NCBI RefSeq assembly: GCF_016287535.1
Contig: NZ_JAEFAJ010000004.1
Span: 1 to 64,000 of the forward strand
Direction: 5' to 3'
DNA length: 64,000 nt
Source: Ruminococcus sp.
GTDB taxonomy: Bacteria; Bacillota; Clostridia; Oscillospirales; Ruminococcaceae
Part shown: one piece after another, positions 1 to 64,000 of the stretch
How positions within the stretch are numbered: position 1 is the stretch's first letter
Layout of the letters: each line of letters opens with the position of its first letter
Notes under the pieces: model-generated
What the model saw: only the letters and a program-made list of their open reading frames with translations
The model's database searches: none
Told to the model about the DNA's origin: nothing
Position numbers and translations under genes: made by a program

Positions 1-2595
1 ACAAAGGGCGGCGACGGCTTCAAGGATTACATGGGACCGTACTTCCGTCTCGGTACTTCTGTAAGCGGAAACGAGATCGGCAATTCACAGGCTCAGCAGT
101 TCATCAAGAAGAACTACAACTCTATCACCTGTGAGAACGAAATGAAGCCAGATTCTATCGTTGCAGGCGTAAACGGCGATAACGTAAATATCAGCCTCAA
201 TGCTGCAAGCAACATCCTTAAATTCGCAGAGCAGAATGGCATCGGCGTTCGTGGTCATACCTTCGTATGGTACAGCCAGACTCCTGGCTCACTGTTCCAG
301 GATAACGGCGGTACTGTTTCAAAGGACAGAATGAACAAGCGTCTTGAGAGCATGATCAAGAACACATTCAGTGCACTCAAGAGCCAGTTCCCGAACCTCA
401 AGCTCCACTCCTACGACGTATGTAACGAGCTTTTCGTTAACGATGGCGGCGGAATGAGACCCGGCAGCAACTCAAACTGGGTAAGAGTATACGGCGAAGG
501 CAACTCAGAGTTCGTTGTAAACGCATTCAAGTATGCAAGACAGTATGCTCCTGCAGATTGTAAGCTTTACCTCAACGACTATAACGAGTACATGAGCGCA
601 AAGACAAACGACCTTGTAAATATGGCTAAGACAGTCATGAAGGAAGGTAACTATATCGACGGTATCGGTATGCAGGCTCACCTTGACTCCAAGTATCCTT
701 CAGCAAGCGAGTTTGAGACAGCTCTCAAGAAGTTCGCAGCTCTCGGTCTCGACGTTCAGATCACAGAGCTCGATATCACAAACAGCACGGGTACAAACGG
801 TCAGCTTTATCCTCAGATCTTTGAGGTAGCTATGAAGAATGCTGCTAACATCTCAACTCTTACTCTCTGGGGTACAACAGATGAGAGAAGCTGGAGAGCT
901 AACCAGAATGGTGGTTCACCGCTTCCGTTCAGCAACTACCAGGCTAAGTCGTTCTATAAAGACATTATAGCTCTGGCAAGCAAGATTGATCCGCCCGATC
1001 CTAACTATGGCGTGGTTACAACTACAACAACTACTACCACAACAACTACAACAACAACAACTTCCGCTACCACAACAGTTACAACTACCACACAGGATCC
1101 TAAGGGCGCACTTGATGCTCAGGTTTCAAAGTGGGGCGACGCTAACTGTGATAATGGTATTGATATGGGCGACGCAGTTCTCATCATGCAGTCACTTGCT
1201 AACCCCAATAAGTATCAGCTCACGGAAAAGGGCAAATACAATGCAGACGTTTACGAGGCAGGCGGCGGCATAACAACCAACGATGCAGCTTCTATCCAGA
1301 AGTTCCTCCTCGGTCTTATCAAGCAGCTCCCTGAGAGCTACTCTGATAATATATCAACAGTAGTTACTGAGGCTCCCAAGTCCTCAACAACAACTACTAC
1401 AACAGCTACAACTACAGCGACTACGACCACAACCAAGCCCGCTGCAAAGACTCTCTTCAAGAGCTCTTTCGACTCAAGCACAGACAGCTGGTCAGGCAGA
1501 GGTAATGCTTCTGTAGATGTAAGCTCAGACAGCTTCTATTCAGGTAAGTCACTTTACGTTTCCGGCAGATCAGCTGAGTGGAACGGCGCTGCATACAGCC
1601 TCGGTTCAGACTTCGTAGCAGGTCAGACATACAGCTTCAGCGCAGCAGTTCTCCAGCAGTCCGGAAAGGACGCTACATTCCAGCTTTCACTCCAGCAGGG
1701 TGACGGCAACTCAGCAGTTTATACTCCTATCGCTAAGGCAACTTGTAAGGACGGCGTATGGACAAAGCTTGAGAATACATCGTTCACGATCCCTGACAAC
1801 TCAGGCGATATGCTCCTTTATGTAGAGACTATCGAGAGCTCAGGCGACACAATGAACTTCTACCTTGATGAAGTGCTTGCAGGTACTGAGGGCGTACAGT
1901 CATCAGTTGAGACAGGCAAGGGTACTGTAGGCGAACCTCCTAAGGGCGGCGGTGCTTCAGTTGATACTTCCAAAAAGCTCTGCGCTATCTCATTCGACGA
2001 CGGTGCATCAGCTCAGAGCACAAATGATCCTGGTTACAGAATCATAAACGCTCTTATCAATAACAACATGACAGCTACCTTCTTCAACGTAGGAAGCTGG
2101 ATCAAGACAAATCAGCAGATTCAGTATGAGTTTGAGAACGGCATGGAAGTTGCAAACCATACTCAGTCACATCCTCACCTCGGTCAGCTCGGTTCTTCAC
2201 AGGTAAGAAGTGAGTGGGAGCAGTGCAACAGCAAGCTCAAGAGCATCATCGGCACTGAGCCTTCACACCTCATGAGATTACCTTATCTTGAGAGCAACGG
2301 AACAGTTCAGTCAGCACTTTATGATATCCCGCTTATCAGCTGTGCTATAGATACTCAGGACTGGAACGGCGCTTCAGCAGGTCAGATCGTTAACACGATC
2401 AAGCAGGCTGCACAGAACGGTTCACTTGAGGGTGCTATCGTACTCTGCCACGAGAACTATCAGTCAACAGCACAGGCTATGGAAGAAGTTCTTCCTTGGC
2501 TCGCTCAGAATGGTTACCAGAATGTAAACATCTCTGATATGGCTGCAGCTCACGGCAAGACCCTTGCAGGCGGTCAGGTTCATACAAGAGCATAA
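1..2595 (+). CDS. Cellulosomal xylanase/esterase, GH10-dockerin-CBM22-CE4 (5' partial)
   Basis: The reading frame is open from base 1, so the true start and signal peptide lie upstream. Numbering from the ORF-track start, residues 1-320 are a GH10 endo-xylanase. The acid/base Glu is in VCNELF (about 133) and the nucleophile Glu in ITELDI (about 246). A threonine-rich linker leads to a dockerin (about 367-433, calcium loop DANCDNGIDMGD, second repeat ending FLLGLI). A second Thr linker precedes a CBM22-like xylan-binding domain (about 473-620). The C-terminus (649-845) is a NodB/CE4 deacetylase with SFDDG and the HTQSH metal motif, probably an acetyl-xylan esterase. The enzyme would be secreted and docked on a cellulosome, cleaving xylan and removing acetyl groups. 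Domain calls are firm; the CBM family number is less so. Confidence 0.93.
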   Translation, partial: TKGGDGFKDYMGPYFRLGTSVSGNEIGNSQAQQFIKKNYNSITCENEMKPDSIVAGVNGDNVNISLNAASNILKFAEQNGIGVRGHTFVWYSQTPGSLFQDNGGTVSKDRMNKRLESMIKNTFSALKSQFPNLKLHSYDVCNELFVNDGGGMRPGSNSNWVRVYGEGNSEFVVNAFKYARQYAPADCKLYLNDYNEYMSAKTNDLVNMAKTVMKEGNYIDGIGMQAHLDSKYPSASEFETALKKFAALGLDVQITELDITNSTGTNGQLYPQIFEVAMKNAANISTLTLWGTTDERSWRANQNGGSPLPFSNYQAKSFYKDIIALASKIDPPDPNYGVVTTTTTTTTTTTTTTTSATTTVTTTTQDPKGALDAQVSKWGDANCDNGIDMGDAVLIMQSLANPNKYQLTEKGKYNADVYEAGGGITTNDAASIQKFLLGLIKQLPESYSDNISTVVTEAPKSSTTTTTTATTTATTTTTKPAAKTLFKSSFDSSTDSWSGRGNASVDVSSDSFYSGKSLYVSGRSAEWNGAAYSLGSDFVAGQTYSFSAAVLQQSGKDATFQLSLQQGDGNSAVYTPIAKATCKDGVWTKLENTSFTIPDNSGDMLLYVETIESSGDTMNFYLDEVLAGTEGVQSSVETGKGTVGEPPKGGGASVDTSKKLCAISFDDGASAQSTNDPGYRIINALINNNMTATFFNVGSWIKTNQQIQYEFENGMEVANHTQSHPHLGQLGSSQVRSEWEQCNSKLKSIIGTEPSHLMRLPYLESNGTVQSALYDIPLISCAIDTQDWNGASAGQIVNTIKQAAQNGSLEGAIVLCHENYQSTAQAMEEVLPWLAQNGYQNVNISDMAAAHGKTLAGGQVHTRA

Positions 2596-2618
2596 TCCGC
2601 TATTGGGAATAACAAATC

Positions 2619-2647
2619 GTGCCGGTCGCAGTATCGGTGACCGGCAC
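2619..2647 (+). terminator. Hairpin after the xylanase gene
   Basis: A perfect 9-bp stem (GTGCCGGTC / GACCGGCAC) with an 11-base loop starts 24 bases after the stop codon. The U-tract is poor (ACTAATTAAG), so it may be a weak terminator or a 3' stabilising hairpin. Confidence 0.5.
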
Positions 2648-2794
2648 ACTAATTAAGATTTCTCCAAATTTTAATATCCCCTGAAAGGCAGTCGGTGAAA
2701 ATCGGCTGTCTTTTCATTTTTTTCAGAAAATGATATAATATATGTGACCATATCATACTCCAATGCGTGTCTATAGTGAAAGGAGCTGATGAAG

Positions 2795-3268
2795 ATGCAA
2801 AAATGCGGCTGCGCTCGTGAGGCGGTCGAGAGATACGGCGATATGCTGTACAGGATATGTCTGCTTTCTCTGAAGAATACTGCCGACGCAGAGGACGCTG
2901 TGCAGGAGACATTAATAAAATACGTACAGAAGTCTCCCGATTTCAGCGACAGCGAACATGAAAAAGCATGGCTTATAACTGTAGCCACAAACAAATGCCG
3001 TGATATGCTGAGATATCGTACAAGACACAAGACCGAAAGTGAGGAGATTCTCCTCGGTTATGCTGTAGAGAAAGAGGAAAGCGGGATACTTGACGCTCTT
3101 ATGGAGCTTCCTGAAAAGTACAAAACACCGCTCGTGCTCTTTTATATAGAAGGGTACAAGGTAGACGAGATGGCAGATATCATGGGAATAAGTCTTTCGG
3201 CAGCAAAAATGCGCTTGTCAAGAGGCAGAAAGCTGCTGGAGGAAAAATACAGAAAGGAGTATATGTAG
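2795..3268 (+). CDS. ECF-type RNA polymerase sigma factor
   Basis: A small sigma-70-family protein of about 157 residues with region 2 (AEDAVQETLIKYVQ) and region 4 (LPEKYKTPLVLFYIEGY, then a helix-turn-helix ending SAAKMRLSRGRKLL). It has only these two regions, as extracytoplasmic-function sigmas do. The ORF track starts at 2789; I prefer ATG 2795 because AGGAG at 2781 is then 9 bases away. The stop is followed after one base by the start of a membrane protein likely to be its anti-sigma partner. A possible promoter (TTTTCA, 17 bases, TATAAT at 2734) lies upstream. Its target genes cannot be read from the sequence. Confidence 0.9.
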   Translation: MQKCGCAREAVERYGDMLYRICLLSLKNTADAEDAVQETLIKYVQKSPDFSDSEHEKAWLITVATNKCRDMLRYRTRHKTESEEILLGYAVEKEESGILDALMELPEKYKTPLVLFYIEGYKVDEMADIMGISLSAAKMRLSRGRKLLEEKYRKEYM

Positions 3269-3269
3269 T

Positions 3270-4820
3270 ATGGATAAGAAGCTTAAAAAAGCGGCAGATA
3301 AGATAAAAATGCCTGAGGATATGAAGGAGCGTATCATAAGGAATTGCGAGTCTCTTGAGAAGAACAATATCATACGTAAAGACAATGATGACGGATATAC
3401 GGAAGTCGCAAGCGGAATCGAGCGCGTTGAGTCAGGAAGAAACATTATCAGGACTATCAGCGCGATCGCTGCCTGCGCAGTGCTTGCAGCTGGCATTGGT
3501 ACAACGGGATTTCTGCTCCACAGACAGAAAAATAACGGGTTTGCAGACAGCGGTGTGGAGATGACCACTGTGACTACCGAGCCGGCGGCTTATAAGATAT
3601 CTCCGTTCGGAGATTTCAGGAAGTTCGACTATACTTTTAATGCGGGAATAGCGTGCTATGGCAAATATGGACCCGGAAGCATTTATAACAGGTTTGCGGA
3701 TTTCTTCAATAATTTCGACTGGGGTGAAGATACTAAGGAAATAAAAGATCCAATTGTTCTGAATGATTATGATTTTTCTATTTCATGGGATGTGAATAAC
3801 ATTGTTTCATGGATCTTTATTGCGAAAGACGGTTATGTAATATATACGGAAGATAAATACGATGACAATTTCGATAAAATCATTGAATCAAACAAAAGAT
3901 CATACCGGATAGATTTTGACGCTTTTTTAAACGGATATAACGAGATCGTTTCTATTGAGGAGCATATCACACAGAGTGATGTTGACAGTCTCATAAATGG
4001 TGAGATGACATCAGTTGAGCTGCTTGATCAGGATAATAATATGCTGTATTCAAGTAAAAATGGCGAAGGAAAAGAAAAGCTCGGTGAATTCCTGAAAAAT
4101 GATTTTGTTCCGATGCTGCTGGTAAATATGCCTGTAATTGATTATGATTCAAATTATTTAAAGTATAATATTGAATATGAATTCCGGGAAAATGATCATG
4201 AAACACGGAGGTTACAGTTTAGTATCCTTGAAAATGGTGTTGTAGGCTATTCCACATATACTGATGATGAACCTACAGGGGTTGGAAGCTATTATATTGA
4301 CCTTGACGAGTTCGGCAGCAAGCTTGAAGAGCTTGGCGCAGAAAGCAATATTACGGGAACTGAGAACAATACCAATTTGAACGAAGAGTTAAGAGTACGT
4401 GAAGAAACAGATCAGAAAATCAAAGAATGCAAGAATTGCATGGAATCACTTGCTGTTTGGCTGAAAGCTGACAGGGCAGGATTCAGCGTTTCGACATTCA
4501 ATGGCGAAAATAAGAGAGTTCTTTACAGCGATGATAAAGAAAAGCTGTTAAGCTACATTGAAAGCCATGATTTCGGCGAAAGAGACACAAAAACAGTTAT
4601 CCCCGGTGTTCCTGATGATTTCAGGGAAATAGATGATGACGGACCATTTGGGTTTGCGCTCAATATCTTTTCGGATGATACGGTGTTCGGTGACGGCAGG
4701 TTTGCATTTACAAGAGATATGAGATATGCAGTTTATTATTACGGCGGAGTTGCTAAATATGTGGAAGTGGTCGAACTACCCGATGCAGAACAATTGAATT
4801 TTTTATATGATATGGATTAA
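3270..4820 (+). CDS. Membrane protein, probable anti-sigma partner of the ECF sigma
   Basis: A 516-residue protein. The first 60 residues are basic and cytoplasmic (MDKKLKKAADKIKMPEDM). One transmembrane segment follows (about 60-83, ISAIAACAVLAAGI), then a large extracytoplasmic part rich in Asp, Glu, Asn and Tyr that I do not recognise. It starts one base after the sigma-factor stop, so the two are probably translationally coupled. Position and topology fit an anti-sigma factor that holds the sigma at the membrane and senses something outside; this role is inference. The C-terminal half looks richer in A+T than neighbouring genes, so it may have a different history. A strong hairpin terminator follows. 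Confidence 0.65.
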   Translation: MDKKLKKAADKIKMPEDMKERIIRNCESLEKNNIIRKDNDDGYTEVASGIERVESGRNIIRTISAIAACAVLAAGIGTTGFLLHRQKNNGFADSGVEMTTVTTEPAAYKISPFGDFRKFDYTFNAGIACYGKYGPGSIYNRFADFFNNFDWGEDTKEIKDPIVLNDYDFSISWDVNNIVSWIFIAKDGYVIYTEDKYDDNFDKIIESNKRSYRIDFDAFLNGYNEIVSIEEHITQSDVDSLINGEMTSVELLDQDNNMLYSSKNGEGKEKLGEFLKNDFVPMLLVNMPVIDYDSNYLKYNIEYEFRENDHETRRLQFSILENGVVGYSTYTDDEPTGVGSYYIDLDEFGSKLEELGAESNITGTENNTNLNEELRVREETDQKIKECKNCMESLAVWLKADRAGFSVSTFNGENKRVLYSDDKEKLLSYIESHDFGERDTKTVIPGVPDDFREIDDDGPFGFALNIFSDDTVFGDGRFAFTRDMRYAVYYYGGVAKYVEVVELPDAEQLNFLYDMD

Positions 4821-4826
4821 AATAAA

Positions 4827-4860
4827 CAACCGCACATCGTAAGATGTGCGGTTGTCTTTT
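4827..4860. terminator. Bidirectional terminator
   Basis: A perfect 12-bp stem (CAACCGCACATC / GATGTGCGGTTG) with loop GTAA has a T-rich flank on the plus side (TCTTTT) and an A-rich flank on the other. It can end both the anti-sigma-like gene and the convergent AraC gene. Confidence 0.85.
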
Positions 4861-5719
4861 ACCTTAATGCATATAATTTTTTGAAGTCCGTAGGCGTACA
4901 GTGTTTTATCTCCTTGAAGATACGGTTGAAGGTTGTCAGACTCTTGAAGCCTGAACGCATAGCGACCTCAGTTATAGGTACGCTGGGATCCAGCAGGAGA
5001 AGCTCCGCAGCTTTTGTACGTCTTGCGTTTATGTACTGTAAATATGACATAGCGTTGTACTGCTTGAAGATACGTGAGAAGTGGTACTTGCTGTAGCCTG
5101 CCACATCGGCAAGCTGTTCAAGAGTGATATCGTACATATAGTTATTGTCGATATACTTGAGAACGGTACCGAACTTTTCACTGTACTCGTCTATCTTTTC
5201 GTCGTCGCAGTCCATGACTATCTTCTGCTGTTCGAGCTGATACTCTCTCAGAGCCATGAAAAGTTCAATGACCTTGACATATATCTTCACGTCTGCAAGC
5301 TCTGATTTGGAGTTGTACAGAGAAAGGATATCAAGCATTGTCTTTTTTGCGAGTACATGAAGCTCCTTATCAAGATCGCCGTTTATGAGAACGGGAGCGT
5401 TGAGTGAACGCATGACCGGTTCAAGAGCAGATATCTCGCCGAGAATACTGTTATCGCACTGGAAAATGATACGTCGTCCCGGTATAGCAGGCATACTGTG
5501 CAGCTCGCATGGCGGAACGATAAGAACATCGTTTTCGGGGATTAGATAATCTATCCCGTTTACAGTTACAGTATACTCATTTTTCATGGGCATGATAAGC
5601 TCGACTGCGTTATGCCAGTGTACAGGATATTCTTCAGTCTGAACATTATCATACAGCATTGCATATTTTTGAGTGTCATATTCGACAGTTTCAAATTCAC
5701 CCGAAAGATGTTTTATCAT
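4859..5719 (-). CDS. AraC-family transcriptional regulator with N-terminal cupin
   Basis: A 286-residue protein. The N-terminal 100 residues resemble a cupin sensor (PVHWHNAVELIMPM, VPPCELHSMP), usually a sugar-binding module. The last 95 residues hold the two AraC helix-turn-helix motifs (ITLEQLADVAGYSKYHFSRIF and ITEVAMRSGFKSLTTFNRIF). It is a single-gene unit with a G-rich ribosome site (GAGGGGGGGG) and its own promoter. An 8-bp inverted repeat in its leader could be an autoregulatory operator. Regulators of this build commonly control glycoside-use genes, but no adjacent target stands out apart from the more distant xylanase. Confidence 0.9.
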   Translation of the reverse strand: MIKHLSGEFETVEYDTQKYAMLYDNVQTEEYPVHWHNAVELIMPMKNEYTVTVNGIDYLIPENDVLIVPPCELHSMPAIPGRRIIFQCDNSILGEISALEPVMRSLNAPVLINGDLDKELHVLAKKTMLDILSLYNSKSELADVKIYVKVIELFMALREYQLEQQKIVMDCDDEKIDEYSEKFGTVLKYIDNNYMYDITLEQLADVAGYSKYHFSRIFKQYNAMSYLQYINARRTKAAELLLLDPSVPITEVAMRSGFKSLTTFNRIFKEIKHCTPTDFKKLYALR

Positions 5720-5740
5720 TTTAATACCCCCCCTCTGAAC

Positions 5741-5763
5741 TTTGGTCAGAGGATATGACCAAA
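5741..5763. promoter_or_regulatory. Inverted repeat in AraC leader, possible operator
   Basis: TTTGGTCA and TGACCAAA form a perfect 8-bp inverted repeat separated by 7 bases, lying between the promoter and the ribosome site of the AraC gene. A dimeric operator is possible, and so is an mRNA hairpin. Confidence 0.4.
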
Positions 5764-5806
5764 TATTGCTATCGTTTTCCTTAAACTTCGCTTATATACT
5801 AATACC

Positions 5807-5835
5807 ATTATAACCTATATGTCGTGTTTTGTAAA
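5807..5835 (-). promoter_or_regulatory. Sigma-A-type promoter of the AraC gene
   Basis: Read on the minus strand: TTTACA, 17 bases, TATAAT. About 70 bases of leader follow. Apart from this promoter, the inverted repeat and the terminator of the next gene, I see nothing else in 5720-6009. Confidence 0.65.
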
Positions 5836-5958
5836 TGCTTTTTGTACAACTTTGTGAAAACTATACAAATAGACTAACCAAAATTTGCGCAATATAGATG
5901 TACAAACAGTTAGAAAATTACAGCTTTATGACAGCTAAATTACAGCATTACGACAAAA

Positions 5959-5989
5959 ATCCCCTGACGACCGCATATCGTCAGGGGAT
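5959..5989 (-). terminator. Terminator of the flotillin-like gene
   Basis: A perfect 12-bp stem (ATCCCCTGACGA / TCGTCAGGGGAT) with a 7-base loop, followed on the minus strand by TTTTGTCG. It lies just after the SPFH stop codon. Confidence 0.8.
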
Positions 5990-6009
5990 GATATTTTATG
6001 CAAAAAGTA

Positions 6010-7587
6010 TTACAGTTCAGGAGTATCAGGATCGGGGTTATAGTTTGTGTAGTCTGTATAGTCAGTTCCGTAGTCTGTGTATTCCTGATAGTCGCCGGAA
6101 TTATCTGCTGTTTCGGTTTTTTCCTCAGCCGGCTGAGCTGCAGCCTTTCCGCCGAGGAAGCCTGCGAGCAGAGCTCTGATGTCAACGCCTGTAGCAGCTG
6201 TAAGACCGTCTGTTACCTTTGTGGTAGAACCGATGATATCGCCTACAAGTCTGCTGGAGTTGCCGTCGCCGTACATTGTGATCTTGTCAACATTTGCAAG
6301 AGGTGTAGCAGCGTTCTTGACAACCTCAGGCAGAGCCTTGAAGTACATTTCAAGCACAGCAGCCTCGCCGTACTTCTTCATAGCCTCAGCCTTTGCATTG
6401 ATACCTTCTGCCTCAGCAAGTCCCTTAGCGCGGATAGCGTCAGCCTCTGCCTTACCTACGGCAGCGATACCTTCAGCTTCCTGCATTCTTGCGAACTTCT
6501 GAGCTTCAGCTTCAGCCTTCTGAGCCTCAGCCTCCTGCTCACGCTGGAAACGGTCAGCCTCAGCTTCCTTTTTAAGCTGATAGAGCTTTGCGTCTGCTTC
6601 CTGCTGAGCCCTGTAGCGGTCAGCCTCGGCTTTCTTTTTGATCTGAGCGTCGAGAGCCTTTTCAGTTACTTCTGCCTCGCGAGCCTTGAGCTCAACGTCC
6701 TTTTCGGAAGCGGCGATGTTTGCGTTAGCCTTTGATACCTCAATGGACTTACGCTGTTCCTCTCTCTGGATCTCGTAAGCAGCGTCTGCGATAGCAAGCT
6801 GTGTGTCAGCCTCTTTCTTGAGTTCAGCCTGACGGATAGCAAGCTCATTGTTTTTCTGAGCTATCTCGGTCTCTGCGAGTATCTTGGCATCATTGGCTTC
6901 TTTCTTAGCCTGAGCCTTGGCGATCTCGATCTCCTTTTCGGACTCAGCGCGTGCGATAGCAGCCTTCTTCTGGATCTTTGTGGTGTTGTCGATACCGAGA
7001 TTCTCGATAAGGTTCTGGTCGTCTGTGAAGTTCTGAACATTGAAGGAAACTATTTCAAGTCCCATTCTGTTCAGGTCGGGAGCAGCGTTTTCCTGAACCT
7101 TTTCAGCAAATGCCTTACGGTCATTGACCATAGCCTCAAGGGACATCTGACCAACGATCTCACGCATATTACCTTCAAGCACCTCTCTTGCAACCTTCGC
7201 AACATAAGCGGTGTCTTTGTTGAGGAAGTTCTCAGCGCCGAGCTTTATGAGCATCGGATCGCTGCTTACCTTTACGTTTACGTTTGCGTCAACATTTATG
7301 TTGATATAGTCTGCTGTAGGAACAGCACTTGAAGTCTTTACGTCAACGGCTATGAGCTGGAGTTTCAGCTTATCCACACGCTCAAAGAACGGGATGCGGA
7401 TACTTGCCTTGCCGATTATGATCTTTTTTCTTAATCCGGAAATGATGTAAGCTGTATCCGGGGGAGCTTTGATGTAACCGGTGAAAATAATAATGAGAAG
7501 GACGATGATACCGATTCCGACAGGAATGATCGCGCCCCAGTTGATGTCCTCTGTCATAAGAGCCATCATGTTGATCTTGTTTAACAT
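6010..7587 (-). CDS. Flotillin-like SPFH/band-7 membrane protein
   Basis: About 525 residues. An N-terminal transmembrane segment (IIPVGIGIIVLLIIIFTGYI) is followed by an SPFH/band-7 domain (about 40-200) and then a long Ala/Glu/Lys-rich coiled coil (about 210-430) with the flotillin-type EA repeats. The tail is short and Tyr/Asp-rich (DYTDYTNYNPD). Flotillins organise membrane microdomains and influence fluidity and protein complexes. The ORF track begins at 7599, but GGAGG lies inside that extension, so ATG 7587 is the better start. It is transcribed alone from a near-perfect promoter. Without a neighbouring NfeD gene, the flotillin subfamily (FloT or YqiK type) is uncertain. Confidence 0.88.
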   Translation of the reverse strand: MLNKINMMALMTEDINWGAIIPVGIGIIVLLIIIFTGYIKAPPDTAYIISGLRKKIIIGKASIRIPFFERVDKLKLQLIAVDVKTSSAVPTADYININVDANVNVKVSSDPMLIKLGAENFLNKDTAYVAKVAREVLEGNMREIVGQMSLEAMVNDRKAFAEKVQENAAPDLNRMGLEIVSFNVQNFTDDQNLIENLGIDNTTKIQKKAAIARAESEKEIEIAKAQAKKEANDAKILAETEIAQKNNELAIRQAELKKEADTQLAIADAAYEIQREEQRKSIEVSKANANIAASEKDVELKAREAEVTEKALDAQIKKKAEADRYRAQQEADAKLYQLKKEAEADRFQREQEAEAQKAEAEAQKFARMQEAEGIAAVGKAEADAIRAKGLAEAEGINAKAEAMKKYGEAAVLEMYFKALPEVVKNAATPLANVDKITMYGDGNSSRLVGDIIGSTTKVTDGLTAATGVDIRALLAGFLGGKAAAQPAEEKTETADNSGDYQEYTDYGTDYTDYTNYNPDPDTPEL

Positions 7588-7667
7588 ATAAACCTCCATA
7601 TCATAGTAAATGTGCTTATGCGGAGCACCAAACTATAGCAGCTGACGTGTTTCAACTGCATGATGTT

Positions 7668-7696
7668 ATTATATATGATTTTTACATATTTGTCAA
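7668..7696 (-). promoter_or_regulatory. Sigma-A promoter of the flotillin-like gene
   Basis: On the minus strand: consensus TTGACA, 17 bases, TATAAT, about 75 bases upstream of the start. The rest of 7697-7884 shows no gene or clear structure. Confidence 0.8.
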
Positions 7697-7884
7697 TAGA
7701 ATACAAAAATTACGCTTCGTATAAGCTTTGTATTGCTTTTATGCATAATGCACAGAAGAGTGTATTTTAAAAATGAGTTCATATGAACCTTTTGTACAGT
7801 TTATAGAACTGAGAGCGCGTGAAACAGGTCGTTTTTATCCTCTTCGGCTAATTATTACAGTTTGATTACAGTTTTTCATATTCC

Positions 7885-7913
7885 TTGACTTTAAAAACAT
7901 TCACTATTATAAT
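7885..7913 (+). promoter_or_regulatory. Sigma-A promoter upstream of the Cys-rich small ORF and rtcB
   Basis: TTGACT, exactly 17 bases, TATAAT. It drives transcription toward the 30-codon ORF and, if the terminator is read through, rtcB. Confidence 0.8.
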
Positions 7914-7946
7914 AGTTCCATATTCTACGAAAGGACGGTGAACACC

Positions 7947-8039
7947 ATGACAATGTTCAAAAGCTTTTATAAGATGCCAAAAATTAATATTATTGAAAAC
8001 AAGCATGGAGTTTGCCCGAAGTGTTCAGCCATGTGCTGA
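7947..8039 (+). CDS. 30-residue Cys-rich small ORF upstream of rtcB
   Basis: This ORF is too short for the ORF track. ATG at 7947 follows a GA-rich ribosome site (AAAGGACGGTG) and encodes 30 residues, basic and hydrophobic first, then ending CPKCSAMC with three cysteines spaced C-x2-C-x3-C before TGA. A near-consensus promoter lies upstream and a hairpin with seven T's downstream, so promoter, ribosome site, ORF and terminator form a complete transcription unit. It could be a free small protein, a metal-binding peptide, or a leader peptide controlling rtcB by attenuation. I do not recognise the sequence. Confidence 0.5.
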   Translation: MTMFKSFYKMPKINIIENKHGVCPKCSAMC

Positions 8040-8063
8040 GCTTTTGCGTATACAGAGCATTCT

Positions 8064-8088
8064 GCACTCCTGCGGGGGTGCTTTTTTT
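8064..8088 (+). terminator. Terminator or attenuator between the small ORF and rtcB
   Basis: GCACTCC / GGGGTGC stem with loop TGCG, followed by TTTTTTT. It ends 32 bases before the rtcB start, so rtcB expression needs read-through or an internal start. An upstream AGCA could compete for the 3' arm; no clear antiterminator was found. Confidence 0.75.
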
Positions 8089-8120
8089 GTTGCGTGCGGG
8101 CAGACCGGAAAGGAAAGAGT

Positions 8121-9326
8121 ATGATAGAATTAAACGGAAAATACAATACTGCCAAGGTCTTCACAGATGTGATCGAACAGGACGCAATAACTCAGATCAT
8201 AGCCTTTTGCAGCCAGCCGATGAGTGCGGGGGCGCAGATACGTATCATGCCAGATGTTCATGCGGGAGCAGGCTGTACTATAGGTACTACTATGACTATA
8301 ACCGATAAGGTGATACCCAATCTTGTGGGAGTAGATATCGGCTGCGGCATGGAGACCGTAAGACTGAAGGAAAAGCATATTGAGCTGCAGAAGCTGGACA
8401 AGCTCATATATGAAAAGATACCATCGGGCTTTTCAATACGTGAAAAGTCTCACCGCTATACCGAAAAGATCGACCTTGCAGAGCTTTACTGCATTGAGCA
8501 TATTGATCCGCTTCGTGCAGAGAAGAGCGTCGGCACTCTCGGCGGCGGAAACCACTTCATCGAAGCCGACAAGGGTGAGGACGGCAGCATATATATAGTT
8601 ATCCACTCAGGCTCCCGTCATCTTGGAGTGGAGGTAGCAAGGTACTATCAGAATGAGGCGTACAGACGCCTGAACAAGAGTTCCGACAAGGAAATTAATG
8701 AGCTTATTGCACGGCTCAAGGCAGAGGGAAAGCAGAAGCAGATACAGTCTGAGCTGAAAAAGCTTGAAAATACCAAGACCACTGACGTTCCAAAGCACCT
8801 TGCTTACTGCGAGGGAGAGCTCTTTGAGCAGTATATCCACGATATGAAGATAGTACAGCAGTTCGCAATGCTGAACCGTCAGGCAATGATGGACGAGATA
8901 ATCAAGGGTATGCACGTTCATGCTGAGGAGCAGTTCACGACGATACACAACTATATCGACACAGAGACGATGATACTCCGGAAGGGAGCAGTGTCCGCGC
9001 AGGCAGGTGAGAAGCTCCTCATACCCATAAATATGCGTGACGGCAGCCTTATCTGCACAGGAAAGGGCAATCCGGACTGGAACTGTTCCGCTCCACACGG
9101 CGCAGGCAGACTTATGTCACGTTCACAGGCAAAGCAGAGCTTCACGGTTTCGGAGTTCAAAAAGCAGATGGACGGTATTTACACAACATCGGTCAATGCG
9201 CAGACGCTGGACGAATGTCCAATGGCGTATAAGTCAATGGAAGATATAGTTGACAATATCGGTGATACAGTTGAGATAAACGAGGTCATCAAGCCAATAT
9301 ACAATTTCAAGGCAGGAGAAGAGTAA
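8121..9326 (+). CDS. rtcB: RtcB-type RNA ligase
   Basis: About 401 residues of the RtcB family, which joins 2',3'-cyclic phosphate or 3'-phosphate RNA ends to 5'-OH ends using GTP and Mn2+. Family motifs are visible: VGVDIGCGME (metal-binding Cys), LGGGNHFIE, VIHSGSRHLG and HGAGR, whose His is the guanylylated residue. The ORF track extends to 8094, but ATG 8121 has AAAGGAAAG at good distance and begins at the normal family N-terminus. There is no archease gene next to it. It lies behind a small ORF and terminator, suggesting conditional expression; its bacterial role is usually RNA repair. Confidence 0.93.
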   Translation: MIELNGKYNTAKVFTDVIEQDAITQIIAFCSQPMSAGAQIRIMPDVHAGAGCTIGTTMTITDKVIPNLVGVDIGCGMETVRLKEKHIELQKLDKLIYEKIPSGFSIREKSHRYTEKIDLAELYCIEHIDPLRAEKSVGTLGGGNHFIEADKGEDGSIYIVIHSGSRHLGVEVARYYQNEAYRRLNKSSDKEINELIARLKAEGKQKQIQSELKKLENTKTTDVPKHLAYCEGELFEQYIHDMKIVQQFAMLNRQAMMDEIIKGMHVHAEEQFTTIHNYIDTETMILRKGAVSAQAGEKLLIPINMRDGSLICTGKGNPDWNCSAPHGAGRLMSRSQAKQSFTVSEFKKQMDGIYTTSVNAQTLDECPMAYKSMEDIVDNIGDTVEINEVIKPIYNFKAGEE

Positions 9327-9358
9327 ATCAAAATTTAGCTTTGCTAAATTTTGATTTA
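9324..9358. repeat. Perfect 16-bp palindrome beginning at the rtcB stop codon
   Basis: TAAATCAAAATTTAGC / GCTAAATTTTGATTTA with loop TTT. The first three bases are the rtcB stop codon. Very similar palindromes occur at 58961 and 59113, so this is a dispersed repeat family. Confidence 0.85.
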
Positions 9359-9369
9359 AAGGAGGAAAT

Positions 9370-9537
9370 ATGGATAAATTCGTTTCTTATGATAAAATGA
9401 GCAAAAAGGAGAAAAAGAAGATTGACTCCTCAAAACGGGGCAGCTGGAACGGCGTTGACCCTGCCACAAAGGTGGTGGATACCGACAAAAGGCGCTACAG
9501 GCGCAAGCCCAAGCACCCGGAAAGCTTTGAAGAATAA
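9370..9537 (+). CDS. 55-residue basic protein of unknown function
   Basis: Missed by the ORF track because of its length. ATG 9370 follows GGAGGAAAT and encodes 55 residues: MDKFVSYDKMSKKEKKK, then a Gly/Trp segment (KRGSWNGVDPATKV) and a basic tail ending ESFEE. There is no signal or membrane segment. It follows rtcB after 43 bases holding a palindrome, and a good terminator lies just after it, so it is probably the last gene of the rtcB unit. The charge pattern suggests a nucleic-acid or ribosome-associated peptide, but that is only a guess. Confidence 0.7.
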   Translation: MDKFVSYDKMSKKEKKKIDSSKRGSWNGVDPATKVVDTDKRRYRRKPKHPESFEE

Positions 9538-9544
9538 CTGTCAT

Positions 9545-9582
9545 AATGCACAGCCGCATGACTGTGCATTTGTTTATTTTTT
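9545..9582 (+). terminator. Terminator after the 55-aa gene
   Basis: Perfect 9-bp stem AATGCACAG / CTGTGCATT with an 8-base loop, followed by TGTTTATTTTTT. Confidence 0.8.
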
Positions 9583-9597
9583 CATATTGAAAGTCCG

Positions 9598-9626
9598 TTG
9601 ACATTGATCCGCAAACAGGATATAAT
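9598..9626 (+). promoter_or_regulatory. Sigma-A promoter of sbcDC
   Basis: Consensus TTGACA, 17 bases, TATAAT, 31 bases upstream of the sbcD start. Confidence 0.85.
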
Positions 9627-9657
9627 TTTATTAACAGCAAGCGTCAAGGAGGTTTGT

Positions 9658-10794
9658 ATGAAGTTTGTGCATTTGTCAGATCTTCACCTCGGAAAGAGGC
9701 TGAATGAGTTTTCACTCATAGAGGATCAGGAGTATATACTGCATGAGATATGCAGTATTATAGCTGTAGAAAAGCCGGATTTCGTCATTATAGCGGGGGA
9801 TATATACGATAAGCCGGTGCCTTCTGCGGAGGCAGTGCGCCTTTTTGATGATTTTCTCACAAGGATCTCGTCCATAACGGACCGTGTTTTCGCTGTGAGC
9901 GGAAATCACGACTCTGCGGAGCGGATAGCCTTCGGCTGCCACATAATGGAAAAGAGCGGCATTTATATGTCGCCTGTATACAACGGAAAGACAGTTCCTG
10001 CTGTTCTCAGCGACGAGTACGGTGAGTTCTGCGTGTATATGCTCCCGTTTATAAAGCCGCTTTCGGTACGGAGATTTTTTCCCGATACCGTTATAGAGAG
10101 CTATACCGACGCGGTAAATGCCGCTGTTGACGCAATGGATATAGATTTTTCAAAGCGTAATATAATCGTTACCCATCAGTTCGTGACCGGAGCGCAGAAA
10201 AGCGACTCCGAGGAGATATCAGTAGGCGGTACGGACAATGTTGACAGCTCCGCCTTTGACGGTTTTGACTATGTTGCCCTTGGTCATATCCACAGTCCGC
10301 AGAACGTGGGCAGTGAGCGCATACGTTACTGCGGTACTCCACTGAAGTATTCGTTTTCAGAGGCAAATCAGGTCAAGTCCGTAACCGTTGTGGAGATGCG
10401 TGAAAAGGGCAGTCTTGACGTCAGGACCGTTCCTCTTGAGCCTTTGCGCGATATGCGGGAGGTCCGCGGCACATTTGAGCGGATAAGCTCGGTCGAGTAC
10501 AGCAAAAAGGGCAATTCAGAGGATTATATGCGCATAATACTCTGCGATGAAGAGGAGATCCCCGAAGCTATGGGAAAACTCCGTACTGTATATCCTAATA
10601 TAATGATGATAGAGTACGACAACCGACGTACCCGCAGCGCTCATGACAGTATAGAAGCGGCGGAGGCAGAGAAAAAGCTGCCTGTCGATTTGTTTGAGGA
10701 ATTCTACAGGTTCAGCAACGGCGGAGATATGTCTGAGCCGCAGAGACAGCTCGTTCAGTCGCTTATCGGGAAGATATGGGAGGGAGAGCAATGA
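9658..10794 (+). CDS. sbcD: Exonuclease subunit SbcD (Mre11 family)
   Basis: 378 residues of a calcineurin-like phosphoesterase. Metal-binding motifs are clear: HLSDLHLGKR, IIAGDIYD, VSGNHDS and LGHIHSPQ. With SbcC it forms the SbcCD (Mre11-Rad50 type) nuclease that cuts DNA hairpins and processes blocked ends. The ORF track begins at 9598, inside the promoter; ATG 9658 has AGGAGG upstream and starts at the family N-terminus (MKFVHLSDLH). The stop overlaps the sbcC start (ATGA). Confidence 0.95.
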   Translation: MKFVHLSDLHLGKRLNEFSLIEDQEYILHEICSIIAVEKPDFVIIAGDIYDKPVPSAEAVRLFDDFLTRISSITDRVFAVSGNHDSAERIAFGCHIMEKSGIYMSPVYNGKTVPAVLSDEYGEFCVYMLPFIKPLSVRRFFPDTVIESYTDAVNAAVDAMDIDFSKRNIIVTHQFVTGAQKSDSEEISVGGTDNVDSSAFDGFDYVALGHIHSPQNVGSERIRYCGTPLKYSFSEANQVKSVTVVEMREKGSLDVRTVPLEPLRDMREVRGTFERISSVEYSKKGNSEDYMRIILCDEEEIPEAMGKLRTVYPNIMMIEYDNRRTRSAHDSIEAAEAEKKLPVDLFEEFYRFSNGGDMSEPQRQLVQSLIGKIWEGEQ

Positions 10795-13700
10795 GACCAC
10801 TAAGACTTGAAATATCAGGATTCGGTCCCTATTCGGGACTGACCGTTCTTGATCTCGAAGCTCTCGGCGACAAGGGTCTGTACCTCATAACCGGAGACAC
10901 AGGCGCAGGAAAGACCACCATTTTTGACGCTGTAACCTATGCGCTTTACGGCAGTGCCAGCGGTGAAAACCGCGACGACGACAGTATGCTGCGTTCCAAA
11001 TACGCTGCACTTGATACTCCCACATATGTGGAGCTTGTATTTGATTACGCCGGCAAGCGCTACAGGATAAGAAGAAATCCTGCCTATGAACGTCAGGCTA
11101 AGCGGGGCGGCGGAGTTGCGCAGCAGCCTGCAAGCGCGGAATTTGTTTATCCTGACGGCAGGGTATTATCCGGAAAAAGAGAGGTAGAAGCCGCAGTTGC
11201 TGATGTTATCGGACTTTCCGAGAAGCAGTTCAAGCAGATAGCAATGATAGCGCAGGGCGATTTTATGAAGCTCATAACTGAGGATACCTCACAGCGCCGT
11301 GAGATACTGCGGCATATTTTCAAAACAAGGAATTATCAGACTTTGCAGGAAGCTCTCAGACTGGAGAGCAGTACACTTAAAAGCGAGTGCAGCAGCCGCA
11401 GGGAAAGTCTCAGACAGTATGCCGGCGGGATAGTATGCGGAGATGATGACGAATACTCTGACGAGGTTGCAAAGCTGAAAGAGGAGCTTCCGCCCGCCGA
11501 GTTCGTCAGGGAGCTGATAAACAAGCTCATAACACGGGACAAGGCTCAGTCAGAGGTATATACCCGTGAAGGGGAGGAGCTTGATGAAAAGCTTGCGGAG
11601 GTAAACGGACGTATCTCAAAGGCGGAGGAAAAGGCAAAGCTTCTGGCTGAAAAGGAGCGTACTGCAAGGCAGCTGAGCGACCTGAAAAAACGTCATAAGC
11701 TCCTTGAAGAAGGCTTTGAGAAGGAAAAAGCCCGTCAGCCGGAGCTTGAAAAGGTAAGAAACGAAATAGCGGCTCTCGAAGCGGAAATGCCTCAGTACGC
11801 AAAGGCTGAGGAGCAGGAAAAGCTTCTTGCGGAAGTTAAGGAGTCGCTCAATGCTGTCGCTTCGGAGCTTGACAGCAGCATAGCTGAAAAGGATGACCGT
11901 GAGAAAAAGCGTTTATCGCTTAAAAATGAGCTTTCCGGACTGGAGGGTACAGGTGAGAATAAGGCGCAGCTGACGTTGGAGCGTGAAAGGCTTGTCAGCA
12001 GAGCCGAGGAGCTCTATAAGCTTTCAAAGCTTCTCACCGATTATGAGAGCGGCAGTATCAATTTTAGGGACAAAACTGCCGAATTCAAGGAGTATCAGGC
12101 TGAACACGACAGCCTTGTGAAAAAATGCGAGGCTCTTACGGGAGAGGTATACGCGCTGAAAAAACGGCGCTCCGAGATAGAAGGCTGCGACGCGGAAAAG
12201 GAAAAGCTCCTGCGCAGCCGCGAGGGGCTGAACAAGCGTCTTGCCGAACTGAAAGCTGTTTCGGCAGACATACAGGAATGGGAAAAACGCTGCAGCGAGC
12301 GTGAAGAAGCAGCCGGGCTTTATACTGATTCGGCAGATAAGGTGAAACGTCTTTCTGAAAAATATGAGCAGAACTACAGGGCATTTATCGACGACAGAGC
12401 AGGAGTGCTTGCTGAGGGGCTCAAAGACGGCGAGCCCTGTCCGGTATGCGGTTCAAGGGAACACCCTTCTCCTGCCAGAAAGCAGGTGGGAGCACCGTCA
12501 GAGCATGAGCTCGAAAGAATGAAGGCGGAGCTTGAAAAGGCACGCCGTACCGCCGAAAAGAACAGTACCGAAGCCTCTGCCGTCAAGGCAAAAGCAGACG
12601 AGCTTGAAAAGTCGCTGACCGCAAGACTGTCCGGGCTTCTCGGCTGCGGAATTGAAACCGGCGCGGAGCAGTGCGGAATGGAGCTTGAAAGCTGTACAGT
12701 GCAGCTCAGCGAGCTTGCAAAAAAGCTTACTGAAACTGAAAAGCTTATCTCCGAGAAAGAAAGGCTTACGGCTGAGATAGAATCGAAGGAAAAACAGGAA
12801 GAAGGTACTATGACGGCTGTATCGGAATCGGACAGAGAGCTGTCACAGCGCCGAAGTATGTGCGATACGGCTGACGGAATGCTGAAACAGCTCCGTGCGG
12901 CGGCAGAAAAGGGGATCGAGGAGACTATCGGTGACTGCCTTTTTGAAAATGCCCGTGACTGTATCGTTTCTGAAAGACTTGCTCTGAAAGCGAGAATGGC
13001 TGGCATAGAGTCGCAGCTTGCGGCTGAAAATGAAAGAGCTGCCCGCAAGGAAGAGCTTGAAAAGCTTATACCAGAGCTTGAGAACGGGATAAACGGGCTG
13101 AACAGCAGGTTAACGGAGCTGACCGCACAGAAGGCTGCTCTGGACAGCAGACTTAACGAAATGAGTATGCGTCTCATGGAGCTGCACAGCGGTCTGCGCT
13201 TTGAGAGCGGAGAGAATGCGGGTATCCGTATTGCTGCGCTGCAGAAGAGAAGTGCCGAGCTGAAGGCGGCTTACGAAGCTGCTGAAAAAGCGGTCAACGA
13301 CGGTGAAAAGGAATGTTCGGGATTGTCCGGAAAGCTGGACCAGCTAACTCTGCAGCTTGAGAATTACGGCGATTTGGACGCTGAAAGGGAGAAAGCCGAA
13401 AGGTCGCGGCTGACGGCTGAAAAGACGAATATTATGTCACAGCTGAGGCAGCTGCATACAAGAGTTACGATGAACAGTACAGCTCTTGATAATATTGTAA
13501 ACGGTTCATCGGAACTTATAGAGCTTGAAGCGAAGTACGCATGGGTGAAAAATCTTGCGGATACCGCTAACGGAAAGCTTTCCGAGCAGAGCAAGTTCAT
13601 GCTGGAGACCTATATACAGACCGCTTATTTTGACAGGATAATACGCCGTGCCAATCAGAGGCTGAGTGTTATGTCCGACGGACAGTACACACTTACAAGG

Positions 13701-14084
13701 CGAACGGAGTATGATGACAAGCGTACTCAGGTCGGACTTGAACTTGACGTTATTGACCATTATAACGGCTCGGTGAGGAGCGTAAAGACGCTTTCGGGCG
13801 GTGAATCCTTCAAGGCGTCGCTTTCGCTGGCGCTGGGACTGTCAGATGAGATACAGTGCTCCGCAGGCGGTATAAGGCTTGATACCATGTTTGTTGACGA
13901 GGGCTTTGGTTCTCTTGATGAGAATTCCATAGAACAGGCGATGAGGGCTCTTGCAGGTCTCTCCGACGGAAACCGGCTTGTGGGTATAATCTCCCATGTA
14001 CAGGCGCTGAAACAGCGTATCGACAAGCAGATCGTTGTTACAAAGGACAAAAACGGCGGAAGCCGTGCAGAGCTTATAGTATGA
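10791..14084 (+). CDS. sbcC: Exonuclease subunit SbcC (Rad50 family)
   Basis: About 1097 residues of SMC-like build. The N-terminal Walker A is GDTGAGKTTIFDA. Two long coiled coils surround a zinc-hook motif (CPVCGS, about residue 550). The C-terminal part has the ABC signature LSGGESF and Walker B with MFVDEGFGSLD. It is the ATPase partner of SbcD, bridging and opening DNA ends. The track start at 10776 is replaced by ATG 10791, which overlaps the sbcD stop and begins MRPLRLEISGFGPY as in the family. A strong terminator follows immediately. Confidence 0.96.
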   Translation: MRPLRLEISGFGPYSGLTVLDLEALGDKGLYLITGDTGAGKTTIFDAVTYALYGSASGENRDDDSMLRSKYAALDTPTYVELVFDYAGKRYRIRRNPAYERQAKRGGGVAQQPASAEFVYPDGRVLSGKREVEAAVADVIGLSEKQFKQIAMIAQGDFMKLITEDTSQRREILRHIFKTRNYQTLQEALRLESSTLKSECSSRRESLRQYAGGIVCGDDDEYSDEVAKLKEELPPAEFVRELINKLITRDKAQSEVYTREGEELDEKLAEVNGRISKAEEKAKLLAEKERTARQLSDLKKRHKLLEEGFEKEKARQPELEKVRNEIAALEAEMPQYAKAEEQEKLLAEVKESLNAVASELDSSIAEKDDREKKRLSLKNELSGLEGTGENKAQLTLERERLVSRAEELYKLSKLLTDYESGSINFRDKTAEFKEYQAEHDSLVKKCEALTGEVYALKKRRSEIEGCDAEKEKLLRSREGLNKRLAELKAVSADIQEWEKRCSEREEAAGLYTDSADKVKRLSEKYEQNYRAFIDDRAGVLAEGLKDGEPCPVCGSREHPSPARKQVGAPSEHELERMKAELEKARRTAEKNSTEASAVKAKADELEKSLTARLSGLLGCGIETGAEQCGMELESCTVQLSELAKKLTETEKLISEKERLTAEIESKEKQEEGTMTAVSESDRELSQRRSMCDTADGMLKQLRAAAEKGIEETIGDCLFENARDCIVSERLALKARMAGIESQLAAENERAARKEELEKLIPELENGINGLNSRLTELTAQKAALDSRLNEMSMRLMELHSGLRFESGENAGIRIAALQKRSAELKAAYEAAEKAVNDGEKECSGLSGKLDQLTLQLENYGDLDAEREKAERSRLTAEKTNIMSQLRQLHTRVTMNSTALDNIVNGSSELIELEAKYAWVKNLADTANGKLSEQSKFMLETYIQTAYFDRIIRRANQRLSVMSDGQYTLTRRTEYDDKRTQVGLELDVIDHYNGSVRSVKTLSGGESFKASLSLALGLSDEIQCSAGGIRLDTMFVDEGFGSLDENSIEQAMRALAGLSDGNRLVGIISHVQALKQRIDKQIVVTKDKNGGSRAELIV

Positions 14085-14117
14085 AAAAGTCCGCAGTTCT
14101 ATTACTGCGGACTTTTT
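14084..14117 (+). terminator. Terminator of sbcDC
   Basis: Perfect 14-bp stem AAAAAGTCCGCAGT / ACTGCGGACTTTTT with a 6-base loop, starting inside the stop codon region. Confidence 0.9.
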
Positions 14118-14248
14118 GTATGATGTTTGCTTTGTGCACAATGTATAAAGCACCTGCAAAAAGGGTGCATTAAAGCCCTGTTTTATGGTTGGTGAAAAGG
14201 GAGATTCTGTTATTTCTCACAAAAATCTGGTTGCTGGTGCTCAGTTTG

Positions 14249-14277
14249 TTGATTTTTTATTTCCGAAATGATATAAT
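14249..14277 (+). promoter_or_regulatory. Sigma-A promoter of the zinc-ribbon/repeat/LRR gene
   Basis: TTGATT, 17 bases, TATAAT, about 68 bases before the start codon. Confidence 0.7.
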
Positions 14278-14344
14278 TATATTGTTGAATTCATTTTTTT
14301 GTAAAAATTGAAATGCAGAAAATGAGACATGGAGTGATAACAGA

Positions 14345-16225
14345 ATGAAAATGACAAGATGTCCCGAAAAGCATCTTTATGATGCTGATAAATACGAGAC
14401 CTGTCCCTACTGCTCAGGAGAAAACGGAGCGGCAGAGCGTGGTAAAGCTCCCAAGAAAGCAAAGATCGTGAAGGTAAGGGCTGTAAAGGCTCATCCCCCT
14501 GTTGAAGCAGAGGTAAAGCCGGTAGAAGCAAAGCCCGTACAAAAGCCTGTTGAAAATATGCCCGAAGCTCCCAAAAAGGAAGTCAAGGCAGAGGAAAAGA
14601 AGCCTGAGCCTCCCAAAAAGGAAGTCAAGGCAGAAGAAAAGAAGCCGGAAGTTCCCAAAAAGGAAGTCAAGGCAGAAGAAAAGAAGCCGGAGCCTCCCAA
14701 AAGGGAAGTCAAGGCAGAAGAAAAGAAGCCGGAAGTTCCCAAAAAAGAAGTAAAGGCAGAGGAAAAGAAGCCGGAAGCTCCTAAAAAAGAAGTAAAGGCA
14801 GAAGAAAAGAAGCCGGAGCCTCCCAAAAAGGAAGTCAAGTCAGAAGAAAAGAAGCCGGAAGCTCCTAAAAAAGAAGTAAAGGCAGAGGAAAAGAAGCCGG
14901 AAGCTCCCAAAAAGGACGTAAAGGCAGAGGAAAAGAAGCCGGAAGCTCCTAAAAAAGAAGTAAAGGCAGAGGAAAAGAAGCCAGAAGCTCCCAAAAAGGA
15001 CGTAAAGGCAGAGGAAAAGAAGCCGGAGCCTCTCAAAAAGGACGTAAAGGCAGAGGAAAAGAAGCCGGAGCCTCCTAAAAAGGAAGCCAAGGCAGAGGAA
15101 AAGAAGCCGGAGCCTCCTAAAAAGGAAGTAAAGGCAGAGGAAAAGAAGCCGGAAGCTCCTAAAAAGGAAGTCAAGGCAGAGGAAAAGAAGCCGGAAGCTC
15201 CCCAAAAGGAAGTCAAGGCAGAGGAAAAGAAGCCGGAAGCTCCCCAAAAGGAAGTCAAGGCAGAGGAAAAGAAGCCGGAGCTTCCCGAAAAGGAAGTCAA
15301 GGCAGAAGAAAAGAAATCCGAAGCTGATCTCAAGGACGATTACGAGAAATACGGCGATCTTATCCATGATGAGAATATCGAGATAGATGATGTTTACAAT
15401 ATGGCTATCGACAAGAACGGTACCCTTGTAAAGTATGTAGGTACTACCGAAGCCATTACTATCCCTGACAAGGTAAATGTCATAGGAAAATATGCTTTCC
15501 GCGGAAACGAGACAGTAAAGCGTATCGTCATGTCGGACAGCGTCCGTGTTATAGATAAATTTGCATTCTGTCACTGCTTCAACCTCGAAGAGATAGTTTT
15601 TTCACGGAATCTTGAATCCATAGGCGAAAACGCATTCCTGAAATGCCTTAATCTCAAGGAACTCAGCTTCCCTGAGTCACTTAAAAGGATAGGCAAGGGC
15701 GCTTTCGGACGCTGCAATTCCCTTGAAAGTGTTATACTGCCGGCTTATCTGCAAAAGATAAGTGATCTTATGTTCTTTTCATGCAAGCGTCTCAGAAGAG
15801 TTGTTTTCTCAGGTGCGGTGGAAGCCATAGGAAACGCGGCTTTTTCAGAGTGCTACAGTCTTAAAAAGGTCATTATCTCGGATTCAGTGGTAACTATCGG
15901 TGAAAGTGCATTTTCATGGTGCAGATCCCTGGAGTCAGTGACTATTCCGGACAATGTTAAGACTATCAGCAACTGGGCGTTTTACGGCTGTCAGAATCTT
16001 ATGGATCTGAAAATAAGTATGTATACAAAGGACATCAAGGAGGACGCATTCTGCGGCTGTGAGAGCCTTTGCAATATTAATATCAGCGAGTTTGAAGATA
16101 AGAATATCCCGCTTGACCTTATAAGAAAAGGCCACAAGCAGACCATAAAGATACTTAAACAGATAAACCGTAAAAAAGCGGAGCGCTATGCCCGCGAGCA
16201 CGGTTTCAGTACATTGTTTATATAA
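14345..16225 (+). CDS. Zinc-ribbon protein with 18 Lys/Glu/Pro repeats and BspA-type LRR domain
   Basis: 626 residues in three parts. Residues 1-25 form a small zinc-ribbon-like segment (CPEKH...CPYC). Residues 73-324 are 18 tandem copies of a 14-residue unit, consensus PEAPKKEVKAEEKK, highly charged and probably extended or helical. Residues about 340-626 are BspA-like leucine-rich repeats (LRR_5) with the pattern IGxxAFxxCxSLxxVxIPxxV. There is no signal peptide, so it is probably cytoplasmic; the repeat could be a spacer. LRR_5 domains usually mediate protein contacts. A second zinc-ribbon/LRR protein without the repeat is at 56568-57710. The function is unknown. Confidence 0.85.
   Translation: MKMTRCPEKHLYDADKYETCPYCSGENGAAERGKAPKKAKIVKVRAVKAHPPVEAEVKPVEAKPVQKPVENMPEAPKKEVKAEEKKPEPPKKEVKAEEKKPEVPKKEVKAEEKKPEPPKREVKAEEKKPEVPKKEVKAEEKKPEAPKKEVKAEEKKPEPPKKEVKSEEKKPEAPKKEVKAEEKKPEAPKKDVKAEEKKPEAPKKEVKAEEKKPEAPKKDVKAEEKKPEPLKKDVKAEEKKPEPPKKEAKAEEKKPEPPKKEVKAEEKKPEAPKKEVKAEEKKPEAPQKEVKAEEKKPEAPQKEVKAEEKKPELPEKEVKAEEKKSEADLKDDYEKYGDLIHDENIEIDDVYNMAIDKNGTLVKYVGTTEAITIPDKVNVIGKYAFRGNETVKRIVMSDSVRVIDKFAFCHCFNLEEIVFSRNLESIGENAFLKCLNLKELSFPESLKRIGKGAFGRCNSLESVILPAYLQKISDLMFFSCKRLRRVVFSGAVEAIGNAAFSECYSLKKVIISDSVVTIGESAFSWCRSLESVTIPDNVKTISNWAFYGCQNLMDLKISMYTKDIKEDAFCGCESLCNINISEFEDKNIPLDLIRKGHKQTIKILKQINRKKAERYAREHGFSTLFI
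14561..15316 (+). repeat. Eighteen tandem 42-bp repeats inside the LRR protein gene
   Basis: Each unit encodes 14 residues. Units differ mainly at the third residue (Ala, Pro, Val, Leu) and at E/D of EVK/DVK. High nucleotide identity between units suggests recent expansion and likely copy-number variation between strains. Confidence 0.95.
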
Positions 16226-16226
16226 T

Positions 16227-16257
16227 AAAAAACGGGAGTTTTTAGCTCCCGTTTTTT
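16227..16257. terminator. Bidirectional terminator
   Basis: Perfect 12-bp stem AAAAAACGGGAG / CTCCCGTTTTTT with a 7-base loop. It serves the LRR gene and the convergent lipoprotein gene. Confidence 0.85.
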
Positions 16258-16285
16258 ATTTATATGAGAAGTGAAATGAGAAGTG

Positions 16286-17875
16286 TTATGTTCTTTCGAT
16301 GTAGCCGCCGGTTTCAGACTTGTTTTTTTCACCGAAGCCTCCGGGAAAGCCGCCGTCCTGACCGCCCATGAAGCCGCCTTTTCTGCCGCCGGACTGGTTT
16401 TCACCGTTCTCGCCGGGAGTAGAGTTTTCATCGGGCTTTTCACCGAAATCTTTACGCTCTCTGAATTTTTCAGTAGCTCCGGATTCAGCGTCAAATCCCT
16501 CCGGAGGTGTGAAATCGCCGTCCTTGAAGCCTTCGGGTGGTGTGAAGTCTCCGCCTGTGAATCCCTCAGGAGGTGTGAAATCACCGCCGGGAGTTCCGTT
16601 AAAGCCGCTGTTTCCGTCCCTGCCGCCTTTGAAACCGCCCATTCCGCCGGGATCTCCCATCATGGACTGAGGTATCTCGTCGACCTCTTCGCCGTTGACA
16701 ATGATAGTGCCGCCGTTGAATTCGGCTGAAGTCTCATAGTCGAAAGAGGAAAGCTGAGCAGTAACGTCGATAGTACCGCCGTTTACGATTATTTTTCCGT
16801 TTGAGTCAACGCCGTCGGTATCGCCCTGACCCATAGTTATCTTTGTATCGCCGCCGTTGAACTCAATAATGATATCGCAGGCAGTGCTCTTGCGTGAAGC
16901 GTTGATACCGTCGTCGGAAGCGTCGATAGTGATATTTCCGCCGTTTATCTGAACATAAGTAGCTTCAATGCCCTCGGAGGAGGTGATATCGAAGGTACCG
17001 CCGTCTATCTGGACATAGGTTGTGCCTTGTATGCCGTCACTTGCGGAGTCTATCACAAAGCTGCCCTCTGCGATATAGATCTGACCGAGGGTATCGTCGT
17101 CGGAATTCTCGCAGTGGAAGCCGTCCTTGTTGGTCTTTATGGTGAAGTCGCCGTTATATACGGACAGTGAATCGTTTGCCTCAAAGGCGTCCTTAGCGGA
17201 GGTCACCTTGTATGTACCGCCTGTGATCTTGAGATCGTCCTTGCAGGATATTCCGTTTGCGTATGCGGAGTATACCGTAAGAGTGCCTGTACCATTGAGC
17301 ACAAGGTCTGATTTCGAGTAGATGACCGCATCGGTATTGGTTTCGCTGTCAGCCCTGAACTCCTTGTTCACGGCAAGTGAGCTTTCCTTTGCTGTAGTGG
17401 TGACAAATACCTTGTCCGCTGATACTACATATATTGCAGGAAAGTCGTCATTTTCTATCTCAGCTCCGTCAAGCACCAGCTGTACCTTTGCCTCCTTGCC
17501 GGCGTCGACCTTTATAGTGCAGTTAGAAGCGCTTCCGCTGAGGATATATATGCCTTCCTCGGTGATATCAATGGTTTTTCCGTCCTCTGCTGTCAGCTTC
17601 ACAGCCGCAGCCGTATCCGGCGACTGAGTGAGGTCACGGTCTGAAAAGATATTCGACGTATCTATGACAGCTGCGGACAGGCTCTTGTTTGAGGTCTTTG
17701 CTGCCTTAGATGCTGTAGCCGCTTCACCGGCATCCTCTGCTTCATTATATGTATTAGCCGTATTCTTTATTACAGCGGAGCCTGAACCGTTCTGATCCGA
17801 GCAGCCTGTAAAGGCGCTGAGAGCCAAGGTAAGGAACGCCAGTCCGGCGATAGTTTTTTTCCATGTATTTTTCAT
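16286..17875 (-). CDS. Cthe_2159-like polysaccharide-binding beta-helix lipoprotein
   Basis: 529 residues. The signal peptide ends in a lipobox (LSAFTGC), so it is membrane-anchored outside the cell. Residues about 90-400 are a repetitive right-handed beta-helix pattern with many GGT, NGG and DGI turns (for example INGGNITIDASDDGI), as in the Cthe_2159/DUF4353 family, whose founding member binds cellulose and pectin-like polymers. The C-terminal 125 residues are Gly/Pro-rich with three GDFTPPEGF copies. An alternative is a CotH-associated spore or adhesin protein. Substrate binding is inference from the family. It is transcribed alone. Confidence 0.8.
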   Translation of the reverse strand: MKNTWKKTIAGLAFLTLALSAFTGCSDQNGSGSAVIKNTANTYNEAEDAGEAATASKAAKTSNKSLSAAVIDTSNIFSDRDLTQSPDTAAAVKLTAEDGKTIDITEEGIYILSGSASNCTIKVDAGKEAKVQLVLDGAEIENDDFPAIYVVSADKVFVTTTAKESSLAVNKEFRADSETNTDAVIYSKSDLVLNGTGTLTVYSAYANGISCKDDLKITGGTYKVTSAKDAFEANDSLSVYNGDFTIKTNKDGFHCENSDDDTLGQIYIAEGSFVIDSASDGIQGTTYVQIDGGTFDITSSEGIEATYVQINGGNITIDASDDGINASRKSTACDIIIEFNGGDTKITMGQGDTDGVDSNGKIIVNGGTIDVTAQLSSFDYETSAEFNGGTIIVNGEEVDEIPQSMMGDPGGMGGFKGGRDGNSGFNGTPGGDFTPPEGFTGGDFTPPEGFKDGDFTPPEGFDAESGATEKFRERKDFGEKPDENSTPGENGENQSGGRKGGFMGGQDGGFPGGFGEKNKSETGGYIERT

Positions 17876-18072
17876 TTATATGCACCCTTTCATATATTTG
17901 AGTGTGGCTTTTGTTTCCATGGTTATAATATACACCTGTTTTTTGTGAATAAGCGTATTGTCAAGTGAAATAAAACGGAAAGCTTTGTGTGAAAAAAAGC
18001 CCGAATGTGGAATTTGCCGCATATAATCTGACAGAAATGTGAAAAAAACACATTTTTTTGCAAATTTGACTA

Positions 18073-18101
18073 TTGACAACCCGTATCAAAAGTGTTATAA
18101 T
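18073..18101 (+). promoter_or_regulatory. Sigma-A promoter of the asnS T-box operon
   Basis: Consensus TTGACA, 17 bases, TATAAT just upstream of the T-box leader. Confidence 0.9.
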
Positions 18102-18107
18102 ACAAAC

Positions 18108-18430
18108 AACAAATGCAGCGACGGAGAGAAGTATCACAGAAATTCGTTCCCAGAGAGTGCGGGCATGGTGCGAGCCGCATATCAGAGTCTGTGTGAATAA
18201 CACTCCAGAGCAGCAAACCGAAAGGGTGCGTTTTTTGGTGGGCTTGCCTAAGGGCGGTTTTCTGAAAGGGGTGCTGTTTATAAAAAACAGTCCAGCATCT
18301 CAGGTATCCGAGTAGGGGCGACGTGTCCCGCACGTTACAGCGGCTCAAAAGTGATCGCTTTTGCGGTAATTCAGGTGGCACCACGGGTATTATGCCCCGT
18401 CCTGTAGTTTCAGGACGGGGCTTTTTGTAT
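18108..18430 (+). promoter_or_regulatory. T-box riboswitch, tRNA-Asn specific, upstream of asnS
   Basis: A leader of about 320 bases carries the T-box sequence AGGTGGCACCACGGGTAT (18373). A terminator with an 11-bp stem GCCCCGTCCTG / CAGGACGGGGC and T's follows at 18394-18426. In the 3' side of stem I, GAAT-AAC-ACTCC gives the specifier codon AAC (Asn). The pheS leader has the matching GAAG-TTC-ACTC pattern, which supports the assignment. Uncharged tRNA-Asn should stabilise the antiterminator and switch on asnS, and probably asnA. Confidence 0.9.
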
Positions 18431-18475
18431 TCCTGCTCGTCCTGTGCGAATTATATAATGAAAGGAAAAATTATT

Positions 18476-19846
18476 ATGAAGCACATTGATGTAAAGGAGA
18501 TAATCTCCACAAAGGATTATGTAGGCAAGCAGGTGACTGTATGCGGCTGGGTACGTACCTCACGCAACTCCAAGAGCGTTGCCTTCGTAGAGGTAAACGA
18601 CGGTACCTCTCTCAAAAATGTTCAGGTCGTAGTTGACAAGGGCGACAGCGACTTCAGGGAGCCGAGAGTAGGTATGTCCGTAAAGGTAACAGGTACCGCA
18701 GTTGAGGGAAGAAACGAGACTATCGAGATAAACGCTGCTCCAGAGGGCATAACCGTACTGGGCGACGCTCCTACAGACTATCCCCTCCAGAAGAAGGGAC
18801 ATACACTTGAATTTCTCCGTACTATCCCTCATCTCAGAGGCAGAACGAATACATTCAACGCAGTATGGCGTGTACGTTCCGTACTTGCTGCTGCTATACA
18901 CGAATACTTCCAGACACACAACTATGTATACGTAAATACTCCTCTTATCACAGGCAGCGACTGTGAGGGCGCAGGAGAAATGTTCCAGGTAACTACTATC
19001 GGCTACAGCAAGGACTACAAGAATGAGGAGGAGTATTACGCAAACGACTTCTTCGGCAGAAAGGCAGGACTTTCCGTATCCGGACAGCTTGAAGGCGAAA
19101 TGGCTGCAATGGCTATGGGCAAGATATATACCTTCGGACCTTCATTCAGAGCCGAGAACTCAAATACGCCCAAGCACCTTGCCGAATTCTGGCACGTTGA
19201 GCCGGAGGTAGCCTTCGCAGAGCTTGACGACGTTATCGAGATAGCTGAGAATATGCTGAAATATGTTATCCGCAAGCTCCTTGATACCTGCCCTGACGAT
19301 ATGCAGTTCTTCGACGCTCATTTTGAAAAGGGACTTATCGAGCGTCTTGAGGAGCTTATCTCCCACGACTTCGCAAGAGTTACCTACACAGAGGCTATCG
19401 ACCTCCTCAAAAAGTCAGGGGAGAACTTCGTATACCCTGTAGAGTGGGGCTGCGACCTCCAGACAGAGCACGAGAGATACCTCTCCGAGAAGGTATTCAA
19501 GAAGGCAGTATTCGTAACTGATTATCCCAAGGACATAAAGTCCTTCTATATGAAGCAGAACCCCGACGGAAAGACAGTTGCGGCTGTTGACCTCCTTGTA
19601 CCCGGAGTAGGCGAGATAATCGGCGGCAGTGAGCGTGAGGCTGACTATGAGAAGCTTATCGCTGCTATGAACGAGAGAAAGATGAACCTCGACCTCTACA
19701 GTGACTACCTCGACCTCAGAAAGTTCGGCAGCGTACCTCACGGCGGCTTCGGTCTCGGCTTTGAGAGACTTATAATGTATACAACGGGTATGGCAAATAT
19801 CCGCGACGTTATACTCTTCCCGAGAACAGTGGGTTCTATCAGATAA
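18476..19846 (+). CDS. asnS: Asparaginyl-tRNA synthetase
   Basis: 456 residues of a class IIb synthetase: an OB-fold anticodon-binding domain (about 15-110, VTVCGWVRTSRNSKSVAFVEV), then the catalytic core with motif 2 (FRAENSNTPKHLAEFWHVEPE) and motif 3 (GGFGLGFERL). It charges tRNA-Asn. The track start at 18323 lies inside the T-box; ATG 18476 follows GAAAGGA and begins at the expected N-terminus. The Asn T-box upstream and asnA downstream support asnS over aspS. Confidence 0.96.
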   Translation: MKHIDVKEIISTKDYVGKQVTVCGWVRTSRNSKSVAFVEVNDGTSLKNVQVVVDKGDSDFREPRVGMSVKVTGTAVEGRNETIEINAAPEGITVLGDAPTDYPLQKKGHTLEFLRTIPHLRGRTNTFNAVWRVRSVLAAAIHEYFQTHNYVYVNTPLITGSDCEGAGEMFQVTTIGYSKDYKNEEEYYANDFFGRKAGLSVSGQLEGEMAAMAMGKIYTFGPSFRAENSNTPKHLAEFWHVEPEVAFAELDDVIEIAENMLKYVIRKLLDTCPDDMQFFDAHFEKGLIERLEELISHDFARVTYTEAIDLLKKSGENFVYPVEWGCDLQTEHERYLSEKVFKKAVFVTDYPKDIKSFYMKQNPDGKTVAAVDLLVPGVGEIIGGSEREADYEKLIAAMNERKMNLDLYSDYLDLRKFGSVPHGGFGLGFERLIMYTTGMANIRDVILFPRTVGSIR

Positions 19847-19861
19847 TATAACGGCAAAGCC

Positions 19862-19990
19862 GTTAAAAGTTACGAGTTGAAAGTGGAGAGCTGAGAGTTA
19901 ATGTGTTCACTTTGCTTACATTATTCAAATCATATCGCCGTAGGCGATATCACAACTTTCAACTCTCAATTCTAAACTCTCAACTCCCAA
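19862..19990. repeat. Dispersed inverted-repeat element between asnS and asnA
   Basis: The ends are inverted copies of GAGTTGAnAnTnGAGAG-like sequence, around a central ATCGCCGTAGGCGAT palindrome. A closely similar element in the opposite orientation is at 58996-59113. It has no coding capacity. The rest of 19990-20060 shows nothing distinct. Confidence 0.75.
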
Positions 19991-20060
19991 AAAGTACAGC
20001 ACGGCTTTCGTCAATGGCGCCGATCGCCGTAAAAATATCAAGTAAAGGAAAGTGATTATC

Positions 20061-21071
20061 ATGTCAAGATCGCTGTATATCCCTGAGGGCTATAAATCGA
20101 CCCTCACGCTGAGAGAAACTCAGCACGCAATAAAGTACATCAAGGACGTTTTCCAGCAGGCGCTCTCTTTTGCCCTGACTCTCGACAGAGTATCAGCTCC
20201 CCTGATCGTTAAAAAGGGAAGCGGTATCAACGATGACCTCAACGGCGTTGAGCGCAAGGTAGATTTCGACATAAAGGAGATAGCTTCAGAAGCAGAGGTC
20301 GTTCAGTCTCTTGCAAAGTGGAAGCGTATGGCTCTTTACCGCTACGGCTACAATGCAGGTGAGGGCATCTATACCGATATGAACGCTATCCGCCGTGATG
20401 ATGATACTGACAATACACACTCCATATTCGTTGACCAGTGGGACTGGGAAAAGGTCATAACCCGTGAGCAGAGAAATATCCAGTTCCTGAAGGATACTGT
20501 AAAGTCTGTTGTAAAGGCTATCGCCTATACAAAGCGAAAGGTAAGTCTCCGCTATCCTCAGTTATCCGCAAAGATATGCGACGAACCATATTTTATAACT
20601 ACTCAGGAGCTGGAGGATATGTACCCCGGCAAGACCGGTCATGAGCGTGAGCGCCTTATCACAAAGGAGCACAGGACCGTATTCCTCATGGGTATAGGCG
20701 GCAAGCTTTCAAGCGGCGAAAAGCATGACGGAAGAGCTCCCGATTACGACGACTGGTCGCTGAACGGCGATATCCTTTTCTGGGACGAAACTCTGGACGA
20801 TTCTCTGGAAATATCCTCTATGGGTATCCGTGTTGACGCTGAGTCACTGAAAAAGCAGCTGGCTGAGTGCGGAGCTGAGGACAGAATGCAGTACAAGTAC
20901 CATCAGATGATAGCGGACGGCACTCTGCCTCTTACTATCGGCGGCGGTATCGGTCAGTCAAGACTGTGTATGCTTTTGCTTGAAAAGGCTCATATAGGCG
21001 AGGTACAGTCATCTATCTGGTCTGATGAGATGATCGAGAAGTGCGCTGCAAGCGGTATCACATTGCTTTAA
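20061..21071 (+). CDS. asnA: Aspartate-ammonia ligase (asparagine synthetase A)
   Basis: 336 residues of the AsnA family, which makes asparagine from aspartate, ammonia and ATP on a class-II synthetase-like fold. Family features: PLIVKKGSGINDDLNG near the N-terminus, VDQWDWEKVI, and the C-terminal GGGIGQSRLCMLLL. The track uses GTG at 20052; AAAGGAAAG favours ATG 20061. It is the same direction as asnS with no terminator between them, so the Asn T-box probably controls both supply and charging of asparagine. Confidence 0.95.
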   Translation: MSRSLYIPEGYKSTLTLRETQHAIKYIKDVFQQALSFALTLDRVSAPLIVKKGSGINDDLNGVERKVDFDIKEIASEAEVVQSLAKWKRMALYRYGYNAGEGIYTDMNAIRRDDDTDNTHSIFVDQWDWEKVITREQRNIQFLKDTVKSVVKAIAYTKRKVSLRYPQLSAKICDEPYFITTQELEDMYPGKTGHERERLITKEHRTVFLMGIGGKLSSGEKHDGRAPDYDDWSLNGDILFWDETLDDSLEISSMGIRVDAESLKKQLAECGAEDRMQYKYHQMIADGTLPLTIGGGIGQSRLCMLLLEKAHIGEVQSSIWSDEMIEKCAASGITLL

Positions 21072-21091
21072 GCTATTAGCCTTTAGCTTAT

Positions 21092-21166
21092 GGTAGGGAC
21101 GCGCATTGCGCGTCCGCAGGTACACGTTATATAACAAACGGGACGTCGAGGACGCCGTCCCCTACA
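21092..21166. repeat. Short palindromic element with GTAGGG ends
   Basis: GTAGGGACGCGC... pairs with ...GTCCCCTAC at the other end, with internal GC-rich palindromes (ACGCGCATTGCGCGT). A related element lies at 24859-24935. It is flanked by AGCTATTAGCCTTTAGCTTA-like sequence that also recurs near 23755. Confidence 0.6.
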
Positions 21167-21176
21167 CACAGCAAAA

Positions 21177-21204
21177 AGCCCGAAAGCATATGCTTTCGGG
21201 CTTC
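21177..21204. terminator. Terminator between asnA and pheT
   Basis: Perfect palindrome AAGCCCGAAAGCAT / ATGCTTTCGGGCTT with an A-run on the left, giving TTTTTGC on the minus strand; best suited to ending pheST. Confidence 0.85.
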
Positions 21205-21269
21205 GTTTGTTATATTCGCTTTTTCGGGTGGATAATATCCGCCCCTGCGAGCTAAAGGTTAATGGCTGT

Positions 21270-23726
21270 TTAACCTCGGAGCTCTGCTCCGATAGCGCTG
21301 AGCGCTTTCAGTACGCGCTTCATTGCTCCGTCAGCCTGCTCGTCAGTGAGAGTTCCCTCATGTGAACGCATTGAGATAGAGTAAGCTATGCTCTTCTTGC
21401 CGTTCTGCTTCATTTCGTCGCTGCGGTATACGTCGAAGAGAGATACCTTTTCAAGTATCTTGCCAACAGCTCCCTTGATAGCCTTTTCAAGCTCTGCAAC
21501 AGGCATATCCTCATCAACAAGGAGACTGAGGTCACGGGTAGTTGCTGGGAACTTAGGCAGTGGCTGATAGGTTATTTTATCTGCGGCAGCTGCCATGAGC
21601 TCAGGGATATTGAGCTTTGCAACATAGGTCTTTACGCCTATCTCGTAGGTCTCCTGTACATCGGGGTGGACCTCGCCCATTATACCGAGAGGAGCGCCGT
21701 CTTTGAGTATAACTGCGCTTCTGCCCGGGTGGAGAGCGTACTTTTCGTCGAATATATCGCTGTCAGCTGCGCGGATATATTCAACGTCATCAATTTTGAG
21801 TTCACCAAGTATCTGCTCGACCATACCCTTGAGAGTATAGAAGTCAGCGTCACCACCGTACATACCGATAGTGAGTCTCTGAGGCTCATCGGGGAGAGAA
21901 TAGCTGTATCTGTGCTTCTGCTTGCCGCTGTTTGCGAGAGTATCACCGTTTATGAAGGGCTTTTCCTCGGAAGCAGGGAGGTATTCCTTGGCTATCTCAA
22001 AGAGGCAGGCCTTGTCATTGCGGTTGTTGTAGTTGAAGGAGAGAACATCCAGCATCGAGGGGATAGTAGATGTTCTCATAACGCTGGTGTCCTCACCGAG
22101 AGGATTAACTATCCTTACTACCTTGCGGAGCTTGCTGTCGGCAGGGAGCTTTATCTTGTCGAAGTACTTGGGAGATACGAATGAATAAGTAGCTATCTCA
22201 TAGCCGCCGAGAGCAGCTGCGGCATTCCTGAGTATACGTGTGAACTTCTGTTCCTCTGTGAACTCTGCTCTTGCAACGCCTCGGAAATCTGTTGAGGGTA
22301 TATTGTTGTAGCCGTATATGCGTGCAACTTCCTCTGCGATATCAGCCTTGCAGCCGATGTCTATACGGAATGACGGAGCGATGACCTTGCCGTTTTCTAC
22401 CTTGAAATCAAGTCTTTCGAGGTACTTTATCATGTCAGCCTCGGAGATATCTGTGCCGAGGAAATTGTTTATCCAGTCTGCGCTGAAATCTACAGAAGCG
22501 GGAGTCTTGTCTGTGTAGTCCCGGTCGATAACTGTGTTGAGCACCTCTCCTGCGCCCAGCTCTTCAACGAGCTCGAAGGCTCTCTTCAGGCAGGTCATGG
22601 AGATAAGTCTGTCAACGCCCTTTTCATAGCGTGCTGAAGCGTCGGATTTCAGCTTCAGAGCCTTTGAGGTGCGTCTTACCTGTGTGGGCTCGAAATATGC
22701 CGACTCGAATACAACAGTTGTTGTATCGTCCATGATACCGCTGTATTCGCCACCCATGATACCTGCAACGGCAACGGGCTTCTTCTCGTCTGCGATGACG
22801 AGCATATCCTCTGTGAGCTCACGCTCCACGCCGTCGAGAGTCATTATCTTCTCACCGTTCTTAGCGTTGCGGACATTGATATGAGCTCCCTCAACGTAGC
22901 GGAGGTCGAATGCGTGCATAGGCTGACCGTATTCAAGCATAACGTAGTTTGTGATATCAACGAAGTTGTTGATAGGACGAACGCCGCTTGCACGGAGACG
23001 CTCTCTCATCCAGCGGGGAGAGGGTTCAATTTTTACGTTTTTAACGATACCTGCGCAGTATCTCTGACACTTCTCTGTGTTGTGGATATCCACCTTCAGC
23101 ATGGAGTTGATATCGCCGTCAACGCCCTTGAACTCAGGAGCCTTGACTTTCAGCTCTGTGCCATAGGTAGCGGCAGTCTCTCTTGCAAGACCGATAACGC
23201 TGAGGCAGTCGGGGCGGTTTGAGGTTATCTCGAACTCTACGGAAGTATCGTCAAGTCCGATAGCGGTGTGGATATCCTCGCCCAGCTTGCAGTCCTCTTC
23301 GATAACGAAAACGCCCTCAGGGTCTGCGTAGGGGAAGTCATGGGCTGTGAGACCGAGAGTTTCAAGTCCGCAGAACATACCGAAGCTTTCAACTCCGCGC
23401 ATTTTGCACTTCTTTATCTTGCCCTCCGGGAGAACAGCACCGTCAAGAGCAACGGGAACGAGGTCGCCCTCCTTGACGTTCTTTGCGTTTGTAACTATCT
23501 GTATGGGAGCTTCCGCGCCGATGTCCACCTGACATACGAACAGCGCATCAGCGTTCTCGTGAGGGCCCTTTGACAGTATCTTACCAACTACTACGTTGGA
23601 AATATTGCTGCCCTCTTTTTCGTAGCATTCCACCTTTGAGCCGCTCATTGTGAGGGCATGGCAGAAATCCTTTATCGGCATATCGGCTTTTACGTAGTCG
23701 CCGAGCCATTTCATAGATAAATTCAT
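21270..23726 (-). CDS. pheT: Phenylalanyl-tRNA synthetase beta subunit
   Basis: 818 residues, normal length. It begins MNLSMKWLGDYV, has the EMAP/tRNA-binding domain (about 40-150), B3/B4 and B5 regions (RYCAGIVKNV, PVAVAGIMGGEYSG), and a C-terminal ferredoxin-fold anticodon-binding domain (PLPKFPATTRDLSLLV). It forms the alpha2-beta2 enzyme with PheS and carries the editing site. It lies 78 bases after pheS in one operon controlled by the Phe T-box. The gap between them holds a TAGC/TTAGCC-rich repeat fragment. Confidence 0.96.
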   Translation of the reverse strand: MNLSMKWLGDYVKADMPIKDFCHALTMSGSKVECYEKEGSNISNVVVGKILSKGPHENADALFVCQVDIGAEAPIQIVTNAKNVKEGDLVPVALDGAVLPEGKIKKCKMRGVESFGMFCGLETLGLTAHDFPYADPEGVFVIEEDCKLGEDIHTAIGLDDTSVEFEITSNRPDCLSVIGLARETAATYGTELKVKAPEFKGVDGDINSMLKVDIHNTEKCQRYCAGIVKNVKIEPSPRWMRERLRASGVRPINNFVDITNYVMLEYGQPMHAFDLRYVEGAHINVRNAKNGEKIMTLDGVERELTEDMLVIADEKKPVAVAGIMGGEYSGIMDDTTTVVFESAYFEPTQVRRTSKALKLKSDASARYEKGVDRLISMTCLKRAFELVEELGAGEVLNTVIDRDYTDKTPASVDFSADWINNFLGTDISEADMIKYLERLDFKVENGKVIAPSFRIDIGCKADIAEEVARIYGYNNIPSTDFRGVARAEFTEEQKFTRILRNAAAALGGYEIATYSFVSPKYFDKIKLPADSKLRKVVRIVNPLGEDTSVMRTSTIPSMLDVLSFNYNNRNDKACLFEIAKEYLPASEEKPFINGDTLANSGKQKHRYSYSLPDEPQRLTIGMYGGDADFYTLKGMVEQILGELKIDDVEYIRAADSDIFDEKYALHPGRSAVILKDGAPLGIMGEVHPDVQETYEIGVKTYVAKLNIPELMAAAADKITYQPLPKFPATTRDLSLLVDEDMPVAELEKAIKGAVGKILEKVSLFDVYRSDEMKQNGKKSIAYSISMRSHEGTLTDEQADGAMKRVLKALSAIGAELRG

Positions 23727-23804
23727 ATCTTTTTTCCTTTCGATTTATTGAGCCGTTAGCTGTTAGCCTTTAGCCATTAGCTTATAGCTTAATTAGAAAT
23801 TAGT

Positions 23805-24833
23805 TCAGAACTGTTCCAGGAATCTTACGTCGTTCTCGTAGAGGAGGCGGAGGTCGTTGATATCATAGCGTCCCATTACCATACGCTCAAGTCCGAGACC
23901 GAACGCAAAGCCTGAGTATTCCTCAGGGTCGATACCGCAGTTCTCCAGTACCTTCGGGTGTACCATGCCTGCGCCGAGAAGCTCGATATAGCCCTCGTCC
24001 TTGCACATTGAGCAGCCCTTTCCGCCGCAGTTGAAGCAGCTGATATCCACCTCGCAGCTTGGCTCGGTAAATGGGAAGTGGTGAGGACGGAAACGGAGCT
24101 TGCAGTCGTTGCCGTAGAGCTTCTTCATGAGCATTTCGAGTGTGCCTTTCAGGTCGCTCATTGTGATGCCCTTGTCCACTACGAGTCCCTCTATCTGGTG
24201 GAAGAGGGGAGAATGAGTAGCGTCAACGGCGTCGGAACGGAAAACTCTTCCGGGAGATATGATACGGATAGGCGGCTTCTGGTTCTCCATAACGTGTACC
24301 TGTACAGAGGAGGTCTGTGTACGGAGAAGTACAGATTCATCTGTACCTTCGATATAGAATGTATCCTGGGTATCTCTTGCGGGATGATCGGGAGGAAGAT
24401 TGAGAGCCTCGAATACGTGGTAATCGTCGTCGATCTCTGGACCGTCAGCGATGTTGAATCCCATACCGATGAATATCTCCCTGATCTCGTTCTCCACTTT
24501 TGTGAGCGGGTGGAGCTTTCCGAAAGGAGTGTGCTTGCCGGGGAGGGTAATGTCGATCTTCTCCTCTGCCAGCTTTGAAGCCTGTGCGTCTGCCTTCAGT
24601 GAAGCGAGCTTGCTGCCGAGAGCTTCTTCAATGTCAGCTCTTACCTTGTTAGCAAGCTGACCGATGACCGGTCTTTCTTCTGCGGAGAGCTGTCCCATCT
24701 GTTTGAGTATGGCGGTGAGCTCGCCTTTTTTTCCGAGGAAACGTATCCTCAGATCGTCCAGCGCCTTGATCTCGGTGCAGGAAGCAAGCTCCTGCTTAGC
24801 CAGCGCTTCGATTTTTTCAAGCTGTTCTTTCAT
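23805..24833 (-). CDS. pheS: Phenylalanyl-tRNA synthetase alpha subunit
   Basis: 342 residues. An N-terminal coiled coil is followed by the class-II core: FRSDAVDATHSPLFHQIEGL (motif 2), a Cys-rich insert (CFNCGGKGCSMC) and GLGLERMVMGRYDIND (motif 3). It is the catalytic subunit. GAGGTG sits 6 bases before ATG. Expression is under the T-box upstream. The CxxC insert is common in PheS of this group and may bind zinc. Confidence 0.96.
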   Translation of the reverse strand: MKEQLEKIEALAKQELASCTEIKALDDLRIRFLGKKGELTAILKQMGQLSAEERPVIGQLANKVRADIEEALGSKLASLKADAQASKLAEEKIDITLPGKHTPFGKLHPLTKVENEIREIFIGMGFNIADGPEIDDDYHVFEALNLPPDHPARDTQDTFYIEGTDESVLLRTQTSSVQVHVMENQKPPIRIISPGRVFRSDAVDATHSPLFHQIEGLVVDKGITMSDLKGTLEMLMKKLYGNDCKLRFRPHHFPFTEPSCEVDISCFNCGGKGCSMCKDEGYIELLGAGMVHPKVLENCGIDPEEYSGFAFGLGLERMVMGRYDINDLRLLYENDVRFLEQF

Positions 24834-24858
24834 TGTTTCACCTCAAAATATGTTTTGG

Positions 24859-24935
24859 TGCAGGGGGCGATGCCCACATCGCCACGTTTGATTAATCGTA
24901 TAATGCGCGGGCTGATGTGGGCATCAGCCCCTACA
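24859..24935. repeat. Palindromic repeat between the T-box terminator and pheS
   Basis: GGCGATGCCCACATCGCC and GGCTGATGTGGGCATCAGCC are each hairpins, and their cores are reverse complements of each other. The ends are GCAGGGGG and CCCCTACA. It resembles the element at 21092-21166. Its position means every pheST mRNA that passes the terminator carries it. Confidence 0.7.
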
Positions 24936-24960
24936 AATGGTTTACGTGTCGTGACCAAAT

Positions 24961-25205
24961 AAAAAAGCCCTGTCCAACAGGACAAGACTTAAACCTTGCT
25001 TTTATACCACCCATTGTCAGGAGAGCCGACACTCTCTTGCCTTTAACGCAGACCTACGTCAGTAACCTACCACAGCTGAACACAGCCGCTTCCGCTCCGC
25101 CCCTCGTGAGTGAACTTCGGAATACATCGTTACAGGGCGCTTTCACCTTTCCGCCCCTCTCTGAAGAAACTCTGACATTCTTACTCTCTCAGTCATCGGG
25201 TTATA
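24961..25205 (-). promoter_or_regulatory. T-box riboswitch, tRNA-Phe specific, upstream of pheST
   Basis: Read on the minus strand: stem-I region with GAAG-TTC-ACTC (specifier TTC, plus-strand 25112-25114), the T-box AATGGGTGGTATAAAAGC (plus 24993-25015), then a terminator stem GTCCTGT-TGG-ACAGGGC followed by TTTTTT (24961-24983). Uncharged tRNA-Phe should permit read-through to pheS. Confidence 0.9.
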
Positions 25206-25210
25206 ATCAT

Positions 25211-25239
25211 ATTATATACGCCGTTCCTGAAAAAATCAA
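25211..25239 (-). promoter_or_regulatory. Sigma-A promoter of the pheST T-box operon
   Basis: On the minus strand: TTGATT, 17 bases, TATAAT immediately before the T-box leader. Confidence 0.75.
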
Positions 25240-25370
25240 GGGCTTTTCCGAAATTTTTTTGCCCCTGAAGCAACACTTGTGAAAAAAAGATGAAGCAATT
25301 GAAAATTTTAAAGGGATTTGTTGCAATCTGACGGAAAATGTGTTATCATATAATTGATGTGTCCTCAATA

Positions 25371-25444
25371 ACCGCCGTAAGGCGGTCATTGCCCTGAATT
25401 TGTTCAGGGAGCGCATGATCTTTAATAAAACATGGGATTTGCGC
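25371..25444 (+). ncRNA. Structured leader with three consecutive hairpins
   Basis: ACCGCC-GTAA-GGCGGT, CCCTGAA-TTTG-TTCAGGG, and a GCGCA / TGCGC stem enclosing about 24 bases lie in tandem in the 5' region of the 25511 gene, after a TATAAT at 25349. They could be a cis-regulatory RNA. The class is not recognised. Nothing else is seen in 25240-25510. Confidence 0.4.
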
Positions 25445-25510
25445 GTAAGTTTTTTATTGCTGGGCAGACATTGATTAATTGATCAATAAACAGGAAACGG
25501 AGTAGATATA

Positions 25511-26032
25511 ATGGATAATTTCGCAGAACAGCTTGTAAAAAAGAACGAAACATCTTCTGATAAGGCAAGAAGAGTAGTCATGCTGATAGTGGGTGTGCTC
25601 TTCACTGTTTCGCTTGCATTGCTTTCGCTGCTTCAGTCCGGACGTCCGGTAGTGTCGTTCCTTGGCTTGTTCCTCGCAGCCGCAGCTGGTTACGGAACTT
25701 ATTACTTTGTTCAGAATACTTATGTTGAGTATGAATATACATTCACAAACGGCGAGCTTGATGTTGACAAGATAATCGCAAAGAAGAAACGGCGTGAGAT
25801 GCTTTCCACCAGTATAAGACAGTTCACTGATTTCGGAAAGTATGACAACGGCATGGATGAGACTGATGATATGACTGTGATATTGGCAACTGACAATATA
25901 GCTTCACATGAATACTATGCTGATTTTACCGACAAGACCGTGGGAAAAGCCAGACTCATTTTCGTGCCGGACGACAGAATGCTTGAGAATATCCGTAAAT
26001 TTCTGCCTGCAAGACTCAGGGCAAAGCAATGA
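25511..26032 (+). CDS. Small membrane protein, DUF6106-like
   Basis: 173 residues. Two adjacent hydrophobic segments (about 22-40 VVMLIVGVLFTVSLALLSL and 47-66 FLGLFLAAAAGYGTYYFV) are followed by a soluble C-terminal domain (YVEYEYTFTNGELDVDKI) that resembles a membrane-attached PH-like fold. Proteins of this build (DUF6106) are widespread in Ruminococcaceae with no known role. Its stop overlaps the next gene's start (ATGA), so it is coupled to the GT-C-like gene. The leader carries three hairpins. Confidence 0.75.
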   Translation: MDNFAEQLVKKNETSSDKARRVVMLIVGVLFTVSLALLSLLQSGRPVVSFLGLFLAAAAGYGTYYFVQNTYVEYEYTFTNGELDVDKIIAKKKRREMLSTSIRQFTDFGKYDNGMDETDDMTVILATDNIASHEYYADFTDKTVGKARLIFVPDDRMLENIRKFLPARLRAKQ

Positions 26033-27759
26033 GTATGGACGCACGAAAAGACAATAAGAACATCGGCACAGGATTAGCAGTTCTTTTGCTGTATGCTGCG
26101 TTAATAGCATTTATTGACTTTTTTCATGAGCCGTGGTTCGATGAGACTCAGGCATGGCTGATAGCGAGATGTGCTTCATACAAGGAAATTTTTACGTATA
26201 TCCCTCACTATGAGGGACATCCTCCGCTCTGGCACCTTGTCCTGTCTGTATTTGCCAAAAGCGGCGCCCCCTTTGAGCTGTCGCTGAAGTCGGTGAACCT
26301 TGTATTCTGTACTGCTGCTATGGCGCTGCTGATATTCAGGTCGCCATTCCCTAAGCCGGTAAGATACCTGCTGCCGTTCACGTATTTTTTCTTTTATCAT
26401 TACGGAGTTTACTGCCGGCCATATTCCATGACGATGCTTGCCGTATTTCTTGCGGCGATAACATTCCGTGACCGTAATGCTCATCCGTGGAGATATATTT
26501 TATCCCTTGTGTTCATTTGTCTTACAACTGCTTTCGGTATCATGATATCAGGCGGACTATGCATAGTATGGACGTGTGAGATAATTGCTGAATTGCTGCG
26601 CAGCAAAAGGCTGCGTTATTTCTGGAAGGATAAGCGCTTCTATCCGCTTTGCTTCATTCTTGCCGTCGCGGTAGCGCTTATTCTGATGATGATACCCGCT
26701 GAGGATTGCTATTACAGCGGTGTTGACAGCGGCCTTTCGTTAAAGGATAGACTTCTTTTACTAAGGTCATGGTGCAATTTTGCAGCAATGCCTTTTGAAA
26801 GCTGGAGCGGCGTGATGGTGGGACTGAACGGCTTCAAGGATATGCCTGTTCTGATAGTATTTGAAGCAATATGCGGAGCTGTTATGTGGTTCGGTATATC
26901 GGCTGTAGCTTTAAAAAACAGGAAATTCTTTGTGTTCTTTGTGCCCTACGCCCTTATGTGCGGTTTTATGTCGTTCAAGTATTCGTCTGCACATCATTTC
27001 GGTATAGGCGCTCTGGTACACGTTTTCATTTTCTGGATAATGGCGGAGCAGGAAGGCGGTATCGTGATACCCGACTTCATGAAGAAGATGAATGAGAAAC
27101 TGAGGACGCCGCTTGTCAGGAAGCTGGTTTACGGAGCAGCAGGGCTGATATGCATCGCACCGATATTCTACAGCATCGGAGCTTCAGTCGGTGATATAAA
27201 GGGAAACTGCAGTCCTCAGCCTCTGGCGGACACAATAAAAGAAAACCATCTTGAAGATAAAAAGATCTTAATCAGGTGGACCGTATTGTATGATAATCTT
27301 GAGAAAGGCTCTGAAGAGGCTTTCGATAAATATATGTTCAATTTTATGGAAATGCCTTCTCCTCATGACGTGATCCGTGAAAACCGGACCCACCTCATTG
27401 GTACAGCAGCTATCCTTCAGCCGTATTTTGACAAAAACATCTTTATGAACTTCAACGTGGACTGTCCCGATGATCTGTATATGCACTACAAATACAAAGA
27501 AGATCCTGAAGAGGTATTTGCAAAATGGCGCAAAAAGGGACTGCCTGACTTTATAATAGGCTATTGTCCGCTTGACGAGGTATACAGTGAGGAAGAACTC
27601 AAAGGAGTAAGATATCTTCCGATACAGGTCGTTGAATATAGTTTGCTGTATAAGCTTGATTCATCGCCGGTTTATGAGAGGTTATATATACGTGAGGACC
27701 TTCTGGACGATTATCCGCAGTTCAAATGGATAGATGACCAGACAGACAATCATTATTAA
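26029..27759 (+). CDS. Polytopic membrane protein, GT-C-like glycosyltransferase
   Basis: 576 residues with about 10 transmembrane segments. The first external loop has the acidic motif of GT-C enzymes (EPWFDETQAWLIAR) followed by YEGHPPLWHLVL, resembling ArnT/PMT-type lipid-linked sugar transferases. The C-terminal 200 residues are soluble. It probably moves a sugar from a polyprenyl-phosphate donor to an acceptor outside the membrane; donor and acceptor are unknown. It overlaps the upstream small membrane protein by 4 bases, so the two may work together. Confidence 0.75.
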   Translation: MSMDARKDNKNIGTGLAVLLLYAALIAFIDFFHEPWFDETQAWLIARCASYKEIFTYIPHYEGHPPLWHLVLSVFAKSGAPFELSLKSVNLVFCTAAMALLIFRSPFPKPVRYLLPFTYFFFYHYGVYCRPYSMTMLAVFLAAITFRDRNAHPWRYILSLVFICLTTAFGIMISGGLCIVWTCEIIAELLRSKRLRYFWKDKRFYPLCFILAVAVALILMMIPAEDCYYSGVDSGLSLKDRLLLLRSWCNFAAMPFESWSGVMVGLNGFKDMPVLIVFEAICGAVMWFGISAVALKNRKFFVFFVPYALMCGFMSFKYSSAHHFGIGALVHVFIFWIMAEQEGGIVIPDFMKKMNEKLRTPLVRKLVYGAAGLICIAPIFYSIGASVGDIKGNCSPQPLADTIKENHLEDKKILIRWTVLYDNLEKGSEEAFDKYMFNFMEMPSPHDVIRENRTHLIGTAAILQPYFDKNIFMNFNVDCPDDLYMHYKYKEDPEEVFAKWRKKGLPDFIIGYCPLDEVYSEEELKGVRYLPIQVVEYSLLYKLDSSPVYERLYIREDLLDDYPQFKWIDDQTDNHY

Positions 27760-27796
27760 TCTGAAACTGATATTAATATAAGGGGAGGTCATATAT

Positions 27797-29503
27797 ATGC
27801 AGATCGTTACACCAAAGCAGATGAGCAGGATCGAGGAACGCTCTGAAAGGATAGGAGTTACCAAAAGACAGCTCATGGAAAATGCAGGCCGAAAGCTGGC
27901 AGAGCTTATCGACGGCTATTGCCGCAATGAAGCCAAGCTGCCGCCGGAGGAATGCTCGGTCGTATTCCTTGCGGGTACCGGCAACAACGGCGGTGACTGT
28001 TTTGCTGCAGCTGATATACTTGTTTACAAGGGCTACAGGATAACTGTTATCCATATAGGCGGCCTTCCGAGGACCGTTCTTGCTCAGGAGATGCTGAGCA
28101 GGCTGCCGAGGGAGCGCATGAGCTTTATCGAAGGCTTCAGGAGCGGAAATGTAGAAGCTGCCATAGAGGCTGCGGAACTGGATTATATGACCATACAGCC
28201 CAGAAATGCGGATAACTCCGGAGATAAACACGAGAGGAATCCTCTTGATGATATACTCTTTTCCGAGAAGCGGAGAATGGGACTTATAAAAGGAGCTATC
28301 ATAGGCGCTCAGGTGCTGGTGGACGGAGTTTTCGGAACAGGCTTCCACGGACAGCTTGACAAGGATATAATGGGCATTTTCAGTATCGGCTCCGGTGCGT
28401 ACCGCATTGCGGTAGATGTTCCCAGCGGCGGAAACAGCGCGACAGGTACCGCCTCCGCAGGCATATTCAAGGCGGATGAAACTGTCACTTTCGGCTTTAT
28501 AAAGTCGGGAATGTCGCAGTTCCCGCTGAAAAAGTTCTGCGGAAAGGTAACGATAGCAGATATAGGTATCCCCAAGAGTGCGCTGGATATACTCGACGGT
28601 GAAAGAAAGTATATACGCATAGAGAGAAATTTCCTTGCGTCCTATCCTCCCAAGCGAGAAAGGGACGCTCATAAGGGCTGTTTCGGAACGGTGCTCGTTG
28701 TGGCGGGAAGCTCTTCCATGCGCGGAGCAGCCGCATTTGCGACGCTTGGAGCTCTGCGAAGCGGAGCAGGACTTGTAAGGCTGGCTTCTGTTGAGAAATG
28801 CATAGATACTGTTTCCGTGCTTGCTCCCGAAGCAACATTTATCGAGCTTGACTGCGATGACCGCGGATTCATGCTCTATGACAGCAGCAAGGAAGCCCTT
28901 GCGGAGGCTATGAAGAATGCAGACGCGGTAGTTGCGGGCTGCGGCATGGGAGTTACCACAGATACCATAGAGCTTATGAAATATATAACGCAGACTGCAA
29001 AATGTCCTGTGATTATTGACGCAGATGGAATAAACTGCATTGCAAAGGACATAAATATTCTAATGAAGAAGCAGACTGATGTGATAATAACTCCCCACAT
29101 GGGTGAAATGGCGCGTCTGCTCAGCTGCGGTATTGACATGATAGCCGAGAACAGGCTCGTTGCGGCGGAAAAGTACGCAGAGCAGTTCGGTATAACCGTT
29201 GTGCTCAAGGGTGCGGGAACTGTAGTTGCCGACAGTCATTCTACCGCTGCGAACCATACCGGCAATGCCGGCATGAGCGTCGGCGGAAGCGGTGATGTCC
29301 TTGCCGGAATGATAGGAGCTGCTGTCGCTCAGGGCTGCGGAATATTTGACGGAGCCTGCGCAGGCGTGTATATGCACGGACTTGCAGGCGACGCTGCTGC
29401 ACAGAAGCTGGGCATGGAGGCTATGCTGCCGAGGGATATCATCGGCAATCTGCCTGAGGCATTCGGAATACTAAGGGAAAAGAAGAATAATATGACTGTC
29501 TGA
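27797..29503 (+). CDS. nnrD: Bifunctional NAD(P)H-hydrate epimerase/dehydratase
   Basis: 568 residues in two domains. Residues about 1-245 are the NnrE/YjeF-N epimerase (AGTGNNGGDCFAAADIL, VDGVFGTGF, AVDVPSGG). Residues about 280-565 are the ADP/ATP-dependent dehydratase of ribokinase-like fold (GTVLVVAGSSSMRGAA, TPHMGEMARLL, MSVGGSGDVLAGM). It repairs damaged NAD(P)H hydrates. AGGGGAGG lies before ATG. The epimerase half has an insert of about 40 residues (130-170) with low-complexity character. It is followed by an unrelated lipoprotein. Confidence 0.93.
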   Translation: MQIVTPKQMSRIEERSERIGVTKRQLMENAGRKLAELIDGYCRNEAKLPPEECSVVFLAGTGNNGGDCFAAADILVYKGYRITVIHIGGLPRTVLAQEMLSRLPRERMSFIEGFRSGNVEAAIEAAELDYMTIQPRNADNSGDKHERNPLDDILFSEKRRMGLIKGAIIGAQVLVDGVFGTGFHGQLDKDIMGIFSIGSGAYRIAVDVPSGGNSATGTASAGIFKADETVTFGFIKSGMSQFPLKKFCGKVTIADIGIPKSALDILDGERKYIRIERNFLASYPPKRERDAHKGCFGTVLVVAGSSSMRGAAAFATLGALRSGAGLVRLASVEKCIDTVSVLAPEATFIELDCDDRGFMLYDSSKEALAEAMKNADAVVAGCGMGVTTDTIELMKYITQTAKCPVIIDADGINCIAKDINILMKKQTDVIITPHMGEMARLLSCGIDMIAENRLVAAEKYAEQFGITVVLKGAGTVVADSHSTAANHTGNAGMSVGGSGDVLAGMIGAAVAQGCGIFDGACAGVYMHGLAGDAAAQKLGMEAMLPRDIIGNLPEAFGILREKKNNMTV

Positions 29504-29557
29504 CACGGCGGCCGGATGTGAAAATGGATTTTCGATACTTTGATTGGAGCTGGTATT

Positions 29558-30151
29558 ATGAAAAGGATTTTTACATTCGTACTTTCGGTTGTTACTGTTG
29601 TATTCCTGACGGCTTGTTCCGTGCCGGGGAGCAGCGGTTCAGCGCACAGGAACAGTCTTGGCTGCGCATTTTCGTCAGAAGTGACCATGACAATAGACCG
29701 TCTTGAAGCGAGCGGTATAATAAAGCGCTTCGGCGAGGGAGTATGGGAGATAGAGTTCTCGGAGCCGAATACACTTAGCGGCGTTAAGCTTGAATTCAGC
29801 GAGGGAAATGTGATAGCCTCATATAAAGGTCTGAGTTTTTCTGTACCCCAGTCGGCGATACCTGCAAAGGCAATGATGCTGAATCTTATAAAGGCTGTTG
29901 ATGACAATGCGGGAGCAGCTGAACTTACAGGAGAGGAGAGCGACGGCGTTTTCAGAGTGAAGGGTAGCCTTGATGGCGGCGATTATATCCTTGATGTCGA
30001 TGAAAACGGACTCCTCAGCGGTTTCAGAATGCCAAACCACAAGCTTACCATGCGGTTTACGGAGATGAAGGCAGCTGAAATATCTGCGGAGCAGGGAACG
30101 ACGCTCCAGACAACAGAAGCCGTTACAGAGACAGCTTCGTCTATACAATAA
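29558..30151 (+). CDS. Lipoprotein of unknown function
   Basis: 197 residues with signal peptide and lipobox (VVFLTACS). The rest is one domain rich in beta-strand pattern (TMTIDRLEASGIIKRFGEGVWEI) ending in a Thr/Glu tail. I do not recognise the domain. The track start at 29540 is TTG; GGAGCTGGTATT favours ATG 29558. A terminator follows directly. Confidence 0.75.
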   Translation: MKRIFTFVLSVVTVVFLTACSVPGSSGSAHRNSLGCAFSSEVTMTIDRLEASGIIKRFGEGVWEIEFSEPNTLSGVKLEFSEGNVIASYKGLSFSVPQSAIPAKAMMLNLIKAVDDNAGAAELTGEESDGVFRVKGSLDGGDYILDVDENGLLSGFRMPNHKLTMRFTEMKAAEISAEQGTTLQTTEAVTETASSIQ

Positions 30152-30154
30152 CAA

Positions 30155-30197
30155 AACGGACAGCGGAGAGAGCATTTCTCCGGCTGTCCGTTGTTTT
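30155..30197. terminator. Terminator between convergent genes
   Basis: AACGGACAGCGGAG / CTCCGGCTGTCCGTT stem with one bulge, followed by GTTTTTT; serves the lipoprotein gene and possibly the opposing DUF3810 gene. Confidence 0.8.
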
Positions 30198-31292
30198 TTA
30201 CTGAAAATAGTAATCGAGAAGCAGCTTTACCACCAGTGAGTAGGTCCTTATGCCTTCCTCACGTCCGTTCATTTTGATATTGGTATCTATGAAAGCTGTT
30301 GATGCTTCGCTGACTGCCTCGGTGGGGATTATCTCCTTTCCGGCGTTCTCTTCCCAGTAGTTTTCGGGCAGGAACCTGAACCAGTCATTGCGGACTTCAT
30401 CAGATATACCGCCGGAAAGAGTCATAGCCGATTCTATACCGTTGTTCCAGACTGCGATATCGACGTATTCAAGTGCGTCCAGATAGCCTGAGTACTGGAA
30501 CTCGATATTGTCGCTGCCGGTGGTGGCTATAAAAGAGAGGAAATTGGCTTCGTCCTCCTGTATAAAGCCTTTAAGGTGCGAAAGCTCATGGCAGACGGTG
30601 GACGGCAGGAGCGCCCTGACCATATCATCGTTATAGTTGGCTTCGATGGTATAGGGAAGGTATATGCCTGTGGTATCTGTCTGACTCATGAAGTAGGAGA
30701 ACTGTATGGGCTTGGCGCTGGGGTAATAACCGTCAAGCTGGGGATAGACCTCTCCTGCCCGCTTCATCGCTTTTTTTGACTCGCTAAGGAAGTCGCAGGT
30801 GAGTTCAAATCTGTTGTGTTCATCACGGGGGACCTTTTCTGAAAGCTCATTGCATTTGTCTATCAGCATACCGTAAAGCTCCGTGAGTTCTTCGTCTGTA
30901 TGCTCATGTGCGTCCGGGAAATACTTTTCCGCAAAAGGAGTACACTGATACATTATAAAGCAGTTCATGGTCTCGGTAGTGACTATGTAGCAGAGTATCC
31001 ACAGAGTGAGGGTACCGGCGAAAGCAGCGGTGCTGCGGCGCCTGCCCTTCCTGAATATAAGAAGGAGCAGGAAAAGCGGTACGCCGAGTATAACAAGTGC
31101 GACTGCCGCAACAGTCAGCATTTCACCGAGAGAGAATGGCAGAAGACCTGTAACGAAGGAAACAGCGTTTGATATGTACCGGAAAATGTGAGTAACGTAA
31201 AAGTCTGCGAACGGTCTGCAGAAGCGAGCAAGTACGTTGAGAAGTATCATAAAAACAATAATACCGAGCGGTATACTGTATCTTTTTTTCAT
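30198..31292 (-). CDS. DUF3810-family membrane metallopeptidase-like protein
   Basis: 364 residues. Three transmembrane segments in the first 120 residues are followed by an external domain with CHELSHLKGFIQEDEANFLSF, a HExxH-type zinc motif with a downstream EDEAN, as in DUF3810. A zinc peptidase activity is likely but untested. A Shine-Dalgarno (GGAGGG) precedes ATG. The promoter -10 lies within an 18-bp perfect palindrome, suggesting regulated expression. Confidence 0.8.
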   Translation of the reverse strand: MKKRYSIPLGIIVFMILLNVLARFCRPFADFYVTHIFRYISNAVSFVTGLLPFSLGEMLTVAAVALVILGVPLFLLLLIFRKGRRRSTAAFAGTLTLWILCYIVTTETMNCFIMYQCTPFAEKYFPDAHEHTDEELTELYGMLIDKCNELSEKVPRDEHNRFELTCDFLSESKKAMKRAGEVYPQLDGYYPSAKPIQFSYFMSQTDTTGIYLPYTIEANYNDDMVRALLPSTVCHELSHLKGFIQEDEANFLSFIATTGSDNIEFQYSGYLDALEYVDIAVWNNGIESAMTLSGGISDEVRNDWFRFLPENYWEENAGKEIIPTEAVSEASTAFIDTNIKMNGREEGIRTYSLVVKLLLDYYFQ

Positions 31293-31307
31293 AAAAGCTG
31301 CCCTCCG

Positions 31308-31350
31308 TTTTATGCTATAATGAATGCTTTGAATTCATTATAGCATAAAA
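31308..31350. promoter_or_regulatory. 18-bp perfect palindrome over the DUF3810 promoter
   Basis: TTTTATGCTATAATGAAT and its exact reverse complement are separated by 7 bases (GCTTTGA). Each arm contains TATAAT on one strand. The right arm overlaps the -10 of the minus-strand promoter. It is a candidate operator or 5' mRNA hairpin. Confidence 0.7.
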
Positions 31351-31365
31351 CACGTGATAAATCAA
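31337..31365 (-). promoter_or_regulatory. Sigma-A promoter of the DUF3810 gene
   Basis: On the minus strand: TTGATT, 17 bases, TATAAT, with the -10 inside the palindrome. Confidence 0.7.
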
Positions 31366-31437
31366 TATCCGCAGGGAAAAGGAAGATTTTTACAAAAGCG
31401 CGAGAAGAAAATTAACATGAATGTAATCGCTTTTTAA

Positions 31438-31466
31438 TTGACATTTTGCCGCAAGTATGATATAGT
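31438..31466 (+). promoter_or_regulatory. Sigma-A promoter of the 31509 lipoprotein gene
   Basis: TTGACA, 17 bases, TATAGT, 43 bases upstream of the start codon. Confidence 0.75.
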
Positions 31467-31508
31467 TTGAATAACTGAAATGGGCATGACCCGATAAGGA
31501 GGATAATT

Positions 31509-32705
31509 ATGAAAAGAATACTTGCAGGCATTATAGCACTGACAGCTTTATTAGGTACTTTTACAGGCTGCGGAAAGACCGGCGGCAAAAAAGATGATAC
31601 GAGCGGAAATGCTGTTGAAGCTACAGCGGAAAATGACGTAACAAATACCAAGGAGTCAGGCAGCGAAAAGGAAACAAAGGAAGATAAGAAGTCCAAAAAG
31701 GAAAAAGAGAATAAAAAGGAAGAAAAAGACAAGGATAAGAACAAAAAGGAAGAAAACAAAAATGTAGGTTCTTATGAGGAGGCTCTGGACACATACTTCG
31801 ACGCGCTGAACAGCGGCGATTATACGAAGGTCATGGAGCTCAGTATGCCGGAGAGCGGTATAGATGTTGTCAAGCTTACTTTGTTGTCTCAGGCACAGAT
31901 GACCGGAGAAAAGGCCGATGTTGATGAAATGCTTGAGGAATACGCGAAGAGCCTTCAGAGTGAAAAACAAAAGATCAAGTATCATAAAGTTGTAAGTGCG
32001 GAAGATTTTGACGACGACGATATTGACATTCTGAAAGAAGCTTGTTCCGCATATACGGTGCTTGCTGATTATATCAATGAACACGGCGGTGTGGAAAATG
32101 TGGACATCAGTGAACTGGAAGAGGCTTTCAAAGACACTGATCCTGCGGATTTTAAGGATTCGGTCGAAGTTGATGACGCAAAGTATATTACAGTCGAGTA
32201 CAGCTATGACGGCGAAGATAAGGTCCGGGAGCAGGAGTTCTGCGTTTACCGCATAAACGGCGGGGACTGGATCATAGATAACGCTATGATGGCTTACAGC
32301 AGAAAGTCAAAGCAGGCTTCCGCAAACAACAATGCAAGCTCTCTTATGAATGCGGCAAATACTGCTCTTGTTGAGATCGATGAGGAGAACAGCGGCGTTC
32401 CGTCCGAACCGATGATGATATGCTCTGACAAGGGAAGGAACGTAAATGTTCCGGCAGATTTTGATGTTGAGGATTTTATCAAAAAGCTGGATAGATATTA
32501 CAGTAAGAATATTGACCTTGACTGGCTGATAGTTGTAAAAGGCGGCAGTGTTATCTATACAGTTGTCGCTGAAAAGGGAAAGAAGCAGATAGGCACGTGT
32601 CCTCCAAAATGCATACTTAAACCCGGTTTTTCTGCCGAGAACGATGAAAGCGTCGTTCAACAGTCCTTTGATGAGCTCTACGACATCTGTGCGGGAATAT
32701 TCTGA
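31509..32705 (+). CDS. Lipoprotein with charged linker, unknown function
   Basis: 398 residues. The signal peptide ends in a lipobox (GTFTGCG), followed by a very Lys/Glu-rich spacer (about 50-85) that would extend the folded part through the wall. The remaining 310 residues hold a DUF4878/NTF2-like stretch (SYEEALDTYFDALNSGDYTKVMELSMP) and a second domain (about 270-398). I infer an extracytoplasmic surface protein; the function is unknown. It has its own promoter and terminator. Confidence 0.75.
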   Translation: MKRILAGIIALTALLGTFTGCGKTGGKKDDTSGNAVEATAENDVTNTKESGSEKETKEDKKSKKEKENKKEEKDKDKNKKEENKNVGSYEEALDTYFDALNSGDYTKVMELSMPESGIDVVKLTLLSQAQMTGEKADVDEMLEEYAKSLQSEKQKIKYHKVVSAEDFDDDDIDILKEACSAYTVLADYINEHGGVENVDISELEEAFKDTDPADFKDSVEVDDAKYITVEYSYDGEDKVREQEFCVYRINGGDWIIDNAMMAYSRKSKQASANNNASSLMNAANTALVEIDEENSGVPSEPMMICSDKGRNVNVPADFDVEDFIKKLDRYYSKNIDLDWLIVVKGGSVIYTVVAEKGKKQIGTCPPKCILKPGFSAENDESVVQQSFDELYDICAGIF

Positions 32706-32715
32706 TAAAGTACAT

Positions 32716-32746
32716 AAGCTCCCTGTTGTTACAGCAGGGAGCTTTC
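32716..32746 (+). terminator. Terminator of the 31509 lipoprotein gene
   Basis: AAGCTCCCTG / CAGGGAGCTT stem with a 9-base loop, then TCTGC; the T-tract is short. Confidence 0.7.
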
Positions 32747-32804
32747 TGCATATTCAGCCGGATCTCCGAATAGAATTGAAGTATCAAATACCGGAGGTAA
32801 GACC

Positions 32805-33083
32805 ATGCAGGACAAGACTGTAAAACAGAATCACAATATAATACTTGAAAACCGAAAAAGCCTGAGCATTTCGGGAATAACCGACGTTGACAGCTTTGAC
32901 GAGAGGGAGATAAGCCTCTATACACAGCTAGGTGAGCTGACAGTGCAGGGAAGAGAGCTGCATATCGACGCAATGAGCGTTGAAACGGGTGATATGACCA
33001 TAACCGGCGACATATGGGCGCTGATATACGGCGACAAGGATAAAAAAGGACCGATATCCGCACTTGGAAGGCTGTTCAGATGA
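32805..33083 (+). CDS. yabP: Sporulation protein YabP family
   Basis: 92 residues of the YabP/YqfC family (NHNIILENRKSLSISGITDVDSFDE, then LGELTVQGRELHI). In B. subtilis YabP is needed for spore cortex formation. GGAGG precedes ATG, and the gene overlaps yabQ (ATGATG). The order yabP-yabQ-divIC-S1 is the same as in Bacillus, which strongly supports the call. Confidence 0.9.
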   Translation: MQDKTVKQNHNIILENRKSLSISGITDVDSFDEREISLYTQLGELTVQGRELHIDAMSVETGDMTITGDIWALIYGDKDKKGPISALGRLFR

Positions 33084-33628
33084 TGATAGTTCCCGATACA
33101 TATTTCACACTGAGCGAGGAAGTCAGACTGTTCGGACTTTCATGCATTGGCGGTGCTGTTATGGGAGCTGCTTTCGATGTTTTGCGGGTTTTCAGGCTTA
33201 TACTGCGCCATAATGATATACTTGCGGCTGCTGAGGATATTCTTTTTTTCGGACTTTACGGCGTGGCTCTCGCGGGCTTTTCATCAGCGGCGGCAAGAGG
33301 GGAGATGCGGCTGTATTTCGTTATAGGAAATATACTTGGCTTCGCCGTGTATCAGTGTACAGTGGGAAGCGTCGTTATGAAGACTCTGAGGAAGCTTTTT
33401 AACGCTGCAGGGGCTGTTTTCAAGCTTATTTCACGACCGTTCAGAACTTTTTTTGCACCTTTGTGTAAAAAAGCAACAGTTAAATTTGTTAGAAATCTCC
33501 AAATTATCGTTAAACCATTTAAAAAAATAAAAATAGTATTGCTAAACAGGCAGTTCCTGTTGTATAATAAAATGGAAAATAAAAAGAGAAAGAACGTGAA
33601 TAACGTTGTCGAAAAAAATGAAACATGA
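33080..33628 (+). CDS. yabQ: Sporulation protein YabQ family
   Basis: 182 residues. The N-terminal half is hydrophobic (FGLSCIGGAVMGAAFDVLRVFR, then AAEDILFFGLYGVALAGF) with about four membrane segments, as in YabQ. The C-terminal half is very basic (KPFKKIKIVLLNRQ, ENKKRKN). In Bacillus it is a membrane protein required for cortex assembly. It overlaps the following divIC-like gene by about 23 bases. Confidence 0.88.
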   Translation: MMIVPDTYFTLSEEVRLFGLSCIGGAVMGAAFDVLRVFRLILRHNDILAAAEDILFFGLYGVALAGFSSAAARGEMRLYFVIGNILGFAVYQCTVGSVVMKTLRKLFNAAGAVFKLISRPFRTFFAPLCKKATVKFVRNLQIIVKPFKKIKIVLLNRQFLLYNKMENKKRKNVNNVVEKNET

Positions 33629-33920
33629 GAAACAGAATAAAAAAGGTCTGTTCAACAGCGGACTCGTTAAGCTCGCAGCAGTTGCGGCTGTGATCGGCTG
33701 CGGCGTTCTTATTGCGTCCACACAGAAGGACTGCAGCGAAAAAGAAGAGCAGATGAAGCTTATACAGACCAAGATAAATGCTTATGAGACTGAAAATGCC
33801 GAGCTGCAGCGCGTTCTCGACAGTGATGATCTCCATGCCTATATGGAAAAGGTCGCCCTTGAGGACAGAAACTATGCCTATCCTGACGAGCGCAGGTTCT
33901 ACGACACTACCAGGGATTAA
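33606..33920 (+). CDS. FtsB/DivIC-type septum formation protein
   Basis: About 104 residues: a short basic N-terminus, one membrane segment (LVKLAAVAAVIGCGVLIA), then a coiled coil (EEQMKLIQTKINAYETENAELQRVL) typical of FtsB/DivIC. It acts in the divisome with FtsL/FtsQ homologues. The first codon is TTG at 33606; ATG at 33618 is possible, and neither has a strong ribosome site, consistent with coupling to yabQ. Context matches divIC in Bacillus. Confidence 0.85.
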   Translation: MSKKMKHEKQNKKGLFNSGLVKLAAVAAVIGCGVLIASTQKDCSEKEEQMKLIQTKINAYETENAELQRVLDSDDLHAYMEKVALEDRNYAYPDERRFYDTTRD

Positions 33921-33965
33921 TCGGATCTGCGGAGACAGGTCTAAAAAAAGGAGTTATAAATAAGT

Positions 33966-34496
33966 ATGCAGCTGGAAATTGGAAAGATCTATAATGGCAA
34001 GGTCAAGAGTATAACACAGTACGGCGCTTTCGTCGATATCGACGGGGGCGGTACGGGAATGGTACATATTTCCGAGATCGCAAATACATATGTCAGTGAT
34101 ATCCGTGAGCATCTTTCAGAAGAGCAGGATGTCAAGGTCAAGGTCATAGGAATCAATGAAGCAGGCAAGGTCAGCCTTTCTATCAAGAAAGCGTCAGAAA
34201 ACGGCGACTCACAGCCTCGTCAGAAGCGCTTTGACAAGGGCCAGGGCAAGTTTGAGAGAAACGGCGAAAAGAGCTTCGACAAGGGCGATAAGGGTGAGCG
34301 TCCTTACGATAAGGGTGAAAGAAACGGCGACCGCGGTCAGCGCAGCAAGCCTGTTGTATGGGAGCCTAAAAAGACCGTTCCTCCGTCAGAAATGACCTTT
34401 GAGGATATGATGTCACGCTTCAAGCAGACCAGTGAGGAGCGTATGTGCGACCTGAAGCGCAGCACTGACAGAAAAAACGGTACAAGAAGAAAATAA
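33966..34496 (+). CDS. S1 RNA-binding domain protein (YabR-like)
   Basis: 176 residues. Residues 1-75 are a clear S1 domain (GKIYNGKVKSITQYGAFVDIDGG, GMVHISEIA, VKVIGINEAGKVSLSIK). The rest is low complexity with repeated DKG and NGE, and basic, probably disordered and RNA-binding. It corresponds to yabR after divIC in Bacillus and may act in RNA turnover or translation. AGGAG is 12 bases before ATG, rather far. Confidence 0.88.
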   Translation: MQLEIGKIYNGKVKSITQYGAFVDIDGGGTGMVHISEIANTYVSDIREHLSEEQDVKVKVIGINEAGKVSLSIKKASENGDSQPRQKRFDKGQGKFERNGEKSFDKGDKGERPYDKGERNGDRGQRSKPVVWEPKKTVPPSEMTFEDMMSRFKQTSEERMCDLKRSTDRKNGTRRK

Positions 34497-34501
34497 GTCT
34501 G

Positions 34502-34528
34502 GAGCCGTCTGTGCGACGGCTCTTTTTT
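34502..34528 (+). terminator. Terminator of the yabPQ-divIC-S1 operon
   Basis: Perfect 8-bp stem GAGCCGTC / GACGGCTC with loop TGTGC and TTTTTT. Confidence 0.9.
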
Positions 34529-34543
34529 ATGCTTGACACACTA

Positions 34544-34572
34544 TTTACATTACAGGCAAAAAGTGGTATACT
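34544..34572 (+). promoter_or_regulatory. Sigma-A promoter of the 34651 gene
   Basis: TTTACA, 17 bases, TATACT. Confidence 0.6.
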
Positions 34573-34650
34573 AATACTGTATAGTAATTTTTTAGGCGCT
34601 GTATGGATATAGGGCGCTGTTACGCATTATTTTTTCAATGGAGATAAGAT

Positions 34651-35460
34651 ATGTTTGGTATAAAGAATCCTGTTCTTGAGGAAAAGCCGGATCATGCGCA
34701 TTATCCTGCGTGCAGGGGAAGGCTTGAGGCGATAGAGAAAAACGGTTTCAGGCTGATGATGTATACAATTGTAGCAAGCTTCCTGCTGGCTGTTCTTTCA
34801 ATGTTAGGAAATCCTATCCAGGTTGTAGGCTGGATACCTCTGCTTATAAGCGACAGTTCCGGATCCCTTTCCGTGGGCTTGTGCTTCCTTCAGTCACTCA
34901 TAAGCCTCAGTCTTGCGATCATGGCTTTTTTTGGATGCGGAAGGCGCAAGATACTGCACCTTGTCCTGCTGATTATATACGGTACTATGTTTATAAGCTG
35001 CATTGCTCACAGATATACTGCATTGGATATTTTTACTTTTATAATAGGCGGTATGGGAGTAGCTTTCGGATATAACGCTTACGCCGACTATTTTGATTAC
35101 AAGCAGATCAGAGAGACTGAGGGCTTCCCGCAGTTCAGCCTCATACTTACAGAGTATGACGAGAAAAAGGATGAGCAGAAAAAGTTCGAGGAATGGTATT
35201 CTTCAAGACAGCAGAGGGCTCATTCCGGCAGCGGGGCTGATAATTCTGTACCTGCTGCGGAGGAAATCCCGAAAGTTCCCGAATATAACAACCAGTATGT
35301 GCAGTCTGCATCCAAGGAGCAGGATCTTTCAGCGGGTATAGGCGATATGCCGGAGATCACGGTGCGCGGAAGCGTACATGACACTTCTCATGCCGACAGA
35401 TTCAGGTCAAGATCAGGAAAAGCTGAGAAGATCTCGGACAGTAATATGAAATTCAGATAG
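34651..35460 (+). CDS. Membrane protein of unknown function
   Basis: 269 residues. Four hydrophobic segments lie between about 33 and 150 (MYTIVASFLLAVLSML, ISLSLAIMAFFGC, LHLVLLIIYGTMFIS, FTFIIGGMGVAFGY). A soluble tail of about 110 residues follows, charged and probably disordered, ending RSRSGKAEKISDSNMKF. I do not recognise the family. It lies 11 bases before yifB in the same direction, so the two are probably co-transcribed. Confidence 0.75.
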   Translation: MFGIKNPVLEEKPDHAHYPACRGRLEAIEKNGFRLMMYTIVASFLLAVLSMLGNPIQVVGWIPLLISDSSGSLSVGLCFLQSLISLSLAIMAFFGCGRRKILHLVLLIIYGTMFISCIAHRYTALDIFTFIIGGMGVAFGYNAYADYFDYKQIRETEGFPQFSLILTEYDEKKDEQKKFEEWYSSRQQRAHSGSGADNSVPAAEEIPKVPEYNNQYVQSASKEQDLSAGIGDMPEITVRGSVHDTSHADRFRSRSGKAEKISDSNMKFR

Positions 35461-35471
35461 GGGGATAAAAT

Positions 35472-36998
35472 ATGTTTGCAAAGGTATCAAGTCTCGGACT
35501 TTTCGGACTGAACGCATTTCCTGTTGACGTTGAGATAGACATCAGCCGCGGCAATCCTCAGTTTGAGGTGGTCGGACTGCCCGATACTGTTGTGAAGGAG
35601 AGCCGCGAGCGAATACGGGCTGCTCTTCGTTCATGCAGCATAAGTTTCCCTGTTGCTTCCGTGATGATAAACCTTGCGCCTGCCGATACCAAAAAGAGCG
35701 GTTCGGTGCATGATATGGCAATATTTATGGCTATTCTCCGCGGCATGAGAATGATAGACGATGTTCTTGACGGCTGTGCCTTCATAGGCGAGATATCTCT
35801 CAACGGAGACATAAGACGCATAAACGGTGTCCTGCCTATGGTCATGCTCGCCCGTGAGACAGGTATAAAGTCTGTCTTTGTACCGGCTGACAACGCAAAG
35901 GAAGCTTCTGTTATCGACGGAGTGGATATATATTCGGTCAAAAATGCCGAGGAGCTGATCCGTCATTTCAGGAATGAAGAAGCACTTGCCCCCTGCGAAC
36001 ACTATGTTCCGCCGGCGGCTGCTTATAATGAGACTCTTGATTTTTCAGATGTAAGAGGACAGCAGTCAGCGAAGAAGGCTCTGGAGATCGCTGCGGCAGG
36101 CGGACATAACGCCCTGCTCATAGGCTCGCCGGGAAGCGGAAAAAGTATGCTCGCAAAGCGTATGCCTTCCATACTTCCGCCACTTACCTTCGAGGAAGCC
36201 CTCGAAACTACAAAAATCCATTCCATTTCCGGATTACTTACTCCGGAAATGCCCATAATAACCAAAAGACCGTTCCGTTCGCCTCATCATACGATCTCCT
36301 CAGCGGGACTTGCCGGCGGAGGCACTGTACCTCATCCCGGAGAGGTATCACTTGCTCATAACGGTCTCCTCTTTTTGGACGAGCTTGCGGAGTTTGACCG
36401 CAAGACCCTTGAGATACTCCGTCAGCCGCTGGAGGACAGGAAGGTGACTATCGCCCGTGCATCCGGAACTGTTACCTATCCCTGCACGATAATGCTGATA
36501 GGCGCTATGAATCCATGTCCCTGCGGATATTACGGACATCCGAAAAGAAAGTGCATATGCCCGAAAAACAAGGTCACAGGCTACCTTTCAAAGATATCAG
36601 GACCTTTGCTCGACCGCTTCGACCTGCATATAGAAGTGGCCCCGGTGGAGTTCGGTGATCTCTCTTCAAAGGCAAATGAGGAGAGCTCCGCTGAAATAAG
36701 AAAGCGTGTCACAGCGGCAAGGGCGATACAGGAGGAGCGCTTCAAAGGTACAGGTATAGCCTGCAACGCGCTTATAACTCCGGACAAGCTTCAGGAATTC
36801 TGTCCTATGGACGACGCTGCCGAAGCTCTTATGAAGAGCGTTTTTGACAGGCTCGGACTCAGCGCGAGAGCTTATGACCGCATACTCAAGGTCGCAAGGA
36901 CTATCGCGGATATAAACGGCTCTGAGGTGATACAGAAAGCTCACGTTGCGGCGGCTGCACAGTACAGGAGCCTTGACCGCAAGTACTGGAACGAATAA
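35472..36998 (+). CDS. YifB/ComM-family Mg chelatase-like AAA+ ATPase
   Basis: 508 residues with the usual three parts: an N-terminal Lon-like domain (ISRGNPQFEVVGLPDTVVKE), an AAA+ core with Walker A GSPGSGKSMLAKR and Walker B LLFLDELAEF, and a C-terminal domain with a Cys-rich insertion (NPCPCGYYGHPKRKCICPK). ComM is a hexameric helicase that promotes branch migration during natural transformation. No other competence genes are near. The call is firm at family level. Confidence 0.93.
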   Translation: MFAKVSSLGLFGLNAFPVDVEIDISRGNPQFEVVGLPDTVVKESRERIRAALRSCSISFPVASVMINLAPADTKKSGSVHDMAIFMAILRGMRMIDDVLDGCAFIGEISLNGDIRRINGVLPMVMLARETGIKSVFVPADNAKEASVIDGVDIYSVKNAEELIRHFRNEEALAPCEHYVPPAAAYNETLDFSDVRGQQSAKKALEIAAAGGHNALLIGSPGSGKSMLAKRMPSILPPLTFEEALETTKIHSISGLLTPEMPIITKRPFRSPHHTISSAGLAGGGTVPHPGEVSLAHNGLLFLDELAEFDRKTLEILRQPLEDRKVTIARASGTVTYPCTIMLIGAMNPCPCGYYGHPKRKCICPKNKVTGYLSKISGPLLDRFDLHIEVAPVEFGDLSSKANEESSAEIRKRVTAARAIQEERFKGTGIACNALITPDKLQEFCPMDDAAEALMKSVFDRLGLSARAYDRILKVARTIADINGSEVIQKAHVAAAAQYRSLDRKYWNE

Positions 36999-37078
36999 AT
37001 AGCTGAGAGTGAAGAGTTAATTATCCGCTCTGCTGCAATTTGCAAAGATAAGATATATAAAGGAACTAAGGAGATACA

Positions 37079-38236
37079 ATGAAATCTGCATTCAAAAAAC
37101 TGCCTTCGGGCAAGCACAGCATCGACGCGGGACTGATCTTTGCTGTTACGCTTTGTGCTGCGATAAGCACTCTGCTGATATATTCCATAACCTATAACAA
37201 GGTACTTGATACAGTTGGTCCGAGCTACTGGAAAACACAGGCGTTTTCCATGGTAGCAGGTATTGTCGCGGCTGTGATTATATCCTTCATAGACTACCGG
37301 AAGCTTGTAAAGCTTTGGGTAATATTCGTACCATTGGCTCTCGGTCTTACCGCTCTTACATTTACCGGACTCGGTTACAGGCGTGAGGGCGCTGACGACC
37401 AGGCATGGCTCAACCTCGGCTTTATACAGTTCCAGCCCTCGGAGGTGCTGAAGCTGGTGTTCATACTTACCTTTGCTTATCACCTTTCCCGTGACGAGGA
37501 GGAAATGAACAAACCGCTGCATATGCTGCTTATTATTATACACGGAATGATACCGCTGGGAATCGTCGGACTGCAGGGAGATTACGGAACTGCCATAGTC
37601 TTTGCGGGAATATTCGCCTTCATGATATGTTCTGCAAAGATATCCTGGAAATACCTCGTTGCTGCGCCGTTTGTCGTTGCGGCGGGAGTTATCGGTATGT
37701 GGTTCTTTGCGCTGAGCGAGTTCCATAAAAAGCGTATCCTTATTCTTTTCCACCCCGGAACAGACCCGGAGTATATCGAATATCAGCAGGATCTCGGACT
37801 TGCAGCCCTGAAATCCGGCGGAGTTTTCGGAAAAGGTCTTTTCGGCAAGCCCGACGACTATATAACCGTGCCGGAGATACACAATGACTTCATATTCACA
37901 TATGCAGGACAGGTATTCGGATTTATCGGCACTCTGGGAATAATCATAGTCCTGACGTATATATGTCTTAAAATATTCGGAGACAGCCGTATCTGCCGAG
38001 ACCACCTCGGAAAGTTCATATGCATGGGCGCTTTCGGACTGGTCTTCACTCACTGTATCATGAACATAGGTATGGTCCTCAAGGTGGCTCCGGTTATCGG
38101 AGTACCTTTGCCGTTCCTCAGCGCGGGAGGTACCGCTCTGCTCAGTATGTACGCTATGATAGGTCTTGTTTTGAGCACCTACAGTCACCGCGCAGTCAAC
38201 TATAATGTATTCTATGATGAAGAAAATGATGATTAA
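37079..38236 (+). CDS. rodA: Rod-shape SEDS glycosyltransferase RodA
   Basis: 385 residues with about 10 membrane segments and SEDS signatures: GADDQAWLNLGFIQFQPSE, LQGDYGTAIV (catalytic Asp region), HNDFIFTYAGQVFGF and GVPLPFLSAGGTALLS near the C-terminus. SEDS proteins polymerise lipid II into glycan strands together with a class B PBP. The HNDFIF sequence favours RodA over FtsW. GGAG is 5 bases before ATG. The 80-base gap before it has a degenerate AGAGTGAAGAGTTAATTAT repeat fragment. Confidence 0.9.
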   Translation: MKSAFKKLPSGKHSIDAGLIFAVTLCAAISTLLIYSITYNKVLDTVGPSYWKTQAFSMVAGIVAAVIISFIDYRKLVKLWVIFVPLALGLTALTFTGLGYRREGADDQAWLNLGFIQFQPSEVLKLVFILTFAYHLSRDEEEMNKPLHMLLIIIHGMIPLGIVGLQGDYGTAIVFAGIFAFMICSAKISWKYLVAAPFVVAAGVIGMWFFALSEFHKKRILILFHPGTDPEYIEYQQDLGLAALKSGGVFGKGLFGKPDDYITVPEIHNDFIFTYAGQVFGFIGTLGIIIVLTYICLKIFGDSRICRDHLGKFICMGAFGLVFTHCIMNIGMVLKVAPVIGVPLPFLSAGGTALLSMYAMIGLVLSTYSHRAVNYNVFYDEENDD

Positions 38237-38376
38237 AAAATGCTCCTGTCATATGTGCGTTTCTCATAAAGCGTTTTATAGTTATTAATCGGGGAGACCC
38301 CTTTTTCAAAAGGGTCTCCCTCAATAATAGTTATAAAAACTTCTGTATGAATATCACACATACCGGAGCATTTTTT
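38235..38376. repeat. Nested long palindrome after rodA
   Basis: Outer arms AAAAAATGCTCC / GGAGCATTTTTT (12 bp) enclose TATGTG / CACATA and an inner long stem around GGGGAGACCCC...GGGTCTCCC, giving one hairpin about 140 bases long. The outer arms with T's could end rodA transcription. It is probably a mobile palindromic repeat that doubles as a terminator. Confidence 0.75.
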
Positions 38377-38409
38377 ATAGTTTTAATCTGCCTTTTTTGA
38401 CGTTTATAG

Positions 38410-38438
38410 TTGACAAATCACTATATATGGAGTAAAAT
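38410..38438 (+). promoter_or_regulatory. Sigma-A promoter of the dockerin/radical SAM operon
   Basis: TTGACA, 17 bases, TAAAAT. A leader of about 110 bases without recognised structure follows to a strong ribosome site (GAGAGGAGAGG). Confidence 0.7.
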
Positions 38439-38554
38439 ATAATTAACTACGAGAAGCGGAGCTCTGTATGGGAAACAGAAGGTCCGTTTTCACGGAAATA
38501 TAAATACTATGGCGTAAAAAAAGCACTGTTAAATTATGAGAGGAGAGGTAAAAA

Positions 38555-39391
38555 ATGAAAAAAACCATCTATACTGTTATGACTGCGGCTATGTTTGCAG
38601 CGGCAAATCTGTCGTCACTTCCCGCCGGCTGTGCAGAGAATGAAGGAATGAACCGCCCGAAGGTAGACCCTGTTGAGACGATCACTCTGTCAGACAGCGA
38701 ATGGGATCTGGAAAAGGGATATGAAAAGGAGCAGAAGAATCCTATTACCACGACCACACTGACAAATCTTACCAACAAGACAACACAGACTCTTTACGGC
38801 GCTCCGTGGATGTTCGGTACGACTACAACGCCTACAACATCGGATCTTGACTATCTGACTGCAACGACTACTCAGACTCTTTACGGTCCGCCATGGGTAT
38901 TCGGCTCCACAACGACTACTACAGTAAGCGACCCTGACGATGGTGAGAATGTTGATACCAAGATGAAGGGCGATGTGAACGGCGATGAGATCGTTGATAC
39001 ATTTGACGCTATAGCTCTCAGAAGAGCCATACTCTTCGGCGAATACAAGGACAAGAGGGCGAAGCTCCTCAGCGATATCAATTCCGACGGCAAGATCGAT
39101 GTTTCAGACCTTGTTCTTCTCCAGAGATTCCTTCTCGGAGCTATCAAGGACTTCCGTGAGTTTGACAACAGCAGTATCAAGACCACAAAGACTACCGCAA
39201 AGCTGAAGGATGACCCGATATTCACAACTGAAACTACTACATATGATCCGAGAGGCGATGTTGTTATATCACTTTACGGTATAAAGCCTTCTATCGAGAT
39301 ATCAAAGGAAGCTGTAGAGCAGGCTGTGAGGGATATCGAGGACGCCGGCGCAATACTTGATGAATCAGAGCGCGAGGAAGAGGAAGACTGA
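38555..39391 (+). CDS. Secreted dockerin protein with LYGxPWxFG repeats, candidate radical SAM substrate
   Basis: 278 residues. A signal peptide (about 1-27, ending SSLPAGCA) is followed by a linker holding two near-identical motifs in Thr-rich surroundings: TTQTLYGAPWMFG (76-88) and TTQTLYGPPWVFG (105-117), exactly 29 residues apart. A canonical two-repeat dockerin lies at about 139-200 (GDVNGDEIVDTFDAIALRR, DINSDGKIDVSDLVLLQRFLLG). After a second Thr linker comes a third, looser copy (ISLYGIKP, about 238-245) and a Glu-rich tail. There is no catalytic domain. A radical SAM/SPASM gene starts one base after the stop. I infer a scaffold-docked protein whose aromatic Tyr/Trp motifs are modified by that enzyme. 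Confidence 0.85.
   Translation: MKKTIYTVMTAAMFAAANLSSLPAGCAENEGMNRPKVDPVETITLSDSEWDLEKGYEKEQKNPITTTTLTNLTNKTTQTLYGAPWMFGTTTTPTTSDLDYLTATTTQTLYGPPWVFGSTTTTTVSDPDDGENVDTKMKGDVNGDEIVDTFDAIALRRAILFGEYKDKRAKLLSDINSDGKIDVSDLVLLQRFLLGAIKDFREFDNSSIKTTKTTAKLKDDPIFTTETTTYDPRGDVVISLYGIKPSIEISKEAVEQAVRDIEDAGAILDESEREEEED
38780..38818 (+). repeat. First LYGxPW repeat unit
   Basis: Encodes TTQTLYGAPWMFG, residues 76-88 of the dockerin protein. Confidence 0.9.
38867..38905 (+). repeat. Second LYGxPW repeat unit
   Basis: Encodes TTQTLYGPPWVFG, residues 105-117. It differs from the first at only two residues (Ala to Pro, Met to Val) while the flanking linker differs more, which points to selection on the motif. 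Confidence 0.9.
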
Positions 39392-39392
39392 T

Positions 39393-40466
39393 ATGCTCGA
39401 TGTCAACATGAAACGCGCTCATCTTGAACAGATGAGAGACTATCGCAAGGCTCTTATGAAAAAACCTCAGCTGCGCAACCTGTTCCTTGAGCTTACTCTT
39501 CGCTGCAACGAGAGATGTCTTCACTGCGGAAGCAAATGCGGTGATGTTCCTTCGGACGAACTGACAGTTGAGCAGTATCGTCAGTTCCTCACACAACTGA
39601 AAGAGGATATGTCAGTAGAGGGAAAAATGCTGGACATAACCGGAGGAGAGCCGCTTCTCAGAAAGGACTTCTTCGATATCCTCGGAGCTGCAAATGAACT
39701 GGGCTTTCAGTGGGGCATGACCACAAACGGTACACTTATCGATGACAATATCGCACGTGAGCTGAAAAGAGTGGGAATGAAGACTGTTTCCATAAGTATC
39801 GACGGTCTTGAAGATACACATGACGCTTTCAGAAGAACTCCCGGCGGTTATAAAAAAGCAATGAACGGTATCGAGTGTCTGCTGCGCGAGGGCGGATTTG
39901 AGCACGTTCAGGTCACGACAGTAGTTACTCATAAGAGTATCAGCGAGCTTGACGAGCTTTTCAGAATATTCAACGAAATGGATATCGACTCATGGAGAGT
40001 CGTTAATATGGAGCCTATGGGACGCGCAAAGGACTTCCCGGAGCTTCTTCTTACGGACGACGATTACAGAACGCTTTTTGAGTTCATCAGGAACAAGCGT
40101 ATAGCAGGAGAGCCAGTAGCTTACGGCTGCAGCCATTACCTCGGCATGGAGTACGAGCGCGAGGTGCGCGACTGGTATTATCTCTGCACGGCAGGTCTGT
40201 ACACTGCAAGTATAAGCACTAACGGTGATATCGTTGCCTGTCTTGATATCGAACGCCGTCCGGAGTTCGTACAGGGAAATATCCTCCGGGACAGATTCAG
40301 CGATGTATGGAAGAATAAATTCCAGATATTCCGCCGTGACCTTTCTGATGACAATGCTGTCTGTCAGAAGTGCGACCAGAAGGAGTTCTGTCACGGAGAC
40401 TCATATCACAGCTGGGATTTTGACAAAAACGAACCTCAGCTCTGCTTCAAGGACATACTGTTCTGA
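39393..40466 (+). CDS. Radical SAM/SPASM peptide-modifying enzyme
   Basis: 357 residues. The radical SAM cluster motif is CNERCLHC (C-x3-C-x2-C), followed by a GGEPLL motif. The C-terminus has a SPASM pattern: C-x12-G-x4-C (CTAGLYTASISTNGDIVAC), then CQKCDQKEFC and a late Cys (QLCF). The usual fourth Cys of the C-x2-C-x5-C-x3-C run is Ser here. SPASM enzymes mature peptides and proteins by radical chemistry. The track start at 39357 overlaps the dockerin gene; ATG 39393, one base after its stop and behind AGGAAGAGGAAG, is better. There is no transporter or dedicated protease in the same operon. The substrate is inferred to be the upstream dockerin protein. Confidence 0.88.
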   Translation: MLDVNMKRAHLEQMRDYRKALMKKPQLRNLFLELTLRCNERCLHCGSKCGDVPSDELTVEQYRQFLTQLKEDMSVEGKMLDITGGEPLLRKDFFDILGAANELGFQWGMTTNGTLIDDNIARELKRVGMKTVSISIDGLEDTHDAFRRTPGGYKKAMNGIECLLREGGFEHVQVTTVVTHKSISELDELFRIFNEMDIDSWRVVNMEPMGRAKDFPELLLTDDDYRTLFEFIRNKRIAGEPVAYGCSHYLGMEYEREVRDWYYLCTAGLYTASISTNGDIVACLDIERRPEFVQGNILRDRFSDVWKNKFQIFRRDLSDDNAVCQKCDQKEFCHGDSYHSWDFDKNEPQLCFKDILF

Positions 40467-40499
40467 TAGCACGGAGCATTGAGAAAATATTATTACAAC

Positions 40500-40542
40500 A
40501 ACAGCCATAAAGAAGTTTTTACTTCTTTATGGCTGTTTTGAT
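40500..40542. terminator. Bidirectional terminator after the radical SAM gene
   Basis: Perfect stem ACAGCCATAAAGAAGT / ACTTCTTTATGGCTGT (16 bp) with loop TTTT, then TTTGATT. It separates the radical SAM operon from the convergent M16C peptidase gene. Confidence 0.85.
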
Positions 40543-40552
40543 TATTACCGGT

Positions 40553-43405
40553 TCAGGTCAGGCTCTCGGCTGTAAGACCGAGACCTTCCATTGCGGCTTC
40601 GCTGCCCATTACGCATATACCTCCGAAGCTGCGGAGCTTCTCTGCTGCTTCTGTGAGCTGGCTGGCGGTAACTCCGAGCATACGCTTTCTTTCAGCTGCC
40701 CTTTCTTCAAAGGTGATGCCTCTGAACCAGAGTCCGTCAGCCTGACGGCTCTTGTTGCCGTCTGACATCAGGGGTTCGTCCTTGGCGATGCTGCTGATGA
40801 TATACTGTGTTATATCGGGCTCTCCGTCGCAGTAGCCCTTTATGAAGTCTGCTGATCCGCGGTATGTATCTATAGTAGCTGCAGGGGAGGGGTCACGGTA
40901 TGAATAGAAGGTCTGCTCTCCCTTTGCGTCCATGAAAGCGCCCGTGCCGTAAGCTCCGCCCTTTACTCTTACCTCGTTCCAGAGGTATTCGAGGGAGAGG
41001 GCACGGAAGAGAACGCTGCGTACAGCCTTGTCAGCTGAATTGTCAGGGAAAGCCATTGCCGAGTAGGATACGCCTGAGGGTATTATGATACCCTGTTTTT
41101 CGGGTATATCAAGTTTGAAGCCCATTTCCTCGCTTGCCGGCTTTTCACCGGTGGGGAGAGCGTTCAGAAGGGGCTCTATCGAGACGTTGCCTGTGCTTGT
41201 TACGCTTGCGCAGAGACGCGATGTGCAGAAGATACGGCTGAGTGACTTTATGGTTTCTGTCAGCTTTTCCGGAGCCTTTACTGCTTCGTGAAGGCGCTTG
41301 TATGCCTCATAGCCCGAAACAAGCTCGGAAACGGCAGCTTCTGCCGACAGCGCTGCGCGGACGCGGCTCATTGAGTAGCTATGACCGTTTGCGATAATTG
41401 ACTGCTTGAAATTCTCGTCCGACTGCATCAGGAGCTCGCGGACGGTATCATCGTTATCAAAACTTGTCTCTGTGAGTATTTCAGCTATGAGTTCAAGTGC
41501 GTCAGTAGTGTTTCTGTCAAGGAAGCGTGTGCTCACCATGAAGTATGGGGTACATCTGTCGGTAACGCCTTTGGGTGAGAATACCTTTATGGAATAGATT
41601 ATCTCGCCGAGAGTACCTGTTATCCTGCGCTGTAGTTCAGCGGCTGAGCTTCTTTTTGTGGGCAGCTCTCCGTAAAGCTCTGTCGCTGCTGCAGCGGCGG
41701 ACAGCTCATCTTCAGAGAGGTCAGAAAGGGAGAAATAGAGATTAAGCGCTGTTATGCCGTTATCTGAGGCAGGGTGGCGGAGTATGGTAACATTTCCGCA
41801 GCTGTCTGTCACAGTCTCAAACGGGAGCGGCTTGTCGCTTACCTCGGAAATAGCAAGATGAGGCATGGTGGCGAGCTGATCGGGAGTATCTACGGACTGC
41901 TGCCACTCGTCAAGCTTTCTGTTCTGTTCAACGATGACCGAGCGCTCCTCACAGGCAAGACGGTCGATTACCTCAGCTATGCGCTTTTCCTCGGCTTTTT
42001 TCTGTTCCTCTCCGTAGGTCCGTGAGGGGAGAAGGTACAGCTCGCCGCGGCTGTTCTCATCAAGGAGCCATTCTTTGAGGAGCTCCTCAAAATAGCCTGT
42101 GTCAGCCTTTTTGCGGAGAGAATCATATACCTCGCCGAGTTCAAGGTAGGAGAGGGGGTCACCACCGTAAAGCCATGCTGATAGGGCGGAAATATTCCTT
42201 GTGAGACCTCTCGGCTCTCCGCCTGCACGGAAGCGGAACTCATGGCGGTCTATAGCAGCTGCAAGGAGCTTACGGTCGATACCTTTCTCACAGAGCTCCG
42301 TAACAGCGGCGCGGACAGCCTCTTTCAGCCTGCTGCAGTTCTCCTCGTCGGTATTGTTTATACAGAGACAGCCGAATGGCTGGAATATGCCGTCGCTTAC
42401 TTCAAGTGAAACGTCGAGGCAGAGTCCCGTATCGAGGACGGCACGTTTCAGGGGAGCGTCGTTTGAGCCTGTAAGGGCTTCGCCGAGCACGGCGGCTGCC
42501 GTTATCCTTTCGCGTTCCTGATAGCTGCCGAGTACCTTTCCGATGACATAATATGTATGCGCAGCTTCCTCCTCGTCTGCGGATATCTCATAGTACGACT
42601 TTCTGACGGAAGCTTTTATCGGTTTCTGTAAAGGTATCTCGCTCATTACCTCACGTCTGCCGAAGCGGCTGAGGTACTCTCCGTCGATAAGTCCGAGCAC
42701 CGCGTCTATATTCACCGGACCGTCAAGGTATATATATGAATTTGAGGGGTGGTAGTAAGTCCTGTGACCCTCTATGAACTGCTCATAAGTAAGGCTGGTA
42801 ATGGCTTCCGGAAGTCCGCCGGATTCAAAGCGGTAGCAGCTGTCGGGGTATAGCACGTTCATTATCTCTGATTCCATACGGCTGTATACAGATGACATAG
42901 CGCCCTTCATCTCGTTGAAGACTACTCCCTTGTATACCGGAGTATCAGATTCACTGCGCATTTCTATGTGCCAGCCCTCCTGATAGAAGATGTTGGGGTT
43001 GTAGTATATGGCAGGATCAAACACAGCGTCGAGGTAGACCCTTGTGAGGTTCATGAAGTCCGTATCGTTTCTGCTGGAAACCGGGAATACGGTCTTGTCG
43101 GGATAGGTCATCGCGTTGAGGAATGTATTCATGGTACCCTTCATAAGTTCAAGGAAAGGCTCCTTCACGGGGTACTTCTTTGAGCCGCCGAGGACGGAGT
43201 GCTCAAGTATGTGGAATATTCCCGTATCGTCCGAGGGCGGAGTCCTGAAAGCTATTGAGAAGAGCTTGTTCTCACCGTCGTTCTTCATCCATATCAGTCT
43301 TGCTCCTGTCTTTTCGTGGCACATCTCTATGAGCTGCGAACCACTGTCAGGGGCAGGAGCGGTGCGTACAACCTTAAAGCCGTGTATAGTATCGTTTATA
43401 TTCAT
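40553..43405 (-). CDS. M16C-family zinc metallopeptidase (presequence-protease type)
   Basis: About 950 residues with the inverted zinc motif HILEH (HxxEH) near residue 65, followed by SVLGGSKKYPVKEPFLELM, typical of the M16C/PreP group; the later Glu ligand region (GVVFNEMKGAMSS) is also present. These enzymes degrade unfolded peptides in a closed chamber. There is no signal peptide, so it is cytoplasmic. ATG 43405 has AGGAGG at the correct distance; the track start 43429 does not. It converges on the radical SAM gene, so any link to that system is speculative. Confidence 0.92.
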   Translation of the reverse strand: MNINDTIHGFKVVRTAPAPDSGSQLIEMCHEKTGARLIWMKNDGENKLFSIAFRTPPSDDTGIFHILEHSVLGGSKKYPVKEPFLELMKGTMNTFLNAMTYPDKTVFPVSSRNDTDFMNLTRVYLDAVFDPAIYYNPNIFYQEGWHIEMRSESDTPVYKGVVFNEMKGAMSSVYSRMESEIMNVLYPDSCYRFESGGLPEAITSLTYEQFIEGHRTYYHPSNSYIYLDGPVNIDAVLGLIDGEYLSRFGRREVMSEIPLQKPIKASVRKSYYEISADEEEAAHTYYVIGKVLGSYQERERITAAAVLGEALTGSNDAPLKRAVLDTGLCLDVSLEVSDGIFQPFGCLCINNTDEENCSRLKEAVRAAVTELCEKGIDRKLLAAAIDRHEFRFRAGGEPRGLTRNISALSAWLYGGDPLSYLELGEVYDSLRKKADTGYFEELLKEWLLDENSRGELYLLPSRTYGEEQKKAEEKRIAEVIDRLACEERSVIVEQNRKLDEWQQSVDTPDQLATMPHLAISEVSDKPLPFETVTDSCGNVTILRHPASDNGITALNLYFSLSDLSEDELSAAAAATELYGELPTKRSSAAELQRRITGTLGEIIYSIKVFSPKGVTDRCTPYFMVSTRFLDRNTTDALELIAEILTETSFDNDDTVRELLMQSDENFKQSIIANGHSYSMSRVRAALSAEAAVSELVSGYEAYKRLHEAVKAPEKLTETIKSLSRIFCTSRLCASVTSTGNVSIEPLLNALPTGEKPASEEMGFKLDIPEKQGIIIPSGVSYSAMAFPDNSADKAVRSVLFRALSLEYLWNEVRVKGGAYGTGAFMDAKGEQTFYSYRDPSPAATIDTYRGSADFIKGYCDGEPDITQYIISSIAKDEPLMSDGNKSRQADGLWFRGITFEERAAERKRMLGVTASQLTEAAEKLRSFGGICVMGSEAAMEGLGLTAESLT

Positions 43406-43576
43406 ACAGTACCTCCTGAGTATATTCATATTATGATTATACCATTTTTACCGCATTTATGCAAGAGAAGTTTCAGACGCACAACATTATTCCGTCAACT
43501 GTGCAGCGGCGTACAGCTTGTGTATGTTTGATCTGAGCCGGGCTGTGAAAAAACAGCAACTTTTTCTCTGCGAATA

Positions 43577-43605
43577 TTGCCATTTACCGCATGATGTGGT
43601 ATAAT
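43577..43605 (+). promoter_or_regulatory. Sigma-A promoter of the M42 peptidase operon
   Basis: TTGCCA, 17 bases, TATAAT, 40 bases before the first gene. Confidence 0.7.
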
Positions 43606-43645
43606 AGAAACTGAACTCAAATCAGCTTACGAAAGGACAAAGGCA

Positions 43646-44662
43646 ATGGATATAAAAAAGACTGTTATCTCGCTCGCAGAAGCCTGCGGAGCTTCCGGCA
43701 GCGAGAAATGCGCAGCGGAGCTTGCTTTGTCGATGCTCAGGGAATACTGTCCCGACGCAGAGATAATAAACGGAAATGTGATCGGACGCTTCGGCACTCA
43801 TAAGGAGGGACTTCCTCTGCTGGTGCTTGACGCTCATATAGATCAGGTGGGATTAATCGTAACATATATCACGGACGAGGGATTTGTGAAGGTCGGAAAT
43901 ATAGGCGGCATAGACCGCAGGCTCCTGCCTGCGCAGCCTGTTGTGATACACGGAAAGCGTGATGTTAAGGGAGTTATCTGCTCTGTTCCTCCTCATCTCA
44001 CCAACGGAGACAGCGGGGTCCTTGAAATGGAGGACGTGGCTATAGATACCGGACTGACAAAGGCAGAGCTTGAAGAGGTGATCGAAGCAGGAGACAGCAT
44101 AACCTTTGATGTGACCTGCCGTGACCTTATCGGCAGCCGTATCACAGGGGGCGCTCTTGACGACCGCTGCGGAGTTGCTTCCATACTTTATGCGCTGGAA
44201 CTCCTCAGGGATAAGCCCTTGGCTTACAATACTGCTGTTATATTCTCCACTCAGGAAGAAGTGGGTGAGCGCGGTGCCAAGATCGGCGCCTTTGAATTGG
44301 ATCCCGATATCGCTATTGCGGTCGATGTGAGCTTTGCCTACGCTATAGGCGAGGACGAGAGCAAGTGCGGCTATCTTGGAAAGGGACCCATGATAGGCAT
44401 TTCTCCCTCCCTTTCACGCGAGATAAGCGACAGCCTCATCAGCACGGCGAAGGCTGAAGATATACCATATCAGAGAGAGGTAATGAGCGGACTTACCTCC
44501 ACCAATGCCGACCGTTATTCAGTGAACCGCTGCGGCGCAAAGACCTGTACGGTATCTATACCGCTGAGGAATATGCACACTCCCGTTGAAGTGATAGACC
44601 TCGAGGACGTTGAAATGACCGCGAAGCTGCTTGCAGGATTCATAAGGGAGGGTGTAAAATGA
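43646..44662 (+). CDS. M42-family glutamyl aminopeptidase
   Basis: 338 residues. Metal ligands appear in LVLDAHIDQVGLIV, ALDDRCGVAS and FSTQEEVGERGA (catalytic Glu pair), with a late His in RNMHTP. M42 enzymes form large tetrahedral aminopeptidase complexes in the cytoplasm. It overlaps the next M42 gene by 4 bases; the two share the fold but differ in sequence, so they may form a mixed complex or divide substrates. The exact substrate is not readable. Confidence 0.9.
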   Translation: MDIKKTVISLAEACGASGSEKCAAELALSMLREYCPDAEIINGNVIGRFGTHKEGLPLLVLDAHIDQVGLIVTYITDEGFVKVGNIGGIDRRLLPAQPVVIHGKRDVKGVICSVPPHLTNGDSGVLEMEDVAIDTGLTKAELEEVIEAGDSITFDVTCRDLIGSRITGGALDDRCGVASILYALELLRDKPLAYNTAVIFSTQEEVGERGAKIGAFELDPDIAIAVDVSFAYAIGEDESKCGYLGKGPMIGISPSLSREISDSLISTAKAEDIPYQREVMSGLTSTNADRYSVNRCGAKTCTVSIPLRNMHTPVEVIDLEDVEMTAKLLAGFIREGVK

Positions 44663-45675
44663 AAGAGCTGCTTAAAGAGTTGTGTCTTATGGACGGAGTT
44701 TCAGGCGACGAGAGTGCTGTGCGCGAGCTTATAATAAGCAAAATAAAGGACGTATGCGAGTACAGGACAGATAATCTCGGAAATCTGATCTGCTTCAAAA
44801 AGGGAAGGAAAACTCCCGCTAAGAAGCTCATGGTGTGCGCACACATGGACGAGGTGGGCTTTATAATAACATATATCCGTCCCGACGGTACGCTCAGCTT
44901 CGGCAATGTGGGCGGTATCGACCCCTCTGTGGTCATCGGCAGACAGGTCAGAGTGGGAAAAAGCCGTATCAGCGGAGTTGTGGGCTCTACTGCTGTACAC
45001 AATCTCAGCAAGGAGCAGCGCGAAAGGGCTCCAAAGACCGACAGTCTCTACATAGATATCGGCGCTGCGGACAGGGCTGAGGCTGAGAAATACGTTTCTC
45101 CCGGAGACTGCGCTTATTTTGATTCGGAGTTTGTTGAAATAGGCAGCTGTATCAAGTCCAAGGCGATCGACGACCGTGCAGGCTGCGTTATGATGACAGA
45201 GCTAATGCATGAGGAGCTTGAATACGACACATACTTTGTTTTCAACGTGCAGGAGGAGATAGGTCTCCGCGGAGCAGCTGCTTCCGCATACTCTGTAGCC
45301 CCGGACTATGCCATAGTCCTCGAATCCACCACGGCTGCGGACATCGACGGAGCCTCCGGCGCAAAAAGGGTCTGCGAGGTCGGTAAGGGACCGGTGGTTT
45401 CCTTCATGGACAGGCATACCATGTATGACAAGGAGCTTTACCACCTTGCCTTTGATATCGCGGAGGAGCAGGGCATACCCTGTCAGACAAAGACCATGAT
45501 AGCAGGTGGAAATGACGCCGGAGCAATACACATAAGCGGCGGCGGAGTGCGTACAATGGCTGTATCGCTGCCATGCAGATATCTTCATTCACCGTCGTCG
45601 GTCATAGCCTGCACCGACCTTGAAAATACATATAAACTGGTAAAATCTCTTATCGGAAGGATACATGAGATATGA
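44659..45675 (+). CDS. Second M42-family aminopeptidase
   Basis: 338 residues, the same length as its neighbour. Metal and catalytic motifs: MVCAHMDEVGFII, AIDDRAGCVM, VFNVQEEIGLRGA, and CRYLHSPSSV at the C-terminus. GGAGGGTGT precedes ATG, which overlaps the upstream stop. It also overlaps the GNAT gene by 4 bases, so three genes form a tight operon. Confidence 0.9.
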   Translation: MKELLKELCLMDGVSGDESAVRELIISKIKDVCEYRTDNLGNLICFKKGRKTPAKKLMVCAHMDEVGFIITYIRPDGTLSFGNVGGIDPSVVIGRQVRVGKSRISGVVGSTAVHNLSKEQRERAPKTDSLYIDIGAADRAEAEKYVSPGDCAYFDSEFVEIGSCIKSKAIDDRAGCVMMTELMHEELEYDTYFVFNVQEEIGLRGAAASAYSVAPDYAIVLESTTAADIDGASGAKRVCEVGKGPVVSFMDRHTMYDKELYHLAFDIAEEQGIPCQTKTMIAGGNDAGAIHISGGGVRTMAVSLPCRYLHSPSSVIACTDLENTYKLVKSLIGRIHEI

Positions 45676-46469
45676 TAAAGCTTATCGAACATGAGCACGA
45701 GCTTGACCGCGTACTGCTCAACAAGACCCTCTCAGGCAAGAAAATGCTTGCCTATATGAGAGCCTACGGTCCGAATTATGAATTCTGCCGTTTCTACAAG
45801 ATAACTGACGGTATCGGTACGGGTTTCATGTTTATCATCAATTCCACACTGATAATATGCGGCGACGGAAAGCTTGAACCCAATGACGAGATAGACCTTT
45901 TTGTAAGCATGAACCTGCCTTTCCGTATCGAGGGCGACCAGAAGATACTGGAGGGTATAACCATACCGGACCGTTATCAGGTGCTCAACCGTACTATTTT
46001 CGAGCTTATCCCAGATGATACGCCTCTTGAAGCTATCGAGGAGCACGTTGAGTTCAATCCCAGCCTTCCTGACGTATACAAGATACTCTGTGAGGGCTTC
46101 CCGAATATAGCGGATTTCTCTCTTTGGTACACGGATACCTCCCACCGCTGCCGCCACGGTATCAGCCGTGTGTTTACCTACCGCAACTCCACAACGGCTT
46201 CGGCAGTATTTGATATCGGCAGCACAGTCCTTATCGGACAGGTTGCTACAAACAAGGCTGCAAGAGGACGGGGTTACGCAAGGGAGTTCCTGAAATGGCT
46301 GGCGAAGTTCTTCAACGGACTCGGAAAAAGGGCGTATCTCCTTGCTCTCGACGTCAGAGTGAGCTTCTATCAGGAGATAGGCTTCCGTATCGCAGGACGT
46401 GAGATAGTCCTTGAACGTATCGACATCGAGAAGGAAAGCGCTGCAAAGGGACGCCTTGAGGAAAGGTGA
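45672..46469 (+). CDS. GNAT-family N-acetyltransferase
   Basis: 265 residues. The C-terminal half is a GNAT domain with the acetyl-CoA motif LIGQVATNKAARGRGYAREFL and RAYLLALDVRVSFYQEIGFR. The N-terminal 120 residues are an unrecognised domain. It is in the M42 peptidase operon, so it may acetylate free amino acids or peptides released by them; that link is inference. Confidence 0.85.
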   Translation: MIKLIEHEHELDRVLLNKTLSGKKMLAYMRAYGPNYEFCRFYKITDGIGTGFMFIINSTLIICGDGKLEPNDEIDLFVSMNLPFRIEGDQKILEGITIPDRYQVLNRTIFELIPDDTPLEAIEEHVEFNPSLPDVYKILCEGFPNIADFSLWYTDTSHRCRHGISRVFTYRNSTTASAVFDIGSTVLIGQVATNKAARGRGYAREFLKWLAKFFNGLGKRAYLLALDVRVSFYQEIGFRIAGREIVLERIDIEKESAAKGRLEER

Positions 46470-46504
46470 TAGCTGCCTATAGGCTATAAGTATTATATAA
46501 CGTC

Positions 46505-46533
46505 TTGACTTTTACCGGCGGATAGGGTATAAT
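46505..46533 (+). promoter_or_regulatory. Sigma-A promoter of the amidohydrolase gene
   Basis: TTGACT, 17 bases, TATAAT. Confidence 0.75.
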
Positions 46534-46567
46534 GTTCATTGAATCTGTATTTTAGGAGATGGATATA

Positions 46568-47380
46568 ATGAACCCTGAGGTTTACGGAAAATATGAGATA
46601 ATAGACGCTCATTCCCATATATTTCCCGAAAAGATCGCCGATACTGCGACGGACAGCATAGGACATTTTTACGGTCTGCCCATGAACAACAGAGGCTTCA
46701 GCGAGAAGCTCATCGAAGCCGGCAGCAGGATAGGCGTTAAAAAGTATCTTGTGTGCTCAACAGCCACAAGTCCGAGACAGACAAGCAATATCAATATATA
46801 TATCGCAGGAGAGTGCGAGAAGCACAGATGCTTCTACGGTTTCGGCACAACCCATGCGGATTCCGAGGACCTTGAAGGCGATATAGAGCAGATAATATCC
46901 CTCGGACTCCACGGTGTGAAGCTGCACCCTGATTTTCAGAAGTTCAACGCCGATTCTCCTGAGGCTTTCAGGATATACGAGCTCATGGAGGGAAGACTTC
47001 CTCTGCTCATACACTGCGGCGACGCAAGATATGATTACTCCGCGCCTGAGCGCATAAAGAGGATACACGACAATTTCCCGAAGCTGAAGATACTTGCCGC
47101 ACATCTCGGCGGATATCAGCAGTGGGACGCTGCGGAAAAGATCCTTCCGGGACTTGAGAACGTCAGATTTGACGTCAGCAGCTCGCTGGCATTCCTGACT
47201 CCTGAGAGAGCCGCAGGGATAGTAAGAAAGTATGGTATCGAAAACTGCTTCTTCGGTTCTGATTTCCCAATGTGGAGCCATGAGGACGAGCTTATGCGCT
47301 TCCTGAAGCTTGGCTTCACCGAGGAAGAAAATCAGATGATACTTGCAGACAATTTCAAGGAGTTTCTTGAGATAAAATAA
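46568..47380 (+). CDS. Amidohydrolase-family metal-dependent hydrolase
   Basis: 270 residues of a TIM-barrel hydrolase. Visible metal motifs are IIDAHSHIFPEK near the start, GVKLHPDFQ, LLIHCGD, LAAHLGGY and the late Asp in FFGSDFPMWSH. It resembles the amidohydrolase-2 (ACMSD-like) group; the substrate is unknown. The track start 46559 leaves no room for AGGAG; ATG 46568 has it 9 bases upstream. A terminator follows. Confidence 0.88.
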   Translation: MNPEVYGKYEIIDAHSHIFPEKIADTATDSIGHFYGLPMNNRGFSEKLIEAGSRIGVKKYLVCSTATSPRQTSNINIYIAGECEKHRCFYGFGTTHADSEDLEGDIEQIISLGLHGVKLHPDFQKFNADSPEAFRIYELMEGRLPLLIHCGDARYDYSAPERIKRIHDNFPKLKILAAHLGGYQQWDAAEKILPGLENVRFDVSSSLAFLTPERAAGIVRKYGIENCFFGSDFPMWSHEDELMRFLKLGFTEEENQMILADNFKEFLEIK

Positions 47381-47383
47381 CAG

Positions 47384-47412
47384 AAACGGGACACAGCTGT
47401 CCCGTTTTTCTT
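47384..47412 (+). terminator. Terminator of the amidohydrolase gene
   Basis: AAACGGGACA / TGTCCCGTTT stem with loop CAGC, then TTCTTTGG. The ribosome site of the next gene begins directly after it. Confidence 0.8.
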
Positions 47413-47429
47413 TGGAAAGGAATATCTTT

Positions 47430-47843
47430 ATGGTAAAGGATATAGTAAGGGACGAAGCTGTCCTCGCAGTAAAGTCTGAGCCTGCAACGAGAGCGGATAT
47501 ACAGGTCGTCCGCGACCTTCTCGATACGGTAAAGGCAAACGCGGAGCGCTGTGTGGGAATGGCTGCGAATATGATAGGTGTACACAAGACCATACTTGTG
47601 GCGCTTATAGGCGATGAATATATCGCAATGATAAATCCCGTGATAGTTGACCGCTCAAAGGAGACCTACGATACCGAGGAGGGCTGCCTCTCCCTCAGCG
47701 GAGTACGTCCCGTGACCCGTCACCGTATCATAACAGTGGAGTATACGGACAGGAAGTTCAAGCGCCGCCGGGGGATATTCCGGGACTTTGAGGCGGAGAT
47801 AATACAGCACGAGATAGACCATTTCAGCGGTATCATAATCTGA
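47430..47843 (+). CDS. def: Peptide deformylase homologue with altered motif 1
   Basis: 137 residues, shorter than the usual 150-180. Motif 2 (EEGCLSLSGV) and motif 3 with metal ligands (QHEIDHFSG) are intact. In motif 1, the family GxGxAAxQ reads VGMAANMIG, so the active-site Gln is replaced by Met. The protein ends right after motif 3. It may be a slow or specialised deformylase, or act on another N-acyl peptide; a second canonical def would be expected elsewhere in the genome. The track start at 47412 is TTG; ATG 47430 has GAAAGG at good spacing. Confidence 0.8.
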   Translation: MVKDIVRDEAVLAVKSEPATRADIQVVRDLLDTVKANAERCVGMAANMIGVHKTILVALIGDEYIAMINPVIVDRSKETYDTEEGCLSLSGVRPVTRHRIITVEYTDRKFKRRRGIFRDFEAEIIQHEIDHFSGIII

Positions 47844-47944
47844 GACTGGAATCACGCAATATTCTGCGTTGTCATATAATACATTGAGGGAGGGGAGTCT
47901 CCCTCCCTTAATACGGCGGTTTTCCGCCATATGGAGGTATATGT

Positions 47945-48802
47945 ATGGCGACTTTCTATAATCAGGCTACTCTGTCCTATAACGGTACAGTTGCAAGCTC
48001 AAATATAACCTCAGGCGAGATACTTGAGGTGCTTTCCGCGGAGAAGAGTGCTGTTTCGGACAGCTACTCGCAGGGAAGTGAAAACGTCTATATGATAAGT
48101 ATCGTGAATTCAGGTTCTGTCTGCTACAGCGGACTCACTGTCACAGACGACCTCGGTGCCTACAGCTTCGGTGAGACAGGTACCGCTGTTCCACTGACCT
48201 ACAGGGACGGCTCTCTTGCTTATTATGTAAATGGCGTTCAGCAGCCCGAACCTGCGGTGACATCGGTCTCACCTCTCACGGTGACGGGTATAAATGTACC
48301 GGCAGGCGGCAATGCTATGCTGGTATACGCAGCTTCCGCAAACAGCTTCGCCCCTATGGGAGCCGACGCTGATATAGAGAACACCGCAGTTATAAGCGGA
48401 GCCGGCTTTGAGCCTGTGACAGTATCCGAGACTATCTCCTACAGCGACGGCATCGACCTTGCTATCAGCAAGTCTCTCAGTCCTGCTGCTGTTGAGGAGA
48501 ACGGTGAGGTGACCTACACCTTTATTATCCAGAATTTCGGAACAGCTCCGGCAGAGGCTGCGGATAACGTGATATTCAGCGATACCTTCACACCTGCCCT
48601 CAGCGGACTTACGGCTGAGTTCAACGGAACGACCTGGGTATCGGGAACCAACTACGCTTATGATCCCGATACTGGAGTATTCACCAGCCTTGACGGACAG
48701 GTAACTGTACCCGCGGCAAGCTTTTCACAGTCAGATACAACAGGTGAGTGGGCTGCGCAGGCAGGAGTAAGCACTCTTGTTATCAGGGGCAGACTGGCAT
48801 AA
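47945..48802 (+). CDS. DUF11-type beta-sandwich repeat protein
   Basis: 285 residues with two DUF11-like modules (about 20-150 and 165-285; ENVYMISIVNSGSVCYSGLTVTDDLG and NGEVTYTFIIQNFGTAPAEA). DUF11 domains are usually secreted surface stalks, yet there is no signal peptide or anchor here. In spore formers, similar signal-less DUF11 proteins are found in cell or spore coats. A hairpin pair (GGGAGGG / CCCTCCC and GGCGG / CCGCC) lies in the leader. The function is unknown. Confidence 0.7.
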   Translation: MATFYNQATLSYNGTVASSNITSGEILEVLSAEKSAVSDSYSQGSENVYMISIVNSGSVCYSGLTVTDDLGAYSFGETGTAVPLTYRDGSLAYYVNGVQQPEPAVTSVSPLTVTGINVPAGGNAMLVYAASANSFAPMGADADIENTAVISGAGFEPVTVSETISYSDGIDLAISKSLSPAAVEENGEVTYTFIIQNFGTAPAEAADNVIFSDTFTPALSGLTAEFNGTTWVSGTNYAYDPDTGVFTSLDGQVTVPAASFSQSDTTGEWAAQAGVSTLVIRGRLA

Positions 48803-48805
48803 AGT

Positions 48806-48836
48806 AAAATGGGACACGAAAGTGTCCCATTTTTTA
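48806..48836. terminator. Bidirectional terminator
   Basis: AAAATGGGACAC / GTGTCCCATTTT perfect 12-bp stem with loop GAAA and TTT; serves the DUF11 gene and the convergent deacetylase gene. Confidence 0.9.
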
Positions 48837-49568
48837 TACCGTAAAGCCCTTTGCGCGGAAATTGTCTATAAGCTCTCCCAGTATCTCTGCATTTGTAGCT
48901 GAAACAGAGTGAAGCAGCAGTATCTCTCCGCCGTGAGCTGCGTCGGTCAGCTTTTTCAGACCCTCAGCCGGATCAGGCTGACAGTCTGTTTTCCAGTCAA
49001 CATAGGCGCTGCTCCAGAAAAGAGTGGTGTAGCCGCAGTCCTTTGCGATACCGAGAGCGTGCTCGGAGTATTCACCGCAGGGACAGCGGAAAAACTGCAT
49101 CTGATAGCCGTAATTGTTCATTACATAGTTATGCAGGGATTGTATCTCATTCTTTGCGTCCTCATCGGACAGAGCCGGCAGACTTGCATGAGTCATGCCG
49201 TGATTTCCGAGGATATGCCCCTCGTCTATCATGCGCTTTACCAGCGCTGTCTCTGTTTTTGCGTAGGGACCTGTCAGGAAGAATATCGCATGGACGTCCT
49301 TTTCCTTCAGAGTATCCAGTATCTTTGCGGTATAGCCGTTTTCATAGCCCTGATCAAAGGTGATGATTATTCTTTTATCGTCATCCGACAGGGCGAAGGC
49401 ATCAAGGTCGCCGAATCGGCTGTTGAACTGCACTGCGTCAACGGGGCGGTTCATCTCATCGACTGCCGTTCCCTGACCGTAGCCTTTCTTTGTACAGTCG
49501 GCAGCATATACTGCCGTACATGGCAAAGCAGCGGCGGTAAGCAATGCAGCGGAAGCGTTTATTTTCAT
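48834..49568 (-). CDS. PdaA-like polysaccharide deacetylase
   Basis: 244 residues with a signal peptide (LLTAAALPCTAVYAAD) and a NodB domain. Motif 1 is ITFDQGYENGYT, resembling PdaA (delta-lactam-forming) more than chitin deacetylases; HGMTHASLP gives the metal histidines, and RCPCGEYS and LLLHSV are the later motifs. PdaA removes acetyl from muramic acid to make cortex muramic lactam. With yabPQ and the SpoIVFB-like gene, this suggests a retained sporulation set. ATG 49568 (third codon of the track ORF) fits GAGG spacing better. Confidence 0.87.
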   Translation of the reverse strand: MKINASAALLTAAALPCTAVYAADCTKKGYGQGTAVDEMNRPVDAVQFNSRFGDLDAFALSDDDKRIIITFDQGYENGYTAKILDTLKEKDVHAIFFLTGPYAKTETALVKRMIDEGHILGNHGMTHASLPALSDEDAKNEIQSLHNYVMNNYGYQMQFFRCPCGEYSEHALGIAKDCGYTTLFWSSAYVDWKTDCQPDPAEGLKKLTDAAHGGEILLLHSVSATNAEILGELIDNFRAKGFTV

Positions 49569-49698
49569 AAGCATTTACCTCTGATTTCTGAGTGCGGAAT
49601 AACTCCGCAATAGTATTATGAGCTGTGAAAATGAGAAAAAACATGGGTATTTTTGCATTTTTCGCAATTTTTTGCATAATTATTACTGAGGTGATATT

Positions 49699-49989
49699 AT
49701 GGGAAATGATGAAGCGAAAGAGGAGTACGACAGCGGCAGCACGGAAGCCCTTATGGCGGAATACGACAGAAAGCGAAGAAACAAGGCAGATGATATTATA
49801 GCCACGCAGGCAGTGATATGCATACTTCTTGCGGCTCTGCTCGCGGGAGGCAGGATATTCCGTCCTGAAGTGACTGCCGGGGTGTTCGGACGGATAAAAA
49901 GTCTTGCGGCTGACACGGCAGAGGTAATGCCGAATCCCATAGATATACTGATAGATTATTTTGATAAGAATCAGGATATGCGGAACTGA
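49699..49989 (+). CDS. Small single-span membrane protein before the M50 gene
   Basis: 96 residues: an acidic/basic cytoplasmic part (EALMAEYDRKRRNKADD), one membrane segment (IIATQAVICILLAALLAGG), then about 40 external residues. It overlaps the following SpoIVFB-like gene by 29 bases. In Bacillus the equivalent position is spoIVFA, which holds SpoIVFB inactive; this protein is much shorter and lacks the LytM domain, so homology is only suggested by position and topology. Confidence 0.65.
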   Translation: MGNDEAKEEYDSGSTEALMAEYDRKRRNKADDIIATQAVICILLAALLAGGRIFRPEVTAGVFGRIKSLAADTAEVMPNPIDILIDYFDKNQDMRN

Positions 49990-50533
49990 TGTCCGTATAC
50001 ATTTTTCTTTTTTTGTATTCAACGCGCTGATATTCCTGTTCCGCAGCAGCAGTCTCATACTTGCATTCTATACGGTATGCGCCCTCCACGAAGCAGGACA
50101 TCTTGCGGCTCTTGCGCTGTGCGGCGGAAGGGTCAGAGCTGTTGAGATAAGCGGAGCGGGGATCCGTATCGTAACACGAAAAGGCGGCACGTTCCCGACA
50201 CGCAGCAGCGTATTCGTGCTGCTTTCGGGACCTGCCGCCAATATTGCTGTTTATTCTGTTATGAAGCTCGCAGGCTGCGGCGGTATATTTCCGCTGCTGA
50301 ATCTTTCCGCAGCTGTCTATAATATGCTGCCATATTACAGCCTTGACGGCGGAGCGGTCATTGCCTGCATTACAGAGGGAAGAGCCTGTGAACGCACAGC
50401 TGCTCTTGCCGTGAAAGCTATGGGGATCATGATGACAGCTCTTTCCGCAGCGGCTGTCCTGCGTTGCGGTATTACAGCCCTGCCGTTGCTCATAGCTTCA
50501 GCTGCTCTGTATACCGGGGATATCCGTAGATAG
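49961..50533 (+). CDS. SpoIVFB-like M50 site-2 protease
   Basis: 190 residues, strongly hydrophobic. The zinc motif is ALHEAGH and the second motif is MLPYYSLDGG, both typical of SpoIVFB/S2P. In Bacillus SpoIVFB cleaves pro-sigma-K in the mother cell. The start is TTG at 49961; no ATG gives the family N-terminus (IRICGTDVRIHFSFF), and there is no good ribosome site, so it is probably coupled to the upstream gene. It is shorter than typical SpoIVFB (about 290) and lacks the CBS domain. Confidence 0.82.
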   Translation: MIRIRICGTDVRIHFSFFVFNALIFLFRSSSLILAFYTVCALHEAGHLAALALCGGRVRAVEISGAGIRIVTRKGGTFPTRSSVFVLLSGPAANIAVYSVMKLAGCGGIFPLLNLSAAVYNMLPYYSLDGGAVIACITEGRACERTAALAVKAMGIMMTALSAAAVLRCGITALPLLIASAALYTGDIRR

Positions 50534-50537
50534 TCCT

Positions 50538-51716
50538 TTATTCTGCGTGAGCAGCTATACGGTATATGGTTGCGATATCCTGAGCCGAGAGATGAACGAA
50601 TCCGCCGGTCTTTCCGTCACCGATGCCGAGCTTGTCCACCAGCTTCGGGATATCCTCTTCCTTTGCGCCCAGCTCCTTGAAGTTTATCGGCATACCTATG
50701 CTGCGGAGGAAGCCGCGGAAGCACTGTATGCCCTCAAGAGCTGTTTCGTCAGGATTCTCAAAATTCATCTGACAGCCCCATACCCGGACAGCCATCTGAG
50801 CGAAACGCATTACATTATGCTTGTATACGAATTCCATCCATGCGGGCATGACTACAGCGAGTCCTGCACCGTGTGCGCAGTCATAGAGAGCTGAAAGCTC
50901 GTGCTCTATGCGGTGGCTGTTCCAGTCCTGAGCTCTTCCTACGCCGACTATGTCAGTGTGAGCGACCGTACCTGCCCACATTATATTTGCTCTTGCCTCA
51001 TAATTGTCGGGCTGTACGATAACACGGGGAGTTTCCTTTATCATTGTAAGAAGTACAGCTTCACAGAGACGGTCTGTGATCTCGACCTCGTGAGTGTTTG
51101 TGAAATAGCGCTCAAAAACGTGAGCCATTATATCCGTTGCGCCGCAGGCTGTCTGATAAGCAGGAAGAGAGCAGGTAAGCTCAGGGTCAAGTATGGAAAA
51201 ACGTGGACGGAGCTTGTCAGAGCCCACATCGCGCTTGAAGCTTCCGTCTTCTTTGGTGACGACCGACGCACCTGAGCCTTCGCTTCCGGCAGCCGCTATA
51301 GTTAGCACAGTACCAATGGGGAGAGCCTTCTCAACTTCCTTGCCTGTGCCGTAGAAGTCCCAGAAGTCTCCGTCATACGGCACACCGAGAGCGATAGCCT
51401 TTGAGGAGTCTATACATGAGCCGCCGCCTACGGAGAGAATAAAGTCAACATTTTCATCGCGGCAGAGCTGAATTCCCTTGTAGATGAGAGTATCACGGGG
51501 ATTGGGCTGTACTCCGCCAAGCTCTGTGAACTCTATTCCGCACTCGCTGAGTGAAGCCTTGACCTTTGCGATGAGTCCGGACTTGACCGCGGAGCCTGAG
51601 CCGTAGTGTATGAGCACCTTTGTGCCTCCGTACTTCTTTACCATTTCTCCTGCTTTTGATTCCGTATCCCTTCCGAATATGAACTCCGTGGGGCTGTAAA
51701 ACTGAAAATTATCCAT
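50538..51716 (-). CDS. Iron-containing alcohol dehydrogenase
   Basis: 392 residues of the type-III (iron) ADH family. The NAD(P) site is in SVGGGSCIDSSKAIALG; metal ligands in GATDIMAHVFE and WNSHRIEHELSALYDCAHGAG. The sequence resembles BdhA/YqhD NADPH-dependent butanol or aldehyde reductases. It would reduce acetaldehyde or butyraldehyde during fermentation. GGAGG precedes ATG. It is followed on the same strand after the SDR gene. Confidence 0.92.
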   Translation of the reverse strand: MDNFQFYSPTEFIFGRDTESKAGEMVKKYGGTKVLIHYGSGSAVKSGLIAKVKASLSECGIEFTELGGVQPNPRDTLIYKGIQLCRDENVDFILSVGGGSCIDSSKAIALGVPYDGDFWDFYGTGKEVEKALPIGTVLTIAAAGSEGSGASVVTKEDGSFKRDVGSDKLRPRFSILDPELTCSLPAYQTACGATDIMAHVFERYFTNTHEVEITDRLCEAVLLTMIKETPRVIVQPDNYEARANIMWAGTVAHTDIVGVGRAQDWNSHRIEHELSALYDCAHGAGLAVVMPAWMEFVYKHNVMRFAQMAVRVWGCQMNFENPDETALEGIQCFRGFLRSIGMPINFKELGAKEEDIPKLVDKLGIGDGKTGGFVHLSAQDIATIYRIAAHAE

Positions 51717-51734
51717 TATGTATTCCTCCCTTTA

Positions 51735-52739
51735 TTATATTTTTATATTTTTTATTGCTTCAGCGACCTTATCGCACCAGCTGTCGAATTCTCTATCCTC
51801 AGTCTGGCACTCCTTATGGGCGAGTATGTATCTTATAGTGCTCCTTATGCCCTGGTCTGCACGTACAGTTGCGGTAAAGCCGGGAACTGCGCGTTTTATC
51901 TTTGAGTTGTCGAATATAACTGTATTTGCCTTGTCGCCGGTAAGAGTGCCCTCGAAATCGTAGGGACCTATGGCGTTGAGCAGCTCCGACGAAACATGGC
52001 AGGCGTTCAGCTCAACGCCCAGCTCGTCGGCAATTATTGAATAAATCTGGTTCCATGTGACGCTTTCATCAGAGGTTATATGGAAAGCCTGTCCGATAGC
52101 GTGGATATTTCCCACAAGTCCGGCATATGCCTTTGCGAAGTCGCTGTTGTGGGTGATAGTCCAGAGTGAGGTGCCGTCGCCGTGTATTATGACCGGCTTG
52201 CCCTCCATTATCCTTTTGACCACCTGCCAGCTGCCCTTGTCTCCGTGTACTCCGAGGGGCACCGACCTCTCGTCGTAGGTGTGGCTGGGACGTACAATAG
52301 TTACGGGAAATCCGTTTTCGCGGTACTGCTTCATAAGGTATTCCTCGCAGGCTATCTTGTCACGGGAGTACTGCCAGTGGGGATTAGCAAGGGGAGTGCT
52401 CTCGGTAATGACGCAGTCCGCAAGTGGCTTCTGATAAGCGGAAGCGGAGCTGATATAGATGTACTGCTTCGTTCTGCCGCTGAAAAGCCGGAAATCCCTT
52501 TCCACCTGTGACGGTACGAAGCCTATGAACTCTCCGACGCAGTCGAAGCTCATACCTTTGAGTTTTTCTGCGGCTTCCGGCTCGTCTGAGATATCGCACT
52601 GTATGGTACGTACATTTTCAGGCAGTTCACTGTTCCTGCCGCCGCGGTTCAGCAGCAGGACCTCATGTCCCTGCTGAGCAAGGAGCTTTGTTATTGCCAT
52701 ACTTATAGTGCCTGTTCCGCCGATGAGTAGTATCTTCAA
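51735..52739 (-). CDS. NAD-dependent epimerase/dehydratase (extended SDR)
   Basis: About 334 residues. The Rossmann motif is ILLIGGTGTISMAI at the N-terminus, then YISSASAYQ and the catalytic YSRDK (YxxxK). Such SDRs often act on nucleotide sugars, but this lineage also includes plant-like CSP41-type proteins, so the substrate is uncertain. The track start is GTG at 52751; the family N-terminus and GAGAGGTG spacing favour TTG at 52739. It lies 18 bases before the alcohol dehydrogenase on the same strand. Confidence 0.8.
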   Translation of the reverse strand: MKILLIGGTGTISMAITKLLAQQGHEVLLLNRGGRNSELPENVRTIQCDISDEPEAAEKLKGMSFDCVGEFIGFVPSQVERDFRLFSGRTKQYIYISSASAYQKPLADCVITESTPLANPHWQYSRDKIACEEYLMKQYRENGFPVTIVRPSHTYDERSVPLGVHGDKGSWQVVKRIMEGKPVIIHGDGTSLWTITHNSDFAKAYAGLVGNIHAIGQAFHITSDESVTWNQIYSIIADELGVELNACHVSSELLNAIGPYDFEGTLTGDKANTVIFDNSKIKRAVPGFTATVRADQGIRSTIRYILAHKECQTEDREFDSWCDKVAEAIKNIKI

Positions 52740-52972
52740 GTATTTGTTCACCTCTCAGAGTAATTTTTGTATATTGCGCTGTAAAACTGTTGGATTAATT
52801 ATAACACAGATTTATAAATAAAGCAATATCTGAATTCGGGAAAAATATTAAATATATTGTTTCTTATGTAAATTCTTGCACTTAAAAATAAAAAACAGCG
52901 GAATTTGTCGATCGTCCTTCCGGCAGCCGGATAATAAAACGAAAGCCCCGTGACATTGCTGCGGGGCTGAGC

Positions 52973-54547
52973 TTATATATCATAGTAATCAATGTTGTAC
53001 TGTTCAGCGTAACGATAGGCTTTAGCCTCATTGGGAACGAGGTACTCGCCGCCGTACTTGTAGCAGGTGATAAGCGCTTCGGCAGCTTCCTTGTCTCCGC
53101 CGGCAGCAGCCTTACTGAAAAGATTTGCGGCAAGGGAAAAGTTCTTGTATGTGCCTGTGCCGTTGGTGTAGCAGTAGCCCAGTTCCTTCTGAGCAGCAGT
53201 ATGGTGCTTGTCTGCGGCAAGTTCAAGCATTTTTTTTCCGGTCACCGGATCCTCAGCCGTACCAACACCGTTGATAAGGCACCAGCCGTAGGAGTACTGA
53301 CCGTCGGGGTCGTCCTGTTCGGCGGCTCTTTGGTACCATTTTACGGCAGCTGCGGGATCTTTTGGTACTCCGTAGCCGTTAAAAAGACACTCGCCGTAAT
53401 TGTACTGCGCCTTGGCGTGACCCTGTTCAGCTGCCTGTTTATAATACTTTGCGGCTGTGCTCTGATCCTTTGAAGTTCCATCGCCGCGCATACAGCACCC
53501 GGCAAGATTGTTGAGAGCGTCGAGATCGCCTTTGTCAGCGGCTTCCCTGAACATTATGACTGCTGATGTTTTATCCTGCGGTACACCGATGCCCGAAAGA
53601 TAGCAGCAGGCAACATTGAACTGTGCGTCGGTATTTCCCTGACTTGCGGCTGTTTTCAGCCAGTAAAGAGCCTTTTCGCTGTCCTGTTCAATGCCGACGC
53701 CTCTGAGGTACATATTTCCCAGCTTGAACTGTGCTTCTGAATCGCCTGACAAAGCGGATTTCAGGAGACCGTCAGAGGTATTGGCTTCAATATGTATACC
53801 GTATCTCTGAGAGTAATACAAAGCCTTTGTCCTGTCAGGAGAGAGACCCGCGCCGCCAATGGTAAAGCAGCGTATAAGAGCCTTCTGCGAATCGTAGTCG
53901 CCCTGTTCTGCCGCCTGTTCGTAGCGCTTTGCAGCCAGTGCGACATTGCGTTCCGTACCTTGACCGAGGTAATAGCAGTCGGCAAGCTTTTTCTGTGAAC
54001 TGCAGTCGCCGCGGTCAGAGGACAGGATATACCATTTTACGGCTTTTGCATAGTCCTGCTTGACTCCTCTTCCGTAGAAAAAGCGTTCACCGAGGTTGAA
54101 GCTTGCGTCGTTGTCGCCGTTCTGAGCGCGTCTGAAAAGATCTTCGATAAGTGAGGCAGAGGAACCGCCTGTAAATACCTCATCACTGCCGGGAGACGGA
54201 GCGGAGATATTGTTCCTGAGCTGCCAGCCAAGAGCGGAAGCGATACTGAACGCTACGAGATCGGCTTTTTCGGCGTTCAGGTATTCGCTAAGCTCCGAGG
54301 AAGCACGCTGTACTATGTCATCGGCAAGCTTTGTGCCTGAGATGACTGCTTCGTTCTCACGTATGAAAATATCTCCGATATCCTCGCTGAGTGCAACGAA
54401 GAAGGCTTTGTTCTCCTTTGAAAGACGGGGAGCAAAGTCCGAAAAAGCCGAGCAGAATTTCTTGTGGTCTGAGAGTATATCTATGCCGAAACGGTCAATG
54501 ACCTCTTTTGCGGCTTTGGAAGTTTCAGTTAGCAGATTGTTGTCCAT
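52973..54547 (-). CDS. Sel1-repeat protein
   Basis: 524 residues. After an N-terminal domain of about 130 residues come roughly ten Sel1-like repeats of 36 residues (for example AQFNVACCYLSGIGVPQDKTSAVIMFREAADKGD). No signal peptide or membrane segment. Sel1 repeats form alpha-solenoids for protein binding, here probably in the cytoplasm. It starts 40 bases after the membrane-protein gene upstream and is likely the last gene of that cluster. Confidence 0.88.
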   Translation of the reverse strand: MDNNLLTETSKAAKEVIDRFGIDILSDHKKFCSAFSDFAPRLSKENKAFFVALSEDIGDIFIRENEAVISGTKLADDIVQRASSELSEYLNAEKADLVAFSIASALGWQLRNNISAPSPGSDEVFTGGSSASLIEDLFRRAQNGDNDASFNLGERFFYGRGVKQDYAKAVKWYILSSDRGDCSSQKKLADCYYLGQGTERNVALAAKRYEQAAEQGDYDSQKALIRCFTIGGAGLSPDRTKALYYSQRYGIHIEANTSDGLLKSALSGDSEAQFKLGNMYLRGVGIEQDSEKALYWLKTAASQGNTDAQFNVACCYLSGIGVPQDKTSAVIMFREAADKGDLDALNNLAGCCMRGDGTSKDQSTAAKYYKQAAEQGHAKAQYNYGECLFNGYGVPKDPAAAVKWYQRAAEQDDPDGQYSYGWCLINGVGTAEDPVTGKKMLELAADKHHTAAQKELGYCYTNGTGTYKNFSLAANLFSKAAAGGDKEAAEALITCYKYGGEYLVPNEAKAYRYAEQYNIDYYDI

Positions 54548-54587
54548 AATGGAGAGCCTCCGTGTGGTATTTATTGAAGGAAAGAGT

Positions 54588-55607
54588 TCAGCAGCTGACA
54601 GCGGCAGGTTGATTTATTACCTGCAGCCTTTCATTCAGGTCGGTGAGCAGCAGCCGTTCAAGGTCACGCTCGGTTGCGAGACCGGAATCGGAATTAAGGG
54701 CGCGGAAGCCCTCGTTCACCATTTTCTGAGCGCCGGGAAAGTCCTGTTTTATATTGAAAAGGTAGTAGGCGAGAACGCGCTTTGCATTGGCGTCCTTATC
54801 CTTGTTTATCACATTTCCGAGCCTTTCGAGCAGCATTTCGGTGATCTGCGGATTGGGCTCGACCTCGGAGAAGAAGTATATCAGCCAGTAGTAGCTGCCT
54901 GTTTCCTGAACGAAGTATCCGCGGTCCAGAAGGATATTCATCGCCTTGTGAGAGGGATCGCGCATACCGTTGTAATTTTTCAGGGCGGCAAGGTACCCCA
55001 TATACAGCTGATAGTAAAGCAGCTGCTCAGTCTTTGTGGAGTCCTTGAAGCCGAGTTCTTCCATCGGTTTCATATTTAGGGAAGCGTAGCTCTCTCCCTG
55101 CCTGAGCCTGTTCAGTATGGAATCTATGCAGCCGCTCAGCTGTTTCATAAGGACGAGTTCCGAATACAGGTATATAGCAAATGAAAATAGTGCATGGAAC
55201 AGCATTCCTGCCGTAAATGAGAACAGGAGCAGCTCCGGAAGTGTGTACCGTTCCGGCTTGGTGAGCAGTCCGCGGAATGCGAAGCAGAGCGCGGCAGCTG
55301 CGGCAAATTTAGCGATGATACTTACGAATTGCAGTATATCGCCTTTTTTGTTGCTGAAGCTCTCCACCGACTTACGGTTGTCGAAACGCACATCGTACTG
55401 TATTAAAGGACTGAACTTATGAAAGGTCACGATCCACTTGTTATCGGAAACAGCGAATTCCAGACCGAAAAAAGATATAGTGGTTACCCTCATGCCAAAG
55501 ACGGGAGCAAAAATAAGATTTGAAACAAGACCGACTATTTCTGCGGCTATAAGTGCGAGAAGGAGAAAACCAATGATAAATATACCTGTTTTTTCCAATA
55601 CAGACAT
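54588..55607 (-). CDS. Membrane protein of unknown function
   Basis: 339 residues. Hydrophobic segments at about 8-32 and two more at about 95-150 (IIAKFAAAAALCFAFRGLL, ELLLFSFTAGMLFHALFSFAIYLY), then a soluble C-terminal part of about 180 residues with helical, TPR-like spacing. GGAGAGG precedes ATG. It lies between the lipoprotein and Sel1 genes on the same strand. Confidence 0.7.
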   Translation of the reverse strand: MSVLEKTGIFIIGFLLLALIAAEIVGLVSNLIFAPVFGMRVTTISFFGLEFAVSDNKWIVTFHKFSPLIQYDVRFDNRKSVESFSNKKGDILQFVSIIAKFAAAAALCFAFRGLLTKPERYTLPELLLFSFTAGMLFHALFSFAIYLYSELVLMKQLSGCIDSILNRLRQGESYASLNMKPMEELGFKDSTKTEQLLYYQLYMGYLAALKNYNGMRDPSHKAMNILLDRGYFVQETGSYYWLIYFFSEVEPNPQITEMLLERLGNVINKDKDANAKRVLAYYLFNIKQDFPGAQKMVNEGFRALNSDSGLATERDLERLLLTDLNERLQVINQPAAVSC

Positions 55608-55653
55608 AATACCTCTCCTTTGCTTTCAGAAGAAAAGGGCAGAATCCCGCCCT

Positions 55654-56472
55654 TTATCTGTAAATATCCATATATGTGATCAGCTCGCATTTCATCACGG
55701 TCGTATAAGAAAGATACCATCTTCCGTTCAGCTCGACGAAGCCGCAGCCGTTTCCGATGAAATCGTGTTCCTCATTGCCGTCTCTGTAATAAACGATGCC
55801 GCAGTCTGAAGCGTTCGAGAAGTTTGTTCCGAGTTGTTTGTTGAAATCTTTCAGAGCGTTTTCATCTGTAGGTTTGAGGAGTTGTTCATCGAGTGTCGTG
55901 GTCCACTTTTCGGGAGGAACGTCAGACTTTTCAGCCATAATGGAATGTACTTTTTTAATAGAGTCATTGATAGCGCTTGTTACCTTTGAGCGCTTGAAGA
56001 GTACCTGCGCGTTCTTGCCGTCAAGGAGTTCTGATCTTGAAGTGTCGAGATATGCGTGATAGCCTGCTATCTCGTCTGCGCAGAACATATCGTATACGGC
56101 GTCAGGATTGCCGTGAAGATATGCGTCGTAATAAGCTCTTGCGGCGTCAATGCAGGTCGCAAAGCCTTTCTGCGGAGCCTCTGTCTTAGGCTCGGTGGTG
56201 ACTGCGGTAGCAGCAGTCTCCGTAGTCGCCGCGGCAGTTTCCGTGACAGTGGAAGAAGTCTCCGCCGGTGTTTCAGTGCCTGATGCTGTAACAGTTACCG
56301 AAGTAACTGTTGTGCCTTCTGCTTCAGTAGAGGCAGCAGTCAAAGCTTCTGTGGCAGCTGATTCGTTCTTTGTGATATTGCTTTTTTTATTATCCGTGCT
56401 GTTGCAGCTCCATGCTGAAGACAGCAGCAGAAATGCTGTGATAATAGCAGTGATGCGGGAAAAGAGCTTCAT
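55654..56472 (-). CDS. Lipoprotein with Thr/Ala-rich linker
   Basis: 272 residues. Lipobox LLSSAWSC, then about 70 residues of Thr/Glu/Ala/Val low complexity, then a domain of about 150 residues (ARAYYDAYLHGNPDAVYDMFCADEIAGYHAYL) reminiscent of NTF2-like or DUF4878 folds. It has its own promoter. The function is unknown. Confidence 0.7.
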   Translation of the reverse strand: MKLFSRITAIITAFLLLSSAWSCNSTDNKKSNITKNESAATEALTAASTEAEGTTVTSVTVTASGTETPAETSSTVTETAAATTETAATAVTTEPKTEAPQKGFATCIDAARAYYDAYLHGNPDAVYDMFCADEIAGYHAYLDTSRSELLDGKNAQVLFKRSKVTSAINDSIKKVHSIMAEKSDVPPEKWTTTLDEQLLKPTDENALKDFNKQLGTNFSNASDCGIVYYRDGNEEHDFIGNGCGFVELNGRWYLSYTTVMKCELITYMDIYR

Positions 56473-56504
56473 ATAATTCTCCTTGTGCTGATTGATACAA
56501 TAGT

Positions 56505-56533
56505 ATTATAGCTCTAAAACCCGTTTTCGTCAA
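56505..56533 (-). promoter_or_regulatory. Sigma-A promoter of the 55654 lipoprotein gene
   Basis: On the minus strand: TTGACG, 17 bases, TATAAT. Confidence 0.7.
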
Positions 56534-56567
56534 TAGTCTGATCAAAAACAGCAGAAACCGCCGTGCA

Positions 56568-57710
56568 TCAGTAGTCTTTTTTCTTGCCGCAGTTTTTGCA
56601 TACCTTGGTGATGAGCTTGAAATCGCCGCCGCAGTACGGACATTTTCCGGCAGTCTTGCGGCTCGCGATAACTGTTTCGTAGTAAGCCGGGAAGTTTGAA
56701 GCGTTGTCTGAGAGATTTGGCCAAGTTATGGTCAGAAGGTTAGGGCAGTTATTGAAGCCGCCGCTTATCTTCTTGACGGAAGCAGGTATGCGTATGCTCT
56801 CAAGGTTCTCACAGCCGCTGAAATCGCCCAGCGAGGTAGTTCCGGCAGGTATTTCTATGGCTCTCAGCCCCGTACAGCCGCTGAAGCCGTCAACGCTGAG
56901 CACTCCTGCAGGGATCTCTACGCTTCTGAGAGAGACGCAGTTCTGGAAAGCAGATGTACCGATGGTCCTGACAGTTCTCGGTATACCGATCGCCGACAGG
57001 GCTGAGCAGTTTGCGAAGGTACATTCCTGAATATGCGAAACGCCCTCCGGGATATTCAGACTTTCAAGCATTTCGCAGCCTGAGAAAGCGTATTTTCCTA
57101 TCTGCGAGACGTACTGTGGTATCTCGATGTCAGACAGCTTTTTGCAGCCTGAGAAAGCAAATGCGCCTATCTCGCCTATCGGTTCGGGGAGCTCAACTGA
57201 TGTGAGCTCTGTGCAGTCTGCAAACAGAGCATCGGATATACTGCGGATATGCGGAGGAAGCACGACGCTTTTCAGAGCGCTGCAGCCGCGGAAAGCCCAT
57301 ATATCAATTGATACGATGCTGTCCGGGAAGCTCACTTCTTCAAGGGACGTACAGCCACGGAAAGCGTAGCCGCCTATTTCCTCCAGCTTGTCATGGAAGG
57401 TGATATGCTTCAGAGTGGTGTTGTTCTCGAAAACGTGGTTGGCGATCTTTCGCACCTCTCCCGGTATAGTTACATTTTCGGCGCTGCCCTTGTAGGCGGT
57501 GAGTACGCCGTCCTGAACCTCAAAGTCACTGCTTTGCTTTTTGACAGCCTTTACCTTCCTTGCAATTTCCTTATGCTGCGACTTGTATTTGTTTACAGCC
57601 TTGCTGACTATAAAAGGAGTACTGCAGTGAGGACATACCCAGGCGTCCTTGGTTTTATCGACTTCGACTGTTTTGCCGCAATTAGTGCATATAGCGTTTG
57701 TCTGTACCAT
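56568..57710 (-). CDS. Zinc-ribbon/BspA-type LRR protein
   Basis: 380 residues. An N-terminal zinc ribbon (CTNCGKTVEVD...CPHC), about 200 residues of LRR_5 repeats (IGGYAFRGCTSLEEVSFP), and a second C-terminal ribbon (CPYCGGDF...CKNCGKKK). No signal peptide, so it is intracellular, unlike most BspA-type LRR proteins. It is a relative of the 14345-16225 protein without the KEP repeats. The function is unknown. Confidence 0.85.
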   Translation of the reverse strand: MVQTNAICTNCGKTVEVDKTKDAWVCPHCSTPFIVSKAVNKYKSQHKEIARKVKAVKKQSSDFEVQDGVLTAYKGSAENVTIPGEVRKIANHVFENNTTLKHITFHDKLEEIGGYAFRGCTSLEEVSFPDSIVSIDIWAFRGCSALKSVVLPPHIRSISDALFADCTELTSVELPEPIGEIGAFAFSGCKKLSDIEIPQYVSQIGKYAFSGCEMLESLNIPEGVSHIQECTFANCSALSAIGIPRTVRTIGTSAFQNCVSLRSVEIPAGVLSVDGFSGCTGLRAIEIPAGTTSLGDFSGCENLESIRIPASVKKISGGFNNCPNLLTITWPNLSDNASNFPAYYETVIASRKTAGKCPYCGGDFKLITKVCKNCGKKKDY

Positions 57711-57746
57711 AATTATCCCCCTATTATTGCCATATTTTATATAATA

Positions 57747-57775
57747 ATTGTACCACTTGCAGGGGCGATTGTCAA
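57747..57775 (-). promoter_or_regulatory. Sigma-A promoter of the zinc-ribbon/LRR gene
   Basis: On the minus strand: TTGACA, 17 bases, TACAAT. Confidence 0.7.
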
Positions 57776-57845
57776 TAAAATCAGAGCAAAACTCACAAAA
57801 TACACAGAAGACTTTGCTGCTATTTGTACCATGTGCATACAGAAA

Positions 57846-57868
57846 AGGAGCTGCGCGAAGCAGCTCCT
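57846..57868 (-). terminator. Terminator after ddh
   Basis: AGGAGCTGC / GCAGCTCCT stem with loop GCGAA; the minus-strand tail TTTTCTG has a short T-run. Confidence 0.6.
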
Positions 57869-57882
57869 GTAAAATATTTTTA

Positions 57883-58872
57883 TTAAAGCATTGAAGCTCT
57901 CAGTTCTTCGCCGCTGAGCCTTGAAAGGTAAGCGGGAGCGATGTCGAAAGCTGTCTTGCAGCCTGTAGCGCCCTCTGCCTTGAGTCTTGCAAGAGCTCTT
58001 GCGTAGCAGATGAGTACGCTTGCGGTAAATTCAGGATTTGACTCAAGCTTGAGTGAATACTCTATCATCTGATGAGTTTTTTCGCCGTCACCTGTAACGC
58101 CGCTTCTCATTACGAAACCGCCGTGGGGCATCTTGTTGTGCTTTGCGTTGAATTCCTCTTCGCTGATAAAGTTTACTGTTGTATCGTACTGGTCAAAGTA
58201 GTTCTTCATTGTCTTGATGTCGTTCTCGATCTTAGCGAGATCAGCGCCTTCCTCCGGAACTACCCAGCACTCTCTGAGGTGCTTCTGACGGGTGCTCAGC
58301 TCAGGCTGGCTTCCGCTGCGGACAGCCTCCATAGCTGACTCTATCGGAACAGTGTACTGGATCCCCTTCTTAACGCCCTCAACGCGGCGGATAGCGTCGG
58401 AGTGTCCCTGACTTACGCCCTTGCCCCAGAAAGTGTAGCTCTTGCCGTTAGGGAGTATGGACTCAGCGTAAAGTCTGTTGAGTGAGAAGAGACCCGGATC
58501 CCAGCCGACAGAGATCAATGCGAGGTGACCGCTCTCTTTTGCTGCCTTATCAACATTAGCGAAATGCTCTGGGATCCTTGCGTGTGTATCAAAGCTGTCG
58601 ATGACGTTGAAGAGCTTAGCCATTTCCGGAGTCTGCTTGGGAAGATCTGTAGCACTTCCTCCGCAGATTATCATAACGTCTATGTCCTTTGCCATTTTTT
58701 CGGCGTCGTCTATCTTGTAAACAGCGGCTCCTGCTGTGAGGGGCTTGACTGTTGAAGGATCGCGGCGTGTAAAGATGCCTGCGAGTTCCATATCATCGTT
58801 CTGACGAATAGCAAGCTCAACGCCTCTGCCGAGGTTGCCGTAGCCTGCGATACCTATTCTTACTTTTTCCAT
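57883..58872 (-). CDS. ddh: meso-Diaminopimelate dehydrogenase
   Basis: 329 residues. The N-terminal Rossmann motif is IGIAGYGNLGRGVELAI; further family sequences are DSFDTHARIPEH, SVGWDPGLFSLNRLYAE and FWGKGVSQGHSDAIRR. It makes meso-DAP in one NADPH-dependent step from tetrahydrodipicolinate, feeding lysine and peptidoglycan synthesis. AGGAGG precedes ATG. It is a single-gene unit. Confidence 0.94.
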   Translation of the reverse strand: MEKVRIGIAGYGNLGRGVELAIRQNDDMELAGIFTRRDPSTVKPLTAGAAVYKIDDAEKMAKDIDVMIICGGSATDLPKQTPEMAKLFNVIDSFDTHARIPEHFANVDKAAKESGHLALISVGWDPGLFSLNRLYAESILPNGKSYTFWGKGVSQGHSDAIRRVEGVKKGIQYTVPIESAMEAVRSGSQPELSTRQKHLRECWVVPEEGADLAKIENDIKTMKNYFDQYDTTVNFISEEEFNAKHNKMPHGGFVMRSGVTGDGEKTHQMIEYSLKLESNPEFTASVLICYARALARLKAEGATGCKTAFDIAPAYLSRLSGEELRASML

Positions 58873-58960
58873 TTGGAAATTACCTCCTTATAATTACTGT
58901 GCTCGCCATTGAACACAGTTTATAAACATTATAGCACCTTTTTTTAGAGTTGTAAAGCTT

Positions 58961-59145
58961 TAAATCATAATTTTGCGCAGCAAAATTATGATTTAGTTTA
59001 GAGTTGAGAATTGAGAGTTGACAGTTGTGGTGTATCGCCTGCGGCGATATAATTAAATATATGAGCGCAGCGAACTCATTAACTCTTAACTCTCCACTCT
59101 CAATTCTCAACTCAATCAAAATTTAGCAAAGCTAAATTATGATTT
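58961..59145. repeat. Compound inverted-repeat element between ddh and the 59137 gene
   Basis: It starts with a perfect 16-bp palindrome TAAATCATAATTTTGC / GCAAAATTATGATTTA. GAGTTGAGAATTGAGAG-like inverted ends surround a central ATCGCCTGCGGCGAT. A second ATCAAAATTTAGC / GCTAAATTATGAT palindrome reaches into the stop codon of the 59137 gene. The central part matches the 19862-19990 element in the opposite orientation, and the palindrome matches 9324-9358. Confidence 0.8.
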
Positions 59146-59349
59146 ACGTTTTTTCTTTGCTTTGTGTTTGAGCAGGACAAGTCCCGTAAGAGCGGCAGCC
59201 TTTGCGGCAGTCTTTACTACGTTCTTTGGAACTATCTTAGTGCGGATATCCTGCGGAACTTCCTCTGATACCGCAAGATTGCCCTTGCCGGCGGCTTTTA
59301 CCGAACCGCCCTCGATATGTATGCCGTGGAAATCTTTCTTGAATTCCAT
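59137..59349 (-). CDS. 70-residue basic protein of unknown function
   Basis: 70 residues: HGIHIEGGSVKAAGKGNLAVSE-like N-terminus, then a hydrophobic/Ala-rich stretch (VVKTAAKAAALTGLVLL) and a very basic end (KHKAKKKRKS). GGGAGG precedes ATG and overlaps the trmB stop, so it is co-transcribed. Its TAA stop is formed by a dispersed palindromic repeat. It may be a membrane-associated peptide; no known family recognised. Confidence 0.6.
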   Translation of the reverse strand: MEFKKDFHGIHIEGGSVKAAGKGNLAVSEEVPQDIRTKIVPKNVVKTAAKAAALTGLVLLKHKAKKKRKS

Positions 59350-59351
59350 AC

Positions 59352-60014
59352 TTAATCCTCCCTTACAGGCTCGGCGATTAGGAACTTTATCTTCTTTCCC
59401 TCATCCGAGAACATCTTCTCGTGTTCGGTGACAAAATTTTCATAAGGACTTTCTGCGTGCAGATCGTAGGTCTTGTACTTTATCCTGAAGCCTGCCTCAG
59501 CGAAGTACTCGAATGACTCCTCGAAAAGCTCGTCGTCATCGGTCTTGAACCACAGTTCGCCGCGGAGGAACTTTTTATAGTTCACAAGCTGACGTGTATG
59601 TGTGAGGCGGCGTTTCTTGTGCTTGGCTTTGGGCCACGGATTGCAGAAGTTTATGTATATACGGTCTGCGCGGTCGTTTTCGTCCCATGCCAGTTCGAGC
59701 CGCTCTATGTTCTGTATCGCTATGCGGACGTTATCGGGAGAAGCTCCCTTTTCAGCATAGGCGGCTTCAAGCTTGCGCTTTGCGAGGACCAGCATCTCGT
59801 TCTTGATGTCCATAGCTATGAAGTTTACCTCCGGATGAGCAGGAGCTGCCTGTGATATGAAGCCGCCCTTTCCGCAGCCCAGTTCAACGTACAGCGGCTT
59901 TTCGGGCTCGGAGAAGAGCTCTCTCCAGTGACCTATCTGCTTCTGCGGTTCATGTATATAGAACGGACAAGCCTCAAGCTCAGGCTTTGCCCAGGGTTTA
60001 TGTCGTATCCTCAT
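59352..60014 (-). CDS. trmB: tRNA (guanine-N7)-methyltransferase
   Basis: 220 residues with the TrmB pattern: SAM site VELGCGKGGFI, FIAMDIKNEML, the family motif INFCNPWPKAKHKKRRLTH (normally NFPDPWPK..RHNKRR) and FKTDDDELFEES. It makes m7G46 in tRNA. The FCNPWPK variation (usual FSDPWPK) is minor. GGAGG precedes ATG. Confidence 0.94.
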   Translation of the reverse strand: MRIRHKPWAKPELEACPFYIHEPQKQIGHWRELFSEPEKPLYVELGCGKGGFISQAAPAHPEVNFIAMDIKNEMLVLAKRKLEAAYAEKGASPDNVRIAIQNIERLELAWDENDRADRIYINFCNPWPKAKHKKRRLTHTRQLVNYKKFLRGELWFKTDDDELFEESFEYFAEAGFRIKYKTYDLHAESPYENFVTEHEKMFSDEGKKIKFLIAEPVRED

Positions 60015-60174
60015 AAATTACCTCCGTGATCGTACTGATAACAATTAATTATACCACATTTTTCTGTAAATTCCAATAGTCTGCGAAAATTTTTCGTATA
60101 CCGAAATGCCCTACAATCAGCGGCAGCTTTAAGAGCGGCTTTTTGTAAATAAATAATAATATTACTGAAATCAC

Positions 60175-60203
60175 TGGACAAGAGAAACATAATGTGATAT
60201 AAT
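60175..60203 (+). promoter_or_regulatory. Sigma-A promoter of the pyr operon
   Basis: TGGACA, 17 bases, TATAAT, about 30 bases before the PyrR-binding leader. Nothing else is seen in 60015-60174. Confidence 0.75.
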
Positions 60204-60233
60204 ATTTCTGTTGATTGAAACTACCCTTTAATT

Positions 60234-60332
60234 CGATCCCGTGAGGTCGGCAAGGCGAGTTAACGATACTGTAATTATAACAACATAGCTATAACTATAA
60301 GTATGCTCCCTGCCGCACGGGGGGCATTTTTT
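60234..60332 (+). promoter_or_regulatory. PyrR-responsive pyr attenuator leader
   Basis: GATCCCGTGAGGTCGGCAAG (60235) resembles the PyrR-binding loop of pyr leaders. A terminator ATGCTCCC / GGGGGGCAT with TTTTTT follows at 60303-60332, just before pyrR. With UMP, PyrR binding should expose the terminator and reduce expression of the operon. Confidence 0.85.
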
Positions 60333-60354
60333 GTTGCTGAAAGGAGAACAGTGT

Positions 60355-60876
60355 ATGGAGTCAAAGCGCATTATCATGGACGATAAGGCTGTTCAGCGTG
60401 CTATCGCCCGTATCTCCTATGAGATAATCGAGCGGAACAAGGGCACCGAGGATCTGTGCATAGTCGGTATCCTGTCAAGAGGTGTGCCGATAGGCAGGCG
60501 TATCTCCGAAAAGCTTTCCGAACTCGAAAAAAACAGGGTGCCTTTCGGTTCACTTGATATCACACCATACCGCGACGACAGCAAATCGGCAGGCGAAGAC
60601 GAAAAGACAGATATTCCTTTCGATATAACCGACAAGAACGTGGTCATAGTGGACGACGTTATCTTTACGGGAAGAAGCTCACGCGCAGCACTTGACGCCC
60701 TTATAAAGCGTGGCAGACCGCGCTCCATACAGCTTGCTGTGCTTATCGACCGCGGACACAGGGAGCTCCCAATCCGTCCGGATTATGTGGGAAAGAATCT
60801 TCCCACTTCTCACAGCGAGGTGGTGAGGGTATCCGTTGAGGAGATCGACGGCAGCGACGGAGTGACCATATATTGA
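60355..60876 (+). CDS. pyrR: PyrR regulator / uracil phosphoribosyltransferase
   Basis: 173 residues. The PRPP-binding motif is VVIVDDVIFTGRSSRAAL; VGILSRGVPIGRRI and AVLIDRGHRELPIRPDYVGKN complete the PyrR pattern. It is an RNA-binding attenuator protein. The track start 60331 lies in the terminator; ATG 60355 follows AAAGGAG. First gene of the pyr operon and directly behind its own target leader. Confidence 0.96.
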   Translation: MESKRIIMDDKAVQRAIARISYEIIERNKGTEDLCIVGILSRGVPIGRRISEKLSELEKNRVPFGSLDITPYRDDSKSAGEDEKTDIPFDITDKNVVIVDDVIFTGRSSRAALDALIKRGRPRSIQLAVLIDRGHRELPIRPDYVGKNLPTSHSEVVRVSVEEIDGSDGVTIY

Positions 60877-60910
60877 AGCAATTGTCACAGAATACGAAAC
60901 GGAGGTATAT

Positions 60911-62179
60911 ATGTCATCTATCCTTATAAGGAATATCCGTGCAGTTGACAACGTAACGGATACAACAGCAGACGTACTGATAAAGGACGGGATCATCGCA
61001 AAGATAAACAGCGGCATAACTGATGGAGCGGAACAGGTCATTGACGGAACAGGACTTGTACTTATGCCTTCGCTGTTCGATATGCACGTGCATTTACGCG
61101 ATCCCGGCTTCACTCATAAGGAGGACGTGCTCACCGGTTGTGCCGCGGCACTGGCAGGAGGAGTTACGGGAGTCCTTGCGATGCCGAACACCAAGCCGCC
61201 CTGCGACAATCCGGAGACTATAAGCTATATCATTGACAAGGCGAAGGGAACGGGAGTTGACGTATATCCCGTAGGCTGCATAACAGGCGGCATGAGCGGA
61301 AACGGTCTCTGCGACTACGAGGCGCTGAAAGCGGCAGGCTGTATATGTATTTCTGATGACGGCAGACCTGTGGAGAATGCGGAAAATATGCGCAGGGCTC
61401 TGGAGCTTTCAAAGGAGAACGGACTGCTCGTCGCTTCTCACTGCGAGGATCTGAATATAATAAACGGCGGCATAATGAATAAGGGCGAGACCTCTGAAAA
61501 GCTCGGCGTCAAAGGCATGGACAGAGCCTCCGAGGACTACATAACCGCTCGTGAGATGATACTTGCTTCATCAGTGGGGGCAAGGATACATATATGCCAT
61601 GTTTCCACAGAGGGCAGCGCCGCTATGATACGCTTTGCAAAGTCGAGAGGAGTTAAGGTCACCTGCGAGACGGCGCCCCACTACTTCATGCTCACGGATA
61701 AGCTCCTTGAAAAGCGTGACGCTGACTACAGAATGAATCCGCCTCTGAGGGCGCCTGAGGACGTGAAAGCAATCATAGAAGCCATAAAGGACGGCACCAT
61801 AGACTGCATAATCACAGACCACGCTCCCCATGCCGCAGAGGAAAAGGCTGATTTTGAAAAGGCTCCCAACGGCGTTGTGGGACTTGAAACATCTCTTGCT
61901 GCCACCCTCACAGCACTGTATCATACAGGAGAGATAAGCCTTAACAGGGTAGTGGAGCTTATGTGTATAAATCCCCGTAAGATACTGGGACTTGATATAC
62001 CGTGTATCAGAGAGGGAAGCACAGCCGACCTCGTCATAGCCGACATAAACAGAAAGTGGACAGTAGAACCTGAAAAGCTGCATTCAAAGTCGAAGAATAC
62101 AGTATTCAAGGGCATGGAGCTGACAGGAAAACCTCTCGTTACCATATCCAATGGCGAGATAAGATACAATGTATTATAA
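60911..62179 (+). CDS. pyrC: Dihydroorotase
   Basis: 422 residues, a class-I dihydroorotase. Zinc motif HVHLRDPGFTHKEDV, then LAMPNTKPPCDN, HICHVSTEGSA, and the catalytic Asp in ITDHAPHAAEEK. It closes carbamoyl-aspartate to dihydroorotate. GGAGG precedes ATG. It lies 34 bases after pyrR. Confidence 0.96.
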   Translation: MSSILIRNIRAVDNVTDTTADVLIKDGIIAKINSGITDGAEQVIDGTGLVLMPSLFDMHVHLRDPGFTHKEDVLTGCAAALAGGVTGVLAMPNTKPPCDNPETISYIIDKAKGTGVDVYPVGCITGGMSGNGLCDYEALKAAGCICISDDGRPVENAENMRRALELSKENGLLVASHCEDLNIINGGIMNKGETSEKLGVKGMDRASEDYITAREMILASSVGARIHICHVSTEGSAAMIRFAKSRGVKVTCETAPHYFMLTDKLLEKRDADYRMNPPLRAPEDVKAIIEAIKDGTIDCIITDHAPHAAEEKADFEKAPNGVVGLETSLAATLTALYHTGEISLNRVVELMCINPRKILGLDIPCIREGSTADLVIADINRKWTVEPEKLHSKSKNTVFKGMELTGKPLVTISNGEIRYNVL

Positions 62180-62196
62180 TACAAGGAGGAAAAGAA

Positions 62197-63123
62197 ATGT
62201 CATTTGACAGACTTATCGAAAAGATAATCGAACTCAAAAATCCTACGGTGGTGGGACTTGACCCCAAGCTGGAATACGTTCCCGATTTTATACAGCGCCG
62301 TTACCTTGACAGCGACGGCTGGACGCTGAAGGCAGCCGCAAAGGCTATATTCGACTTCAATCAGGCGATAATCGACGAGATACACGACCTTGTACCCGCT
62401 ATAAAACCGCAGGCTGCATACTATGAGATGTACGGCCATTACGGCATAAGGACACTTGAAAAGACTATCCGTTACGCTAAGCTGAACGGTATGTTCGTTA
62501 TCACTGACGGTAAGCGCAACGACATCGGCGCGACTATGGAAGCCTACACAAAGGCTCACCTCGGTACAGTTACTATAGGCGACAGCGAGATAGAGCCCTT
62601 CGGCGCAGACGCCCTCACAGTCAACGGCTACCTCGGTACTGACGGTATCGCACCTCTCCTTAAAGTATGCCGTGAGCGCGACAAGGGCATATACGTGCTG
62701 GTAAAGACCTCCAATCCCTCCTCCGGAGAGCTTCAGGACATGAAGCTGGCTGACGGTCGTACAATATATGAGTGCATGGGCGATATGTGCGAGAGGTGGG
62801 GCGAGGATACCCGCGGAAAGTATGGCTATTCCGCTGTAGGCGCAGTTGTAGGCGCTACATACCCCGAAATGCTTACAGAGCTGAGACAGAGACTTCCACA
62901 TACAATGTTCCTTGTACCCGGCTACGGCGCACAGGGCGGCGGTGCGGAAGGTCTGAAGGGCGGCTTCGACGAGAACGGTCTGGGAGCTATAGTCAACTCA
63001 TCACGTGCAGTAATGTGTGCATACAAGAAGGAAGGCTGCGACGAGCGCGACTTCGCAAAGGCAGCAAGAAGAGAAGTTATCCGCATGAGAGACGATATCT
63101 GCCAGTACATCAATTTGAAATAA
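62197..63123 (+). CDS. pyrF: Orotidine-5'-phosphate decarboxylase, long type
   Basis: 308 residues, the longer OMP decarboxylase group. The catalytic KxxD-type motif is FVITDGKRNDIGATMEAY; VKTSNPSSGELQD and the C-terminal VNSSRAVMCAYKK are typical of this subgroup. It makes UMP. AAGGAGG precedes ATG. Its TAA stop is the first base triplet of a CTAAGAAC-type repeat that leads to the next gene. Confidence 0.95.
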   Translation: MSFDRLIEKIIELKNPTVVGLDPKLEYVPDFIQRRYLDSDGWTLKAAAKAIFDFNQAIIDEIHDLVPAIKPQAAYYEMYGHYGIRTLEKTIRYAKLNGMFVITDGKRNDIGATMEAYTKAHLGTVTIGDSEIEPFGADALTVNGYLGTDGIAPLLKVCRERDKGIYVLVKTSNPSSGELQDMKLADGRTIYECMGDMCERWGEDTRGKYGYSAVGAVVGATYPEMLTELRQRLPHTMFLVPGYGAQGGGAEGLKGGFDENGLGAIVNSSRAVMCAYKKEGCDERDFAKAARREVIRMRDDICQYINLK

Positions 63124-63160
63124 GAACTAAGATCTAAGAACTTGGAGCTAAGAAAGGTGA
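63121..63160. repeat. AAGAACTAAG-type repeat, left of the four-helix-bundle gene
   Basis: Begins with the pyrF stop codon and contains GAACTAAGATCTAAGAAC and GAGCTAAG. The right-hand copy at 63521 contains the same words in inverted order. Confidence 0.65.
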
Positions 63161-63163
63161 GAA

Positions 63164-63520
63164 ATGGAAAACTATCGTAACCTTATTGTATGGCAGAAGT
63201 CGATGCAGCTTGTTAAAGAGATATACAAGCTTTTACGTCTTATGCCCAATTATGAGCAATATGCTTTGTCTGATCAGATGAGACGTGCTGCTGTATCGAT
63301 CCCTTCAAATATAGCTGAGGGAGCAGGAAGAGGTTCAAAGAAAGATTTTGCTCATTTTCTTTCTATTGCCCGTGGTTCAAAGTATGAACTGGAAACTCAG
63401 TTGTTCATTTGTATTGAATTGGATTATCTTTCAGAAGAACAATGCAGAGAAGCATTAAGCATTGTAAATGAAGTCGGGATTATTCTTAACGGCTTCATAA
63501 AGAAATTAAGCATTCAATGA
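63164..63520 (+). CDS. Four-helix-bundle protein (23S rRNA intervening-sequence family)
   Basis: 118 residues of the S23/IVS four-helix-bundle family: NLIVWQKSMQLVKEIYKL, then ALSDQMRRAAVSIPSNIAEGAGRGSKKDF and an all-helical remainder. The name comes from ORFs in 23S rRNA intervening sequences, but many copies sit in intergenic repeats elsewhere, as here. It interrupts a pyr operon and is flanked by inverted CTAAGAAC repeats, suggesting insertion. The molecular role is unknown; the related Avd protein works with diversity-generating retroelements, but no reverse transcriptase is present here. Confidence 0.88.
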   Translation: MENYRNLIVWQKSMQLVKEIYKLLRLMPNYEQYALSDQMRRAAVSIPSNIAEGAGRGSKKDFAHFLSIARGSKYELETQLFICIELDYLSEEQCREALSIVNEVGIILNGFIKKLSIQ

Positions 63521-63560
63521 CTAAGAACTTAGCTCTTAGATCTAAGTTCTTAGTTCTAAA
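63521..63560. repeat. CTAAGAACTTAG repeat, right of the four-helix-bundle gene
   Basis: Starts directly after the TGA stop. It is itself palindromic (CTAAGAACTTAG ... CTAAGTTCTTAG) and is inverted relative to the left-hand copy. Confidence 0.7.
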
Positions 63561-63641
63561 AACGCTCTCTCCACAATGGCGTGGAACAGAGTGCATAACA
63601 TCAGCAATTCGACCTCTATAAAACGCAAGGAGGAAAATAAA

Positions 63642-64000
63642 ATGTCATTATTCAACATGGGTGAAAAGGCTTATCTTATGCTTGCCGACGGACAGGTGTT
63701 CGAGGGCAGGAGCTTCGGCGCGAAGGGCACTGTCATAGGCGAAGTCGTATTTACCACAGGAGTCACAGGCTATCAGGAAACTCTCACAGACCCAAGCTAC
63801 TACGGACAGATAGTCACACAGACATTTCCGCTTATTGGAAACTACGGTGTGAACTCGGAGGACAACGAGTCAGCAAAGTCCTATGTGACCGGCTATATAG
63901 TCAGGGAGTGGTGCAACGCGCCCTCAAACTTCCGCAGCGAGGGCAATATTAACGATTTCCTGAAAGAGCATAACATTGTCGGTATCAATAATATCGACAC
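63642..64000 (+). CDS. carA: Carbamoyl-phosphate synthase small subunit (3' partial)
   Basis: Not in the ORF track because it runs off the window. ATG 63642 follows AAGGAGG and gives about 119 residues: [37 protein letters not shown] and [15 protein letters not shown] are hallmark CarA N-terminal sequences. The glutaminase domain would lie beyond the window. It is in the pyr operon, so it supplies carbamoyl phosphate for pyrimidines. Confidence 0.95.

Follow-up and report, generated by a model that had tools for sequence, protein, structure and literature searches.

The locus described here lies in the window, the whole stretch of 64,000 nucleotides of Ruminococcus sp. DNA that was analysed (contig NZ_JAEFAJ010000004.1), and consists of two adjacent genes on the plus strand. 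The first encodes a secreted dockerin protein (P0001) and the second a radical SAM/SPASM enzyme (P0002). The features read from the locus are as follows.

38410..38438, plus strand: promoter-like TTGACA-17-TAAAAT ahead of the two-gene unit (consensus scan, 11/12 positions)
38540..38548, plus strand: ribosome-binding-like GAGGAGAGG upstream of the P0001 gene (sequence reading)
38555..39391, plus strand: P0001, secreted dockerin protein and predicted substrate, 278 aa, with three XYG sites
38555..38632, plus strand: N-terminal signal-like stretch of P0001, MKKTIYTVMTAAMFAAANLSSLPAGC, conserved in the partner proteins of related enzymes
38792..38806, plus strand: site 1, LYGAP, residues 80-84 of P0001
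38879..38893, plus strand: site 2, LYGPP, residues 109-113 of P0001
38966..39136, plus strand: dockerin, residues 138-194 of P0001, with both Ca-binding repeats (Pfam PF00404)
39272..39289, plus strand: site 3, LYGIKP, residues 240-245 of P0001; LYG(I/V)xP in the closest relatives
39374..39386, plus strand: ribosome-binding-like GAGGAAGAGGAAG within the 3′ end of the P0001 gene, suited to translational coupling (sequence reading)
39393..40466, plus strand: P0002, radical SAM/SPASM enzyme, an outlying TIGR04133 relative, predicted to be splicease-like
39504..39527, plus strand: CNERCLHC, radical SAM cluster motif, residues 38-45 of P0002, the cysteines invariant in the alignment
40125..40169, plus strand: GCSHYLGMEYEREVR, residues 245-259 of P0002, a motif common to the other XYG-linked enzymes examined
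40185..40376, plus strand: SPASM domain, residues 265-328 of P0002 (Pfam PF13186)
40500..40537, plus strand: terminator-like 17-bp hairpin with a T-rich tail, 3′ of the pair

The TGA stop of the P0001 gene ends at 39391 and the ATG of the radical SAM gene stands at 39393, leaving one base between them; the preliminary description of this DNA had correctly placed the enzyme gene there, behind a good ribosome site, which reads GAGGAAGAGGAAG. Promoter-like sites in the region are no more numerous than in shuffled sequence by the consensus scan, but with one such site upstream and the terminator-like hairpin downstream the pair looks like a two-gene operon. Convergent with it is a large gene for an M16-type peptidase (40553-43429), and the same neighbour is found in loci L002 and L003.

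P0001 had been presented as a secreted protein with a complete dockerin and no enzyme domain, and this reading holds: the N-terminus is signal-like, the dockerin is a full Dockerin_1 domain (42.2 bits against a cut-off of 22.9) and the Pfam scan gave no domain besides it. The two Ca-binding repeats, together with the many dockerin proteins of the host (about 70 dockerin-like matches in the window genome, whose nearest named relatives are the R. flavefaciens group), suggest that P0001 is a cellulosomal protein, and cohesin binding is predicted. Elsewhere in the window, positions 31-2595 encode a secreted dockerin protein in whose translation xylanase-like and polysaccharide-deacetylase-like parts can be read, as fits a cellulosome producer, and positions 14345-16225 encode a protein whose 42-bp tandem repeat, present in about 18 copies (a 14-aa unit like EKKPEAPKKEVKAE), precedes BspA-like repeats.

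The linkers of P0001 are Thr-rich, and the protein has LYG starting at residues 80, 109 and 240. The first two belong to the TTQTLYG repeats already recognised from the sequence and are, as was claimed, exactly 29 residues apart. At least two YGxP arose in 16 of 100,000 shuffles of P0001, and the other dockerin reading frames of the same genome (29 ORFs, 19,219 aa) contain one YGxP and no YGPP. The sole cysteine of the protein ends the signal region (SLPAGC); a thioether RiPP (sactipeptide or ranthipeptide) is ruled out, there being no Cys beyond that region. By sequence and Pfam, P0001 has neither a Nif11 nor a nitrile-hydratase-like leader, only the signal-like N-terminus and the dockerin.

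Relatives of the enzyme were sought by scanning one genome per species, and the best 80 of 212 were used; their loci are from Ruminococcus, in the R. flavefaciens group, and include FD-1 and 007c. Every one of these best 80 of 212 has an upstream partner with at least one YGxP (80/80), and in 67 of the 80 the partner has at least two. The gap between partner and enzyme genes in this set is usually below 15 bp, most commonly 3 or 1 bp, with some overlaps. Only enzymes of 66% identity or more are in the set, so the loci represent one lineage and not 80 independent events. Across 125 genomes of the genus the enzyme occurs in 62, and the pattern QxVYGPP is found in 45 of these 62 against 3 of the 63 others (Fisher p 3e-16, not corrected for kinship). 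The three exceptions without an enzyme call comprise a 3-kb truncated contig with real partners (G004, L158), a genome in which the match is a zinc-ribbon protein (G022, L161) and one in which no YGPP protein was seen (G017). In the window genome itself QxVYGPP is absent, the sites there being QTLYG and ISLYG.

The pairing of enzyme and partner is thus highly probable, and the earlier suggestion that the dockerin protein is the substrate of the enzyme very probably correct, no enzyme without a motif protein having been found among the best 80 of 212 relatives. YGPP might instead be an ordinary binding or cell-wall motif, with the radical SAM enzyme acting on an unrelated target, as could be argued from the YGPPP of a zinc-ribbon protein beside argC, which occurs once in a genome without the enzyme (L161). 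We consider this very improbable given the adjacency in all 80 loci, the genus-wide co-occurrence and the recurrence of the motif beside TIGR04133 enzymes of other phyla.

Two further kinds of YGPP protein were seen in these genomes. The zinc-ribbon protein, with a conserved Q(C/I)VYGPPP, was found at L156, L157, L161 and L163, directly before an argC-like gene in two loci, and its motif may be due to chance or mark another substrate. Lipoproteins encoded away from the enzyme (L160 and L164) carry GCVYGPP, with VYGPP directly after the lipobox Cys, like the partners in Bacteroidota.

A Dockerin_1 domain is present in 63 of the 80 partners (Pfam; P0001 and 79 relatives). Among the more distant partners are short lipoproteins that have several YGPP but lack a dockerin, and at some loci several partners stand in tandem. 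That the lipoproteins keep the repeats suggests that dockerin and lipid anchor are alternative ways of holding the repeats outside the cell. The dockerin as the target of modification was ruled out, as several partners without one retain YG sites. For a signal peptide, the partner N-terminus (MKKTxKTALTAAxFAAA) shows unusual conservation, with M1, K2, K3, T7, A11, A12 and A15 near-invariant, and 87 of the 90 ORFs with this N-terminus at the loci examined carry YGxP; it may double as a recognition element for the enzyme.

The partner motif in the best 80 of 212 loci is X-Tyr-Gly-x-Pro, usually as several copies of QxVYGPP. Among distinct partners, Gly fills the position between Y and PP in 330 of 331 cases and Tyr the position before GPP in 330 of 330; composition alone would give 51 YG, and 365 are present, with up to nine per protein. 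The residue before Tyr is variable (V 160, L 50, A 19, E 10, T 6, M 5, I 1). When flanking positions are counted around YG, where Y and G are 100% by construction, Q stands at -3 in 49%, P at -4 in 33% and P at -2 in 30%; downstream, P is found at +2 in 85% and at +3 in 77%, F at +6 in 27% and W at +4 in only 10%. The motif had been given as LYGxPWxFG, which is ruled out because Y and G stay constant among relatives and W, F and the final G do not; the conserved unit is X-Y-G-x-P, and LYGxPWxFG is a local version of it. Nor is the third copy a looser one, as had been thought: VVISLYGIKP is common to the closest relatives of P0001 and is not degenerate.

An XYG site has a known counterpart. The enzyme PlpX excises tyramine at XYG, its natural sites being MYG and LYG, and has been used on tags such as PIRPLYGLPI (PMC10533398, PMC11002830); several splice sites per substrate are possible (PMC10373908). 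An invariant Tyr-Gly preceded by a variable X is what the PlpX reaction demands, which favours splicing over the crosslinking or epimerising chemistry proposed in the preliminary description; such a site is atypical of cyclophane, thioether or epimerase enzymes, and SPASM chemistries other than splicing would require either a cysteine or a second conserved residue. Radical SAM epimerases do occur next to repeated motifs, but epimerisation of linker residues is very hard to reconcile with an invariant Tyr-Gly pair and a free preceding residue, which that reaction does not demand.

P0002 has Radical_SAM and SPASM domains (Pfam), its M1 is invariant among aligned relatives, as are the SPASM cysteines, and an AlphaFold2 model confirms the radical SAM/SPASM fold. 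Its best-scoring family is TIGR04133, at 281.5 bits and so under the curated cut-off of 425; its relatives in L123 and L144 score 276.0 and 253.7 bits. Against TIGR04103, the likely splicease family to which PlpX presumably belongs, it reaches 126.6 bits (cut-off 725), lower than for heme-synthase-type families, and P0002 is therefore not a member of the PlpX family. In the literature PlpX is assigned to IPR026482 (PMC11002830).

In a tree of 24 radical SAM proteins, P0002 and TIGR04133 form one clade (support 100/97), and the PlpX-type group is its next neighbour with moderate support (87/86). Within the PlpX-type group falls a protein from Agathobacter (32% identical), whose flanking genes were examined and include no XYG partner; it was taken as a negative, and its position suggests that the XYG-linked enzyme families may not form a clade of their own. 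A G-x-YE-x3-R motif ahead of SPASM was present in all XYG-linked enzymes of the small panel examined and absent from the aligned place in the Agathobacter protein (L148), from the Tropicibacter protein (L152, GYFSPFE) and from four other radical SAM proteins. The shared motif cannot be placed in the P0002 model because residues 248-268, which cover most of it, have a pLDDT below 50. Elsewhere in the window genome there is one PqqD-like (RRE-type) protein over the Pfam cut-off (G000:C17:23676-23876, L168).

The nearest solved folds to P0002 are SkfB, SuiB and anSME, and SPASM enzymes of many chemistries score in the same range. Together with the pairing and the invariant tyrosine, this would also fit another Tyr-directed reaction at YGxP, either a Tyr-centred C-C or C-O crosslink of the cyclophane kind or an oxidation. 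A crosslink needs an acceptor, however, and no third residue is conserved as its partner; the Gly after Tyr is as invariant as the Tyr itself, and XYG is the published splice site. In cyclophane/triceptide systems an aromatic residue is followed two residues on by a conserved crosslink acceptor; here the tyrosine is invariant and the +2 position is Pro in 85%, not a usual acceptor. Other tyrosine chemistry is judged unlikely.

Tyramine splicing at the YG sites is the likely chemistry, an argument made from the substrate and from the XYG site that it shares with PlpX, and the whole proposal, that P0001 and P0002 are a dedicated substrate-enzyme pair performing this reaction, is on balance probable. 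The predicted mass change is about -135 Da per site (C8H9NO), not -2. The term RiPP precursor used in the preliminary description is a loose one for P0001, a secreted protein with several predicted sites of modification.

Related arrangements occur beyond Ruminococcus. L144, a more distant relative belonging to the same class, has a YGPP lipoprotein adjoining its enzyme. With P0002 as the query, plasmid records gave TIGR04133 enzymes from Parabacteroides, Phocaeicola and Treponema; their partner lipoproteins carry CEYGSP, CEYGTP or CYGMP, either at the lipobox Cys or just a few residues further on, and those of Parabacteroides and Treponema were confirmed as TIGR04134. The Ruminococcus pair resembles TIGR04133/TIGR04134 in the common clade (100/97), the adjacent partner gene and the YGxP of the partner. 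It differs in that P0002 scores below 425 and that the partners have repeated sites and a dockerin, TIGR04134 having no match in the window genome.

With PlpX/PlpY of Pleurocapsa the pair shares a radical SAM/SPASM enzyme, an XYG site with a free X and a natural LYG, and several sites per substrate. The plasmid search with P0002 also found a TIGR04103 enzyme from Nostoc; the Nif11 precursor at its locus has IALYGLPPELF as its C-terminal end, and after it a 71-aa ORF occupies the position of PlpY. P0002 is 29% identical to the Nostoc protein, and its SPASM domain is without the fourth Cys of that enzyme, with a Cys at 246 instead; the Nif11/nitrile-hydratase leader is lacking, and PlpY was not found, a search of the window genome with the Nostoc PlpY-position protein, run with no positive control, giving no match; the unit has no extra gene. 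The TIGR03913-type/DUF1843 systems of Azospirillum and Aureibacter also have PlpX-like enzymes with GYYGPYE beside small peptides, which differ from P0001 in being helical and having neither export signal nor dockerin. Such DUF1843 peptides are encoded at L149 (Aureibacter, 4141-4854) and L151 (Azospirillum, 2787-3242), and the three from Aureibacter have N-terminal PYG, MYA or LYA, suggesting that a Y-A variant of the site may exist. The radical SAM protein encoded on a plasmid of Tropicibacter oceani (L152) shares 47% identity with the TIGR04103 enzyme of Nostoc, but in it GYFSPFE replaces GYYGPYE; its neighbours are trypsin-like and M23 peptidase genes, with no annotated small precursor.

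In the proposed mechanism, P0001 and P0002 would form a dedicated substrate-enzyme pair in which P0002 acts in the cytoplasm on the dockerin protein before export, cutting tyramine from the backbone at the X-Tyr-Gly sites and leaving reactive groups behind. P0001 would then be secreted and its dockerin would plug into a cellulosome cohesin, where a row of covalent, reversible protease-inhibitor warheads would protect the cellulosome. This inhibitory role is the weakest step, plausible and at present tentative. The X-CO-CO-NH-Gly that would remain after splicing has the layout of ketoamide protease inhibitors, with Leu or Val as P1. Protease inhibitors that bear a dockerin are known from the cellulosomes of C. 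thermocellum and C. cellulolyticum (PMC12484212), and SERPIN-dockerins from R. flavefaciens FD-1 (PMC2721979). The serpin PinA and Dpi likewise have no enzymatic activity, reach the cellulosome by means of a dockerin and are proposed to be protective (PMC12484212); they inhibit as folded, unmodified proteins, whereas here inhibition by modified linkers is only proposed.

The main functional rival accepts the same splicing and has the ketones serve as crosslinking handles to amines on the cellulosome, the cell wall or the plant surface. Ketoamide residues are reactive and have served as ligation handles (PMC10533398), and the sites lie in flexible Thr-rich linkers of anchored proteins, up to nine YG in each. 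On the other hand, the sequence leading up to Tyr (often P/I-Q-x-V or L) looks like the non-prime side of a protease inhibitor, and inhibition of proteases by spliced products has been published (PMC10373908); a handle function seems a minor possibility. With inhibition as the function, the fullest form of the idea is a speculative one that we rate as doubtful: R. flavefaciens-type cellulosomes would carry gene-encoded, enzyme-made arrays of ketoamides, spliced dockerin proteins with multiple XYG sites acting as covalent protease inhibitors, and a lipid-anchored version would have become cellulosome-anchored by gain of a dockerin.

Our literature search found no paper linking radical SAM enzymes with dockerins in Ruminococcus and none mentioning TIGR04133/TIGR04134; Scott et al. 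2022 (Chem 8:2659), reportedly the main paper on widespread spliceases, fell outside its scope, and part of the finding may already be catalogued there. Splicing itself is already known, and the new aspect would be splicease-like enzymes that act on cellulosome-anchored proteins. If this is true, backbone splicing would extend beyond small peptide products and form part of the enzyme complex on the surface of a rumen bacterium that is a dominant fibre degrader. A group of R. flavefaciens dockerin proteins that are not enzymes would acquire a testable job, and the TIGR04133/TIGR04134 pairs of Bacteroidota and Treponema would be predicted to splice their lipoproteins.
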